From a virus, in the IMG/VR virus record IMGVR_UViG_3300010155_000012, positions 1 through 45,510 of that record: 45,510 nucleotides of DNA, one strand, 5' to 3'. Positions 1 to 45,510 of this stretch are shown piece by piece; the stretch's first letter is position 1, and every line of letters begins with the position of its first letter. A model generated the notes under the pieces. The model ran no database searches and had not been told where the DNA came from. It saw nothing but the letters and a program-made list of their open reading frames with translations. A program made the position numbers and the translations under genes.

Positions 1-335
1 CCAGCATCTCGGACTGTTCCATAGTACCTTGTATTTTCAAAATCAGCTGCAGAGGAGTTTGCCCTTGCACCTAAAACCCTGATAAAGGTGATAGCTGTTC
101 GATTTCTTAAAAACTCTCTAACCGCGTATGGCCCAAATTGATCCTTATCAGGATCTGGCTCACCGAAGCGAGTAACAAAATCTCTATAAGACCCCAAAGT
201 TACAGGAATAAAGGCAGGGCCGATGTCTGACGTTCCTACCACACCGGCTGGAACACCTACGACCTCAGCCATACGCTGAGAAAGATCAATTTCTCTTTCA
301 TAGAACCCGGGGGATCTGAATGTCTGCTCAGCCAT
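1..335 (-). CDS. gp18: Contractile tail sheath protein, N-terminal part (gene cut by window edge)
   Basis: This gene encodes the N-terminal 111 codons of a T4 gp18-type sheath protein; the rest lies beyond base 1. The sheath surrounds the tail tube and contracts during DNA injection. I read it directly from the sequence. The start ATG is at 335-333, with AAGGAG about 10 nt upstream. The protein opens MAEQTFRSPGFYEREIDLS, then has a GVVGTSDIGPAFIP segment, a YRDFVTRFGEPDP segment and a region ending ITFIRVLGARAN. This is the usual sheath N-terminus: an SPG...E opening, a G-x-A/T-G..-x-GPA stretch, a FG-P stretch and a V-R-V/L strand. It follows gp15 after a 57-base gap, matching the T4 gene order. 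The family call is well supported; full length and C-terminal domain are not visible. Confidence 0.88.
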   Translation of the reverse strand, partial: MAEQTFRSPGFYEREIDLSQRMAEVVGVPAGVVGTSDIGPAFIPVTLGSYRDFVTRFGEPDPDKDQFGPYAVREFLRNRTAITFIRVLGARANSSAADFENTRYYGTVRDA

Positions 336-392
336 CAGGCGATCTCCTTGTATTTACCTATATAAGTATTTTACCCATAGCCAAATATTAAA

Positions 393-1586
393 CTATGTTA
401 TCGTTTCAAGATCTACCACAATCCTTGAGCTAATGACAGACTCTCCTGATCTCTGATTTCTGGTAAGTACCCTAAGCAATCTCTTTTTTTCTTTTCCCGT
501 AAAAGGGTCTTGCACAATATCAACAATTTGCGCTCCATCCTGGCCTCTTGCAAGTGGTACCTTCCCAGTACTAGTTAAAATTTCAACATCAGATAAGATA
601 AACCTATCAATATCTCCATCTCCATCAGGAGATTCAACTGTTTTAATTATTGGAGCACTTACCTGAGATGTAATAAACTCGATCTGCGGAGCTGATAGAA
701 ACTTTCTAAATGGTGATGGTAAACCTGGTTGATCCGGTGCAATCAAATACGCAGGTACCTTTATGTCAAAGCTATACCGAATTATTCGCTCATCATCAGT
801 AAAATTATCAAAGTTGTCTCCGCTTGTCAGGCTAGGCTGAACAAATGCGGTGAATTCATATCCGCTATCAGATGTAAGCTGGTATGCAATGTCCTGGCCG
901 TTAAAATTTGCCATCATCACCTCTAAAAGCTGATTCATGTGAATGGTATATTGAGTCCAAAATGTCACCTCATAGTCAGCCAAGAAGAACTCTGGATAAG
1001 GAATTGTGATAATTTCAAATATATTATCTCCTAGTCTTTTTTCAAGAAGATTTCCTGTATCATTAATTTGAAAAGATAGATTATTTCTATTTCTTCGAGA
1101 TGCTAGCGCTCCAGGCTTTGCCCGATTTCCCGGAAAAATTTCATTGCTTCCAAAGTTTCCCCTTGATGCAACATTTTCTTGATTTTTAATCCTTAGCTTA
1201 TTAATGATCTTTTGATAGTCTCTATCTTCCTTGCTCAATTTTCTTCGGATTGCATAGTATCCCTGGTCTCTAGGCGAGATAGCTGTTCCATAATTTCCTA
1301 AAGTAGGGGATACCTCTATAGATTTTCTTCTAATTGCCACAACAGGCAAAATCAAAGCACCGTTTCTATCTCGGAGTGGCTGACGTCTTCGAGTTAAAGC
1401 AAATCTTTCACCCGCCGCAAAGACAACGGGCACCTTAGTTGATTTTTCATTTATCTGAACCTCAAGAATAAGAGTCTTATCAAAGAGATTGAATATTGCT
1501 CGATCAACGTCTTCAATTCCACAAGGCGGAATTGAAAAATCATCCGGGACATTTGTTCCTTCATATCCTGAATCTATCTTACTCAT
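393..1586 (-). CDS. gp15: Tail terminator / proximal sheath stabiliser, T4 gp15-like
   Basis: This 397-residue protein probably caps the top of the tail tube and sheath and joins the tail to the neck. The line-up with T4 gp15, from memory of that protein, is collinear. An early strand STKVPVVFAAGERF matches its VP-type strand, and LILPVVAIRRKSIEV matches its LPRI...DFSYN region. A central block FEIITIPYPEFFLADYEVTF followed by TQYTIHMNQLLEVMM matches the YELSIFTRYEDDMFQIVEQ region. A late RIIRYSFDIKVPAYLIAP strand matches the end of the conserved core. It is longer than T4 gp15, partly through an inserted basic stretch at about residues 110-165. TAGGAG precedes the ATG by 6 nt. It lies between gp14 and gp18, as expected for gp15. 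Confidence 0.78.
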   Translation of the reverse strand: MSKIDSGYEGTNVPDDFSIPPCGIEDVDRAIFNLFDKTLILEVQINEKSTKVPVVFAAGERFALTRRRQPLRDRNGALILPVVAIRRKSIEVSPTLGNYGTAISPRDQGYYAIRRKLSKEDRDYQKIINKLRIKNQENVASRGNFGSNEIFPGNRAKPGALASRRNRNNLSFQINDTGNLLEKRLGDNIFEIITIPYPEFFLADYEVTFWTQYTIHMNQLLEVMMANFNGQDIAYQLTSDSGYEFTAFVQPSLTSGDNFDNFTDDERIIRYSFDIKVPAYLIAPDQPGLPSPFRKFLSAPQIEFITSQVSAPIIKTVESPDGDGDIDRFILSDVEILTSTGKVPLARGQDGAQIVDIVQDPFTGKEKKRLLRVLTRNQRSGESVISSRIVVDLETIT

Positions 1587-1595
1587 ATCTATCTC

Positions 1596-2279
1596 CTATG
1601 ACTCATCATAAAATGCAGACCCGGGCTCTCCTGGATCAGAGGGTACTCCCCCAGAGCCTCTAGGTGACACCTCTGCGGGACCGCTAATTGGTTTTGTCAA
1701 AACTCCTGTTTTCTGAAGATCTCTCGAGTCTGCTGTTGGACCAAGCTGGTTGTTCGCAAATCCTCGCTGTTGGGCAAAGGTTCTTTGAACAGCATCTGGA
1801 TCACTATAGGAAAGGTCAGTGGGTCCAAATATATGTGCCTCAAATTGACCCCTGCGAGCCTGCTTGCCCGTGATGGTGACGAATGACTTGTATTCAATTT
1901 CTCCAAAAATAGTATCCGAATCTGGTATCTTTATTACCTCAAAAAACACAGACCCATAGCTAAAAAAATCTCCCTCTCTTATGTCAATCCCTTTATCGAT
2001 TAGATCCTTATTTTGAACATATGCCTCAATGGTATAATATTCTTCACTGCCAAATTTATTAGTTCTAATCTCCTGGGGAAGGTATTTTACCAAAACATCA
2101 AGCTCAATTGGATTTTCAAACACCTTATTGGGAGACTCCTCATATATCCCGTGGATATCTGATTTCTCTTCTGAGATTAAGAAAAGATATATTTTTTGAC
2201 CCACTACATCCTTAACGAGCTCTTTTCCAAGATCGTTAATTAAGTTGATTTCTCTTCGAGTAATAAAAAGTCTAGACAT
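1596..2279 (-). CDS. gp14: Neck protein, T4 gp14-like
   Basis: This 227-residue protein is a probable head-completion/neck protein connecting the filled head to the tail. The best marker is a block near residues 95-145, from DIREGDFFSYGSVFFEVIKI through TIFGEIEYKSFVTITGKQ. This parallels the T4 gp14 segment EGDLIYFP...LFEI...FYQLGQ..RKITAGKF. The C-terminal 60 residues are rich in Gly, Pro and Ser (SPRGSGGVPSDPGEPG) and look disordered. The start ATG is 4 nt after the gp13 stop with only a weak ribosome site, so translation is probably coupled. The context (gp13 before, gp15 after) supports the call. The C-terminal tail differs from T4. Confidence 0.72.
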   Translation of the reverse strand: MSRLFITRREINLINDLGKELVKDVVGQKIYLFLISEEKSDIHGIYEESPNKVFENPIELDVLVKYLPQEIRTNKFGSEEYYTIEAYVQNKDLIDKGIDIREGDFFSYGSVFFEVIKIPDSDTIFGEIEYKSFVTITGKQARRGQFEAHIFGPTDLSYSDPDAVQRTFAQQRGFANNQLGPTADSRDLQKTGVLTKPISGPAEVSPRGSGGVPSDPGEPGSAFYDES

Positions 2280-2283
2280 CTAG

Positions 2284-3459
2284 TTATCCCATAAAGATAG
2301 CTTTGCCATTAGGCATAGGAATAAATCTTAACTGTTTATTAATAAACTCAGATCTTCCAGCAGCTGTTTCCATAATCTTGTCATAAGTCATTGTCTCTAA
2401 CATTTCTTTCAAACTTGTCTTGAGGCCTTTTTGATCCTCTCTGCCGTTGGTGATTAGAGAGGTACCGTCTAGGGTCAAGGTTGCCCCGGGAATCGGAATA
2501 TTAGAAAATTTAGATCGAATTAATCCAAGCTGTTCCTTAGCTAGCGCAACAACATACTGACGTATCCACTGGCGACCTATGCTATTAACTCTTGAATAAA
2601 TTAGATTTCCAAAGGGAATATTCGATAGATTTGACACTCCTTGTATTGTCTCATCTTGATAAGATGGATTTAGGGGATCAGGATGAAATCTAACTCTAAC
2701 CCACAGCTTTCTAGGAGCAGCAGATGCCGGTGTCGGAAAAATTCTAACCTTTGTACCAATCATCTCATATGAGTAATTTGATCTTCTGACCCTGTTGGAG
2801 ATATCAAGCTGGCCAGCTCTTAGAATATCTTCAAAAACTGGGAGCACATAAAAGATTGTCTCCGGAGTGAAAGATTCAAAAGAGAATTCATTATTTAGAT
2901 AGTTGATTGCTGACGTCGTATCAAAAAATCTGTATGCTGCCTGCGGGCCAAAGTGAAATATCTCCATAATCCTAAGCTTGGTCTTTGGACTTGCATTGCT
3001 AGCTGAATTAAATAAAACTCCCCCTTGCTCATCCTTTAGCTCTGTATATACGTCATAATCCTGCCGACTTCTTTGTAATTGAATGCTTCCGGATACTGTA
3101 TTGTAAGAACCTCCTGTTCCAGCCTCCATGGAATATGGTTCAGCAAATCGTGTTAGATACTCAAGATTTTCTCTGGGAAATTTTTGTTCAGATCCAGAAA
3201 GAATACTACCCGTAGGCATCCCTAGAAATTGAATTAATTGAGACTTTGCCTGATACTGATTAAGAATGCTTCCGTATTCTAGAAAAGACTCCTCAAAATT
3301 TCCCCAAATTTGTTTCTTTGTTAGCTCAACAGATAATATATCATCGCCCAGCTTACGCTTGACGAACGTGATCATGTTATCGGCCTCTGTTTGAAATTCT
3401 GTGTCAGAATCAAAGAAGCCAAAAGGAGTGGGCTTGGTGGTATTTCCAAAGGTTGCCAT
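2284..3459 (-). CDS. gp13: Neck protein, T4 gp13-like
   Basis: A probable neck/head-completion protein of 391 residues from the ATG at 3459. Residues 33-62 (FVKRKLGDDILSVELTKKQI, then a helix ending EYGSI) match the N-terminal helix-strand-helix of T4 gp13 (ILRRLGAPIINVELT..QIYDC...LELYGEY). The C-terminal RQWIRQYVVALAKEQLGLIR, then PGATLTLDGTSLI and an acidic/basic helix, match the gp13 C-terminus (KRYATALAKELNGQI...GVTIDGQRLI). It is longer than T4 gp13 (about 309 aa) because of added sequence in the middle. An in-frame TTG at 3501 would add 14 residues (MVPIFINATRAFLS), but I prefer the ATG because relatives start close to this point. Neither start has a strong ribosome site. Confidence 0.85.
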   Translation of the reverse strand: MATFGNTTKPTPFGFFDSDTEFQTEADNMITFVKRKLGDDILSVELTKKQIWGNFEESFLEYGSILNQYQAKSQLIQFLGMPTGSILSGSEQKFPRENLEYLTRFAEPYSMEAGTGGSYNTVSGSIQLQRSRQDYDVYTELKDEQGGVLFNSASNASPKTKLRIMEIFHFGPQAAYRFFDTTSAINYLNNEFSFESFTPETIFYVLPVFEDILRAGQLDISNRVRRSNYSYEMIGTKVRIFPTPASAAPRKLWVRVRFHPDPLNPSYQDETIQGVSNLSNIPFGNLIYSRVNSIGRQWIRQYVVALAKEQLGLIRSKFSNIPIPGATLTLDGTSLITNGREDQKGLKTSLKEMLETMTYDKIMETAAGRSEFINKQLRFIPMPNGKAIFMG

Positions 3460-3614
3460 TGATAAAAACGCTCTTGTTGCATTAATAAATATAGGCACCA
3501 AGCTGAGAAGCTCAAAAAATCAAATTACATCTCTCGCTTCTTATCCGGGATGTTTTTATCTTTATGATCTGTATTTTTAATAAATTCTTTTTCGCTAAGC
3601 TCAAAAAACTTTTG

Positions 3615-4739
3615 TTATAGCCCACCTAGAGCAGTTATTGCAATTAAAGCAGGCAATCCGCTTCTCACATAGACACCTGAAAATAGGGTTTTTGACCTGC
3701 CTCCGACATATGAGATGGCCGATTCCATATGATTGCTTACACTTGGATCTCCAGCCATCTCCGGAGTGACAATCAAAAGAAGAACTCCTGTTTCCGGCTT
3801 TCCACGGGGAGCAGGACATGGGGATTTCTGTAGGCAGCCTTGAAAAATCTGCAACCCGAGATTTCCGCTTTGTGGATCTCTTATCGCTGTTGTTCCTAAA
3901 AACAGCCTGCCGTCAGTTCTCAAGCATCGTTCGAGGTCTTTTGTATCAAACGACTGAACCGGGGATACCTCACTCGCAAGCTTTAGAATTTGTGCCAGCA
4001 TCTTTGCAAATGCTGTGTTAGCTGCAGGATACATCGAGAGCATCCCGACTTTTCCTCTCAGCAGCTGTAGCTGGCGCTCATTATCAAGGACAATGTGGGG
4101 ATGATTTTTTACATCAACCAGGAGCAAGTCAGCATTTGTCTTAATTGTCGGATTAAGAAGCTCCTGGGCTGTCGGAACAGATACCACGTATACCACCTTT
4201 CCAGTTCCTTGAACAGATTTTAAATATCTCTCAAAAGCTGAGTGTAAGACGTGGGTGGCACTGCCTGTACCTCCGCCGCCGCCAGCCATGACAAATAACC
4301 AGTCAACTTTTCCAAACTTAGCCTTAAGAGTATCTTCCACAATAGTGGCATTATCCGAAAGCACCTCTTTGCCTAATTCGACATCTTTTCCAACACCATC
4401 AGCGCCCTCGAGGAGCAAAAAGTGATTTGAATCTACTCCGGCAGGCTGATCCTTTACGGTTGTATTGATTAAGATAGTTCGAGAAAACCCTAAATCTAAA
4501 AAGGCCTTAGCAAGCTTTCCGCCGCCCCCGCCGACGCCGACAAAGCCGCAGTTAATTGCAGAGGGCGCCGAGTTTTCTGGAAGAAGATCATCTTGAGAGC
4601 TTAGCGCGTCATCTCCGTAGTGGTCGACGAAGTCAAAATCATCTACTGCAGATATAGCAGTATCAAGCTCTCCAGCGTCAGAGCTTTTCTCTTGCTCTTG
4701 TTCATTTTGACTTTCTTGTAACTTTTCTTCTTTGCTCAC
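3615..4739 (-). CDS. FtsZ/tubulin-superfamily GTPase (phage-encoded)
   Basis: A 375-residue predicted filament-forming GTPase. Visible motifs, numbered from the GTG start: an N-terminal nucleotide loop INCGFVGVGGGGGKLAKAF (about 62-80, like the FtsZ GVGGGGGN loop); an ILINT strand (about 89-93, like FtsZ IAINTD); the tubulin signature AGGGGGTGSATHV (about 152-164, with Ala where FtsZ has the last Gly); and a T7-loop region SFDTKDLERCL (about 263-273). The two aspartates of the T7 loop have the same D-x-x-D spacing as the catalytic FtsZ NxDFAD loop. The first 60 residues are acidic and probably disordered. I chose the GTG because AAGGAGG lies 7 nt upstream. An in-frame ATG at 4814 would add 25 residues but has no ribosome site. 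Membership of the superfamily is well supported. Whether it is nearer FtsZ, TubZ or PhuZ cannot be settled by eye, and the role is unknown. Confidence 0.85.
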   Translation of the reverse strand: MSKEEKLQESQNEQEQEKSSDAGELDTAISAVDDFDFVDHYGDDALSSQDDLLPENSAPSAINCGFVGVGGGGGKLAKAFLDLGFSRTILINTTVKDQPAGVDSNHFLLLEGADGVGKDVELGKEVLSDNATIVEDTLKAKFGKVDWLFVMAGGGGGTGSATHVLHSAFERYLKSVQGTGKVVYVVSVPTAQELLNPTIKTNADLLLVDVKNHPHIVLDNERQLQLLRGKVGMLSMYPAANTAFAKMLAQILKLASEVSPVQSFDTKDLERCLRTDGRLFLGTTAIRDPQSGNLGLQIFQGCLQKSPCPAPRGKPETGVLLLIVTPEMAGDPSVSNHMESAISYVGGRSKTLFSGVYVRSGLPALIAITALGGL

Positions 4740-4897
4740 AGGGTGACCTCCTTGTTTTCTCTCTTCAGTAAGGGTTTTTCCACTTGAGCTTAATCCCCTG
4801 AGAGAGCTTGGCATCTTATCACAGAGAATAATATGATTAACTCCCCTGAAAGTAAATCAAGGGAGAAATTCATGTTTCAATTCAGTTACGCCAGATC

Positions 4898-5416
4898 TTA
4901 AACTTCAGCTGGATACGCACTAAACGCAAGAGATCCAGACTGAGCCTGAACAGCGAAGCCAAATCCATCACAATAGAGAGTCACAGAAGATCCGTGGGTG
5001 GTCGCGATGGCCAAAGCCCCGCCGTTTCCACCGACGCCGATTCCTCCGCTGCTCGCGACGCCAGCTCCGTAGAAAGAGGCTCTGGCAGAATCAGATCCGG
5101 TAAGATCATGCGCAGCACCGTTAGTTGTTACCGTGCCGGCAGCGTCTGTAGACAACGCCCTAACGGTAAATATTTCCCCCGGAACAGTGGAGGCAGCGGG
5201 TAGAGTAAGTGTAATTGCACTGGTCCCGCTGACTGTATAGACACCGCCAACTGAAAGGGAAGCATCAGCAGTCTTAACATTTTGAACTGGATTTCGAATT
5301 GTAGAGGAGCCAGTCAATATAAGTGTGCCACGAAACTTCGTCGTGTTTCGAATGTCTGTTCCTGACCCAGCTTCCTGAACTATTCCTCTTGTGTCATCAA
5401 ATATGATCTTTGGCAT
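4898..5416 (-). CDS. Beta-rich virion surface-type protein, unrecognised family
   Basis: A 172-residue protein rich in Gly, Ala, Ser and Thr with few charged residues. The central part (about 45-110) alternates short beta-type strands and turns: SLSVGGVYTVSGTSAITLTL, then PAASTVPGEIFTVRA, then TVTTNGAAHDLTGSDSA. This style is seen in phage head decoration and fibre proteins. A Gly-rich stretch (GVASSGGIGVGGNGGA) leads to a hydrophobic end (SVTLYCDGFGFAVQ). AAAGGAG lies 7 nt before the ATG. It sits between the sulfotransferase and the FtsZ-like gene, downstream of the capsid gene. A decoration or appendage role is inference from composition and position only. Confidence 0.6.
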   Translation of the reverse strand: MPKIIFDDTRGIVQEAGSGTDIRNTTKFRGTLILTGSSTIRNPVQNVKTADASLSVGGVYTVSGTSAITLTLPAASTVPGEIFTVRALSTDAAGTVTTNGAAHDLTGSDSARASFYGAGVASSGGIGVGGNGGALAIATTHGSSVTLYCDGFGFAVQAQSGSLAFSAYPAEV

Positions 5417-5549
5417 AATCTCTCTCCTTTGTTCGCAAGCTTCCGATCCTCTGGCGAGTTCAGATGATTATATGGATCGGGCCTACCAATATATAGGACC
5501 CTTGAGAGCAAACGGCCCTAACCATTAAGTGATCAGATAAAAAACCTAC
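5417..5549 (-). other. Intergenic leader of the 4898-5416 gene
   Basis: This 133-base gap lies between the sulfotransferase stop and the beta-rich protein gene. It holds the AAAGGAG ribosome site next to the ATG and a TATAAT hexamer (minus strand, 5467-5472) about 50 bases upstream of the start, with no recognisable -35. An imperfect GC-rich stem (GGGTCCT ... AGGCCC, minus strand, about 5478-5502) has no following T-run, so I do not call it a terminator. A promoter here is possible but unproven. I see no small gene. Confidence 0.25.
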
Positions 5550-6440
5550 TTAATCTAAAAATCGGTAATCAAATTTTCTTATCCATGGGTCAAAAGCGGA
5601 AGCGACCATCTCTCTTGTGTCATTACTATAGTATTCTGCATAGTTAATTTTCTTTTTACGTTGCTTTGATTTTAATCTTGGCAGCTTTTCAGGTGAGATC
5701 TTCAGATGGTCACATGCTCTCTCATAGTCTAGTTGCAGATTTTCATATCTCATAGAAAAATCTAAAGGCGTGTCATCACCATAAAATTCAGAATTTATTC
5801 TAGAAAACCACTTTAAGATATTACAATTTTTATCAAGCCCGTAGGGTCCTTGAAAATCCGCATAGGTGCAAAGAAAACCCTGGAACTTTCGTCTAAGACT
5901 TTCAATATCGTCATCCTTTGCTGGAGCTAGATGAGATTTTACCTTTAAAGAGAAGTGACGCGGATTCTCTGTGGAGATAACCTCTCCATCACTTCTTAGA
6001 TGAACTGTAGGTGAGTGATAAAATGACCACCAGAAAAATGACACCATCACATCCCAGGGATTTCTAACTATGGTAAAGGTATAATACTCATTGAAAAGAT
6101 CTTTAAGTTCACTAATGTTTAAAACTTGAACAGGGGTTGTATGCATGTGAAATATCGGCTTTATTATTGAAACTTTATTTTTTTCAATATCTTTGTGAAT
6201 CAGGTGAGAGTATCCCGATTCGAGAAGATGCTTTACAGCGATATCTCCATCACATAATATCTCTATCTGATTGTTTCTAGTGGGATAATCAAAGTCACCT
6301 GATAGTTTTTCATCCCCGTGATCGGTTCCTGTTAAAATATCGCCTGGACCACAATGTTTTCCTAGAGACACCTCTACACTTGATCCGGCGACTTTCATGG
6401 GCTTAAAGAAAATAAATTTATTCTGGTGTGAAAGGATCAT
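5550..6440 (-). CDS. Sulfotransferase-family protein
   Basis: A 296-residue putative cytosolic sulfotransferase that would transfer sulfate from PAPS to a hydroxyl or amine acceptor. The N-terminal FIFFKPMKVAGSSVE (residues 9-23) is the 5'-phosphosulfate-binding loop, with the family pattern of a beta strand, K-x-(A/G)-(G/S)-S/T, and Lys at 16. YTFTIVRNPWDVMVSFFW (120-137) is the 3'-phosphate-binding segment, with Arg126 and Ser134 in the expected places. A later DFSMRYENLQLDYERACDHL is the usual helix of sulfotransferase-2/3 type proteins. No signal peptide or membrane segment is visible. The acceptor cannot be predicted. It lies just after the terminator that ends the capsid gene, so it needs its own promoter or readthrough. 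No clear ribosome site precedes the ATG. It looks like an accessory gene within the virion cluster. Confidence 0.82.
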   Translation of the reverse strand: MILSHQNKFIFFKPMKVAGSSVEVSLGKHCGPGDILTGTDHGDEKLSGDFDYPTRNNQIEILCDGDIAVKHLLESGYSHLIHKDIEKNKVSIIKPIFHMHTTPVQVLNISELKDLFNEYYTFTIVRNPWDVMVSFFWWSFYHSPTVHLRSDGEVISTENPRHFSLKVKSHLAPAKDDDIESLRRKFQGFLCTYADFQGPYGLDKNCNILKWFSRINSEFYGDDTPLDFSMRYENLQLDYERACDHLKISPEKLPRLKSKQRKKKINYAEYYSNDTREMVASAFDPWIRKFDYRFLD

Positions 6441-6473
6441 GGGAAAGTTTAATTTATCATCCTTCTCAAGTTA

Positions 6474-6504
6474 AAATAAAAAAGGGGCGGCCAAAGGCCG
6501 CCCC
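6474..6504 (-). terminator. Intrinsic terminator after the major capsid gene
   Basis: On the minus strand a perfect 9-bp stem (GGGGCGGCC / GGCCGCCCC, 6484-6504) with a TTT loop is followed by a T-rich tract (TTTTTTATTTT, 6473-6483). It lies 27 bases downstream of the capsid gene stop at 6531. This is the clearest Rho-independent terminator in the window. It probably isolates the very highly expressed capsid transcript from the sulfotransferase and FtsZ-like genes. Confidence 0.92.
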
Positions 6505-6530
6505 AGTTATTGAGTTATCTAGTCCGAAGA

Positions 6531-8459
6531 TTAGATGATGTTCAGATCCTGAACTGTCACGGTTCCGTAGAAGTCCGCACGAACCATCTTCTTGCCATAC
6601 CGAGTCATCACTCCCTTACGGGGTGTGAAGTCTTCGGGAGCAAAGATCGTCGGGGTGACGATGAGTGGAACGTAAGGTGCGTATACGTAACCTGTCTCGA
6701 GGTAGCTTCCGCCCTTGTACCCAACAAGTATCTTGTTGCGTGGGAAGTAGGGATCCTTGTAGACCGTGAAACGGTTACTTAGAGTTCCTACCGGAGCTGC
6801 GCCGAGAGTGAACGGATTGCTTACCTGTCCCTGACCGTCGAGGCTATAGTTCGGCTTATAAAGCACCGAAGCCTCGAAGATAGTAGCGACATCTGGACCG
6901 GTGACCACGAAGTTCGCGGATCCTCGCAGAGTCTTACGATGAATCTGGTTGGCGACGTCGATGACAGTCTCAACCAGAGTCTCGTACCACTCTCGAACTG
7001 TACCAGTGAACTGGGGTCCGATAGCGAGAGAGCTAGCAAGCGTCTGCGCGACGCCTGTCTCCTTGTTAACGAACTTACCAGGAGCACGTGACCAGTAGAG
7101 GTTAGCACCCCTGGCCTCGGTGAGGAGGTCGTTAAGGATCTCACGATCAATTTCCAGCGCAACCTGCTCAGAGAGAATCTGAGTGAGCTCTACCTCAGCA
7201 TCTAAGCTGTGGTAAGCATTCAAATCCTGAGCGAGTTCTGGGGACCAACGAGCACGGAGCTTACGGGTCACTGCGGTAACCGCAATGGACTCGATCTTAA
7301 TGTCGATCTCGGGAATGAACGGTGATGGGCTGGTCGCGTTAAAGTTCGACTCAAAAGAGGGAATGGTTAACGTGGAGCCATCAGTGCCGTCGACATTAAG
7401 CGATGGGCTGAGAACGAAAGAACCTGTGAGTCCTGAAGAACCCATGGCACCACCAGAAGAGTGATCTCCTCGAGCACCAGAAACAACGTTTAACCACACT
7501 GCGTTAGTCGTGTTTCGGGTAACGAACGGATTGGAGGTGAAGATGTTAGAAGTTGCATCAAACGTTCCAAGTTGGTTCAGACGCCGTACATTGAGAATGT
7601 TAGTTCCCGGCTGAATGCTGTTCGGCAATGCCTTATATCCCAACCCATCTCCCAGAAGAGAGAAGAGAGAGAACTGCTTGATCTGTGTAAGATCAGTAGC
7701 AGCAGGCACAGAGCTAAGGTTGATCAGAATAAACTGGAATCGACCGTCGCTAGCCTGACCACCTGCACCCGTTCCATCACCCACGATGAGAGAGGTAAGC
7801 TGGGGATCATATTGCAGCAATTTACCGTCAGTTCCCGTAGCATGTAACACATTGTTGTTACCAAGTGTGTTGCCAGCCCCATAGGCTCCGGATGTCGAGA
7901 GCGTGATGGTTGCAGAGCTAGTGTGAACCTGAGAATATCCGGTCCCAGCTAGATCATACTGACCACCTGTTGCCAGCGATCCAGAGCGAATGCCTCGGCC
8001 AACTGGAGCGCTGTAGATGGAATCACCCTTCGCATACGTTGCTGCATCAGCAGCGCCTGTTGCGAGGTTAGTGTTACCACCTACGTTAGAACCATACGTG
8101 TAATCCAGATAGAAGAGCAGTCCGGAAGGAAGACTCATCGGCTGAATGGACACTAGCTCGTTGGCGACGAGGCCGCCAAATACGCGTCTAACAATCGGAA
8201 AGGCTATGTTGGTGAATCCCTGAAGGTCACCGGATGTGGTTCCGGCGCCAGCGCCAGTTCCAATGGTGTTTTGCTCTCTAAGGAGCTGTGCAGCCTGATT
8301 TTCAAGTAGCATTGACATGCTTTCTCGATGCTGCCCCTCGAGGCCGCGAAGCAGACCTGTGCGGGCCCACTTCTCAACCAACCGCTGATTCTGCACACCC
8401 ATGTGACGCTGTCGAATCCCTTCGGTTAGCTGGTTAAGTGTAAAAGATTTTTTGCTCAT
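6531..8459 (-). CDS. gp23: Major capsid protein, T4 gp23-like
   Basis: The 642-residue precursor of the main head subunit. The diagnostic block is NIAFPIVRRVFGGLVANELV followed by SIQPMSLPSGLLFYLDYTYG (residues 84-122), matching T4 gp23 (AVMGMVRRAIPNLIAFDICG VQPMNSPTGQVFALRAVYG). The C-terminal end MTRYGKKMVRADFYGTV is also gp23-like. The middle (about 125-390) is a long Gly/Ser/Thr-rich insertion region, making it longer than T4 gp23 (521 aa). The N-terminal 62 residues resemble a delta domain removed by the gp21 protease. L60-R61-E62 and L51-L52-E53 fit the T4-type (I/L)-x-E cleavage rule. AAAAGGAG lies 8 nt before the ATG. The scaffold gene precedes it and a strong terminator follows, consistent with high expression. 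Confidence 0.95.
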   Translation of the reverse strand: MSKKSFTLNQLTEGIRQRHMGVQNQRLVEKWARTGLLRGLEGQHRESMSMLLENQAAQLLREQNTIGTGAGAGTTSGDLQGFTNIAFPIVRRVFGGLVANELVSIQPMSLPSGLLFYLDYTYGSNVGGNTNLATGAADAATYAKGDSIYSAPVGRGIRSGSLATGGQYDLAGTGYSQVHTSSATITLSTSGAYGAGNTLGNNNVLHATGTDGKLLQYDPQLTSLIVGDGTGAGGQASDGRFQFILINLSSVPAATDLTQIKQFSLFSLLGDGLGYKALPNSIQPGTNILNVRRLNQLGTFDATSNIFTSNPFVTRNTTNAVWLNVVSGARGDHSSGGAMGSSGLTGSFVLSPSLNVDGTDGSTLTIPSFESNFNATSPSPFIPEIDIKIESIAVTAVTRKLRARWSPELAQDLNAYHSLDAEVELTQILSEQVALEIDREILNDLLTEARGANLYWSRAPGKFVNKETGVAQTLASSLAIGPQFTGTVREWYETLVETVIDVANQIHRKTLRGSANFVVTGPDVATIFEASVLYKPNYSLDGQGQVSNPFTLGAAPVGTLSNRFTVYKDPYFPRNKILVGYKGGSYLETGYVYAPYVPLIVTPTIFAPEDFTPRKGVMTRYGKKMVRADFYGTVTVQDLNII

Positions 8460-8505
8460 GTTGTTTCTCCTTTTATATTATAAACAGTTGCAAGATGTAC
8501 TAACT
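8460..8505 (-). promoter_or_regulatory. Leader of the capsid gene with possible late promoter
   Basis: This 46-base gap between scaffold and capsid genes contains, on the minus strand, TATAATATAAAAGGAG ending at the ribosome site. The TATAAT hexamer is at 8477-8482. No -35 element is visible, which would fit a T4-type late promoter (consensus TATAAATA), but the hexamer is so close to the ribosome site that a transcript from it would have almost no leader. The ribosome site is certain; the promoter is a guess. Confidence 0.25.
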
Positions 8506-9924
8506 TCATTTGTTAATTCCTGCAAGCACCGCCCACCGATCAACTTCCTGCATAGAATCAGGCGCGACTGATGCACGAGTCGTAGCTCGCGAGGATGAGC
8601 CTAGAGACCGACGTCGAGATTCATTAACTGTTCCTCTCTTGCCGCTTTCAAGACTATTAGTTAGGCTCCCGTATAGCAGCTTAACTTCTCTCAAGGTTCT
8701 TGCCTTATCTAAGGCCTCAATAACAACACGCCTCCGCTTAGGAGACACAGAGCTATTTTGAAGAAGCTTGTTAACGTAAAGAAGTTTAGCGTTAAACAGG
8801 TTCATCTCGGTCAACTGCCCACGAAGTGATTGTACTGCACTTCTGTATTCGGCAAGCTTACCGTGGAGAGCTCGACTTGAGCGGCTCTCTTTTCTAAGAG
8901 CATTTCGAAGCTGCCTATTCTCCGAATGCACGTTTAAATCGTCATCTTTAAATTCAAGAGGTTCCTTAAGAATTGTGCCGCCACCGAATGCGGACGCCAT
9001 ATCCTTGGCCTCTCCCTCAGACATCGCCTGTCTCATACGACTAAGCTCCTGTCTAAGCATATTTTCATCAATTTCAAATACCTCATCAAGCGGCTCTTCA
9101 AACTCAACTTCTGAGTCGACATCGATATCAAGATCCCCGCCGGGTAGATCAAGATCAAGATCTTCCTCATCCTCGATGTCTACGTCTACTTCTTCTTCCT
9201 CGACATCTAGCATGACAGATAAGTCTTCTGGATTAATCAGGTCAGGATCAAGGTCGCCTAGCTCAACACGAATGGCGGTCTCAAGGAGTTCATCTACGTT
9301 ATCCATAGTAGCTGCCTCTTCTGCCTGGTAATATGCCTCATCCTGACCCTCAGGCGATGTTCCACCTTCGGCGAGGGCATCTTTAAATGCTCTCGATAGA
9401 TCATCTAAGTCGATCTCATAAAGTGTTTCATTTTTTGACATGCCCGTGTTCTCCTGATGTGGTATGCTATCAATATCTATTATGTTGTTTTGTAAACTAT
9501 TGGCACTAGATCTTAGATTTTGTGCTAATTCTAATATTTTCTCTCTATCAGCAGTATTTAATGCTGCAAAAGATTCCCCAAAGGCCGTGCGAACAAGGTC
9601 TTTTGCAGCATCGCTTTCAAAAATATCGTTTAGATCCGGATTCTCGGTACTTCCAACAAGTCTTAGCAAAGATGATAGTGCGGTTTCATCAAGGATCACA
9701 TCCTCGCCGACGCCTGTATCTTGTAGTGATTCTTTCACAACACTGGATAACGAATCCTCTACGTCACCTGGATCAGCTGTTACGTTTCCAACAAGCTGCG
9801 CCTCTATAAATTGTCTAATTTTTGGAGTGACAGCCTCAACAATTGCATTCTTTGCATTCTGCTCAGCAACTTCTCTAAGCTGTTTTGCATCAGCAATCGC
9901 TTCCTCATAAAGTGATTTAGACAT
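8506..9924 (-). CDS. gp22: Prohead scaffold/core protein, T4 gp22-like
   Basis: A 472-residue internal scaffold on which the capsid assembles, placed directly upstream of the capsid gene as in T4. It is highly charged and helical. Residues about 230-283 are a nearly pure Asp/Glu run (DVEEEEVDVDIEDEEDLDLD and onward), the style of prohead core proteins. A coiled-coil helix follows (about 325-375), then a block MNLFNAKLLYVNKLLQN and SPKRRRVVIEALDKARTLRE, which I associate with scaffold proteins of T4-related phages. The C-terminus is basic and Ser/Arg-rich. It is much longer than T4 gp22 (269 aa). An internal ATG at 9441 (Met162) has its own AGGAG 9 nt upstream and could give a 311-residue shorter product. 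GGAG precedes the first ATG. Confidence 0.82.
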   Translation of the reverse strand: MSKSLYEEAIADAKQLREVAEQNAKNAIVEAVTPKIRQFIEAQLVGNVTADPGDVEDSLSSVVKESLQDTGVGEDVILDETALSSLLRLVGSTENPDLNDIFESDAAKDLVRTAFGESFAALNTADREKILELAQNLRSSANSLQNNIIDIDSIPHQENTGMSKNETLYEIDLDDLSRAFKDALAEGGTSPEGQDEAYYQAEEAATMDNVDELLETAIRVELGDLDPDLINPEDLSVMLDVEEEEVDVDIEDEEDLDLDLPGGDLDIDVDSEVEFEEPLDEVFEIDENMLRQELSRMRQAMSEGEAKDMASAFGGGTILKEPLEFKDDDLNVHSENRQLRNALRKESRSSRALHGKLAEYRSAVQSLRGQLTEMNLFNAKLLYVNKLLQNSSVSPKRRRVVIEALDKARTLREVKLLYGSLTNSLESGKRGTVNESRRRSLGSSSRATTRASVAPDSMQEVDRWAVLAGINK

Positions 9925-9973
9925 TTTCCACCTTCTCCAAGGTTAATTATTGTTTATATGACCAACTTACACG

Positions 9974-10642
9974 TCATATTTCATTTAAAACTTTTTTTAT
10001 CTGACTTCTCGTTCTCATTATAGTTCGAATAGATGGATCTGGAATATTCTCAAGATGAGCAACTCGGATCCCGTCGTCTTCGGTATCCAGAGGACGTCTA
10101 GAAGTTCCATACTGAGTGCCGTCTCCTCCCACTTTCCCCGGGCCTGTTCTATAAGCAAACTGAGTTGTGCTTCCGCCCAGAGCTGGACCATCGAGATTTC
10201 CGTATAGAGATCTCATAGAAAAGGGAACCATGGTGCCATAAAGTCGAGAACCCGTACTAATGCCAGGCATATTCATATTTCTCTCCCTTAGGGTGGCAAT
10301 GTCAAAGCGCTGACCTGTAGCAAATCCTCGATAATCAGCGTGAGCTCGGGCCCGGGGTTCGAGACTAAATGTACCCCCCATTCTCCAATTAATCTTACTA
10401 ACAAATCTATCTATAAGATCTGAATCTCCCGCAAAGTACGCGTCAGAAAATTCATCAACCTCTTCGTCGAACTCTTCTCCCTCACCTTCCGGGCGCTGGA
10501 GATAGGGAAAGGTATCTTCCCGACGATATTCAGACCCTAATCCTTTTGGGCTAAGGGTTCCGTAACCGTAACCAACCCTTGCATCTCCTGCAGGAACAAC
10601 ACCAATGTATTCAAGCAGACTATTTTTTCTAGACCTTTCCAT
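9974..10642 (-). CDS. Unrecognised head-region protein, 222 aa
   Basis: I do not recognise the family. The protein is hydrophilic, rich in Gly and Arg, with an acidic patch near residues 52-70 (EGEGEEFDEEVDEFSDAYF) and a basic C-terminal helix (SIRTIMRTRSQIKKVLNEI). It has no membrane segment, signal peptide or enzyme motif. Its start overlaps the end of the preceding gene by 14 bases, and the scaffold gene follows after a 49-base gap, so it belongs to the head operon. A minor core or internal head protein is plausible from position only. AGGAT precedes the ATG. Confidence 0.65.
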   Translation of the reverse strand: MERSRKNSLLEYIGVVPAGDARVGYGYGTLSPKGLGSEYRREDTFPYLQRPEGEGEEFDEEVDEFSDAYFAGDSDLIDRFVSKINWRMGGTFSLEPRARAHADYRGFATGQRFDIATLRERNMNMPGISTGSRLYGTMVPFSMRSLYGNLDGPALGGSTTQFAYRTGPGKVGGDGTQYGTSRRPLDTEDDGIRVAHLENIPDPSIRTIMRTRSQIKKVLNEI

Positions 10643-11159
10643 CAGATCCTAGATAAGATCTTCCAGAAATATACTCCCCGATGGTCTGATCAGAAATAGC
10701 CTCAGCTGTATCACTTGGAGAAGTCAAAGCGCCTAAACCAGATCCGAACTCAATACCAGCTATCGGAAGATCTCCCGTATATTCTGGCATTGTATATGGG
10801 GACACACTTCCTGGGCCGGGAGACGTTAAATTTGGAACATAAGGAGAAGCAGGCAGACCCTCGCCGCCGGTCTCAACATCTCCAAGATTGGGTGCATCAG
10901 CGTAGTTTAGGTCAAATGTACCAAACATATAGCCAGAGTCATTAACGACTCCATCCTTAACGCCAGTAGCCTTGTCACCGCTGCCCCCATTGCCATTAAA
11001 TGCAGAGACTCCAATCTCTGTAACTGTTTCTACAGTATAGTCATTATAGAGAGGAGAGTTAGGAAATGAGGCAATTAGATTTTTATCTGATCGGCGGCCC
11101 TTCCCTCCGTCTCCCGGGGGACCGAATGCTGAAACTGTACCTTGTGTGTGAGTTGGCAT
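10629..11159 (-). CDS. Unrecognised Gly/Pro-rich head-region protein, 176 aa
   Basis: I do not recognise the family. The sequence is low in charge and rich in Gly, Ser, Pro, Asp and Thr throughout (for example TSPGPGSVSPYTMPEYTGD and GGEGLPASPYVPNL), which suggests an extended or disordered protein rather than an enzyme. AAGGAG lies 8 nt before the ATG, a good ribosome site. Its 3' end overlaps the next gene by 14 bases, so the two are probably translated together. It lies between gp21-like protease and gp22-like scaffold genes, which suggests an internal head or core component. Confidence 0.62.
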   Translation of the reverse strand: MPTHTQGTVSAFGPPGDGGKGRRSDKNLIASFPNSPLYNDYTVETVTEIGVSAFNGNGGSGDKATGVKDGVVNDSGYMFGTFDLNYADAPNLGDVETGGEGLPASPYVPNLTSPGPGSVSPYTMPEYTGDLPIAGIEFGSGLGALTSPSDTAEAISDQTIGEYISGRSYLGSDGKV

Positions 11160-11176
11160 ATGTTAATCTCCTTATC

Positions 11177-11440
11177 CTAGATGTCTTTAAGAATTTTTCT
11201 GGCGAGCATTTTTCTTCTCTCGACGATTTTCTTCAATCGATATCTTACTTTGACTTCCTCTACCTTGAGAGCCTTTGCGTAGTCAATCTTCTTCTCAAGA
11301 GTCTGAGCAAAGTCAGAAGCCTTAACTTCTTTGGCCTTAATCTCTTTAACCTTTTCTGATAGAGACTTTTCAATCTTAGCCTTTTCCTCAAGAACAAGTC
11401 TCTTTAAAAGGCTCGGTGTAAGCTTTTTGATGCTAGCCAT
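11177..11440 (-). CDS. Small basic coiled-coil protein, probable prohead core component
   Basis: An 87-residue protein starting MASIKKLTPSLLKRLVLEE. It is almost entirely Lys/Glu/Leu-rich heptad-like helix (EEKAKIEKSLSEKVKEIKAK onward), ending in a strongly basic RYRLKKIVERRKMLARKILK. I chose the ATG at 11440 because GCAGGAG lies 5 nt upstream; an upstream in-frame start at 11461 would add 7 residues but lacks a site. T4 encodes small prohead core proteins (gp67, gp68) in this neighbourhood. I see no residue-level match, so the resemblance is in size, helicity and position only. Confidence 0.65.
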   Translation of the reverse strand: MASIKKLTPSLLKRLVLEEKAKIEKSLSEKVKEIKAKEVKASDFAQTLEKKIDYAKALKVEEVKVRYRLKKIVERRKMLARKILKDI

Positions 11441-11501
11441 GTTTTCTCCTGCGCAAGTCATGATTAGTTGTCAATTATACATATTCACCTAAAAGAAAAG
11501 T

Positions 11502-11984
11502 TTAACTTCTAATTGACGGTGCAAATGCTAAATCTGCCCACTTTGAAGCAGATTCTCCAAATAATGATGCAGGATCATTTTGAGACACAGCTGCAGCAGC
11601 TTTATCAACAGGAGCATGAGATAAACCGCTAGAGTGACTTTCTGCAGATATCTGCTCTTGAAGAGTAGTTCTCGCTGTATCCTCTAAAATTGACGACAAG
11701 ACGTTATCGCTTGTAAGATTTTTAACAGCAGATTTTATATTTTTTTCAAATCTTTTATTTTCCTGCTTTCCCTCACCAGAAAAAGAAACATGATCAAGGG
11801 AAGGTCGAAGAGAGTGGTTCGCTGGGTTGTTTTTAGCGGGGTTATTTCTAGCGGAAGAAGATTGTTCTCCTGCGTTTCTACTTTCTAGCAAAGTTGACTG
11901 TGAATTTGATAATCCCTCTGTTAGTATCTCAACTAGGCACTCCTTGACAATAGACTTTAAAACACTTCGACTTACTTTACTCAT
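11502..11984 (-). CDS. Unrecognised head-region protein, 160 aa
   Basis: Family not recognised. The N-terminal 25 residues form an amphipathic helix (MSKVSRSVLKSIVKECLVEI). A Ser/Asn/Pro-rich, probably disordered middle follows (SSSARNNPAKNNPANHSLRP, residues about 43-62), then a second helical stretch (about 80-115) and an Ala/Ser-rich end. The single cysteine is at 16. Its start codon shares one base with the stop of the preceding gene (TAATG-type overlap), showing operon coupling. Role unknown; a core or internal head protein is possible. Confidence 0.62.
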   Translation of the reverse strand: MSKVSRSVLKSIVKECLVEILTEGLSNSQSTLLESRNAGEQSSSARNNPAKNNPANHSLRPSLDHVSFSGEGKQENKRFEKNIKSAVKNLTSDNVLSSILEDTARTTLQEQISAESHSSGLSHAPVDKAAAAVSQNDPASLFGESASKWADLAFAPSIRS

Positions 11985-12457
11985 TATCCCACGCCCTGGA
12001 AGCTCGCTGTAACTGTTGCGACACCTGCAGCGTTAAGAGGGCCTGGAAGAGATCCAGTGATTGTTGGAAACTGAGTATGTTCAATTCCCGTTAATCCTGC
12101 AAGCAAGCTGAAGCCCGTGAGATTTTCACCAGCGGTCGAAGAATCTGCTAAAAAATAAAGCTCCTTGCATCGTATCTCAAGCCTTCCGGTAGTTTGATTC
12201 CCAGATATCACCAAAAAATTTCTAGAACCGCCACCCCCAGCGCCGGCATGATTAGCCGTGACACCATTTTCAGTAAATCCCACTCGCAAGGGGTACGCTG
12301 AAATGTTTTGAACCGTAAAAAATCTAGTCACGTATGGAAAAGTTACCTTTATCGGAGTCGTTGGCCCTACAGTGTGACCTCCCGAAGAGGTTACGTACGG
12401 CACGCCTGACGTTTGATATGCGGGAACAAAATTTGGTCCAGCTGATGTATTTTTCAT
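11984..12457 (-). CDS. Beta-rich virion-type protein, 157 aa, unrecognised family
   Basis: The protein has no charged helices and reads as a compact beta sandwich. A strand IKVTFPYVTRFFTVQNISAY leads to PLRVGFTENGVTA, a Gly loop (HAGAGGGGS), then FLVISGN, RLEIRCKELYFLAD and FSLLAGLTGIE. Such a pattern is common in small capsid decoration or tail-appendage proteins, but I cannot name the family. Start and stop overlap both neighbours (4 bases with the protease gene upstream, 1 base with the gene downstream), so expression is tightly coupled to prohead genes. The assignment as a virion protein is inference from fold style and position. Confidence 0.65.
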   Translation of the reverse strand: MKNTSAGPNFVPAYQTSGVPYVTSSGGHTVGPTTPIKVTFPYVTRFFTVQNISAYPLRVGFTENGVTANHAGAGGGGSRNFLVISGNQTTGRLEIRCKELYFLADSSTAGENLTGFSLLAGLTGIEHTQFPTITGSLPGPLNAAGVATVTASFQGVG

Positions 12458-13065
12458 GAATCATCCCAGTCTAAAATTTCATTAAAAATTCTATCGATTC
12501 TATCAGTTCTAGTAAAAACCTGATTTAATTCTTGTCTTATCTTTCCTTCACTCATCATGAATGCCCCCGGTGTTGAAGGTTCAGAGACCATATCGAAACA
12601 GATTAACTGAAAATCCTCCTGAACAATCTGATTTTCACCCTGCTGCTTGGTTGATCCTACCCCTCGAGAAGATATTCCTAATGTCACATTAGCATTGACA
12701 AGCTCTTGTAAGACCTTGCCGGTGGGAGTGTCCAGAAGCTCTATCGTTCCATAGACAACATCTCCATCCATATATGCATCACGAACTATATGAGATACAC
12801 TCTTGAGCTCAACAACAGATGTCTCTGGATGATCACATTCACCTAAGGCCCTATTCTCTCGAATAAACTTTTGATAGTTTTTAATCTCCCTCTCTAGTAT
12901 GGCCCTAGGGTATATTCTTCCATTCTGATTAAGGGTGTCTGATTTTTGCAACGGTCCCTTTAGAAAAATCTTGCCTGAATTTTTCGTCTTAGATTCATTT
13001 ATCTGCTCAGGAGTATACGCGAGAGGCATCCACTCAGTTAATAATTTTCTATTTGAATCACTCAT
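12454..13065 (-). CDS. gp21: Prohead core protease, T4 gp21-like
   Basis: A 203-residue serine protease (peptidase family U9/S78 type) that matures the prohead by cleaving capsid and core proteins. An N-terminal strand and loop IFLKGPLQKSDTLNQNGRIY lead to YPRAILEREI, typical of the family. The putative catalytic His is His79 in LGECDHPETSVV, and the putative catalytic Ser is Ser132 or Ser133 in VTLGISSRGVGS. Length is close to T4 gp21 (212 aa). GGAGG lies 5 nt before the ATG, which overlaps the preceding stop by 4 bases. It sits downstream of portal and upstream of scaffold and capsid, the conserved T4 order. The N-terminus follows the mature pattern without a leader. Confidence 0.9.
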   Translation of the reverse strand: MSDSNRKLLTEWMPLAYTPEQINESKTKNSGKIFLKGPLQKSDTLNQNGRIYPRAILEREIKNYQKFIRENRALGECDHPETSVVELKSVSHIVRDAYMDGDVVYGTIELLDTPTGKVLQELVNANVTLGISSRGVGSTKQQGENQIVQEDFQLICFDMVSEPSTPGAFMMSEGKIRQELNQVFTRTDRIDRIFNEILDWDDS

Positions 13066-13910
13066 TCTGCCTCCAGAATCTCATTTTTTAATTGAGAAAC
13101 TGTTAAAAATTTTGAAATGACAACATCGTTAATTTTTTCTAAATTAACATCAGTGACTTTTTCTTTAACTACATTGATCTTTTCAAGAAGTATCTGGTTT
13201 TCTGTTTCTGATTTTAGATCATCTAGGTTTTTGACTGTTAGCCTTCTAAGATTTTCAAGCATCACTTTAATCTTTTCTCCGCTATCTTCAACAATTGAAA
13301 ACACGTAGGTTTTAATAATTTCTTTTTGCTCAGGGTTAAGTCTTTTACCATATTTGTTATTAAATTTTTCCATCATCAGCTTAACAACTAAATCGTCAGC
13401 ATTGGGAGAATTTTGATTCTCAAGATGATTAACTCTCTTTTCTTCAAGCAATCTTTCAACAACCTTGCTTTCATATTGAATCACTCTAGAAAGACTAGAA
13501 TTATCATTTTTTCGCCAGTCGTTTAAGAGAGTTTGAATTGTTGCATAGATCTTATACTCGGGAACTCTTTGATGATAAAAACCCACATCATTTATTTGAT
13601 AATTGATATCTTTAATCAATAGATGCTTATCCCTCTCCAATGCTTTCTCATCACATCTTCGAGCAGCTGCCTTAGCCTCTGAAAGTATTCCTGCTGCAAT
13701 TGAAGTATTGCTCACCGTGGAATTAGCCAGAGCATTAAAAAGCCTAAACTCCTTATAAAGCTCACACTCAGGAGAGAATCTTTTTTCCAAAATGTCAAGA
13801 GCGACCTGGGCTTTCTCTCTATTTTCAGATACGAGAGACGATGAGACATATCGCAAAAGCAGCTCATAAATTATTCCTACATTTCTCTTTTTGTTATGAG
13901 ATTTTGTCAT
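13062..13910 (-). CDS. Conserved-looking helical head-region protein, 282 aa
   Basis: I do not recognise a named family. The protein is almost all alpha-helical and highly charged, opening with a basic MTKSHNKKRNVGIIYELLLR and containing long Lys/Glu-rich helices, especially about 205-270 (coiled-coil-like). It has no membrane segment, metal site or nucleotide motif. It lies between portal and protease genes with 4-base overlaps on both sides; in T4 this slot holds the small core proteins gp67 and gp68. A prohead core role is inference from position and helicity. AAGGAT lies 3 nt before the ATG. Confidence 0.7.
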   Translation of the reverse strand: MTKSHNKKRNVGIIYELLLRYVSSSLVSENREKAQVALDILEKRFSPECELYKEFRLFNALANSTVSNTSIAAGILSEAKAAARRCDEKALERDKHLLIKDINYQINDVGFYHQRVPEYKIYATIQTLLNDWRKNDNSSLSRVIQYESKVVERLLEEKRVNHLENQNSPNADDLVVKLMMEKFNNKYGKRLNPEQKEIIKTYVFSIVEDSGEKIKVMLENLRRLTVKNLDDLKSETENQILLEKINVVKEKVTDVNLEKINDVVISKFLTVSQLKNEILEAE

Positions 13911-15952
13911 TTATCCTTCTCACTATCTGATTCGACAAGAATTTTATTCCTTGGAATACTTATTCTTCTCTCAAGATATTTTAAGCTTGACTTTAGCTCT
14001 CCGGTCATTTTTGCCTGTTGGCGTATTTTTTTATCTAAAAAGCCATTGATAAAATTTTCGTCTTTATCATTATACTCACCTTCAGCGGTAAGCTTTCCAA
14101 GAGAGTTCAGATCATATGAAAGATTTTTCATACCTGTCGGATCTCCGCTCACAGACCCAGCTGGTCCGGTATCCTCTTGGGGCCTAATTCCTGTATTTTT
14201 CCACGGCCTTTTCTTTCTACGCCGTTTTCTATTATAGAGCGCTCTTTCGAGCTCAGTGTCATCATCAGCTTCTCTTTCCTCTTGCGACTCTCCCAGCGTT
14301 AAGAATTTATCTACTCTATTTTGTGCCCTTATGGGTGATGACTCATCACTGATTGACATTACGACAAAATCCTCTTCATCAAGACTTTCTTTCTCGCCAG
14401 CTAGTAGAGAAAGATTCTGATTGTTTCTGATATCTGACGCCGCTATTGGAGGAGCTTCTTCATCCCCTCCTATCGCAGGTGGCGCTTCCAGGCCGCCCAT
14501 CTCTTCGCCGCCTCCAGCTAGATCAAGTCCAGGGAGTTCTCCTTCAGCAACAGGTAAGCTTGCCGATTCAATCTCTAAATCTGAAATTCTATCTTCAAAT
14601 CGACCCTCTTTTATCACCTCAATTTCATCATCAGTCAGCCCTAGGACATTCTTTCTCACCCACTCCTTATCAACGATCCCTTCGGGCACTGTTCCAGCTA
14701 TCTCAAATCTAGTTCTAAATAATTCTAACTTTTGCTGCTGTGCAATTGTTGAAGGGTTAGAAAGTTGTAAATCAAAATCAAGTAAATCCTCTCCTTCAAA
14801 TCCATTGGAAAATAAGTGAATTATAGCGATCTTATTTAATTCTGCAACTATCGTCCTTTGAATTCTATTTATCGTTCGAGAAAATCGAATGTCTTCCTGA
14901 GAGAGTGTGGCTTTTGCTCCGAGTCCCTCGTCATACCCTAGATATGCCTTTGGAATCTTCAAAGCAGCAAAAAGTTTAGCCTGAATGTATTCCACATCCT
15001 CGATAGCAGTTGTATTTTGACCTCCTGCTAGCGTTTCAATTTTGGTACCTTGTTCGGACCCTCTAACAGGAAGATAGTAATCTTCATCGACGCTAAGCGG
15101 ATTATACCTGAGGTCTACCCGACCGGTATCTGAATCAACCACTTGACTTCTTTTTAGAGATGTTTGAACCTGCTCCATGTAGGCGGGAATATCCTCTGGA
15201 GGAACGTTTCCTACGTCAACATAAAATACTCTTCTCTCTGGAGATCTAATAACTCGATATACGAGCATTGCATCCTCTATTAGAATTAGCTGTCTCCAGA
15301 TTCTACGAGCTGCCTCTAGCACTGACGAGCCGTACGGAAGAAAGGCATCATTTCCAAGCAACCTAAAGTGGGCCACCTGCCAGTTTTCTAAAACCTGATT
15401 GCCTTGTGTTACCCAGCGGAATCTCACTGCTAGCGGATCATCTGGATCAAATCCCTCTTCTCTCTCAACCTCGTTTACAGGCATGGGATAGGCATTGATT
15501 ACTCCAAATTCTGGTGACACATCATTGAACAGAAAAAAGTCTCCATACTTACAAAGGTTTCTTACCCACCCAGAAAGATTAAACTCAACATTAAGAGTAT
15601 CAAAAAATAAATCTTCTAGAAGAGCCTCAATTTTAGGATTCTCAGAGTGAATGTGTAAGACTCTTCCCTTTTCATCAGTCGCAACCGATTCTTCAGAGTA
15701 GATATCAAGACCACTAGAAATCTCAGGTGTGTATTCCATTTCTGAAAAATCTGAATATCTGGCCATTCTATCGTATGTGCCATACGCACTCATTGCTGTG
15801 CTATAGACGTGACTCTGTGTCTTCTTAAAGACTTCAAAAGCAGACGAGGTGGCCTTCTTACCATCGAACTGCTTGACCCTTCTCTTGATTACAGGTCCGC
15901 TTCTAAACAAGAGGGTTAATCTACGAAAAAGACCATCGCTAGATTCTGCCAT
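13907..15952 (-). CDS. gp20: Portal protein, T4 gp20-like
   Basis: The 681-residue portal subunit forms the dodecameric ring at one head vertex through which DNA is packaged and released. An N-terminal DRMARYSDFSEMEYTPEISS leads into GLDIYSEESVATDE (about 61-94), the same block as the T4 gp20 Y..M..YPEI..ALDIYADE region. The wing and crown pattern continues through FFLFNDVSPEFGVINAYPMP, the ERRVFYVDVGNVPP strand and IPKAYLGYDEGLGAKATLSQ (about 338-357), the conserved Q-E-D-RF helix start. The C-terminal 200 residues are acidic and then basic and are longer than in T4 gp20 (524 aa). GGAG lies 7 nt before the ATG, and the gp17-like gene precedes it. Confidence 0.94.
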   Translation of the reverse strand: MAESSDGLFRRLTLLFRSGPVIKRRVKQFDGKKATSSAFEVFKKTQSHVYSTAMSAYGTYDRMARYSDFSEMEYTPEISSGLDIYSEESVATDEKGRVLHIHSENPKIEALLEDLFFDTLNVEFNLSGWVRNLCKYGDFFLFNDVSPEFGVINAYPMPVNEVEREEGFDPDDPLAVRFRWVTQGNQVLENWQVAHFRLLGNDAFLPYGSSVLEAARRIWRQLILIEDAMLVYRVIRSPERRVFYVDVGNVPPEDIPAYMEQVQTSLKRSQVVDSDTGRVDLRYNPLSVDEDYYLPVRGSEQGTKIETLAGGQNTTAIEDVEYIQAKLFAALKIPKAYLGYDEGLGAKATLSQEDIRFSRTINRIQRTIVAELNKIAIIHLFSNGFEGEDLLDFDLQLSNPSTIAQQQKLELFRTRFEIAGTVPEGIVDKEWVRKNVLGLTDDEIEVIKEGRFEDRISDLEIESASLPVAEGELPGLDLAGGGEEMGGLEAPPAIGGDEEAPPIAASDIRNNQNLSLLAGEKESLDEEDFVVMSISDESSPIRAQNRVDKFLTLGESQEEREADDDTELERALYNRKRRRKKRPWKNTGIRPQEDTGPAGSVSGDPTGMKNLSYDLNSLGKLTAEGEYNDKDENFINGFLDKKIRQQAKMTGELKSSLKYLERRISIPRNKILVESDSEKDK

Positions 15953-15997
15953 TAATTACTCCGCTAACATCATAACACTTCATTAGGCAAACATAAA

Positions 15998-17623
15998 TTA
16001 CTTAATCAGCCAGTCAAATTCTTTTGAAATCGCCAACCTGTCATCCCACTTAGAGTTTCCAGTAGAAGAGGACTTTGGTCGGTTAGAATTTCTTGGATCC
16101 TCAAAATTGCTCATGCGAGCCCGTCGGTCACCCACAGTATTAGATACGCCACTATAATTATTTCTTTCAACTTTTATTGACTTAAGCATCGCATCAGTTA
16201 GTGCTCTACTGTCTTTTCCAATTCCGTCTGCTGTATCAAAAATCCAAATACCTATCGCTAAGCTCATCACCAGATCATCATTATATCCCTTCATGGCCTG
16301 AGCTCTGTTTCCCTTCCAGATGAAGGTCTTGACCTCCTCATGAAATCTTGAAGAGTAGATTTTAATCTGTTTATTTCTAATGATCTCTTCAAGCTTAGTT
16401 AAAATTAAACCCCTGCTTTTTCCACTAGTGGTAAAGCCTGCATTGCTTGTGTCGCTTGGGGGAACATAGTTTCCCAAATACACTCCTTTTCTTTTAGGAT
16501 AATACAAGTTTGGGTATTGCAGTTCTTTGAGCTTTAAAATTGTTGCATATCCGTAGCTGTTATTTTCTGGACACAAAAGTGCATTATTATACTTTGTTCC
16601 GACCTCATGCAACATCTCAGCAAATCTATCAGGTTGAATTTTCCCCTTATACTCTGCGACTATTTCGCTATCATCAATATTAATTACGTGAAAGGCAGAG
16701 TAATCTTTTGAATCTCCCCTAGAGATATCTGCAGAGATGATGTAATTATTGCCAGATATCGGCTTAGACCACACCCATATGTTTTTATCGAATCCCCACC
16801 TGTCAATCGGGGATCGTATATTTGAATAAAGCCATCCTAGTTCATCATTGGTAATAAACGTATCTCCAGAAGAAGCAAAGTCACATAAAAATTCCTGCGA
16901 AACCTGTCGTTTTGAAAAGTTGTTACTTTCATGCTCAAACCAGGCCTGATCTCTCTCCGGGTGAACATTCCAGGGTAATTTTATTGGCTTAAATTCGTTT
17001 AAATTTGCCTCAGCATCAGTATAAAGCTTATAATACTGACCACCGACACCGTTTGGTGTTGACAAAAGGATCGCACGACCTCCCGTTGACAACGTAGGAT
17101 AAAGACCCATCCAGAGTTCATCAAAATTTCTAACGAAAGCAGCTTCATCAACAATCAAAAGAGACAATGCTTCGGATCGCCCAGCATCCTCTGAAGTTGG
17201 TATCGCTTTTATAGATGATCCGTGACTAAATTCAACTAACTGTTTATTATTTGTTGTTACTGTGGGTAACATTAACCATGGTGGCAAGCTTCTTAGAATA
17301 GTTTTTACCTTTCTAATAAAATTTTGAGCCACACTTAGCTTTGTAGCAATAATGAGAACATTTTTATCTTTTTGAAAAAGAACCATCCACGTGGCAAACG
17401 CAGCTACAAGAGTAGACATCCCTAACTGTCTTGATTTTAAAATTATAGAGAATCGATTTTCTATAAACATTTCAACACATTCATCTTGAAATGGAAATGT
17501 ATCAAAAGCAATCAACCCTTTTACTGGGTGTTGAATCTTGCAATAGTTTTTAAAAAAGTAAATGGGATCTTTTCCACATTTTACAATTTCTTTAATCTGT
17601 CTGGCCTTGTTTTGAATTGCCAT
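15998..17623 (-). CDS. gp17: Terminase large subunit, T4 gp17-like
   Basis: This 541-residue packaging motor has an N-terminal ATPase and C-terminal nuclease. The Walker A-type loop is LKSRQLGMST (62-71), the SRQ-x-G-x-S/T variant seen in large terminases. Walker B is LLIVDEAA (155-162) with the catalytic Glu160. A coupling-motif candidate is ILLSTPNG (185-192). The nuclease domain starts with YIISADISRGDSKDYSA (294-310); Asp299 is the first metal ligand, and later acidic residues include D318 and CPENNSYG around 355. It overlaps its upstream neighbour by one base and has only a weak ribosome site, so translation is probably coupled. Length is slightly below T4 gp17 (610 aa). Confidence 0.95.
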   Translation of the reverse strand: MAIQNKARQIKEIVKCGKDPIYFFKNYCKIQHPVKGLIAFDTFPFQDECVEMFIENRFSIILKSRQLGMSTLVAAFATWMVLFQKDKNVLIIATKLSVAQNFIRKVKTILRSLPPWLMLPTVTTNNKQLVEFSHGSSIKAIPTSEDAGRSEALSLLIVDEAAFVRNFDELWMGLYPTLSTGGRAILLSTPNGVGGQYYKLYTDAEANLNEFKPIKLPWNVHPERDQAWFEHESNNFSKRQVSQEFLCDFASSGDTFITNDELGWLYSNIRSPIDRWGFDKNIWVWSKPISGNNYIISADISRGDSKDYSAFHVINIDDSEIVAEYKGKIQPDRFAEMLHEVGTKYNNALLCPENNSYGYATILKLKELQYPNLYYPKRKGVYLGNYVPPSDTSNAGFTTSGKSRGLILTKLEEIIRNKQIKIYSSRFHEEVKTFIWKGNRAQAMKGYNDDLVMSLAIGIWIFDTADGIGKDSRALTDAMLKSIKVERNNYSGVSNTVGDRRARMSNFEDPRNSNRPKSSSTGNSKWDDRLAISKEFDWLIK

Positions 17624-18003
17624 TATGTCACGTCAAAAGTTGTTACTCTTCTGTAGTAGGCAATCCTCTTGGGAGAAAATGGTGACGCTGTTATCATCTC
17701 TAGACTATCATTTGTTCCCAGCTGCTTAACCTTTAAGGTCCTACCTGCACTTTCTTTAAAGTCAGCTCGACACTTTTTCATAAAGTCGTCAGTTAGCTTA
17801 ACAGACTCATCTGCATGTCTATCGAGCTGCTCTCTATCGTGATATCCTTCTGGTAAGGTTACAATTGTGGTATACTGAACATTAAGAACCTTTCCTGACA
17901 TGATGCCTCTTATGGACATCGAGGGAGAGACTTTTGTTGACCACTCACCCCAGGTGTCATTTAAAATCTGTCCAATCGCATTGATCTCTTGTGAAGTTAA
18001 CAT
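17623..18003 (-). CDS. Unrecognised 126-aa protein upstream of terminase
   Basis: A hydrophilic 126-residue protein beginning MLTSQEINAIGQILNDTWGE. It has a mixed fold, with an amphipathic N-terminal helix, a strand VLNVQYTTIVTLP, a charged helix (DRHADESVKLTDDFMKKCRA) and a C-terminal strand. I do not recognise the family. The position immediately before the large terminase would suit a terminase small subunit (T4 gp16), but I do not see a DNA-binding helix-turn-helix or the coiled-coil oligomer core, so this is only a possibility. AAGGAT lies 9 nt before the ATG, and its stop overlaps the terminase start by one base. Confidence 0.68.
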   Translation of the reverse strand: MLTSQEINAIGQILNDTWGEWSTKVSPSMSIRGIMSGKVLNVQYTTIVTLPEGYHDREQLDRHADESVKLTDDFMKKCRADFKESAGRTLKVKQLGTNDSLEMITASPFSPKRIAYYRRVTTFDVT

Positions 18004-18034
18004 TGTAAATCATCCTTATAGATATCTATTTCGT

Positions 18035-18322
18035 TTATACCTCAAAACTTAGAGACATCTTTCTTCTATTACTTATTTCAGATAAAACTTCTTGTCTACC
18101 TGGCCTCCAGCCATTTTTATATTTTTCAAGATTCCCTTCAGCCCATTTTAAATTACATGTGTGACAGCATCCCAGCTCATCAAATGAACTGAAGTCACTG
18201 CTAGTTCTTAGTATAAACTTACAAATTTGACAAAATAAAGATTTTTTCTTTTTTTCTCCGTGAATCCTGATAAAAAATCCATACGGATGGAGTTTTAGAT
18301 CACTTTTTTTGTTTGCCGACAT
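18035..18322 (-). CDS. Small zinc-binding (C4-type) protein
   Basis: A 95-residue basic protein with a probable zinc site: CQICKF near the middle, then about 22 residues later CCHTC, giving a C-x2-C ... C-x2-C arrangement. The rest is polar, with Lys/Trp-rich segments (NLKWAEGN, KNGWRPGRQE). I chose the ATG at 18322 because AAAGGA lies 11 nt upstream; an upstream TTG would add 12 residues. It overlaps the end of the Mre11-Rad50-like gene by 23 bases. A nucleic-acid binding role is inferred from the zinc ribbon and the position in the replication/packaging junction; the partner is unknown. Confidence 0.62.
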   Translation of the reverse strand: MSANKKSDLKLHPYGFFIRIHGEKKKKSLFCQICKFILRTSSDFSSFDELGCCHTCNLKWAEGNLEKYKNGWRPGRQEVLSEISNRRKMSLSFEV

Positions 18323-21300
18323 AAACTCTTGAATCCTTTCCTTTTTTAGTGATGTCAATTACGTTATCAACCACATCCTTAACTGCGTCCACATGTGAAA
18401 TAATTAAAATATTTTTAAACCATTGTTTAAGAGAATCTAGAAGCCTGTTACAAGATTCAATATTCATTTCATCAAGAGATCCGAATCCCTCATCAATAAT
18501 CAGCAGGTCAGTCTTTGGAAGAGAAGAAATATTAATTAATGCTACTCGAATGGCCAGCGAAGAGATCATTTTTTCCATGCCCGAAGCTAACTCGATCACC
18601 CTTCTAGAATCTCCATAATTAATGTAGATATCCATTGCGTTAGAGTTAACATCAGCTTCGAGCTCAACAGTGAAGCCCACAGTATTTTGAAGAATCTTAG
18701 CAATTTCAGAATTAATGGCAGGTAAGTAAGACATGATTATCTGCAAGGGAATTCCCTTTTTTGAAACTGCCTGTAAAAATAAATTATGGGAAGTCCACTG
18801 ATCCTTTAAAAATTGATATTTTTTTCTCTCTTCTTTGATTGTTTTGCGATCGCTTTTTAATTTTCCAATATTCTGAGCCAGTGATATTCTCTGAGCGTCA
18901 AGAGAGTTAATCTCATTGTGATAATCAAATAGCTTTTCTTTTATCAAATTTAAACTCTCATCTCTATCATCCCCCTGATAATTTTTTTTCATTTCTTCAA
19001 GCATCTTTTTAGCAGACTGAAGCTGGGTGATTATACCGAGAAGAGTAGATTCAGCTTCCCTTGTTTGTGATCTTAGCTGAATATTTTTCAGATTTATCTC
19101 TGATTCCTCCTGTAGTAGATGATTATACTTCTCTAGTTTTTCCTGTAAGTTCTCTGACTTTAACACGCTTAGGGCACTTTGTGATGCCTCTACTTGATCT
19201 AGCATCTCCTCAGCTTTTATCTTTTGAGCAGATACCCTTTTTCTATTTTCATGTGAGTCTTTGATAAACTTACAAGCGGGAAATAGATCACCGCAAGGGA
19301 CCTCTTTGAGTTTTTTTATAGAGGTCTCTTGATTGACTAAGATTGTAATTTCCCTCTCATGTTCACTTCTAATTTTAATTAAGCTTTTTTCAATTTGATG
19401 TTGAGACTCTAGTCTTTCCTTTAATTGATCTATGGGAAATTGATTTTTAATATTTAGTATTTTTTGTAATTTTTCTATCTGCTCAAGTTCTTGATCTTTT
19501 CGATTTTTTATTTCTAGCCTTTGATGTTTGATATTTTTAGAAAGAGAATCAATTAAAGATCCCTGCCGTGTTAAGTCAGAGGAGGTGATTACGTCAGAAT
19601 TTTCAAATGATGCAATTTCAAGCTGAATTTTATTGGCAGCAAGGCGTTTGGTGTTAATAAGGGTATCAAATCTTCTTAGTTTTGCTTGTAAGTTTTTAAT
19701 TCTACGACGAATGTCATATACAGCAACATCCCAGTCTCTGTCTGGAACGCTTTTCATTTGTGATCTAATATCTGATATCTCTTCCTTGGCAACAGTCATC
19801 ATTTGATCAAAGATATTGAGATCCAAAAAATTAGTCAAAATTAATTTTCGCTGTGTGGCACGCTCTTTAATAAAGGAGTTCATTCCGCCCTGAGAAGAAA
19901 GTGACGTCATCAAGAAATCCTCAGCTGTTCCCACTTTTTTTCTCAACACCTTTTCAGTCTCTCTTCTTTGCTCTTCAGTAAGATCTCTTATTACGTTCCC
20001 GTTTCCGTCAATCTCATAGAAGTTTAAGTGTGTGATAGCATTTACTTTTCCCTGTCTGCTTTCATGCTTAACGGATTGTCTCTCTGCTCTATAGTTTTTT
20101 CCATTGATATTTAGGTCAATCTCAGTTTTACAATGACCCTTTCTTGTATTGATAATGTGTAAATTTTTAATGGGTCCTCTATCAGTTGTATTAAAGAGAC
20201 CATACATCAATGTTCCCACAATAGAAGACTTTCCACATCGATTCGGACCAAATATTCCGCTAATTCCTGACATTGTCGAGAAATCAATTTGATTATTTTT
20301 CCCATATGCAAACGTATTATCAAATTTTAAATTTTTAATTGACCACTTGATGTTTCTTGGGCTTTCATTAAATCTTGATATATGGGAAAAATATTTCTTA
20401 ATTAGATCTTCAAGCTGTCCCCAGTCCTTTTTTGATATATCTGAATCCTTATAAAATTTTCTCATAAGACCGATGTGGGTATTAAGATCCCTAAGATTTT
20501 CTTTAAAGATCGAATCTTTTCCAAGATTAATTGTAGATGAGTCAATTGACTCATCAATTTTAAAAACCACTTCGTGAGACTTCTTTTCATGCTTGAGAAC
20601 TGAATGCAGATGAACGATGTCTGCCTGGGGAATCGAAGAATCTGATCGAATTCTGTACCTTGCACCCGGGGGGATATCCTCCACCTGAAACAACGTCTCC
20701 TTGGCGGAATCCTTCCAATCAACTGTAATAAAAGGCCTACTGTGTTTGATCTCATAAAACGTGCTGGTAAACGATTGTTTGTTCTCAATCTCCCAGAATA
20801 AAAATCCTTTTCCTACAGCCTCACCATAGTTCTGCTGGATTGTTGATCCGGGATAAGCCATCGTTTTCTTATCATCTAAAAATTGACATGTGTGGATATC
20901 ACCCAATAGTGTAAAGTCATAATCATCAAAAAATTCAGTTAAAATCTCTCCTTCAATTGACCAGTCTGAGTCTGTCTTAGATCCCCAAACCGCTCCGTGA
21001 AACAAGGCAATATTGATATCTCCCTGGACGGGTTTAACAGATTTCCACCCTTCCTCATCAAAACATGAAAATACACACCAGTTATATCCTGGGATACCCG
21101 TTGGATACGTTCCTGATTTCTTGTAGAGGTGCAGCCTGGGATTATCAAGTGCACTAATTATTGGGCTAATCGCATCTTGACGATCTTGATTTAAAATAAG
21201 ACCATCATGATTTCCTAAAATAATATGAGTGGGAGCCACCTCTGCGAGAGATGTAAACCACCACGAAAGCACGTCAATTAGCTCAGGTGAGATTCCTTGA

Positions 21301-21449
21301 GTCTTGGAGTGAACAATATCTCCTCCGACATAGATTACATCTGGATTAAGATCCTGAGCCTGCTTAAAAAATCTTTCAAAAGATTCTCGATATTCATCAT
21401 GTCGAGACATCCCTCTCCAGTGGATATCAGCAATGTGAATAATTTTCAT
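18300..21449 (-). CDS. Single-chain Mre11-Rad50 (SbcD-SbcC, T4 gp47-gp46) recombination nuclease
   Basis: A 1049-residue fusion of two proteins that are separate in T4. The N-terminal half is a metallophosphoesterase nuclease with all expected motifs: ADIH (7-10), GGD (42-44), GNHD (79-82), FHG (His151) and GDIH (183-186). The C-terminal half is an SMC-like ATPase: Walker A GPNRCGKSS (401-409), a Q-loop-like SSQGGM (517-522), two long coiled-coil arms (about 550-710 and 735-880), an apex with Cys718 and Cys725 (PCGDLFPACKF), the signature LASGMEKM (953-960), Walker B LLIIDE (981-986), D-loop GSLD and switch His1018. It would process DNA ends for recombination-dependent replication and may resect branched DNA before packaging. 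The reading frame is continuous, without frameshift. The ribosome site is weak. Confidence 0.93.
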   Translation of the reverse strand: MKIIHIADIHWRGMSRHDEYRESFERFFKQAQDLNPDVIYVGGDIVHSKTQGISPELIDVLSWWFTSLAEVAPTHIILGNHDGLILNQDRQDAISPIISALDNPRLHLYKKSGTYPTGIPGYNWCVFSCFDEEGWKSVKPVQGDINIALFHGAVWGSKTDSDWSIEGEILTEFFDDYDFTLLGDIHTCQFLDDKKTMAYPGSTIQQNYGEAVGKGFLFWEIENKQSFTSTFYEIKHSRPFITVDWKDSAKETLFQVEDIPPGARYRIRSDSSIPQADIVHLHSVLKHEKKSHEVVFKIDESIDSSTINLGKDSIFKENLRDLNTHIGLMRKFYKDSDISKKDWGQLEDLIKKYFSHISRFNESPRNIKWSIKNLKFDNTFAYGKNNQIDFSTMSGISGIFGPNRCGKSSIVGTLMYGLFNTTDRGPIKNLHIINTRKGHCKTEIDLNINGKNYRAERQSVKHESRQGKVNAITHLNFYEIDGNGNVIRDLTEEQRRETEKVLRKKVGTAEDFLMTSLSSQGGMNSFIKERATQRKLILTNFLDLNIFDQMMTVAKEEISDIRSQMKSVPDRDWDVAVYDIRRRIKNLQAKLRRFDTLINTKRLAANKIQLEIASFENSDVITSSDLTRQGSLIDSLSKNIKHQRLEIKNRKDQELEQIEKLQKILNIKNQFPIDQLKERLESQHQIEKSLIKIRSEHEREITILVNQETSIKKLKEVPCGDLFPACKFIKDSHENRKRVSAQKIKAEEMLDQVEASQSALSVLKSENLQEKLEKYNHLLQEESEINLKNIQLRSQTREAESTLLGIITQLQSAKKMLEEMKKNYQGDDRDESLNLIKEKLFDYHNEINSLDAQRISLAQNIGKLKSDRKTIKEERKKYQFLKDQWTSHNLFLQAVSKKGIPLQIIMSYLPAINSEIAKILQNTVGFTVELEADVNSNAMDIYINYGDSRRVIELASGMEKMISSLAIRVALINISSLPKTDLLIIDEGFGSLDEMNIESCNRLLDSLKQWFKNILIISHVDAVKDVVDNVIDITKKGKDSRVYVGKQKK

Positions 21450-21509
21450 TCTTTTTTTCCAATGTTTTATTGATACACACAGTTATTCTTCTTAGACGCC
21501 TGAGAGTTA

Positions 21510-22490
21510 TTAAATGATAGAACCGCTATCAATTGATCTAATTTTATCAAGAAGAAAACTATTCTTTGTCCAGGCGTTCGCGTGAATTGACATGCTTTTA
21601 AACTCAGTCCTAGTCATCTCTCCAACATCTGAATAGTTTCCTGTGTTTGCAATCCTAACGTTACAATCATAGGCAGCCAGTAAGTTTGCAAATTTTTGAG
21701 ATTTATTTTTCATATCGGAGTCAAGGGCAAGAAGCACGTCAGATCTATTGGCAGCAAGTTTTGAAAATAGCAAGCTGTCTTCTGTCAAAGACGATCCTAA
21801 CAAGCACGTTGCATTATAGTTACACTTCATCAAGTCAAAGGGTCCCTCAGTTATGGTCACCTCTTGACTCCAGTCAATATTAATCTCATTAAATATAATT
21901 TTCTTTTTATTAATATGAGCATTCATATATCTAAACCTATTCTTCGAGTCAATAGCTCTAGCCACAAAATAATTAAGATGTCCAAAAAAATCAAAAGATG
22001 GAATAATTACTTTTCTTTTAAATTTTCCAATATTTGAGGTCCCTATTTTAAAATACCAAAGATCTTTCTCAGATATTTTTCTTGATGTAAGGTATTTTAG
22101 ACATGACTTGATGTTTGGATCAGAAGATTTAAGGTTATCAACTAATAGACAAAAACCCTGTGGTAGTGAAATCAACTCCTCTTCTTCAGTATTTTTTACA
22201 CTCGAAGAGCTTCTAAAAAAATTTCCTCCTAGATACGTCTCAACATACTCGCTGAGATCTTCTGGCCCAAAATACTTTTTTAAAATTGGATAAAGTGTTT
22301 TTCCACGAAGATCACAGATCCAGCAATGACACTGCCAGGTCTCTAGATTTATGGAAAACTTCTTTTTTCCTTGTGTTGACTTGCATTTAGGACAACGAAC
22401 AGCGATATTTACTCCATCTCGAGCAAGAATCCCAGAACCAAATACTCCTTGCACAAATTGTGCCCTATCAGTCACTGTCACTAGTGTCAC
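21510..22490 (-). CDS. DnaG-type DNA primase (T4 gp61-like role)
   Basis: A 326-residue primase. The N-terminal zinc-binding domain has CPKC (33-36) and WQCHCWIC (52-59), followed by the GK-x-L-Y helix. A short linker leads to a TOPRIM-like catalytic core: VTITEGPFDLMKCNY (211-225) holds the metal-binding Glu215, and LLALDSDMKNK (253-263) holds Asp257 and Asp259. A primase basic loop KFKRKVIIPSFDFFGHLNYF (156-175) is also present. It would make RNA primers for lagging strands. The start is uncertain: GTG codons at 22490, 22481 and 22475 are all in frame, none has a clear ribosome site, and no in-frame ATG occurs before the core. It lies between the resolvase and Mre11-Rad50 genes. Confidence 0.86.
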   Translation of the reverse strand: MTLVTVTDRAQFVQGVFGSGILARDGVNIAVRCPKCKSTQGKKKFSINLETWQCHCWICDLRGKTLYPILKKYFGPEDLSEYVETYLGGNFFRSSSSVKNTEEEELISLPQGFCLLVDNLKSSDPNIKSCLKYLTSRKISEKDLWYFKIGTSNIGKFKRKVIIPSFDFFGHLNYFVARAIDSKNRFRYMNAHINKKKIIFNEINIDWSQEVTITEGPFDLMKCNYNATCLLGSSLTEDSLLFSKLAANRSDVLLALDSDMKNKSQKFANLLAAYDCNVRIANTGNYSDVGEMTRTEFKSMSIHANAWTKNSFLLDKIRSIDSGSII

Positions 22491-22513
22491 ACTTTATTAT
22501 TACAATAATTTCA

Positions 22514-23062
22514 CTAAGTGTTCAAGTTTTTAAAAGCCATGGCGATGACATATGCATCAGCCATGTCAAAAGCAACTGGATCTAAAATTTCCTGATCCTT
22601 GCGAGGGCCACTCTTTAAGACCTTAACTGGCCACTGGTGATCTGTATCGCTTAGCTGAATAGAGACCCAGTCTAACACCTGCTGTTTTGTAGAGACATTA
22701 GATTTTCTATCAATTTTTAATCCCGCGCTTTTTCTAGCAGAATTCACATTGATAAATACGGGTTCAATTTCAAAAATCTTTTTTGAAATATAGGAAACCA
22801 TTCCATTAAATCGAGCCAATGACAAGAGAGTTTTAGCAGAGGAAAATCCAGGACGAAATGCCTGGAGATTTTCTTCGATAACGACGTGGTGAATTTTATA
22901 TAATTGGGAGATATTTAAAAGCTCACTCTCTATCTGCTGGGCCTTCTCAAATACATTTCTCTTGCCCGCCAATGGTATGTTACCTATATCTTTCACGAGA
23001 CCATCAGACTGTAACAGACACCACCCAGTACAGCTTGTAGAGACATCTAGACCAAAAATCAT
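22514..23062 (-). CDS. RuvC-like Holliday junction resolvase
   Basis: A 182-residue RNase H-fold nuclease. MIFGLDVSTSCTGWCLL (1-17) carries the first catalytic Asp6 in the classic G-x-D-x-S/G opening. VVIEENL (60-66) supplies the central Glu63 or Glu64, and DPVAFDMADAYVIA (161-174) supplies the terminal Asp166 and Asp169. The central FSSAKTLLSLARFNGMV helix is typical of phage RuvC-type enzymes. It would resolve four-way and branched DNA before packaging, the role T4 gives to the unrelated gp49. The stop of the upstream structural gene overlaps its start (TAATG). Length agrees with bacterial RuvC (about 170 aa). Confidence 0.85.
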   Translation of the reverse strand: MIFGLDVSTSCTGWCLLQSDGLVKDIGNIPLAGKRNVFEKAQQIESELLNISQLYKIHHVVIEENLQAFRPGFSSAKTLLSLARFNGMVSYISKKIFEIEPVFINVNSARKSAGLKIDRKSNVSTKQQVLDWVSIQLSDTDHQWPVKVLKSGPRKDQEILDPVAFDMADAYVIAMAFKNLNT

Positions 23063-25488
23063 TAAAAATCCATCTTAAGCTTAAATAAGAATTTTTCGCA
23101 GCTTCTTTTTAACATGGGCTGGGCCAAATTGGCCTTCATAATAATATTCAAATTATCATCATGAATGTTAATCTGATCTATGTAAACAAATTTAGGATCT
23201 GTGTCATTTGAATTCAACGTAGCAAAAACCGGTAAATAGGAGGGATTAGAAGATGAATTCACCTCGGCAGCATTACAAAATGCGTTAAGCGTTAAAATAT
23301 GAACATCGTGTTCACCTTTAAACGTCATTTTAAACTGATCTTTTCCAAAAAAGTTTAAATGAGGTGATTTAATTATTGCAAAACCTTCATTATAAAAAAT
23401 ATTTCCAACCGTATTCCAGCCGGCTTGAGTAGTCAAACAGTCACCTCGAAAGAGTCCACCGTAGCCGTCGTCCCTAAGAGAAATAGACACCTTTTCACCT
23501 GAGCCACTTAAATTTTTATCAATCACTGAAAGAGACCCTGGAAATATTTCCTGACTATAGAAAAGGCTTGGAATGTTAAACATGCTAATCTGATTAGAAG
23601 ATCCGTCCTTTAATCTCTGAAAAATGGCGAGGTACTTTCCATTCCATTCTTTTCCGAGATTTTCTGGATACGGACCTGAGCAACCTTCAAGAAATTTGGC
23701 CTCGGCCAGGGTCTTTAAAAAGAAATCTCGCGTGACCAGTGTCTCAAGAGAAATTAAAGAAGGATCAAAGCCCCCAGCAGCATTAATAAAATGGCTCATG
23801 GGAGAATCTGAGGAGTTATATGGCTTGGTTCCTGACACTAATAAGTTAAAGTTTGGCACAAAGAGACCGTTATCACATGGAAGAACAGTTAGGTTTCTCT
23901 TTCTAATTGATCCGGTTGCATAAAGTATTTCATTCATAGATGCGCTAGCTGGAAATGACGGACTAGTTGAAGCTGTTAAATTAAAAAGCCTGGCAGGCTT
24001 TTGTCTTATAATCTCAGTTGTAAAATTCTCAAGATTAATTAAATGACCTCCAGGACCATATGCAAGAAAAAGATTAAAAGGCTGAGCTGATGATGTTGTC
24101 GTAGTATGGCTTGGGGATACGAGCATCTCCCTATTTTCGAAGGCCTTCATAAAAAATGGGGGAACGTAGAATGCAAGATTTTTTATGCTCTTGGGTCCTG
24201 TAATTGATGCACTGTAGACTTGATCGTCATCTAAAAACTTGTTGTAAATCTTTACATCGTGAATTTCAGCATTGAGAGGATGTGCAAAGGTGTAACTTGA
24301 AGGATCAACCGATCTGCCTGGCGCAGACGGCAATCCCTCTCGAGTCGCAGCATTAGAGTTAAAAAACATATCGAGGCTGTCGGCACCCTGATTTCTTCCT
24401 TCATAAAAATTTCCCATACACATTACATCAGGATCGTTTGAAAGCATGTCTGTAGCTAACGGCGGAGCAATTGATGCTGAAGGCACTACGAAACCGAATT
24501 CGTTTTTGTCAATTTGAATACTTCCTGAGCCTAGATTTATCCTCTGAGTTCCCCATCTTACCGTAACATGATGCCAATGATTTCTCCTTAAAGAGCCATC
24601 TTTTGATAAAAATATTAGATCTTGTGGGGATGATCTCTCATTATTAGCAAGATTTAGATCAATCTTTGACGGAGCAATATCTGCGCTGTGGCTAAGCTGT
24701 AGCATAATTCTAAATTTATCAGACTGGTTAATGCTATTTGTGCTGCTTCCTGTTACTAGAGAAACAGCAAAGGTGGAAGAGAGATGAAGAATGGTTCCCG
24801 CTTTAAATTCCTTTCCAGTAGGAACGCCTGAGACCATGTCATAGTCATTCGTATATCTTGGATTTATCCAGAAATCTACCGTAAACTCACCTTTCGGTGT
24901 ATAGGGCATCTGATTATTAGAATATGATGCACTAAAATTAGGGTATAGGATTACTGAATTATCCGGAACCTTTGACGAGGTGAAAAAATTTAAACAATTA
25001 TAATTTATATAAGATAGGCTACAGTTGCTGTAATCAACACGGTAAGAATCCATTAGGATGTCTTTGATAAAACCTTTTATAGTTGTGGTTTCAGTAAATT
25101 TCTTAGTTGGCTCTAGCCGGGTAATTTCAAATTTTTTCTTATTTTTCGGATCTTCCCTAGCATTATTTACCGCTTTCATGTATCCGCTTACCAGATTTTC
25201 AACGTTTGATGTGGGTAGTCCTTGAATTTTTTCTTTATTGATAATCCTTGAGGCTCTTCTCATTGGGTATTCGCTGCCCGGGATATCTTCAACAAAAGCT
25301 GAGATCGAGCTTGAAAGCGCTCCAATCATCTTAATGGAGGGAGACGGTGATATCACCAGCGGCATTGATCCTGTCACCGAGCCTGATGGGGGCGAAAGGC
25401 CCGCCGAGGAGGACAAAAAAATCTGTTTGGGATGCGTCACTAGTGTGACGTATTCAAACATATCAGCTTTAAATCTTGTTAGAGACAC
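23062..25488 (-). CDS. Large virion protein with LamG/concanavalin-type domain
   Basis: An 808-residue probable tail or baseplate component. Residues about 200-415 look like a LamG (concanavalin A-like) sandwich: GEFTVDFWINPRY near the start, NHWHHVTVRWG in the middle, and AEIHDVKIYNKFLDDDQV at the end, the typical last strand and helix of this fold. The last 30 residues (NIIMKANLAQPM ... FLFKLKMDF) resemble the C-terminus of the next-upstream gene product. No signal peptide is seen. The start is GTG at 25488 with GGAG 7 nt upstream. It ends overlapping the resolvase gene. Carbohydrate or receptor binding is inference from the fold only. Confidence 0.7.
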   Translation of the reverse strand: MSLTRFKADMFEYVTLVTHPKQIFLSSSAGLSPPSGSVTGSMPLVISPSPSIKMIGALSSSISAFVEDIPGSEYPMRRASRIINKEKIQGLPTSNVENLVSGYMKAVNNAREDPKNKKKFEITRLEPTKKFTETTTIKGFIKDILMDSYRVDYSNCSLSYINYNCLNFFTSSKVPDNSVILYPNFSASYSNNQMPYTPKGEFTVDFWINPRYTNDYDMVSGVPTGKEFKAGTILHLSSTFAVSLVTGSSTNSINQSDKFRIMLQLSHSADIAPSKIDLNLANNERSSPQDLIFLSKDGSLRRNHWHHVTVRWGTQRINLGSGSIQIDKNEFGFVVPSASIAPPLATDMLSNDPDVMCMGNFYEGRNQGADSLDMFFNSNAATREGLPSAPGRSVDPSSYTFAHPLNAEIHDVKIYNKFLDDDQVYSASITGPKSIKNLAFYVPPFFMKAFENREMLVSPSHTTTTSSAQPFNLFLAYGPGGHLINLENFTTEIIRQKPARLFNLTASTSPSFPASASMNEILYATGSIRKRNLTVLPCDNGLFVPNFNLLVSGTKPYNSSDSPMSHFINAAGGFDPSLISLETLVTRDFFLKTLAEAKFLEGCSGPYPENLGKEWNGKYLAIFQRLKDGSSNQISMFNIPSLFYSQEIFPGSLSVIDKNLSGSGEKVSISLRDDGYGGLFRGDCLTTQAGWNTVGNIFYNEGFAIIKSPHLNFFGKDQFKMTFKGEHDVHILTLNAFCNAAEVNSSSNPSYLPVFATLNSNDTDPKFVYIDQINIHDDNLNIIMKANLAQPMLKRSCEKFLFKLKMDF

Positions 25489-25518
25489 TACGCTTCTCCG
25501 CCGTGATCAGCGTAGGTT

Positions 25519-26835
25519 TTAAAAGTCCAGCCTTACACGGAATGTTACATCCTTTTCGTCATTCTTTTCAATGGGTCGGCTAAGCTTAGCAACTGCCATT
25601 AATTCATTATTTGAATTATAAAGACATACAGAAGTTATAAATGTAAACGGCTTCTGCTCACCTTCAAATCCAGGGTCAACCACGATTATTCTTCCACTTG
25701 AATCCCTATAGGTGGGATTTTGAGATAGATTAAACTCATCTGCGGTCGCTCTGCAAAATATCAATGTTGAATAGATATTTGTAATATTTTGAAAGGTTAT
25801 AGCTGTGTTTGTTGAGCTTCCAAACCTACATGTGGCAATGTGATTAAGAATATTATCAATAGATGCAGATACCAGGAGATCTGGAATAAATCGAGCCTGG
25901 AGATTCACTCCAGCCGGCGGGCTTCCAATGGGAGACTCTCCCCCAACTACAGTCTGCCCGGCCGACCAGTCATTATGACTATTAGGTGACATCGCAGAGA
26001 TGACTCCTGAGACAGCCTCTGTTCCAGATATTATCTTCCTAAGGTCTAGTGCAGCGATGCCCCACTCATAAAATAATATTCCGACATTTCTGCTGGTATC
26101 GGATGAATCCACCAGCATTCCCATCTCTCCTCCGCCCGGGGCTCGCTCACTATACCCTGAGGAACCCACGTCGGTGTAAATCTTAGACCCTGACGGAGAG
26201 GTTACGTTAAGGTTGGGAGAGAGGTAACGTGTCACGACTTCAGGACCGGGTTTGGAACCTTCATTCTGGGGATCATGAGAGGCACTCTGAAAGAATTTCA
26301 TCGCGAATGTCTCTTTCTTTATTCTATCCCTGGAGAAAAGACGCTTGAAGCACAAAAATAGCACGTCATCCATGTTATCGTAAGGGGTTATGACATTCGG
26401 TACGTCGCTCTTGCCTTGTATATTCGTCGAATTGAATGGCGTGACAAATCTTGCATTTGAATCATCTAGCAGAAGCTGTGCAAACTGACGATATGTAAAA
26501 ATCTTCTCTCTCATCATCAGAGATGTGGAGGGAAATAGTGCCTTACCAGACGTATCTAGACCAATAGAGGCTCCGGTAACCACAGTGCTACCCGAATATA
26601 ATCCAAAAGACATGTCAAATAACGGATTTGCTGTTTGAAGGGTGAAGTCCTGATCATATATCGTCTGAAACATCGAGGATGTTACCCCAGGTCCGACACC
26701 TCCCGTAACAAAAACCTGATATGACTTTCTTGTCGATGATCCGGAAATATCCTCCTGGATCACGTCCACAAGCTGGTTTAAAAATGACTGTGCAGGTTTT
26801 ATATCTGCGGGTGTAATTACCTTTAAAGTTGACAT
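25519..26835 (-). CDS. Unrecognised virion structural protein, 438 aa
   Basis: A protein of mixed strand/turn content, rich in Ser, Thr, Gly and Asn, starting MSTLKVITPADIKPAQSFLN. I do not recognise a named family, but the style is that of a tail or baseplate structural subunit. The C-terminal block KPFTFITSVCLYNSNNELM followed by AVAKLSRPIEK ... FRVRLDF resembles the end of its downstream neighbour (23062-25488), suggesting a shared attachment or assembly module. AGGAAA lies 6 nt before the ATG. It lies in a run of structural genes. Confidence 0.68.
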   Translation of the reverse strand: MSTLKVITPADIKPAQSFLNQLVDVIQEDISGSSTRKSYQVFVTGGVGPGVTSSMFQTIYDQDFTLQTANPLFDMSFGLYSGSTVVTGASIGLDTSGKALFPSTSLMMREKIFTYRQFAQLLLDDSNARFVTPFNSTNIQGKSDVPNVITPYDNMDDVLFLCFKRLFSRDRIKKETFAMKFFQSASHDPQNEGSKPGPEVVTRYLSPNLNVTSPSGSKIYTDVGSSGYSERAPGGGEMGMLVDSSDTSRNVGILFYEWGIAALDLRKIISGTEAVSGVISAMSPNSHNDWSAGQTVVGGESPIGSPPAGVNLQARFIPDLLVSASIDNILNHIATCRFGSSTNTAITFQNITNIYSTLIFCRATADEFNLSQNPTYRDSSGRIIVVDPGFEGEQKPFTFITSVCLYNSNNELMAVAKLSRPIEKNDEKDVTFRVRLDF

Positions 26836-26864
26836 TATATTTTCCTAAAAGCCTTGTCTATGTC

Positions 26865-27620
26865 CTATAACGCGCCAGCGACGAGAAATTTGAGATTGAC
26901 GAGAGCTGTTGCTCCGGAAGTCATACCTCGGATCTTCATATAAGATCTCGCCTGTGACTTTGATCCCTTAAGGTTCACCGGAGCACCGGGAGAGCCACCC
27001 GCCTCACCCAGATAGTTCAGAACATCTTGATAGGCAGGAGACACAGCGAGATTGAAGTTCCCAACACCACCGTTGTAACTGTTATTCCCGGTTGCAAAGA
27101 TTCGGTATACCGCGATGCCGTTAGGCTGCACTATCGGAGTGACAGCCCCAAGTATCTGGGATGATCGGTGAAAAAGCTTAACCTCAAAGACGCTATCTCT
27201 GAGACTGGCTGGGATCGTAGTTCCTATCAGTAGCGCCTGTTGAACCGTTACCGCACTCACGAGAGCCTTTTTGGCGGTGGTAAACGTGATAGTGTTTGTT
27301 GCAGAGTCATACTGATCACCGCTGATCTTGAGAGTTGGAAGAGCCGTCAGCGTCTGCTCGTTGGCACTGATTAGGTGATGTCTGCAAGCCGTCTCTGGGT
27401 TTGTTGTCGCCTCAAGCACCATAGTTAGCTTTTCAATATATTCTTTTCCGATGATCCTTCCATACTGACGAATGATGTTATACTGCACCTCGTCGTCTGT
27501 TAGACCGAATCTCGTTATCTGAAAAGACCCATCAAATCTAGAAAGCAGCTGTCTTCCTCGAGTTGTTAACACCGCATCCATAATGATGGTGTTAGATGAA
27601 TGATCTAGAATTCCTGCCAT
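26865..27620 (-). CDS. Virion structural protein, MAGILD paralogue A
   Basis: A 251-residue protein whose first about 45 residues (MAGILDHSSNTIIMDAVLTT, then RGRQLLSRFDGSFQITRFGL and DDEVQY) parallel the start of the gene at 37748-38965, so the two are likely paralogues. Family and exact role are not known to me. The remainder is beta-rich with hydrophobic strands (FEVKLFHRSSQIL, AVYRIFATGNN) and ends in ALVNLKFLVAGAL. CAGGAG lies 7 nt before the ATG. It follows a 132-base gap, the largest within the tail cluster, and so may begin a transcription unit with the two genes downstream. Confidence 0.72.
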   Translation of the reverse strand: MAGILDHSSNTIIMDAVLTTRGRQLLSRFDGSFQITRFGLTDDEVQYNIIRQYGRIIGKEYIEKLTMVLEATTNPETACRHHLISANEQTLTALPTLKISGDQYDSATNTITFTTAKKALVSAVTVQQALLIGTTIPASLRDSVFEVKLFHRSSQILGAVTPIVQPNGIAVYRIFATGNNSYNGGVGNFNLAVSPAYQDVLNYLGEAGGSPGAPVNLKGSKSQARSYMKIRGMTSGATALVNLKFLVAGAL

Positions 27621-27752
27621 AGTTTACTCCTGATTGTAATTATATCGCAAAATAAAAGACTGAGTAAATCTTATCATTATAAGATTCAATAGATAAATAT
27701 TATTGTCATCTGAAAGCATTTTTTAGTCTCAGTTTCCCTAATAGCCTTTCGC
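27621..27752 (-). promoter_or_regulatory. Intergenic region with inverted repeat and possible promoter
   Basis: This 132-base AT-rich gap separates the Fn3-like gene from MAGILD paralogue A. It holds a perfect 8-bp inverted repeat AATCTTAT-CATT-ATAAGATT (27667-27686) and, nearer the start, a TATAAT hexamer (minus strand, 27639-27644) ending 10 nt before the CAGGAG ribosome site. No -35 element is evident, which would suit a T4-type late promoter. The repeat has AT-only pairing apart from one C-G pair and no T-run after it, so an operator or RNA element is as likely as a terminator. No gene is seen. Confidence 0.35.
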
Positions 27753-29933
27753 TTAAATCTTTCCAGTCAGCCCAACCGCCTTGGACTTTGTTCCGCCACC
27801 AGGGACTCCGCTTCCGCCGGGCATTTTTCCTTCCTTGAGGCCATCGAGATAATCTGAACCCGCGCCCGCCTTTCCAGTAGCAGCACTTCCGCCGCCGCCG
27901 CCATACGCCTTATAGGTAAATTCGCTAGGATCAAGTGTTAGTGTCTTAATTTCTGCACCCGAGGATACGTCGGGTAGTTGTGTACGTCGGTTGCGCTTCT
28001 CGCAAATTGTAATGTTTAAGATTTCCGACTCTAAGAGGTCTGTATTGATGATTGACATCACATATGATGGATTGTCACAGTCTGCGTAGATTAATTCTAA
28101 CTTATTGTCATTCTCATCATATACCTCGAGGTACTCTGGATCAAAAAAGATAGTCATTCTATTGTGACCCGAATCCTTCATAGTGTCCACAAATAAATCC
28201 ATGTTCAGATAAAGGTTAGGATAAGGCTTGGGAGCACCGGGCTGTGAGATATAACCTTTTTGCAATCTGTTCTTAAACACGTCAAAAGAGACGAGAAATT
28301 GCTCAGAGTAATTTGAGCTAAGACCGTGGGCGTCGATGGCACAGACAGCATAGATGTAAGCGGCCTCCTTGTGAAACTCTTTATCTAGATAAAAGGTGGC
28401 TGCATATCTCATCTTTCTAACAAGGCCAGGGTGAATCATCTCAGGATTTGAAGTTTTTATGAGAGAGTCATCAAAGTCATATTCCTCTAAGAGCTGAAAC
28501 GGCTGGGATATGTTTTTCCTTCTGAAGATTTGAAACTTTTTGATATCTCGTTGGGGGTTATTGGGTAATCCCCAGGAAAAAATAAGATCCTCACTTTCAT
28601 ACAGATAATCAAAGTTTATCTCATCTGGCGGTGGGGGCGGGATATTTTCTGTAGCGACGATCGCACATGTCTTTCCTCTAGATGAGACCAGCACACGAGC
28701 TACAACGACACCTCGTGACTTGGTGCCGTCACTATTTAGCTGCAACGCCTCAAATTGAGTTACAGTAACCGCTCGAACCCGATACTGATATGCTCCTCCA
28801 TACATCACTGATGAGTCTGTCACAACGGTGTGATCTGGATTTTCGACGACGATTGGATCATGATAGATGACCTTTCCCTCTTCAGTTACCTCACTTTTCT
28901 CAATAATGTAACCGATCAGAACAGAGGCCTCATTATATCTTCCGAGGGGAGTAGACTCGAGGCTTGGCATCGGACCGATCTGATCAATCGGAACAATTCC
29001 GTGCAGATACTCACCAGCAGCGATCTTCCCAGGTGAGGCAGACTGAATTGCCTCGCCTTGAATCTGCCGAGTCTCAGGTAGCAGAGAAGTCAGCTCATCC
29101 TCGTAAACACTCATGTGCTCATCCGCAGAGGCTCGAAGCAGAGTATAAGCATAAAGATTGTTTACATTAAAGTCAATCTCAACAGATCTTGGACCAAATA
29201 AAGTCTCCATCACCAGCTCTTCTCGAACATCAGCGCTAGAGACCCTCGCTCCGCTGGCCTGTATGTTAGATAGGGCCTCTGTCACCTGCTCTCCCAGTGT
29301 TCCATCATCGTGGGTGTTGGCAAAAGACTTGTCGGCATAATATCGCTGAGCTCCCTCAGTATTAAAAACGACCCTCTGCAGACTCGTCGGGCTAAATATC
29401 TCCTCAGACTCCTTGAGAAGAAAGTAAAATTTTTGATCGAGGCCGGTGTCATGAATGTGAATAGAGCTAAAGCTTGCATTCGTAATGGCCTCCTCATACA
29501 TCACGTCAGCAATATTTCTCAATATCGAGATGCGCTCTTCCTGCCCGTAGGCATTGGTGATATAAATCATCTCATCTTCATAACTTATACCGACCTCACT
29601 AAAACCGTCTTGCTGACGTTTTGTGGGTGGCGCGATGACAGGTGCGACAAAGGAGATCTTATTAAATCTAGGAATCTCTCGAGTCATCGCCAACATGCGC
29701 ATCTCAAAATCACTCATCGTGGTTGGGCTGAGCGTGATCACGTCTCCCCTTGAGCTGACCCGCTCATCACGAGTAAAGAAGTTATACTGAAATACACATT
29801 CCAGGTCCTGAACCTCAGGTATGTCAAATATCGTTATCGGTAATGACGGATACGAAACAACAGAAGTCACTGGCCCAGACTTTTTCTCCTCCTTGGCACC
29901 TTTGCCTTCGTTGGTCATCTGCATGTTAGCCAT
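27753..29933 (-). CDS. Large virion protein with Fn3-like domain
   Basis: A 726-residue structural protein. A segment at about 437-545 (DEINFDYLYESEDLIFSWGL, then DIKKFQIFRRK and a later AAYIYAVCAIDAHGLSS) has the strand order of a fibronectin type III domain. An earlier YQYRVRAVTVTQFEA (about 385-399) looks like the end of another. The N-terminal half is mixed and charged; the last 50 residues are Gly/Ser-rich and flexible. AAGGAGG lies 8 nt before the ATG, one of the two strongest ribosome sites in the window, so high expression is likely. It probably belongs to the baseplate or tail surface. I do not recognise a T4 equivalent. Confidence 0.72.
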   Translation of the reverse strand: MANMQMTNEGKGAKEEKKSGPVTSVVSYPSLPITIFDIPEVQDLECVFQYNFFTRDERVSSRGDVITLSPTTMSDFEMRMLAMTREIPRFNKISFVAPVIAPPTKRQQDGFSEVGISYEDEMIYITNAYGQEERISILRNIADVMYEEAITNASFSSIHIHDTGLDQKFYFLLKESEEIFSPTSLQRVVFNTEGAQRYYADKSFANTHDDGTLGEQVTEALSNIQASGARVSSADVREELVMETLFGPRSVEIDFNVNNLYAYTLLRASADEHMSVYEDELTSLLPETRQIQGEAIQSASPGKIAAGEYLHGIVPIDQIGPMPSLESTPLGRYNEASVLIGYIIEKSEVTEEGKVIYHDPIVVENPDHTVVTDSSVMYGGAYQYRVRAVTVTQFEALQLNSDGTKSRGVVVARVLVSSRGKTCAIVATENIPPPPPDEINFDYLYESEDLIFSWGLPNNPQRDIKKFQIFRRKNISQPFQLLEEYDFDDSLIKTSNPEMIHPGLVRKMRYAATFYLDKEFHKEAAYIYAVCAIDAHGLSSNYSEQFLVSFDVFKNRLQKGYISQPGAPKPYPNLYLNMDLFVDTMKDSGHNRMTIFFDPEYLEVYDENDNKLELIYADCDNPSYVMSIINTDLLESEILNITICEKRNRRTQLPDVSSGAEIKTLTLDPSEFTYKAYGGGGGSAATGKAGAGSDYLDGLKEGKMPGGSGVPGGGTKSKAVGLTGKI

Positions 29934-29964
29934 TAGCTTGTCCTCCTTTTAAATATCATCTCGG

Positions 29965-32900
29965 TCAACGGTTGAACACAGTTCCGACCGGGGCGTTGCC
30001 TGTGCCTTCAACTGGGGGGTTTATTACTTTCGTCTGGACGATTGGAATCAGCTCCACTGTCACAAAGAAGTCGTAATACCTCGCCCTAGAGACGCTATTT
30101 TTAAAAGCCTTGTCAACACGGTCATAAAAGTAACTTCCGATCTCACTGTCTCCCGTGAAAGGCTCTGGCCCACTCTTAGGAAGTGTCTTAGGTCGACCTT
30201 TACCCTTGGGGTATTCCTTGTTCTGTTTCTTAACTGCCTCTCCCACATGCTTAGCCGATTTACTGGCACCGCGGTGAATCTCAACAAATCCATCCGGGTC
30301 GACTAGAAAGGAGAACACACGATCGAAGAGACCTGGATTTACGCATCTATCAGCATAGTTCTCAGAGTTAAAATAGGATGACCTCAAGATTTCAGCAGAC
30401 AGGGACCTAAACGTGAGCACATCATCAGCTGTGGGATTTGCCGGTAGCAGACTTTTCATCTTCTGGATCACTGTCTTGAACGCGTTTAGGGTATCTGGAT
30501 CGGGGGTGGAGCCGAAGCCCACATCTTTGTATTGAAATCCTGACTCGTCTAAGTCAAGCCCCACCAGCAGCTTCACGTAGATCTTGAGGTAGGCGTCAAT
30601 GGCATGATTGATCAGCATATCTCTTCTATCTGTCAACGAAAGCAGCGGTGAAGTGTAAATTATATTCCAGGAATTCATAATGGTCATGAAATCACCAGGC
30701 GTTACCTTGGCGTTGGGTTGGTGAAAAAACTTATAAAACATGATATCTTGTTTCACCATCTCTATCATGTCTGCTGTAGCCATCTTATTGAGGGTGACGC
30801 TCCTGGCGCGAGCCTCCAATTGGTCCAGATATGTGTCGACGACAAAGTCCGGCATGTTGAGGCCTTTCAGAGCTGTGGAGTTATCCAATAAATCCAAGGG
30901 CGATCCGGTTCCGGCGCTGCCGGCTCCGGGGTCTGGTCTTTCTCCTTTTCCTCCTCTTTCCTCAAGCCGAAAGTGTCGGTCACCTGCTGATCGGGCATCT
31001 GGGTCGACCCATAGGGTGGTGTCAAAGACAAACTCCATCGGAAGGAATCTGGTGAAATCACGCTGGAGATCTCTCTTGTACACCTTTATCTTGATTATGG
31101 AACTATTTTTATAACCCCAGACCTCTTCATAATTTCTCGCTTTGGAGATAGCATCGTCTCGAAGCTGATTGATCATGCAACCGGGAATTCCCACAGAGAA
31201 CAGCCGTTTTCCCATCGCTGCTGGGTCCTCATGAAAGTTTTCAGTCTTAAGAATTGTCTGTAATCTCTCGCAGGTCTGCGGCGACACCACCTTTACCCCA
31301 GGAAGATAGGGATACAAATTATCTGTAAGACCTAAGGCAAAAATATTTCTCCACATCAAACATATCTGCTCGGGACACAGATCAACTACACTAAACTCGA
31401 CGTCCTCTACCAGTGATGTTATCACAGCTGCAACCCGATCGGAGTCGGCCGGATTCACCACAGCACCCGATGTTCCAGCGAGCCCTGACTTGAGAACCTC
31501 AATTAGCTCCTTATTCGCGACCGACACTCTCTCTGATGCTGTATAGAGGATATAGCACATGTTGATCACCTGCATATCCTCCGCGGTGATATCTGCATAA
31601 ATTGCTCGGAGCTCTCTTCGTACCTCCTCTGCATAGCCATATGCCTCCGAATCAAGACCTTGAGAATCTAGTAGATACAGAGCTGCTGAGGCGAGCCGAG
31701 TCCCTTCAGAAGGATAGATATCAATTCTAACTCGATTTAAATAGTAGGAACTGAAATAATCTTCAAAGGTTTCAGCACCCGGGTCCAGATCCGCAGTCCC
31801 CCCTGATCTCTCTGTCACCTCCGCATACCCTGTGCTGGCGACGCTCACAGACATGTACCGATCAATTATTCCGCGCATGACCTCATAAATTAGACACATT
31901 CTAGCCATACTTGAGATTCCAAGTGTGCTAGATCCGAGAGCGGTAAGCCCAGCGATACCTTCCGTCGTAGCCTTGCCGATCATTGTACTCTCATAGCTAT
32001 TAGCAGCTTCAGCTATGACGGTAAAAATTTTATTAACATTCATGTCAAGCGCATCAATTAGCGCAAGTCCCCATCCGGTGGTCAGGGCACTCAACCGAGC
32101 AGCTTCATCTATAACAGTTGTATTTGTCTGAGTTCCCGTTTCAGACTCCTCTGTGATTGTCTCATAGGTGTTTATGAAAAAAGACGTCGCCTCACCCAGG
32201 GGCTCCTCAATATCATCTGTATAAGGAGCCTCGACTATTGATGCGTTAGCTGTAACTTTATTATGCATCACCTGAGCAAGGTCTATAAGCGATTCAAAAA
32301 GCACTTCATTTTCCGATCCAAGGGCAGAGGCAAAGGTTTGAATATCGTCTAGATAAAATTGATAATTAGAAGAATGCGTATCTGTCAGCTCGTCAGGTAT
32401 GTCTCCCATAGCATCTGTAGGGCCGGAGCTGGTCATACTAAAGGGACTATCTAAAGAATAGGATGATCCTGAATTATAATATTTCCAGAAAGCTGACAAA
32501 AATTTCATTAGCCTAAATCCAATCTCAGGATCATCTGCGTGCATTAGGATCGCTAGGCAGGCTGCCTCATTGCTCCCAATCGAGAGCGAAAGCCAGGGTG
32601 TGGTAGCAGATAGGTAGTTTTCCAGAGAGGCTAAAATATCCTCGAAGATGACAGCATTATAAAAATCCCCGCCGTGGTTTCCCAGTAATAGGGTCATGGC
32701 ACCGGTATTGAGATGTCTCATCTTCAGGTAGAAATCCTCGGAGTAAATAGCCAGCGGAGACTCGACCACGGCCAATCCGGGGCCCATAGTTGTTGTCAGC
32801 AAATGGGTTGTAAAGAACTGTAATCCATCTAGATAGTCCGCGGGTGCACTAAGCTTGATAGATGTTTCAAATGCTAAAACAGGCACTTGCTGGCTCAGGG

Positions 32901-34494
32901 ACGTCGGTGGAATGAACGCCTTGGCTGCCGCACCGCCCCCGGTAAGAGTAGGAGTCAAGATCTCTCCCACGGTATCTCCAATCGCACTTCCTAAGAGAGC
33001 GTCCGGGCTTACCAGGCTTGAGCCCGTACCCCCTCCGGTGAGAGAGGAAAATAATCCTAACGAACCAACCCTCCCCGCCATTATAGATAGGGTGGCATCT
33101 CTTGATAGCGCGTGGAGAATAAACCCCACACGTTTCGTGTAGTTTCTGGGCATCTTAGAGATAAAGGAAAGATAGTCACTATACCTAAACAGGCTGGGAT
33201 CGTTGCTAAAGCCTATGTTTTTTGGGTCAGTGCCCATCTTTGAAAATAATTTAAGCGCCGCATAAAGTTCCCCATACGCATCCTTTATGTCATCATTTAT
33301 ATAGAACGGATTGTCCCTTTTTCTTGAAATAAACAATTCCTCCTCGGAGGTTACAAACTGGGTCGACCCGTATAGAATGGTGGACTTTAAATCTGTCAAG
33401 AGCTGCAAATAGATTCTAGTGTTAGAAGAGGTGAAAAAAGAGCTGGGAGAAAACAGAAGCTCATCAGTAAAATACTCAGATAACTGAGTAGATTTTGCCC
33501 ACAGCTTCGTCCTTTCGGGAAGCATCATGGTGATATCCTGAATGCTATCAGAAAGATTAATCATTGAACCAAACCCGCCTGGTCCGGTGAAAATCGGAGT
33601 TAGGTTATAGCTTTTCAGATCTAGAGCACTCTCAATCATTTCAATTGATCCGTAGAGAGATCTGAAGTAAAAAACAACGTCCATCGCGGTCTGAAATTTT
33701 AGGGACGACAACTCTTCCAGCCACTTTGCATTAGCTGGAGAGAGAGCCTTTCCGAGAAAGTTCATTGCATTTTCATGCTTTTGTAATCTCGACTGTAACT
33801 GAAGATCTAAAAGCTCAGCTACTGGGGTGGGAGATAAATTTCTGTCGTAAGCAGGCTGATAGTCAAAGACCATTAGGATGTCAGGTCTCACATTGGTCAT
33901 TCCTCGATTTTTTTGCCTTTCCTTTGGAACTGGAACTGGAATAGTAGTGTCAGGTACATTGCTTGTGGCCTGTTTCATGGTGGGGCCTGTCGATTCTGTG
34001 CCAGGAGCGTGACGGAGAAACCCCATGCTTCCCGCCTCTACCATATCCCTCATGACAGTGGACTCTAGCTCCGTGCCTGAGGAGAGGCGCTCGGGATTGA
34101 GTCTGGAGTCGAGGCGGCTCTTCGGGAGGCCTCCCTTGACAACGACCTGGCCGCCGAGCCCACCGCCGTCGGTCAGAGACATGGTGGTGGCACCCACTGT
34201 GAATGTACCGCTCTGGCCCTTCTTGGGTGGTGCGCTAGGTGCCCTATTTTGACCAGACATGAAGTCCTTAACTTTTGAAAATGGCCGGGCCTCTTGTTTT
34301 TGAGCAATCTGGGTGGGGAAGGCTGTCGTCGAGGCACTTGGCTTTTGCGGGCGAGCGCTGGCCGTTTCCTTTGCTCCCAGGTGAATGCTCGTGTTGCCAG
34401 TGACGTTTCTACCAGTGACGCTTCCTCTTGTTTTAACGGAGGACAGCGGATCCTGAATTGTCTCGCCTCGAGGCTTAGATTTTGTTGTAGACAT
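29965..34494 (-). CDS. Giant unrecognised virion-cluster protein, 1509 aa
   Basis: The longest gene in the window. The N-terminal 200 residues are low-complexity, rich in Ser, Thr, Lys, Pro and Gly (probably disordered). From about residue 205 (RPDILMVFDYQPAYDRNL) to the end the protein is mainly helical with regular hydrophobic spacing, with another Gly/Ser-rich loop at about 485-535. The end turns to beta (YYDFFVTVELIPIVQTKVI). I see no peptidoglycan hydrolase, nuclease or polymerase motif. A tape-measure role is unlikely because no long coiled-coil or membrane stretch is visible. AAGGAG lies 7 nt before the ATG. Its role in the tail or as an injected internal protein is unknown. Confidence 0.7.
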   Translation of the reverse strand: MSTTKSKPRGETIQDPLSSVKTRGSVTGRNVTGNTSIHLGAKETASARPQKPSASTTAFPTQIAQKQEARPFSKVKDFMSGQNRAPSAPPKKGQSGTFTVGATTMSLTDGGGLGGQVVVKGGLPKSRLDSRLNPERLSSGTELESTVMRDMVEAGSMGFLRHAPGTESTGPTMKQATSNVPDTTIPVPVPKERQKNRGMTNVRPDILMVFDYQPAYDRNLSPTPVAELLDLQLQSRLQKHENAMNFLGKALSPANAKWLEELSSLKFQTAMDVVFYFRSLYGSIEMIESALDLKSYNLTPIFTGPGGFGSMINLSDSIQDITMMLPERTKLWAKSTQLSEYFTDELLFSPSSFFTSSNTRIYLQLLTDLKSTILYGSTQFVTSEEELFISRKRDNPFYINDDIKDAYGELYAALKLFSKMGTDPKNIGFSNDPSLFRYSDYLSFISKMPRNYTKRVGFILHALSRDATLSIMAGRVGSLGLFSSLTGGGTGSSLVSPDALLGSAIGDTVGEILTPTLTGGGAAAKAFIPPTSLSQQVPVLAFETSIKLSAPADYLDGLQFFTTHLLTTTMGPGLAVVESPLAIYSEDFYLKMRHLNTGAMTLLLGNHGGDFYNAVIFEDILASLENYLSATTPWLSLSIGSNEAACLAILMHADDPEIGFRLMKFLSAFWKYYNSGSSYSLDSPFSMTSSGPTDAMGDIPDELTDTHSSNYQFYLDDIQTFASALGSENEVLFESLIDLAQVMHNKVTANASIVEAPYTDDIEEPLGEATSFFINTYETITEESETGTQTNTTVIDEAARLSALTTGWGLALIDALDMNVNKIFTVIAEAANSYESTMIGKATTEGIAGLTALGSSTLGISSMARMCLIYEVMRGIIDRYMSVSVASTGYAEVTERSGGTADLDPGAETFEDYFSSYYLNRVRIDIYPSEGTRLASAALYLLDSQGLDSEAYGYAEEVRRELRAIYADITAEDMQVINMCYILYTASERVSVANKELIEVLKSGLAGTSGAVVNPADSDRVAAVITSLVEDVEFSVVDLCPEQICLMWRNIFALGLTDNLYPYLPGVKVVSPQTCERLQTILKTENFHEDPAAMGKRLFSVGIPGCMINQLRDDAISKARNYEEVWGYKNSSIIKIKVYKRDLQRDFTRFLPMEFVFDTTLWVDPDARSAGDRHFRLEERGGKGERPDPGAGSAGTGSPLDLLDNSTALKGLNMPDFVVDTYLDQLEARARSVTLNKMATADMIEMVKQDIMFYKFFHQPNAKVTPGDFMTIMNSWNIIYTSPLLSLTDRRDMLINHAIDAYLKIYVKLLVGLDLDESGFQYKDVGFGSTPDPDTLNAFKTVIQKMKSLLPANPTADDVLTFRSLSAEILRSSYFNSENYADRCVNPGLFDRVFSFLVDPDGFVEIHRGASKSAKHVGEAVKKQNKEYPKGKGRPKTLPKSGPEPFTGDSEIGSYFYDRVDKAFKNSVSRARYYDFFVTVELIPIVQTKVINPPVEGTGNAPVGTVFNR

Positions 34495-34532
34495 AGCCGC
34501 TTCTCCTTATTATACCTATTTTCATCCCAAAA

Positions 34533-37500
34533 TTAACACTTTAGTCGAGGATTAGGACCATCTCCAGATAGCTGGCGCGTAAGGTTTTCTGAGAGACCTT
34601 CTGTTACAACTATTGTGTGGGTCTCTAGCGGCTCGATTATGGTAGACACTCTAAGACCCTTCCCGCCAGGGGCACCGTTAATAAACTCGGGCTTGACTAT
34701 AAACTGACATCTCCCTGGAAAATATTTTGCTTGGGTGATGACGATCTGATACCGACCGTTATCTAGCAGAGGGTGGCAGCTTGTAAGCGGGGAAGTGGTA
34801 CCGTGGGCTTCGAACAAACAGGTAAAATAATCAAATTGCTGGACGTCTGCGCCCTTGTCGGGATACCAGGTGAGAAGGTGGTCGTTATTGCCCAAGGTCT
34901 CACACGTAAGATTTTTAATCTTGGGATTGGGCTTTCTGGCCATGACTCGCTGGAAGGTCTGGCTGCCTGTCCTAGAGGACTCCTCTAACTCCTTGTCGCT
35001 CATACGAGCGAAATCTGGGAGCACTCCGAAGCGATCAACTCCAAGAACCTTCACTGGGTTCGTCGGATCATCACGACGAAGCTTGGATAGTCCAGTGAGA
35101 CTCTTCCCTGCTGCGGCAGTGGGTGCTACAGCAACATCTCTAGTCTGGGTGACACCCAGGTCACGATTTCGTTTTTCTATCTCAAGGGCGACCCCGGCCT
35201 TCAGACCTATGGCATCGTTGCCCTTCTGAAGCTTGGCGTAGTTATAAAGCGCCTTGTTTATCTGGGCCACCTCAAAGACATAGCCGTACTCGCCGCCGGC
35301 GGTAGCTGTTAGATCTACCCAGGGCTTGGCAGCGTTGTAGACCTGTATCCCAAAGTCCTTTTCTTCGCCTGTGTTGAAGTTGTGGCGCTTAACATACATA
35401 GCTGTAACAGTCTCGGTGCTGATCGCCGGCCCAGTGGGGTCGTAAATAACTCCGTCGGGGACGCCACAGTCGCCGCCCTTTTTTCCGGGTGGGCCCTTAA
35501 TCTCCCCGATGCATGTCTCGGCCATGAGACCGTCTGGTCCGTCAAGTTCTCCTTCGTACGAAAGAGAGTCTCCCTTTGATATTCCCTTTGTGCTCCCTAT
35601 CTTAATGTCAAAGCTTACGTTCATCTTTCCCGCTCCCCGACCGGAAAGGACATTATGTCGGGCCACGCGGATGGAAGGTGCCTCATCAATTCGGTTATCA
35701 TAGAGGGAGATACCGCCATAGCTAGTCCAGCTTGTTCCGTCAGAAAAGTGAAGCCTACAAGTGAGATACTGCTCCTCACCCGGGGGAATAAACTCCCAGA
35801 CCCTCGGGAGAACCCAAGACATCTCCTTAGACCAAGGCTGGGTGACCTCTCGAACCCCCTTGTAGGTAATTTCTTTAATCTCCTCATTCCTTGTTCTATT
35901 TCCCATCATCAGGGAGACAGCAACACAGGGGTGGATGTTGACCGCCGTGACGATAATCTCTGTCGTACGGATTACAGTGGACATGCTGGAGAAGAAAAGC
36001 TGTGCCCGGATACGCTGTCCGGGACGAGATGGTGCCTGGGCCACAACTGAGCTGAAACATCCGGAGCGAAATTTTCCTGACGGCCTTTGGAACACCGGAA
36101 GTGCTCGAAATATTATCGGTCCAGCGCCTGCAGCAGTGTAATCGACCTCTAAGGACTGTTGTGAGCATCTAAGGTGGCCCTCGTATATCAATTTCCATAA
36201 ACTCGGGATTGGAAACCCATCAGTCCTGATCTCTCGAGCATAAATTGCAACCCCGTTAGAGACTGAGTCGACCTGCTTGACAGACAATCCTATGACTCCG
36301 GGCCTGCCGGAGACGCATGCGCTGATGATCGGAGGCCGCCGAGGAATATTAGCTTGATCAATCAGCTTATCTAGCGGGATCAGGTGCGTGCTAGCCTGAA
36401 GCACCTGATCCCAAGGATCATGTACGAAAATACTGGCATAGATCTTACTCAGGTTTCTTAAAGCAGACGCCTTTAGCCGGATGACCTGACACACCTTTTC
36501 GTACCTCCTAGACTCCACACAGGTTCTAGCGAAGACATCTCCCGGGGCGAGCTGGGCGGCGACTCGAATTCCCCTGGTCGTTGAGAAGTTATTTGATGCA
36601 AGGTTGACTGCCGGAGCATTCCCAGTTGCTGACCAACCGCTTGCTACACTCCCTTGATCCCTTTGGGCGGTGATCTCCAGCGCGTCCCCGTAGGCAAAGG
36701 AAAGTCCTGTTCCGACGGTCACAGCGGTGCGCAGAGGCCCGGTACCAGTGCTTGTGGTCATACCCGGATCGACGAATTGTCTTGTTGCATCCATCGCCAT
36801 CGCCGATGCCGGCATCGTCAAATCCGAACGTGTCGTTACTGTTGAAGTAAGTGTCGGTGACGAATCGATGCCGCCAACAGGTATCGTGGTCATACCACCA
36901 CCGCCGCTGTCGATGGCGGATTTGATCCCACCGCTGGCAGCAGCATCATCGGTGCCGCCGCCATCAGTTACTGTCGTCCCTCCGGCACTGATACCGTCGC
37001 TCGTAGCGGAGCCTCCGGAACCGTATCCCGGAGATGATGTAGGTCCACCTGCCTTTGGCATGAACATGGTGACAGCCCTCGGCGCATGCTCAGGTTTTTC
37101 CCGACTGGAGTCCATCTCCGTGACTTCTTCGGGGAACCCGAGGTCAAAAAAGTCACCAGAGTAGAGTGGTGCTTCGCCCTCCGTCATCTCTGTCGTCTCG
37201 GTGGTCGAATCAGATGCGGTGCCTGCTTCGACCTCAATAAGACAGGTGCTCCACCGCAATCCATAGTACTTTCCCTCAGTTAACTTCTGATCTAGGGTGG
37301 TGTTACATCCGGCCTCGCGGAGCTCCTTCTCAAAGTCCCTCACGTCGTTGTTGTAAATGTTGCAGTAGGGATTCATCAGCGAAAAGGTCACAGAGAAATT
37401 CTGATGCTGAAGATCATATGTCATTGAGCTGGGTTTTCCGTATGCCTTTGTCTTGCTGTTCTTATTAAGGTCTCTCATGTTTTCATTGTATGACAGCACA

Positions 37501-37748
37501 GACTCTATAAATTGTTCGGGACTGGAATACACATCAGGATGTTCTACAGATGGCTCGCGATCTGATAGGTGAACCATTATTGATCCCACGTGTCCGCTCT
37601 GGAAGGCCATCTTATCAATCTTATATTTAAAATTGAGAAGAAGATCTCGACCCCCGACGCTGCGAGAACGGGAAACATACCCAGCTAGACTGCACTCCTC
37701 CAGGGTGACGTATGTCTTACCAGTCTTGGTATTGTCAGATGAAAACAT
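34533..37748 (-). CDS. Large modular virion protein with Ser/Thr/Gly-rich linker, 1071 aa
   Basis: The N-terminal module (1-180) starts MFSSDNTKTGKTYVTLEECS and is globular with Cys and aromatic residues. A long low-complexity linker (about 185-335) is rich in Gly, Ser, Thr and Asp (for example TTVTDGGGTDDAAASGGIK). The rest (about 340-1071) is mostly beta-rich, with strands such as RIRAQLFFSSMSTVIRTTEI and YLTCRLHFSDGTSWTSYGG. The base composition is markedly GC-rich compared with the rest of the window. I do not recognise the family. Its start overlaps the stop of the upstream gene, without a clear ribosome site. Probably a baseplate or appendage protein. Confidence 0.7.
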   Translation of the reverse strand: MFSSDNTKTGKTYVTLEECSLAGYVSRSRSVGGRDLLLNFKYKIDKMAFQSGHVGSIMVHLSDREPSVEHPDVYSSPEQFIESVLSYNENMRDLNKNSKTKAYGKPSSMTYDLQHQNFSVTFSLMNPYCNIYNNDVRDFEKELREAGCNTTLDQKLTEGKYYGLRWSTCLIEVEAGTASDSTTETTEMTEGEAPLYSGDFFDLGFPEEVTEMDSSREKPEHAPRAVTMFMPKAGGPTSSPGYGSGGSATSDGISAGGTTVTDGGGTDDAAASGGIKSAIDSGGGGMTTIPVGGIDSSPTLTSTVTTRSDLTMPASAMAMDATRQFVDPGMTTSTGTGPLRTAVTVGTGLSFAYGDALEITAQRDQGSVASGWSATGNAPAVNLASNNFSTTRGIRVAAQLAPGDVFARTCVESRRYEKVCQVIRLKASALRNLSKIYASIFVHDPWDQVLQASTHLIPLDKLIDQANIPRRPPIISACVSGRPGVIGLSVKQVDSVSNGVAIYAREIRTDGFPIPSLWKLIYEGHLRCSQQSLEVDYTAAGAGPIIFRALPVFQRPSGKFRSGCFSSVVAQAPSRPGQRIRAQLFFSSMSTVIRTTEIIVTAVNIHPCVAVSLMMGNRTRNEEIKEITYKGVREVTQPWSKEMSWVLPRVWEFIPPGEEQYLTCRLHFSDGTSWTSYGGISLYDNRIDEAPSIRVARHNVLSGRGAGKMNVSFDIKIGSTKGISKGDSLSYEGELDGPDGLMAETCIGEIKGPPGKKGGDCGVPDGVIYDPTGPAISTETVTAMYVKRHNFNTGEEKDFGIQVYNAAKPWVDLTATAGGEYGYVFEVAQINKALYNYAKLQKGNDAIGLKAGVALEIEKRNRDLGVTQTRDVAVAPTAAAGKSLTGLSKLRRDDPTNPVKVLGVDRFGVLPDFARMSDKELEESSRTGSQTFQRVMARKPNPKIKNLTCETLGNNDHLLTWYPDKGADVQQFDYFTCLFEAHGTTSPLTSCHPLLDNGRYQIVITQAKYFPGRCQFIVKPEFINGAPGGKGLRVSTIIEPLETHTIVVTEGLSENLTRQLSGDGPNPRLKC

Positions 37749-38965
37749 TAGTCTATCACTATCGTAAAGAGATTAACAAAGGTAGGTATTCCGGACTCAC
37801 TTAGGTACACCTTCCCCGCAAAAAATACACGCTTAGAGACCCTATCACTATCGTTAGGATCATTAAACTCTCCAAAGTCGATCACGTCGAGCTTGGTCAT
37901 CGTCCCATTGCATCCGCTTATCTCAAACATCTGCATGACAATGTTATTCAAGCGAGAGGTGTTGGAAAACTCGATGGCTTGAAAAGGCTTGGTTGGTCTA
38001 TTTGTTCTTATCACATTGCCGTCTTTAAAGATCACGTCACCTTTCAGATATGACACTAGCGTAGAAAAATTAAACTCTTTTTCTGATAGAATTCTCTTTC
38101 TCTCACTGATTAGTGCATTGACGTCAATAAATTCGTAACCCTTTCGGCCTGATCTGTCTATTGTTCTTTGCAACCCTATGGCCTTTTTTGCCCGTTTGGT
38201 TGCGGGGGTTTCTGCTCCTGGGGGAGCAGTGGGCCCGAGAAGATCTAATATCTGCGGAGGCGGATCTGGGGGTGGGCGACTCATGGCAGGACTCTTATAC
38301 TGTCTTAGATCAGGGTATCTGCCAATCGGCATGTTTCGAGGCATTCCCGGAATGGGACGGCTCACTGGGGGCAGATATTGAAAATTATCGACGTGGTGTA
38401 ATCGATAATCTAAAAATAAGGGCTCGATATCCTGTATCTTGGCCACTGTCACATCTAATGGTTGAAAGAGATTTTGATCTGTTATTAGGAATTCAATTTC
38501 ATTTTCTGATAGACGAAACTCCTGATCATCTAGCGTTGTGTCAATCGTTCCAATTAGCATCTGATTTTTAAAATTGTCAAGAGTTCCTGACAAGAGATCT
38601 CTGCTTAGAGAGGCAAACTCAGTGCTACCAGACACCTGGACAAAGGTTCCTCTATTGGAGCCTGTTATGCTTTGCTTGTATAGATACTCTCCGATTATCT
38701 TAAGAGGACCTCCATCATATCTGACAAGCTGCCCAGTGTCATCAGCCTCAAGCGTAATCTGATCAGCGGGAAGGCTTGTTGCCTCGTGATATCCTCTCTC
38801 TGAGGCATCGGTCGATCCGCTTACTGGGTCTCCCTGATAAAAGGACCTTCCGTCTGAGAAACTCAGGAACCTGGGTACTAGCTTTCCCTGAGCAATTTGT
38901 CGCTTACCTTCTCGAGTGACGATCACGTCAAGTATTCGAGTCTTATTATCAAGTATTCCAGCCAT
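37748..38965 (-). CDS. Virion structural protein, MAGILD paralogue B
   Basis: A 405-residue protein starting MAGILDNKTRILDVIVTREG, followed by KRQIAQGKLVPRFLSFSDGR and SFYQGD. This opening parallels the 251-residue gene at 26865-27620 (same MAGILD start, then I-D-V/A, T-R/T-x-G, a basic segment and an F-x-D turn). A proline-rich basic linker lies at about 205-255 (RPIPGMPRN, RPPPDPPPQILDLL). The C-terminal part is a beta-rich module ending YLSESGIPTFVNLFTIVID. It lies between two giant structural genes. No clear ribosome site precedes the ATG. A role as a baseplate or tail adaptor is inference. Confidence 0.72.
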   Translation of the reverse strand: MAGILDNKTRILDVIVTREGKRQIAQGKLVPRFLSFSDGRSFYQGDPVSGSTDASERGYHEATSLPADQITLEADDTGQLVRYDGGPLKIIGEYLYKQSITGSNRGTFVQVSGSTEFASLSRDLLSGTLDNFKNQMLIGTIDTTLDDQEFRLSENEIEFLITDQNLFQPLDVTVAKIQDIEPLFLDYRLHHVDNFQYLPPVSRPIPGMPRNMPIGRYPDLRQYKSPAMSRPPPDPPPQILDLLGPTAPPGAETPATKRAKKAIGLQRTIDRSGRKGYEFIDVNALISERKRILSEKEFNFSTLVSYLKGDVIFKDGNVIRTNRPTKPFQAIEFSNTSRLNNIVMQMFEISGCNGTMTKLDVIDFGEFNDPNDSDRVSKRVFFAGKVYLSESGIPTFVNLFTIVID

Positions 38966-38992
38966 CTATTATAAGTATCCCAAGATAAAAAT

Positions 38993-41900
38993 CTAATTTG
39001 ATGGTCGAGAGGAGGGATCGTACCTTGGATTGTTTCGATCGTCATACGGTAGGGAGGAGGTGGAAAAAAGGCTCTTATTTGAGGACTGGGTCTTATGAAA
39101 GGTCAGCGCTCCAAACGTGCCTCCAGAGCCAGCATCGGTGTCCTTTTTCCAGATTCCATCCGGCGTCATTCTCTGATTGGTTAACATCTGCACAAATTTT
39201 ACCTCCACAGGTGACATCGTAGATACCCCTTCAGTACGAAATCCCATAGCACCATCATAGGCCGCTTCGACGGTCTGAATTGTGTAAAATTTAGAAAATA
39301 ACCGCTGCTCAAGCATATCCCGATACTGTCCGTAGTGATCCCTTCTAAAGACTGAGGAAGTGTAAAGAGGCTCATAGGATAAAACGCCGTACTTCATTCC
39401 AGATGATCCCGTTAAAGAAGCATATGACAGCTCCTTTACTGCCGGAGAGGAGTCAATCTCTAAGGCTGGAACTCTACTCCACCCAACGCTAAACAACACC
39501 TTCCTTATGTCAGACGGATCTCTGAAGCGATAGCCCGTGTTGGTTGCTGAGAATGGACCGAACTGGCGTCCCATTTGAATTTTAGTGGTGGACGCCAACA
39601 CTCTCTCCGGGTCTCCCGCGTAGGGCCACGGCATTGAGGAGGTTAGCTGCTGGAATACTCCGTGCTCAGTCTTAACTAGATTGGTAGCCGGATTATAGGT
39701 TGAAATAAAGCCTGACCTTAAAACATATGGTGGGATGTTCGGCATCACAGTGTCATAAAATCTCTCACCGGCATCAGAAAGACGAACCCCTCGCAGGAGA
39801 GACCCTGTAGTTCCTACACCGGCGGCACCGGCCACAACCCCAGGGCCGCCTGCAGCAGATCCTATAACCGATCTAGTATCCACGGTACGAGCAATCTCGC
39901 CTGCCGGATCTCCCCCCACTGAGCCTTCGCCGCCGCCAGTCGGTCTCAGCCTATTAAATCCACTAGTTCCAGGACTTCCAATTACGACATCTATATAGGA
40001 TCCTGTATACGCCGAAGTAAGCTCAATGTCATACTGATCGACTATGGGGCCACTACTTATGGCCTCGTGGATTGCATTAGAGGTTAGCTGTTGAGAAAGA
40101 GAGATCGGTGAAACCCCCCTATTCTCTCTAAGTAGCGATCCAAAAAAGGTCACTGAAGCCTTGCCTGGCATCACAGTTAGCTGAGATGACGTTATCTGTG
40201 TCGCCATGGATGATGAAAACGTATTTAGGATACCTCTAATAGATAAAGCGCTGTCGATTCCAAACACGATCTCATCTTCTGGAAAGAGAAGGTAGGGCGA
40301 TAATCTGTTAACATCTGATCCGAGACTCACCTTATAAGTCGGATCAGCCACAGGATCTGAATCTCCTCCAAAAGGTATGTGGGCCCGCGTGTCAAAGACC
40401 TCGATGGGAAGGTCAGCCCTGGTGGCACCCATGTTGCCAATATCAAATTGACTAAATGTATTATCTCCATAGCTTGCGCTGACGCCCACCTTTCCTGTGT
40501 ACTTCGAGGGGGCACCCACTGTCTTTCCGCCGACAGATTGCTGGGTCTCTTGTAAAAACGGTCGGATAGATGTCCCGCCAGGCCAGTAGTGTTGCAATAT
40601 GGCATAGGCAGCGTTGCGATCTTCTCCGGCACCCGAGCCTGGGGACGACCCCAGAATCATGCCCGGCTTACCTGTGGATCTCGGGACGTAATTAACTCCT
40701 AAGAACTGGGGTGCTGCCACCGCAGGGACGAGCTGTAGGCGAACTGATCCGCTGAACTCACCCAGATATTCTGTGGTGTTATTAGTGATAGGCATGTTAT
40801 AGTCATGAGAAAAAGCCGGCGTGTTGATAGGTTCAAAATCAATCCTCTCAATACCCGGATACGTAATAGCTGCAATCTTTGAGTTATAAAACGTCATAGC
40901 TCCGCTACAGACTAGGAATCTGCTGCTTCCGGATACGTCGAATCGGCTGTCTGGCCCGCTTCCTGGGCGAAGCCTTCGCTGCTGACGATAGATGAAAAAC
41001 ATCCAGTCATCCTGATCTCTCTCAGCACTTCTATCCTTTACCGTGGGTGCTGATCCTGATTTGAATCTATGCTTTCGCTGGGCCTGAATTGGGAGATCGA
41101 CGACGAGCTTCTCTAACAAAAAGGGATGGTTTATGAAGTTTGACATCTTCATGGTCTGACTAGAGGTGGCGTGATATTTTGTAGAGAAAGGTGCAAGATT
41201 TGTCACCGAGGGCACACCCACTCTTGGATAGTTTCTCTTTCTCGCTAGACCTGAGGTCAGAGGTACTCCCTGCGGGCTTGCTAGAAACTGTTGCGGCCAG
41301 TTATTTGTTCCTGAGTGTGCATTGATTACAGCGGCGACAGCGGACACCTCAGGAGCAGCTCGGACCGCTCCAGCCCAGTCAAATTTAATATCACCTCCGG
41401 TAGCTGCATCTGTCAATCCGATCTGATCCCACCTTTGTAAATTAAAGTTATAATAGGAAAATCCGGTAATATCTTGATCATAAAACTGTCCAGATGGGTC
41501 AAGGACGTTAAGTCTCTCCTTGGGTGCCCTGGTGAAAACCTGCTCACGGGATGACGAGAGAGATATCTTAAAGGAAATTTTACTCTTGAGAGGGTCACGC
41601 AATCCCGGAAATACACTACCCATGGTTCCGGTAAGATAGTAAGGCGTATCTTGAAGATAGATCCTACTTTCGTCAAACGGCTGAGGGGTTTCATCATTTC
41701 GAAATGGGCTGGTATCCGGAATATATCTTTTTGTGATGGGATCATAGTATCCCCTCGGCCAACCCGAAGCAAGATTTCCGTCTGAAATTCCCAGACGCAT
41801 GCTTCCGATTGTCACAATGTTTGCGTGACTGTTTGGACTCGCAACGTAGGTTCCAAACCTCTCCAGTCCACCGCTGGATAATAGAAGCTGGGGATACTGA

Positions 41901-42148
41901 ACCAGCGTCATGTCAGCTATGTCTTTTCCAAAAGTTCGGCTACCCGGAGAGTCTGTCATCGAGCTTGTCAGAAATGTTATCACATAGGTATCATCAAAGG
42001 GTTTTGCGTGAGAGCCTCTTCTATCAGGGTCACCTGTTCTTAAGATGGTAGGATACCTACCGGGATCGATATCAAGCTCCCTGAGAGTTACCCTGGTTGG
42101 TAAACTTGTAATTCCAGATCGGGTATCTGAACCGCTAATTACAGGCAT
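38993..42148 (-). CDS. Large unrecognised virion protein, 1051 aa
   Basis: A beta-rich protein with frequent Ser, Gly, Thr, Pro and Arg, starting MPVISGSDTRSGITSLPTRV. It contains segments such as TYVITFLTSSMTDSPGSRTF and KSKISFKISLSSSREQVFT. No recognised enzyme motif, signal peptide or membrane segment is seen. A Gly-rich stretch near 725-775 (GGGEGSVGGDPAGE, then GGPGVVAGAAGVGTTGSLLR) divides it into two halves. GAGGG lies 9 nt before the ATG, which overlaps the preceding stop. Its size and position among tail genes suggest a baseplate or fibre component; no T4 counterpart is evident to me. Confidence 0.7.
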   Translation of the reverse strand: MPVISGSDTRSGITSLPTRVTLRELDIDPGRYPTILRTGDPDRRGSHAKPFDDTYVITFLTSSMTDSPGSRTFGKDIADMTLVQYPQLLLSSGGLERFGTYVASPNSHANIVTIGSMRLGISDGNLASGWPRGYYDPITKRYIPDTSPFRNDETPQPFDESRIYLQDTPYYLTGTMGSVFPGLRDPLKSKISFKISLSSSREQVFTRAPKERLNVLDPSGQFYDQDITGFSYYNFNLQRWDQIGLTDAATGGDIKFDWAGAVRAAPEVSAVAAVINAHSGTNNWPQQFLASPQGVPLTSGLARKRNYPRVGVPSVTNLAPFSTKYHATSSQTMKMSNFINHPFLLEKLVVDLPIQAQRKHRFKSGSAPTVKDRSAERDQDDWMFFIYRQQRRLRPGSGPDSRFDVSGSSRFLVCSGAMTFYNSKIAAITYPGIERIDFEPINTPAFSHDYNMPITNNTTEYLGEFSGSVRLQLVPAVAAPQFLGVNYVPRSTGKPGMILGSSPGSGAGEDRNAAYAILQHYWPGGTSIRPFLQETQQSVGGKTVGAPSKYTGKVGVSASYGDNTFSQFDIGNMGATRADLPIEVFDTRAHIPFGGDSDPVADPTYKVSLGSDVNRLSPYLLFPEDEIVFGIDSALSIRGILNTFSSSMATQITSSQLTVMPGKASVTFFGSLLRENRGVSPISLSQQLTSNAIHEAISSGPIVDQYDIELTSAYTGSYIDVVIGSPGTSGFNRLRPTGGGEGSVGGDPAGEIARTVDTRSVIGSAAGGPGVVAGAAGVGTTGSLLRGVRLSDAGERFYDTVMPNIPPYVLRSGFISTYNPATNLVKTEHGVFQQLTSSMPWPYAGDPERVLASTTKIQMGRQFGPFSATNTGYRFRDPSDIRKVLFSVGWSRVPALEIDSSPAVKELSYASLTGSSGMKYGVLSYEPLYTSSVFRRDHYGQYRDMLEQRLFSKFYTIQTVEAAYDGAMGFRTEGVSTMSPVEVKFVQMLTNQRMTPDGIWKKDTDAGSGGTFGALTFHKTQSSNKSLFSTSSLPYDDRNNPRYDPSSRPSN

Positions 42149-43251
42149 TAGTTTTTACCCTCGTGTTCGAGTCGAAGAAGACCACCAAACGCGATTGAGT
42201 CAGTTCCATCGTACGTGTTGTTGGCGTAGTGAAACCCAGCAGTCGTAGATTTCTTAAGAAAGTTTGTCATTCCTGTATCACTTGATCCAAATTGGGCATA
42301 ATCATACCACGTCGAGCCTTCAAGCGCGCCTGACATTTTCATCAAGGTGTTAAATTGGGGAGAAGGTGTTGTGTCATTAAATGGGTTGTGTTTTCTTGTT
42401 GGATAAGATGTAATTCCGGGTTGCGCTAGCCCTACAAAGCTTCCGGTTCTTCCCAGACCTGTCGTTACGTTATAGATGGCTGTCCCTGACAGAAACAAGC
42501 CCTTTCCCTTGTTAACCGCGAGCAGCGCGTCCACCGGATCTGAGGAGATTCTGACCCCATCCGTAAAGGTGTTTTGAGCATCCTGGAAGTGATCACACTC
42601 AAGCGGAATCTTCCGATCAACAAATTGTAAGATAAAATCTGTACCTTTAACAGGATCTATGTTTCCGTCTATCACATGTCCCCTAAACGTATTTGCTGTA
42701 AAGGGCTGCTCTGCCGATCGAAACTGAGTCCCTATCGTTCTAATGGCCAGAGGTTCTATTATGCCATCCATCTGGTCGGGATCTTTAAATGCAGGGTCCG
42801 CTAAGACAATTGGATATATTGCGGCATTATTATCTTGCATATAATCAACCGCATTAAACCTGGAAACGGAGTCATTAAAAGGAATGCCCTCGTCTTTAAA
42901 GAGCTTGGGCTGTCCAAAGTGATTTGGTTCCACAAAATAATTTCTATCAAAAGGATCAAATCCGTAGTCAGATATTCGCCAGGTTAAATTACATCTAAAG
43001 TGTTGAATCTTGGAGTGAATGCCCTCTCGGAATCGATTTATTTTTCTGGTGTCGACTCCTACACTTCCGCTAACTCGAGGTGACCTAACAAGTAGACCAG
43101 ACCTGATTCCTGGCATCAGAGAGTTAACAGTAGAAGACCCAGTAATACCCGGATAGGCGCCTAGCGAAGATCCAGTAACATGGGTATTATGTCCAAACCG
43201 ATCCTCAAAAGGAGTCATGACATCAAATGTCAACGGCTGTTTATACGTCAT
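42148..43251 (-). CDS. Unrecognised virion-cluster protein, 367 aa
   Basis: A soluble 367-residue protein starting MTYKQPLTFDVMTPFEDRFG, with many Asp-Pro, Phe and Gly residues and short strands, for example QHFRCNLTWRISDYGFDPFD and GTDFILQFVDRKIPLECDHF. I do not recognise the family. It lies directly downstream of the gpI-like wedge gene (a 9-base gap) and overlaps the next gene by one base, so the three are probably co-translated. AGGG lies about 8 nt before the ATG. A baseplate role is inference from context. Confidence 0.68.
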   Translation of the reverse strand: MTYKQPLTFDVMTPFEDRFGHNTHVTGSSLGAYPGITGSSTVNSLMPGIRSGLLVRSPRVSGSVGVDTRKINRFREGIHSKIQHFRCNLTWRISDYGFDPFDRNYFVEPNHFGQPKLFKDEGIPFNDSVSRFNAVDYMQDNNAAIYPIVLADPAFKDPDQMDGIIEPLAIRTIGTQFRSAEQPFTANTFRGHVIDGNIDPVKGTDFILQFVDRKIPLECDHFQDAQNTFTDGVRISSDPVDALLAVNKGKGLFLSGTAIYNVTTGLGRTGSFVGLAQPGITSYPTRKHNPFNDTTPSPQFNTLMKMSGALEGSTWYDYAQFGSSDTGMTNFLKKSTTAGFHYANNTYDGTDSIAFGGLLRLEHEGKN

Positions 43252-43260
43252 TTCTATGCC

Positions 43261-45510
43261 CTACCATTTACAGATCCTAGCAATAAAACGAGGCTGTTTC
43301 GCTTCAAAATCAAGCTCTTCTTTTGTTCTAAACTGCTGATCAAAGTGATAAATAAATTTATTTCTTTCAAGTGTATGAGACTCAATAACAAAATTAATTC
43401 CAAGATAATTAGTCTTTTTAGGTACAAGCTGAGCAATTATTGTTCCCATAGAAGTGTCAAACCACTTGAAAAATTCAAAGAAGTGCTTTAGATTAATTCT
43501 TCGAAATAAACGATCAAAGTAAATCTTTCTTGCCTGAACAATTTCAGGATAGCTATGGGAAAATAAAATATTCATCTCTCCCATCGCATTATCAAAAAAA
43601 TCAAGAGTTGAAAATATATTCATAATATCTTCATCTAGTGCCATTGTTGTAGACAGATCAATTGTAAATCGTGTATCATCATCTGGTTCTTCTGACGCCA
43701 CTAGATTATAGACTGGTGTGGGCTCAACATAGCTTGTATCATCGATAAAATCGTTAATCTTATTAAGGCTTCTAACTCTAACCTTGTTGTCCGTCTCCAG
43801 GATATCAAACTTAGGTGATAGAAATCCATAATAAAATGTGTAAGGGTCGATTACCTGTTTGGATAATTCAAATCCCTGACCGCGTCCAAATATATTATTT
43901 TGACTGAAATCGGTGAGAGTGATATTTCCTGATGAGTCAGATTTAGTTACTGGCTGATCGGTCGAAATGTCTGTTCTTAGTCTTTGAAAAGCACCTGTGG
44001 CCTGAGTATAAAAATTAAAATTGACCCTGGGATCTTTGACCCCCAGAGATTTAAAGTTGATAATGTGCTCTCTCCACTCCCTAAGCTCAAGTGCCTTAGA
44101 CCAGAATCTCATATAGCCTAACTGACCTCCAAATCTTGTTTGCCTGGACATCTCGTTAGATGAAGTTGAATTTAAAAGCATATCACATGTTTGAAGACTC
44201 TGGGATCCAACGACAATAAAGCTTCCTGAGACATTATATTCTGAAGATTTTACCTGAAAAATATTTGACGATAATGGTCCCTCAACAAACATGGATGAGG
44301 TGTAATATGCCTCTTGTATCTTTCCAAAGTTTTGTCTTGCACATCTCAAAAAGTATGATGCAGTTTGAAAAGATTGTATTTCTAGATTGTCACTTCTATT
44401 CCTTCCAAATGAAACATTCCACACATTCCCATCAAAAATATTCACACCTGTTAAAAATATCTCTAGGATCGGAGAGTCAGGTAGTGATGTTGGACTCGCT
44501 AATAGCTTTAAAGATCTACTGGCAACCACAGAAGAAGAAACCACTAAAAGATTACACGAGACACCGTGAGATCCAATATTTCCAGTAGAGCCAGTAAAGT
44601 GGGTTCCTGTAACGTGTAATCTAGCAAGACTTTGTGTGACTGGCCACGATTTAACAGTAACAGGAAATCGATATCTGCCTTCATATGTAAACGAGCCTGA
44701 CGTGAAAAGTCCGTCGGCCGGAATCGGTGAGACTCCGTGAATACCATATTTAGTCGGATTAATTGAATTTGCAAAGATAAAGTTTCCAGGTTGGGCCTGG
44801 GATGGTGGAAATCCGACCTCCACTCTAGACCCAGATAGATATCGAGACTGAACCACAGGAATATTGTCAGCTTTTCCCTGAGAGTTTGGTGAAGACGGGG
44901 TTATGGGCGCAAAAGCACCGGAGAAATTCATTAACGTCGCCACTTCTGTCTTAGTTTCTCTTAGTCCGCTTAGGCTTCGTCGGACAGGCCCTCCGTATTC
45001 TCTAATTCTAAAATTATTATCTGGGTTTATTCCAATTGACCTAATTATCGCCTTTATACTGTGAACAGTTCCTTTAGATCGAACGATGTCATTTAGATTA
45101 GTTAAGATTCTTCTCCAGATTTGATTTTGAATATAATATAAAGAATGATTTGAATAACCGTAGTCCGGTAAAGTATTTTCTCCATGGACATACTGTTCAA
45201 TCGAAGCTCCAGCAAAAAAGGTAGGAAGATCAAATCCAAAATAGTGAGCATAAAATGTTAAAAACTGATCTGGAATGGTGTCAATTCTATCATAATCAAC
45301 TGTTAAAAGTTTTGAAAAATAATCTGTAAATAGCTTAAGTTCATCAAAATATTTGGCCCAGACAAACAAAAACGAAGATAGAAGCTGAGCACTTCCTATT
45401 TCTCCCGAACCAGGTATAGAAGATCCCTTTATTTTTTCAACTATGGTCCCGTCTTCGGCACTAAACCCGTCAAAGATCTCTCCTTCCCAGAAATAATGTG
45501 GAGGAATTAA
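43261..45510 (-). CDS. Baseplate wedge-type protein (P2 gpI-like) with LamG-like insert; 5' end beyond window
   Basis: The reading frame stays open to the last base (first complete codons read LIPPHYFWEGEIFDGFS), so the start lies outside the window. A TTG at 45369 is not a real start because coding continues upstream. A segment soon after it resembles tail protein I/wedge proteins: FDELKLFTDYFSKLLTVDYD, then FLTFYAHYFGFDLPTFF, then a helix IWRRILTNLNDIVRSKGTVH leading to SIKAIIRSIGI. That pattern (DLP, then KGT...IK..L...GI) marks contractile-tail baseplate subunits. The middle (about 44080-44600) is a LamG-like sandwich ending LGYMRFWSKALELREWREHI. The C-terminus is helical and aromatic. 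It probably links the baseplate wedge to a surface domain. Confidence 0.75.
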   Translation of the reverse strand, partial: LIPPHYFWEGEIFDGFSAEDGTIVEKIKGSSIPGSGEIGSAQLLSSFLFVWAKYFDELKLFTDYFSKLLTVDYDRIDTIPDQFLTFYAHYFGFDLPTFFAGASIEQYVHGENTLPDYGYSNHSLYYIQNQIWRRILTNLNDIVRSKGTVHSIKAIIRSIGINPDNNFRIREYGGPVRRSLSGLRETKTEVATLMNFSGAFAPITPSSPNSQGKADNIPVVQSRYLSGSRVEVGFPPSQAQPGNFIFANSINPTKYGIHGVSPIPADGLFTSGSFTYEGRYRFPVTVKSWPVTQSLARLHVTGTHFTGSTGNIGSHGVSCNLLVVSSSVVASRSLKLLASPTSLPDSPILEIFLTGVNIFDGNVWNVSFGRNRSDNLEIQSFQTASYFLRCARQNFGKIQEAYYTSSMFVEGPLSSNIFQVKSSEYNVSGSFIVVGSQSLQTCDMLLNSTSSNEMSRQTRFGGQLGYMRFWSKALELREWREHIINFKSLGVKDPRVNFNFYTQATGAFQRLRTDISTDQPVTKSDSSGNITLTDFSQNNIFGRGQGFELSKQVIDPYTFYYGFLSPKFDILETDNKVRVRSLNKINDFIDDTSYVEPTPVYNLVASEEPDDDTRFTIDLSTTMALDEDIMNIFSTLDFFDNAMGEMNILFSHSYPEIVQARKIYFDRLFRRINLKHFFEFFKWFDTSMGTIIAQLVPKKTNYLGINFVIESHTLERNKFIYHFDQQFRTKEELDFEAKQPRFIARICKW

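Follow-up and report, generated by a model that had tools for sequence, protein, structure and literature searches.

The window analyzed here, the whole stretch of 45,510 nucleotides, encodes homologues of gp17, gp20, gp21, gp23 and gp13 in T4-like order, which bears out the assignment to a T4-type phage made in an earlier, sequence-only reading of this DNA, and Flavobacterium phage immuto has the same gene order. Between the major capsid and head-tail adaptor genes lies a gene for a tubulin/FtsZ-type GTPase on the minus strand, and the order at the locus is gp23, a sulfotransferase-type gene and a beta-rich protein gene, tubulin, gp13, gp14 and gp15. The features of the locus are as follows.

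3615 to 4739, minus strand: tubulin/FtsZ-type GTPase gene, 374 amino acids from a GTG (the likely form), identified by core fold and profile matches
3615 to 4814, minus strand: ATG-initiated version of the tubulin gene, 399 amino acids
4747 to 4753, minus strand: AAGGAGG ribosome-binding site, 7 nucleotides before the GTG at 4739, read from the sequence
4596 to 4739, minus strand: acidic N-terminal arm, predicted to be disordered (residues 1-48 of the GTG version, pLDDT < 50)
4629 to 4640, minus strand: DFDF core of the arm motif D-F-[DG]-F-x3-Y, from the family alignment
4515 to 4538, minus strand: T1 nucleotide loop GVGGGGGK (residues 93-100 of the ATG version)
4260 to 4277, minus strand: T4 loop with the tubulin signature GGGTGS (residues 180-185 of the ATG version)
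3936 to 3947, minus strand: T7 loop D-T-K-D (residues 290-293 of the ATG version)
6531 to 8459, minus strand: gp23-type major capsid protein (PHROG 138, E=2e-72), which marks a T4-type phage
2284 to 3501, minus strand: gp13-type head-tail adaptor (PHROG 211, E=2.8e-11), the downstream neighbor
4898 to 5416, minus strand: small beta-rich protein, the upstream neighbor, from a cluster of only 3 members and not a conserved partner

Beta-rich proteins starting with MPK are encoded between gp23 and tubulin both in the window (4898-5416) and at locus L091 (8960-9765, two tandem related copies), and are possibly capsid decoration or head fiber proteins. The sulfotransferase-type gene (5550-6440; PHROG galactose-3-O-sulfotransferase, E=1.2e-12) belongs to a 12-member cluster in related loci, and its product may modify sugars on the surface of virion or host. 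Elsewhere in the window (18300-21449), gp46 and gp47 (SbcC/SbcD type) appear fused into a product of 1049 residues with N-terminal metallophosphoesterase matches and an SbcC-like match over 282-1044.

The sequence-only reading had placed the tubulin gene correctly at 3615-4814. The AAGGAGG site that it described is present at 4753-4747; since this site precedes the in-frame GTG at 4739 and not the ATG at 4814, the 374-residue form is the likely protein. The same GTG start and ribosome-binding site were called in L002 and L003, two contigs that are identical, and in the shortest relatives the protein starts right at MSDFDF.

The motifs GVGGGGG, INT, GGGTGS and DTKD are all present, as had been described, and the resemblance to tubulins is far beyond chance. 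The single protein matched the Pfam Tubulin model with 27.1 bits (E=5.9e-6, below the family cut-off of 33) and the FtsZ model TIGR00065 with 30.3 bits (E=2.7e-7) against a curated cut-off of 295.2. Single-sequence matches in the PDB were to CetZ (3zid, 8.8e-7) and FtsZ (1e-5), and a family profile of 19 sequences matched FtsZs and CetZ of the PDB at about 1e-10. The AlphaFold model, in which residues 49-374 are modeled confidently and residues 1-48 are disordered (pLDDT above 90 at 286 of the 374 residues), has the full two-domain tubulin fold consisting of a GTPase domain, H7 and an activation domain. Structure comparison by VIA-align gave Z scores of 28-32 over about 287-308 residues for CetZ, TubZ and FtsZ overall, with CetZ2 (4b45, Z 32.0 over 290 residues) and TubZ (4ei7, Z 31.8 over 308) tied ahead of CetZ 3zid (Z 30.2) and FtsZ (Z 28.9 over 293), and a Foldseek search of the model against the PDB agreed (E about 1e-19). 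The best viral structure match (BFVD, E=3e-22) was A0A6J5RW92, named FtsZ Cell division GTPase and derived from an uncultured Caudovirales phage, which has 452 residues, is 19% identical and belongs to a different sequence family. Both tubulin domains are found in the model and its top matches are CetZ, TubZ and FtsZ structures, not an unrelated Rossmann fold; as judged from profiles and predicted structure, the gene product is a tubulin/FtsZ-fold protein, as originally proposed.

Residue conservation was counted in 79 non-redundant family members, and in 77 of them for the arm motif. The T1, T3, T4, T6 and T7 motifs align with those of FtsZ, the T1 loop and GGGTGS are conserved across the 79 members, and the T7 acids D290 and D293 are invariant (79/79), in keeping with the earlier suggestion that the T7 loop would be competent for hydrolysis. 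The FtsZ asparagine after the T1 glycines is replaced by lysine, as in CetZ. Twelve pairs of relatives gave dN/dS values of 0.02-0.08, which corresponds to purifying selection. Nothing points to a protein that is degenerate or only structural.

In the structure alignment of the AlphaFold model, the core stops 2 residues past the last strand, at about FtsZ residue 315, so that the protein is without a C-terminal tail like those of PhuZ, TubZ and FtsZ, and the relatives also end within a few residues of the same point. The acidic N-terminal arm, put at 60 residues in the sequence-only reading, is indeed unlike FtsZ; its predicted disordered part is 48 residues long in the window protein, its length varies among relatives and only its motif is conserved. 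Within D-F-[DG]-F-x3-Y, each main position is kept in about 90% or more of the members (D 73/77, F 73/77, D or G 77/77, F 70/77, and Y 68/77 with F in 8 at the last position), and the motif may serve in docking, a role assigned to the arm because there is no C-terminal tail to fill it.

The known phage tubulins are PhuZ in nucleus-forming phages and TubZ in plasmid-like phages. In a superfamily tree FtsZ, PhuZ and TubZ each grouped together and the new family, on long branches, formed a group of its own (87% SH-aLRT without the row of L010, all groups then being separate), in agreement with the earlier view that it is distinct from PhuZ and TubZ. The position of L010 beside PhuZ with zero branch length was discarded, L010 being N-terminally truncated. 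The PhuZ clade was supported at 100/100 without the new family and sat on a very long branch, and CetZ, represented by one sequence on a branch of 2.7, had no supported sister relation.

Like PhuZ of the phiKZ-like, chimallin-encoding phages (PHROG 4733, a weak profile match to the window protein at E=4e-4), the new tubulin is phage-encoded and single-copy, has the T7-loop acids and occurs in large myovirus-type genomes. Unlike the PhuZ phages, its carriers have T4-type head genes; moreover, its T1 and T4 loops are closer to FtsZ and CetZ than to PhuZ. A C-terminal tail with an acidic knuckle runs along the PhuZ protofilament (PMC3678025), and the new tubulin is without this tail on which PhuZ polymerization depends. 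Chimallin was found in 0 of 18 carrier records, which may be incomplete, by the same model that finds it in 6 of 6 PhuZ phages. CetZ, an archaeal tubulin-like shape protein, gave the best structure match, tied with TubZ, and the best single-sequence PDB match, and shares GGGTGS and the lysine after the T1 glycines, but the identity is 20-25% and the new protein is bacteriophage-borne and has the N-terminal arm. TubZ/RepX, the segregation tubulins of plasmids and phage c-st, match nearly as well as CetZ in structure but have the C-terminal tail and a separate branch, and FtsZ shares the fold and the GTP-site motifs, whereas the new family lies far below the curated FtsZ cut-off and has the N-terminal arm instead of a C-terminal linker and conserved peptide. 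On these sequence comparisons the family is neither PhuZ, TubZ nor FtsZ and would be a third phage tubulin family. No report of a tubulin from a T4-type phage was found in the literature searched, and we claim no priority.

A scan of IMG/VR with the family alignment yielded 378 relatives, of which the best 80 were listed, on contigs of up to 284 kb, and each of 20 long carrier records has a single tubulin copy. A search of 50,697 phage records gave no relative, and one of plasmids gave no close relative, its sole match being a Paenibacillus protein (E=0.04, 27% identity). Among isolated phages, those closest in terminase and capsid are the Flavobacterium phages immuto and Microcystis phage Mel-JY01 (terminase identity 41-42%); they lack the tubulin, as do several large relatives (141, 134, 237 and 175 kb), and its function is thus dispensable in the wider phage group. 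In a genome collection, five carrier contigs were binned in MAGs, of which four are Flavobacteriales and one is Halobacteriovorax. Because viral contigs are often misbinned in MAGs, flavobacterial hosts are a lead only.

In the terminase tree, 19 carriers fell into two deep clades within a single uncultured T4-type group, where non-carriers are interspersed among them (five changes); the non-carriers may be incomplete and the carriers had been found via the tubulin itself. The tubulin tree divides on the same two sides, and this match between the trees argues for long retention and largely vertical inheritance. The distribution fits an old gene, mainly inherited within the phage group and lost several times, and repeated transfer inside the group is a possible alternative history.

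The tubulin occurs in at least five gene contexts among relatives, which rules out a fixed genome location. By our labels, 30 of 79 members lie among head genes as in the window and 6 next to a portal/protease block; in 11 the neighbors are gp46/47, in 13 the gene stands upstream of PhoH, 7 have a GroEL-like gene and PhoH nearby, and 12 fall elsewhere. Two sister phages (G004 and G002) have it in different contexts. The virion-cluster location noted earlier therefore holds for the gp23-gp13 slot of the window and is not conserved in the family, and with at least five contexts the late-cluster position is no guide to function, so that the link to the virion drawn from position falls away. Strong late expression had also been proposed; given the variable context, a ribosome-binding site that is uninformative on timing, and a T4-type late promoter (TATAAATA) that is not enriched upstream of tubulin (0 observed vs 1.75 expected, n=75) and was seen 0 times upstream of 21 gp23 genes, no expression claim is possible.

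Where tubulin lies close to PhoH or the GroEL-like gene, a phage tmRNA gene is found directly upstream of it on the same strand (L006 7562-7960, L007 7515-7829, L054 9591-9904, L056 9555-9921, L061 4969-5349 and L064 9466-9846, and also L097, L117, L119, L126 and L131), with tags such as ANDNVEYDYALAA. The tmRNA is adjacent in many carriers, yet it is widespread in this phage group and present in three tubulin-negative relatives, so that no functional partnership is read into the adjacency. A diverged GroEL-like protein of 462 amino acids (E=1.5e-15) is encoded near tubulin at L101 (6556-7941). At L016 (7896-8216), a shortened extra tubulin start, which reaches to the glycine loop and continues into an unrelated fused tail, lies immediately upstream of the intact gene; this is a recombination scar or an assembly artefact, and the interrupted match reflects a truncated tandem copy, not an intron or split gene. 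A phyletic profile of seven tubulin-positive and four tubulin-negative genomes brought up no obligate partner: no family but the tubulin itself was specific to the positive genomes, and spanin-like, secreted and epimerase families were set aside as divergent or generic matches.

We consider it reasonably probable that the protein forms a GTP-driven filament that positions phage cargo and is docked to it by the arm. Protofilaments would form by head-to-tail self-assembly of subunits, in which each T7 loop presumably completes the GTPase site of the next subunit. In a cell infected by a large T4-type phage, the filaments would move or position capsids, phage DNA or sites of replication. Cargo would be attached via a partner bound at the conserved D-F-[DG]-F motif of the disordered arm. 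The cargo-positioning part is drawn by analogy to PhuZ, filaments of which center the phage nucleus and carry capsids (PMC13282480).

Interference with host division, in which an FtsZ-like phage protein would keep infected cells from dividing by poisoning or sequestering the FtsZ ring of the host or the binding partners of that ring, is unlikely. FtsZ is a common phage target and the core is FtsZ-like with an intact GTP site, but it shares only about 17-20% identity with solved FtsZs and long branches separate the family from FtsZs, including those of the MAGs holding carrier contigs, which makes co-polymerization with host FtsZ unlikely. A decoy, moreover, would need neither an invariant T7 loop nor the full length and self-consistency of this GTPase family, and the protein has no FtsZ C-terminal peptide with which to compete for FtsA or ZipA. 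That a virion or morphogenesis protein, such as a scaffold or capsid component, has retained the tubulin fold appears quite improbable: the slot between gp23 and gp13 in the window and related contigs, and the portal and protease genes beside it in another context, would suit such a role, but other members lie beside gp46/47, the tmRNA, PhoH or the GroEL-like gene, and invariant catalytic residues are unexpected for a purely structural protein. TubZ-like segregation or maintenance of phage DNA in a plasmid-like state is very improbable in spite of the equally good structure match to TubZ (Z 31.8), since in the window the neighbors of the tubulin are the beta-rich protein and gp13 with no adjacent TubR-like gene, repeats are coincidental with no iterated centromere-like ones, the structural genes are those of a virulent T4-type phage, and the family is set apart from plasmid TubZs in the tree and by its missing TubZ-type tail.

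Cargo positioning by a filament, one of the possible roles named in the sequence-only reading, is our favored reading. A broader proposal, which we put forward tentatively and at slightly less than even chances, is that this third tubulin lineage, inherited for the most part vertically in a widespread uncultured clade of large T4-type phages, builds a cytoskeleton organizing infection without a chimallin-type nucleus, in which docking of cargo has moved from a C-terminal tail to the N-terminal arm motif.

The family turned up hundreds of times among environmental sequences and is absent from every isolate record searched. Uncultured large T4-type phages carry their own intact-looking tubulin, and the viral cytoskeleton may extend well beyond nucleus-forming phages. 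If this is true, cytoskeletal organization of infection would have arisen or persisted outside the nucleus system, and it becomes testable whether filament positioning of capsids or DNA needs a nucleus at all. The protein would also offer a tail-less minimal tubulin for studies of filament dynamics.
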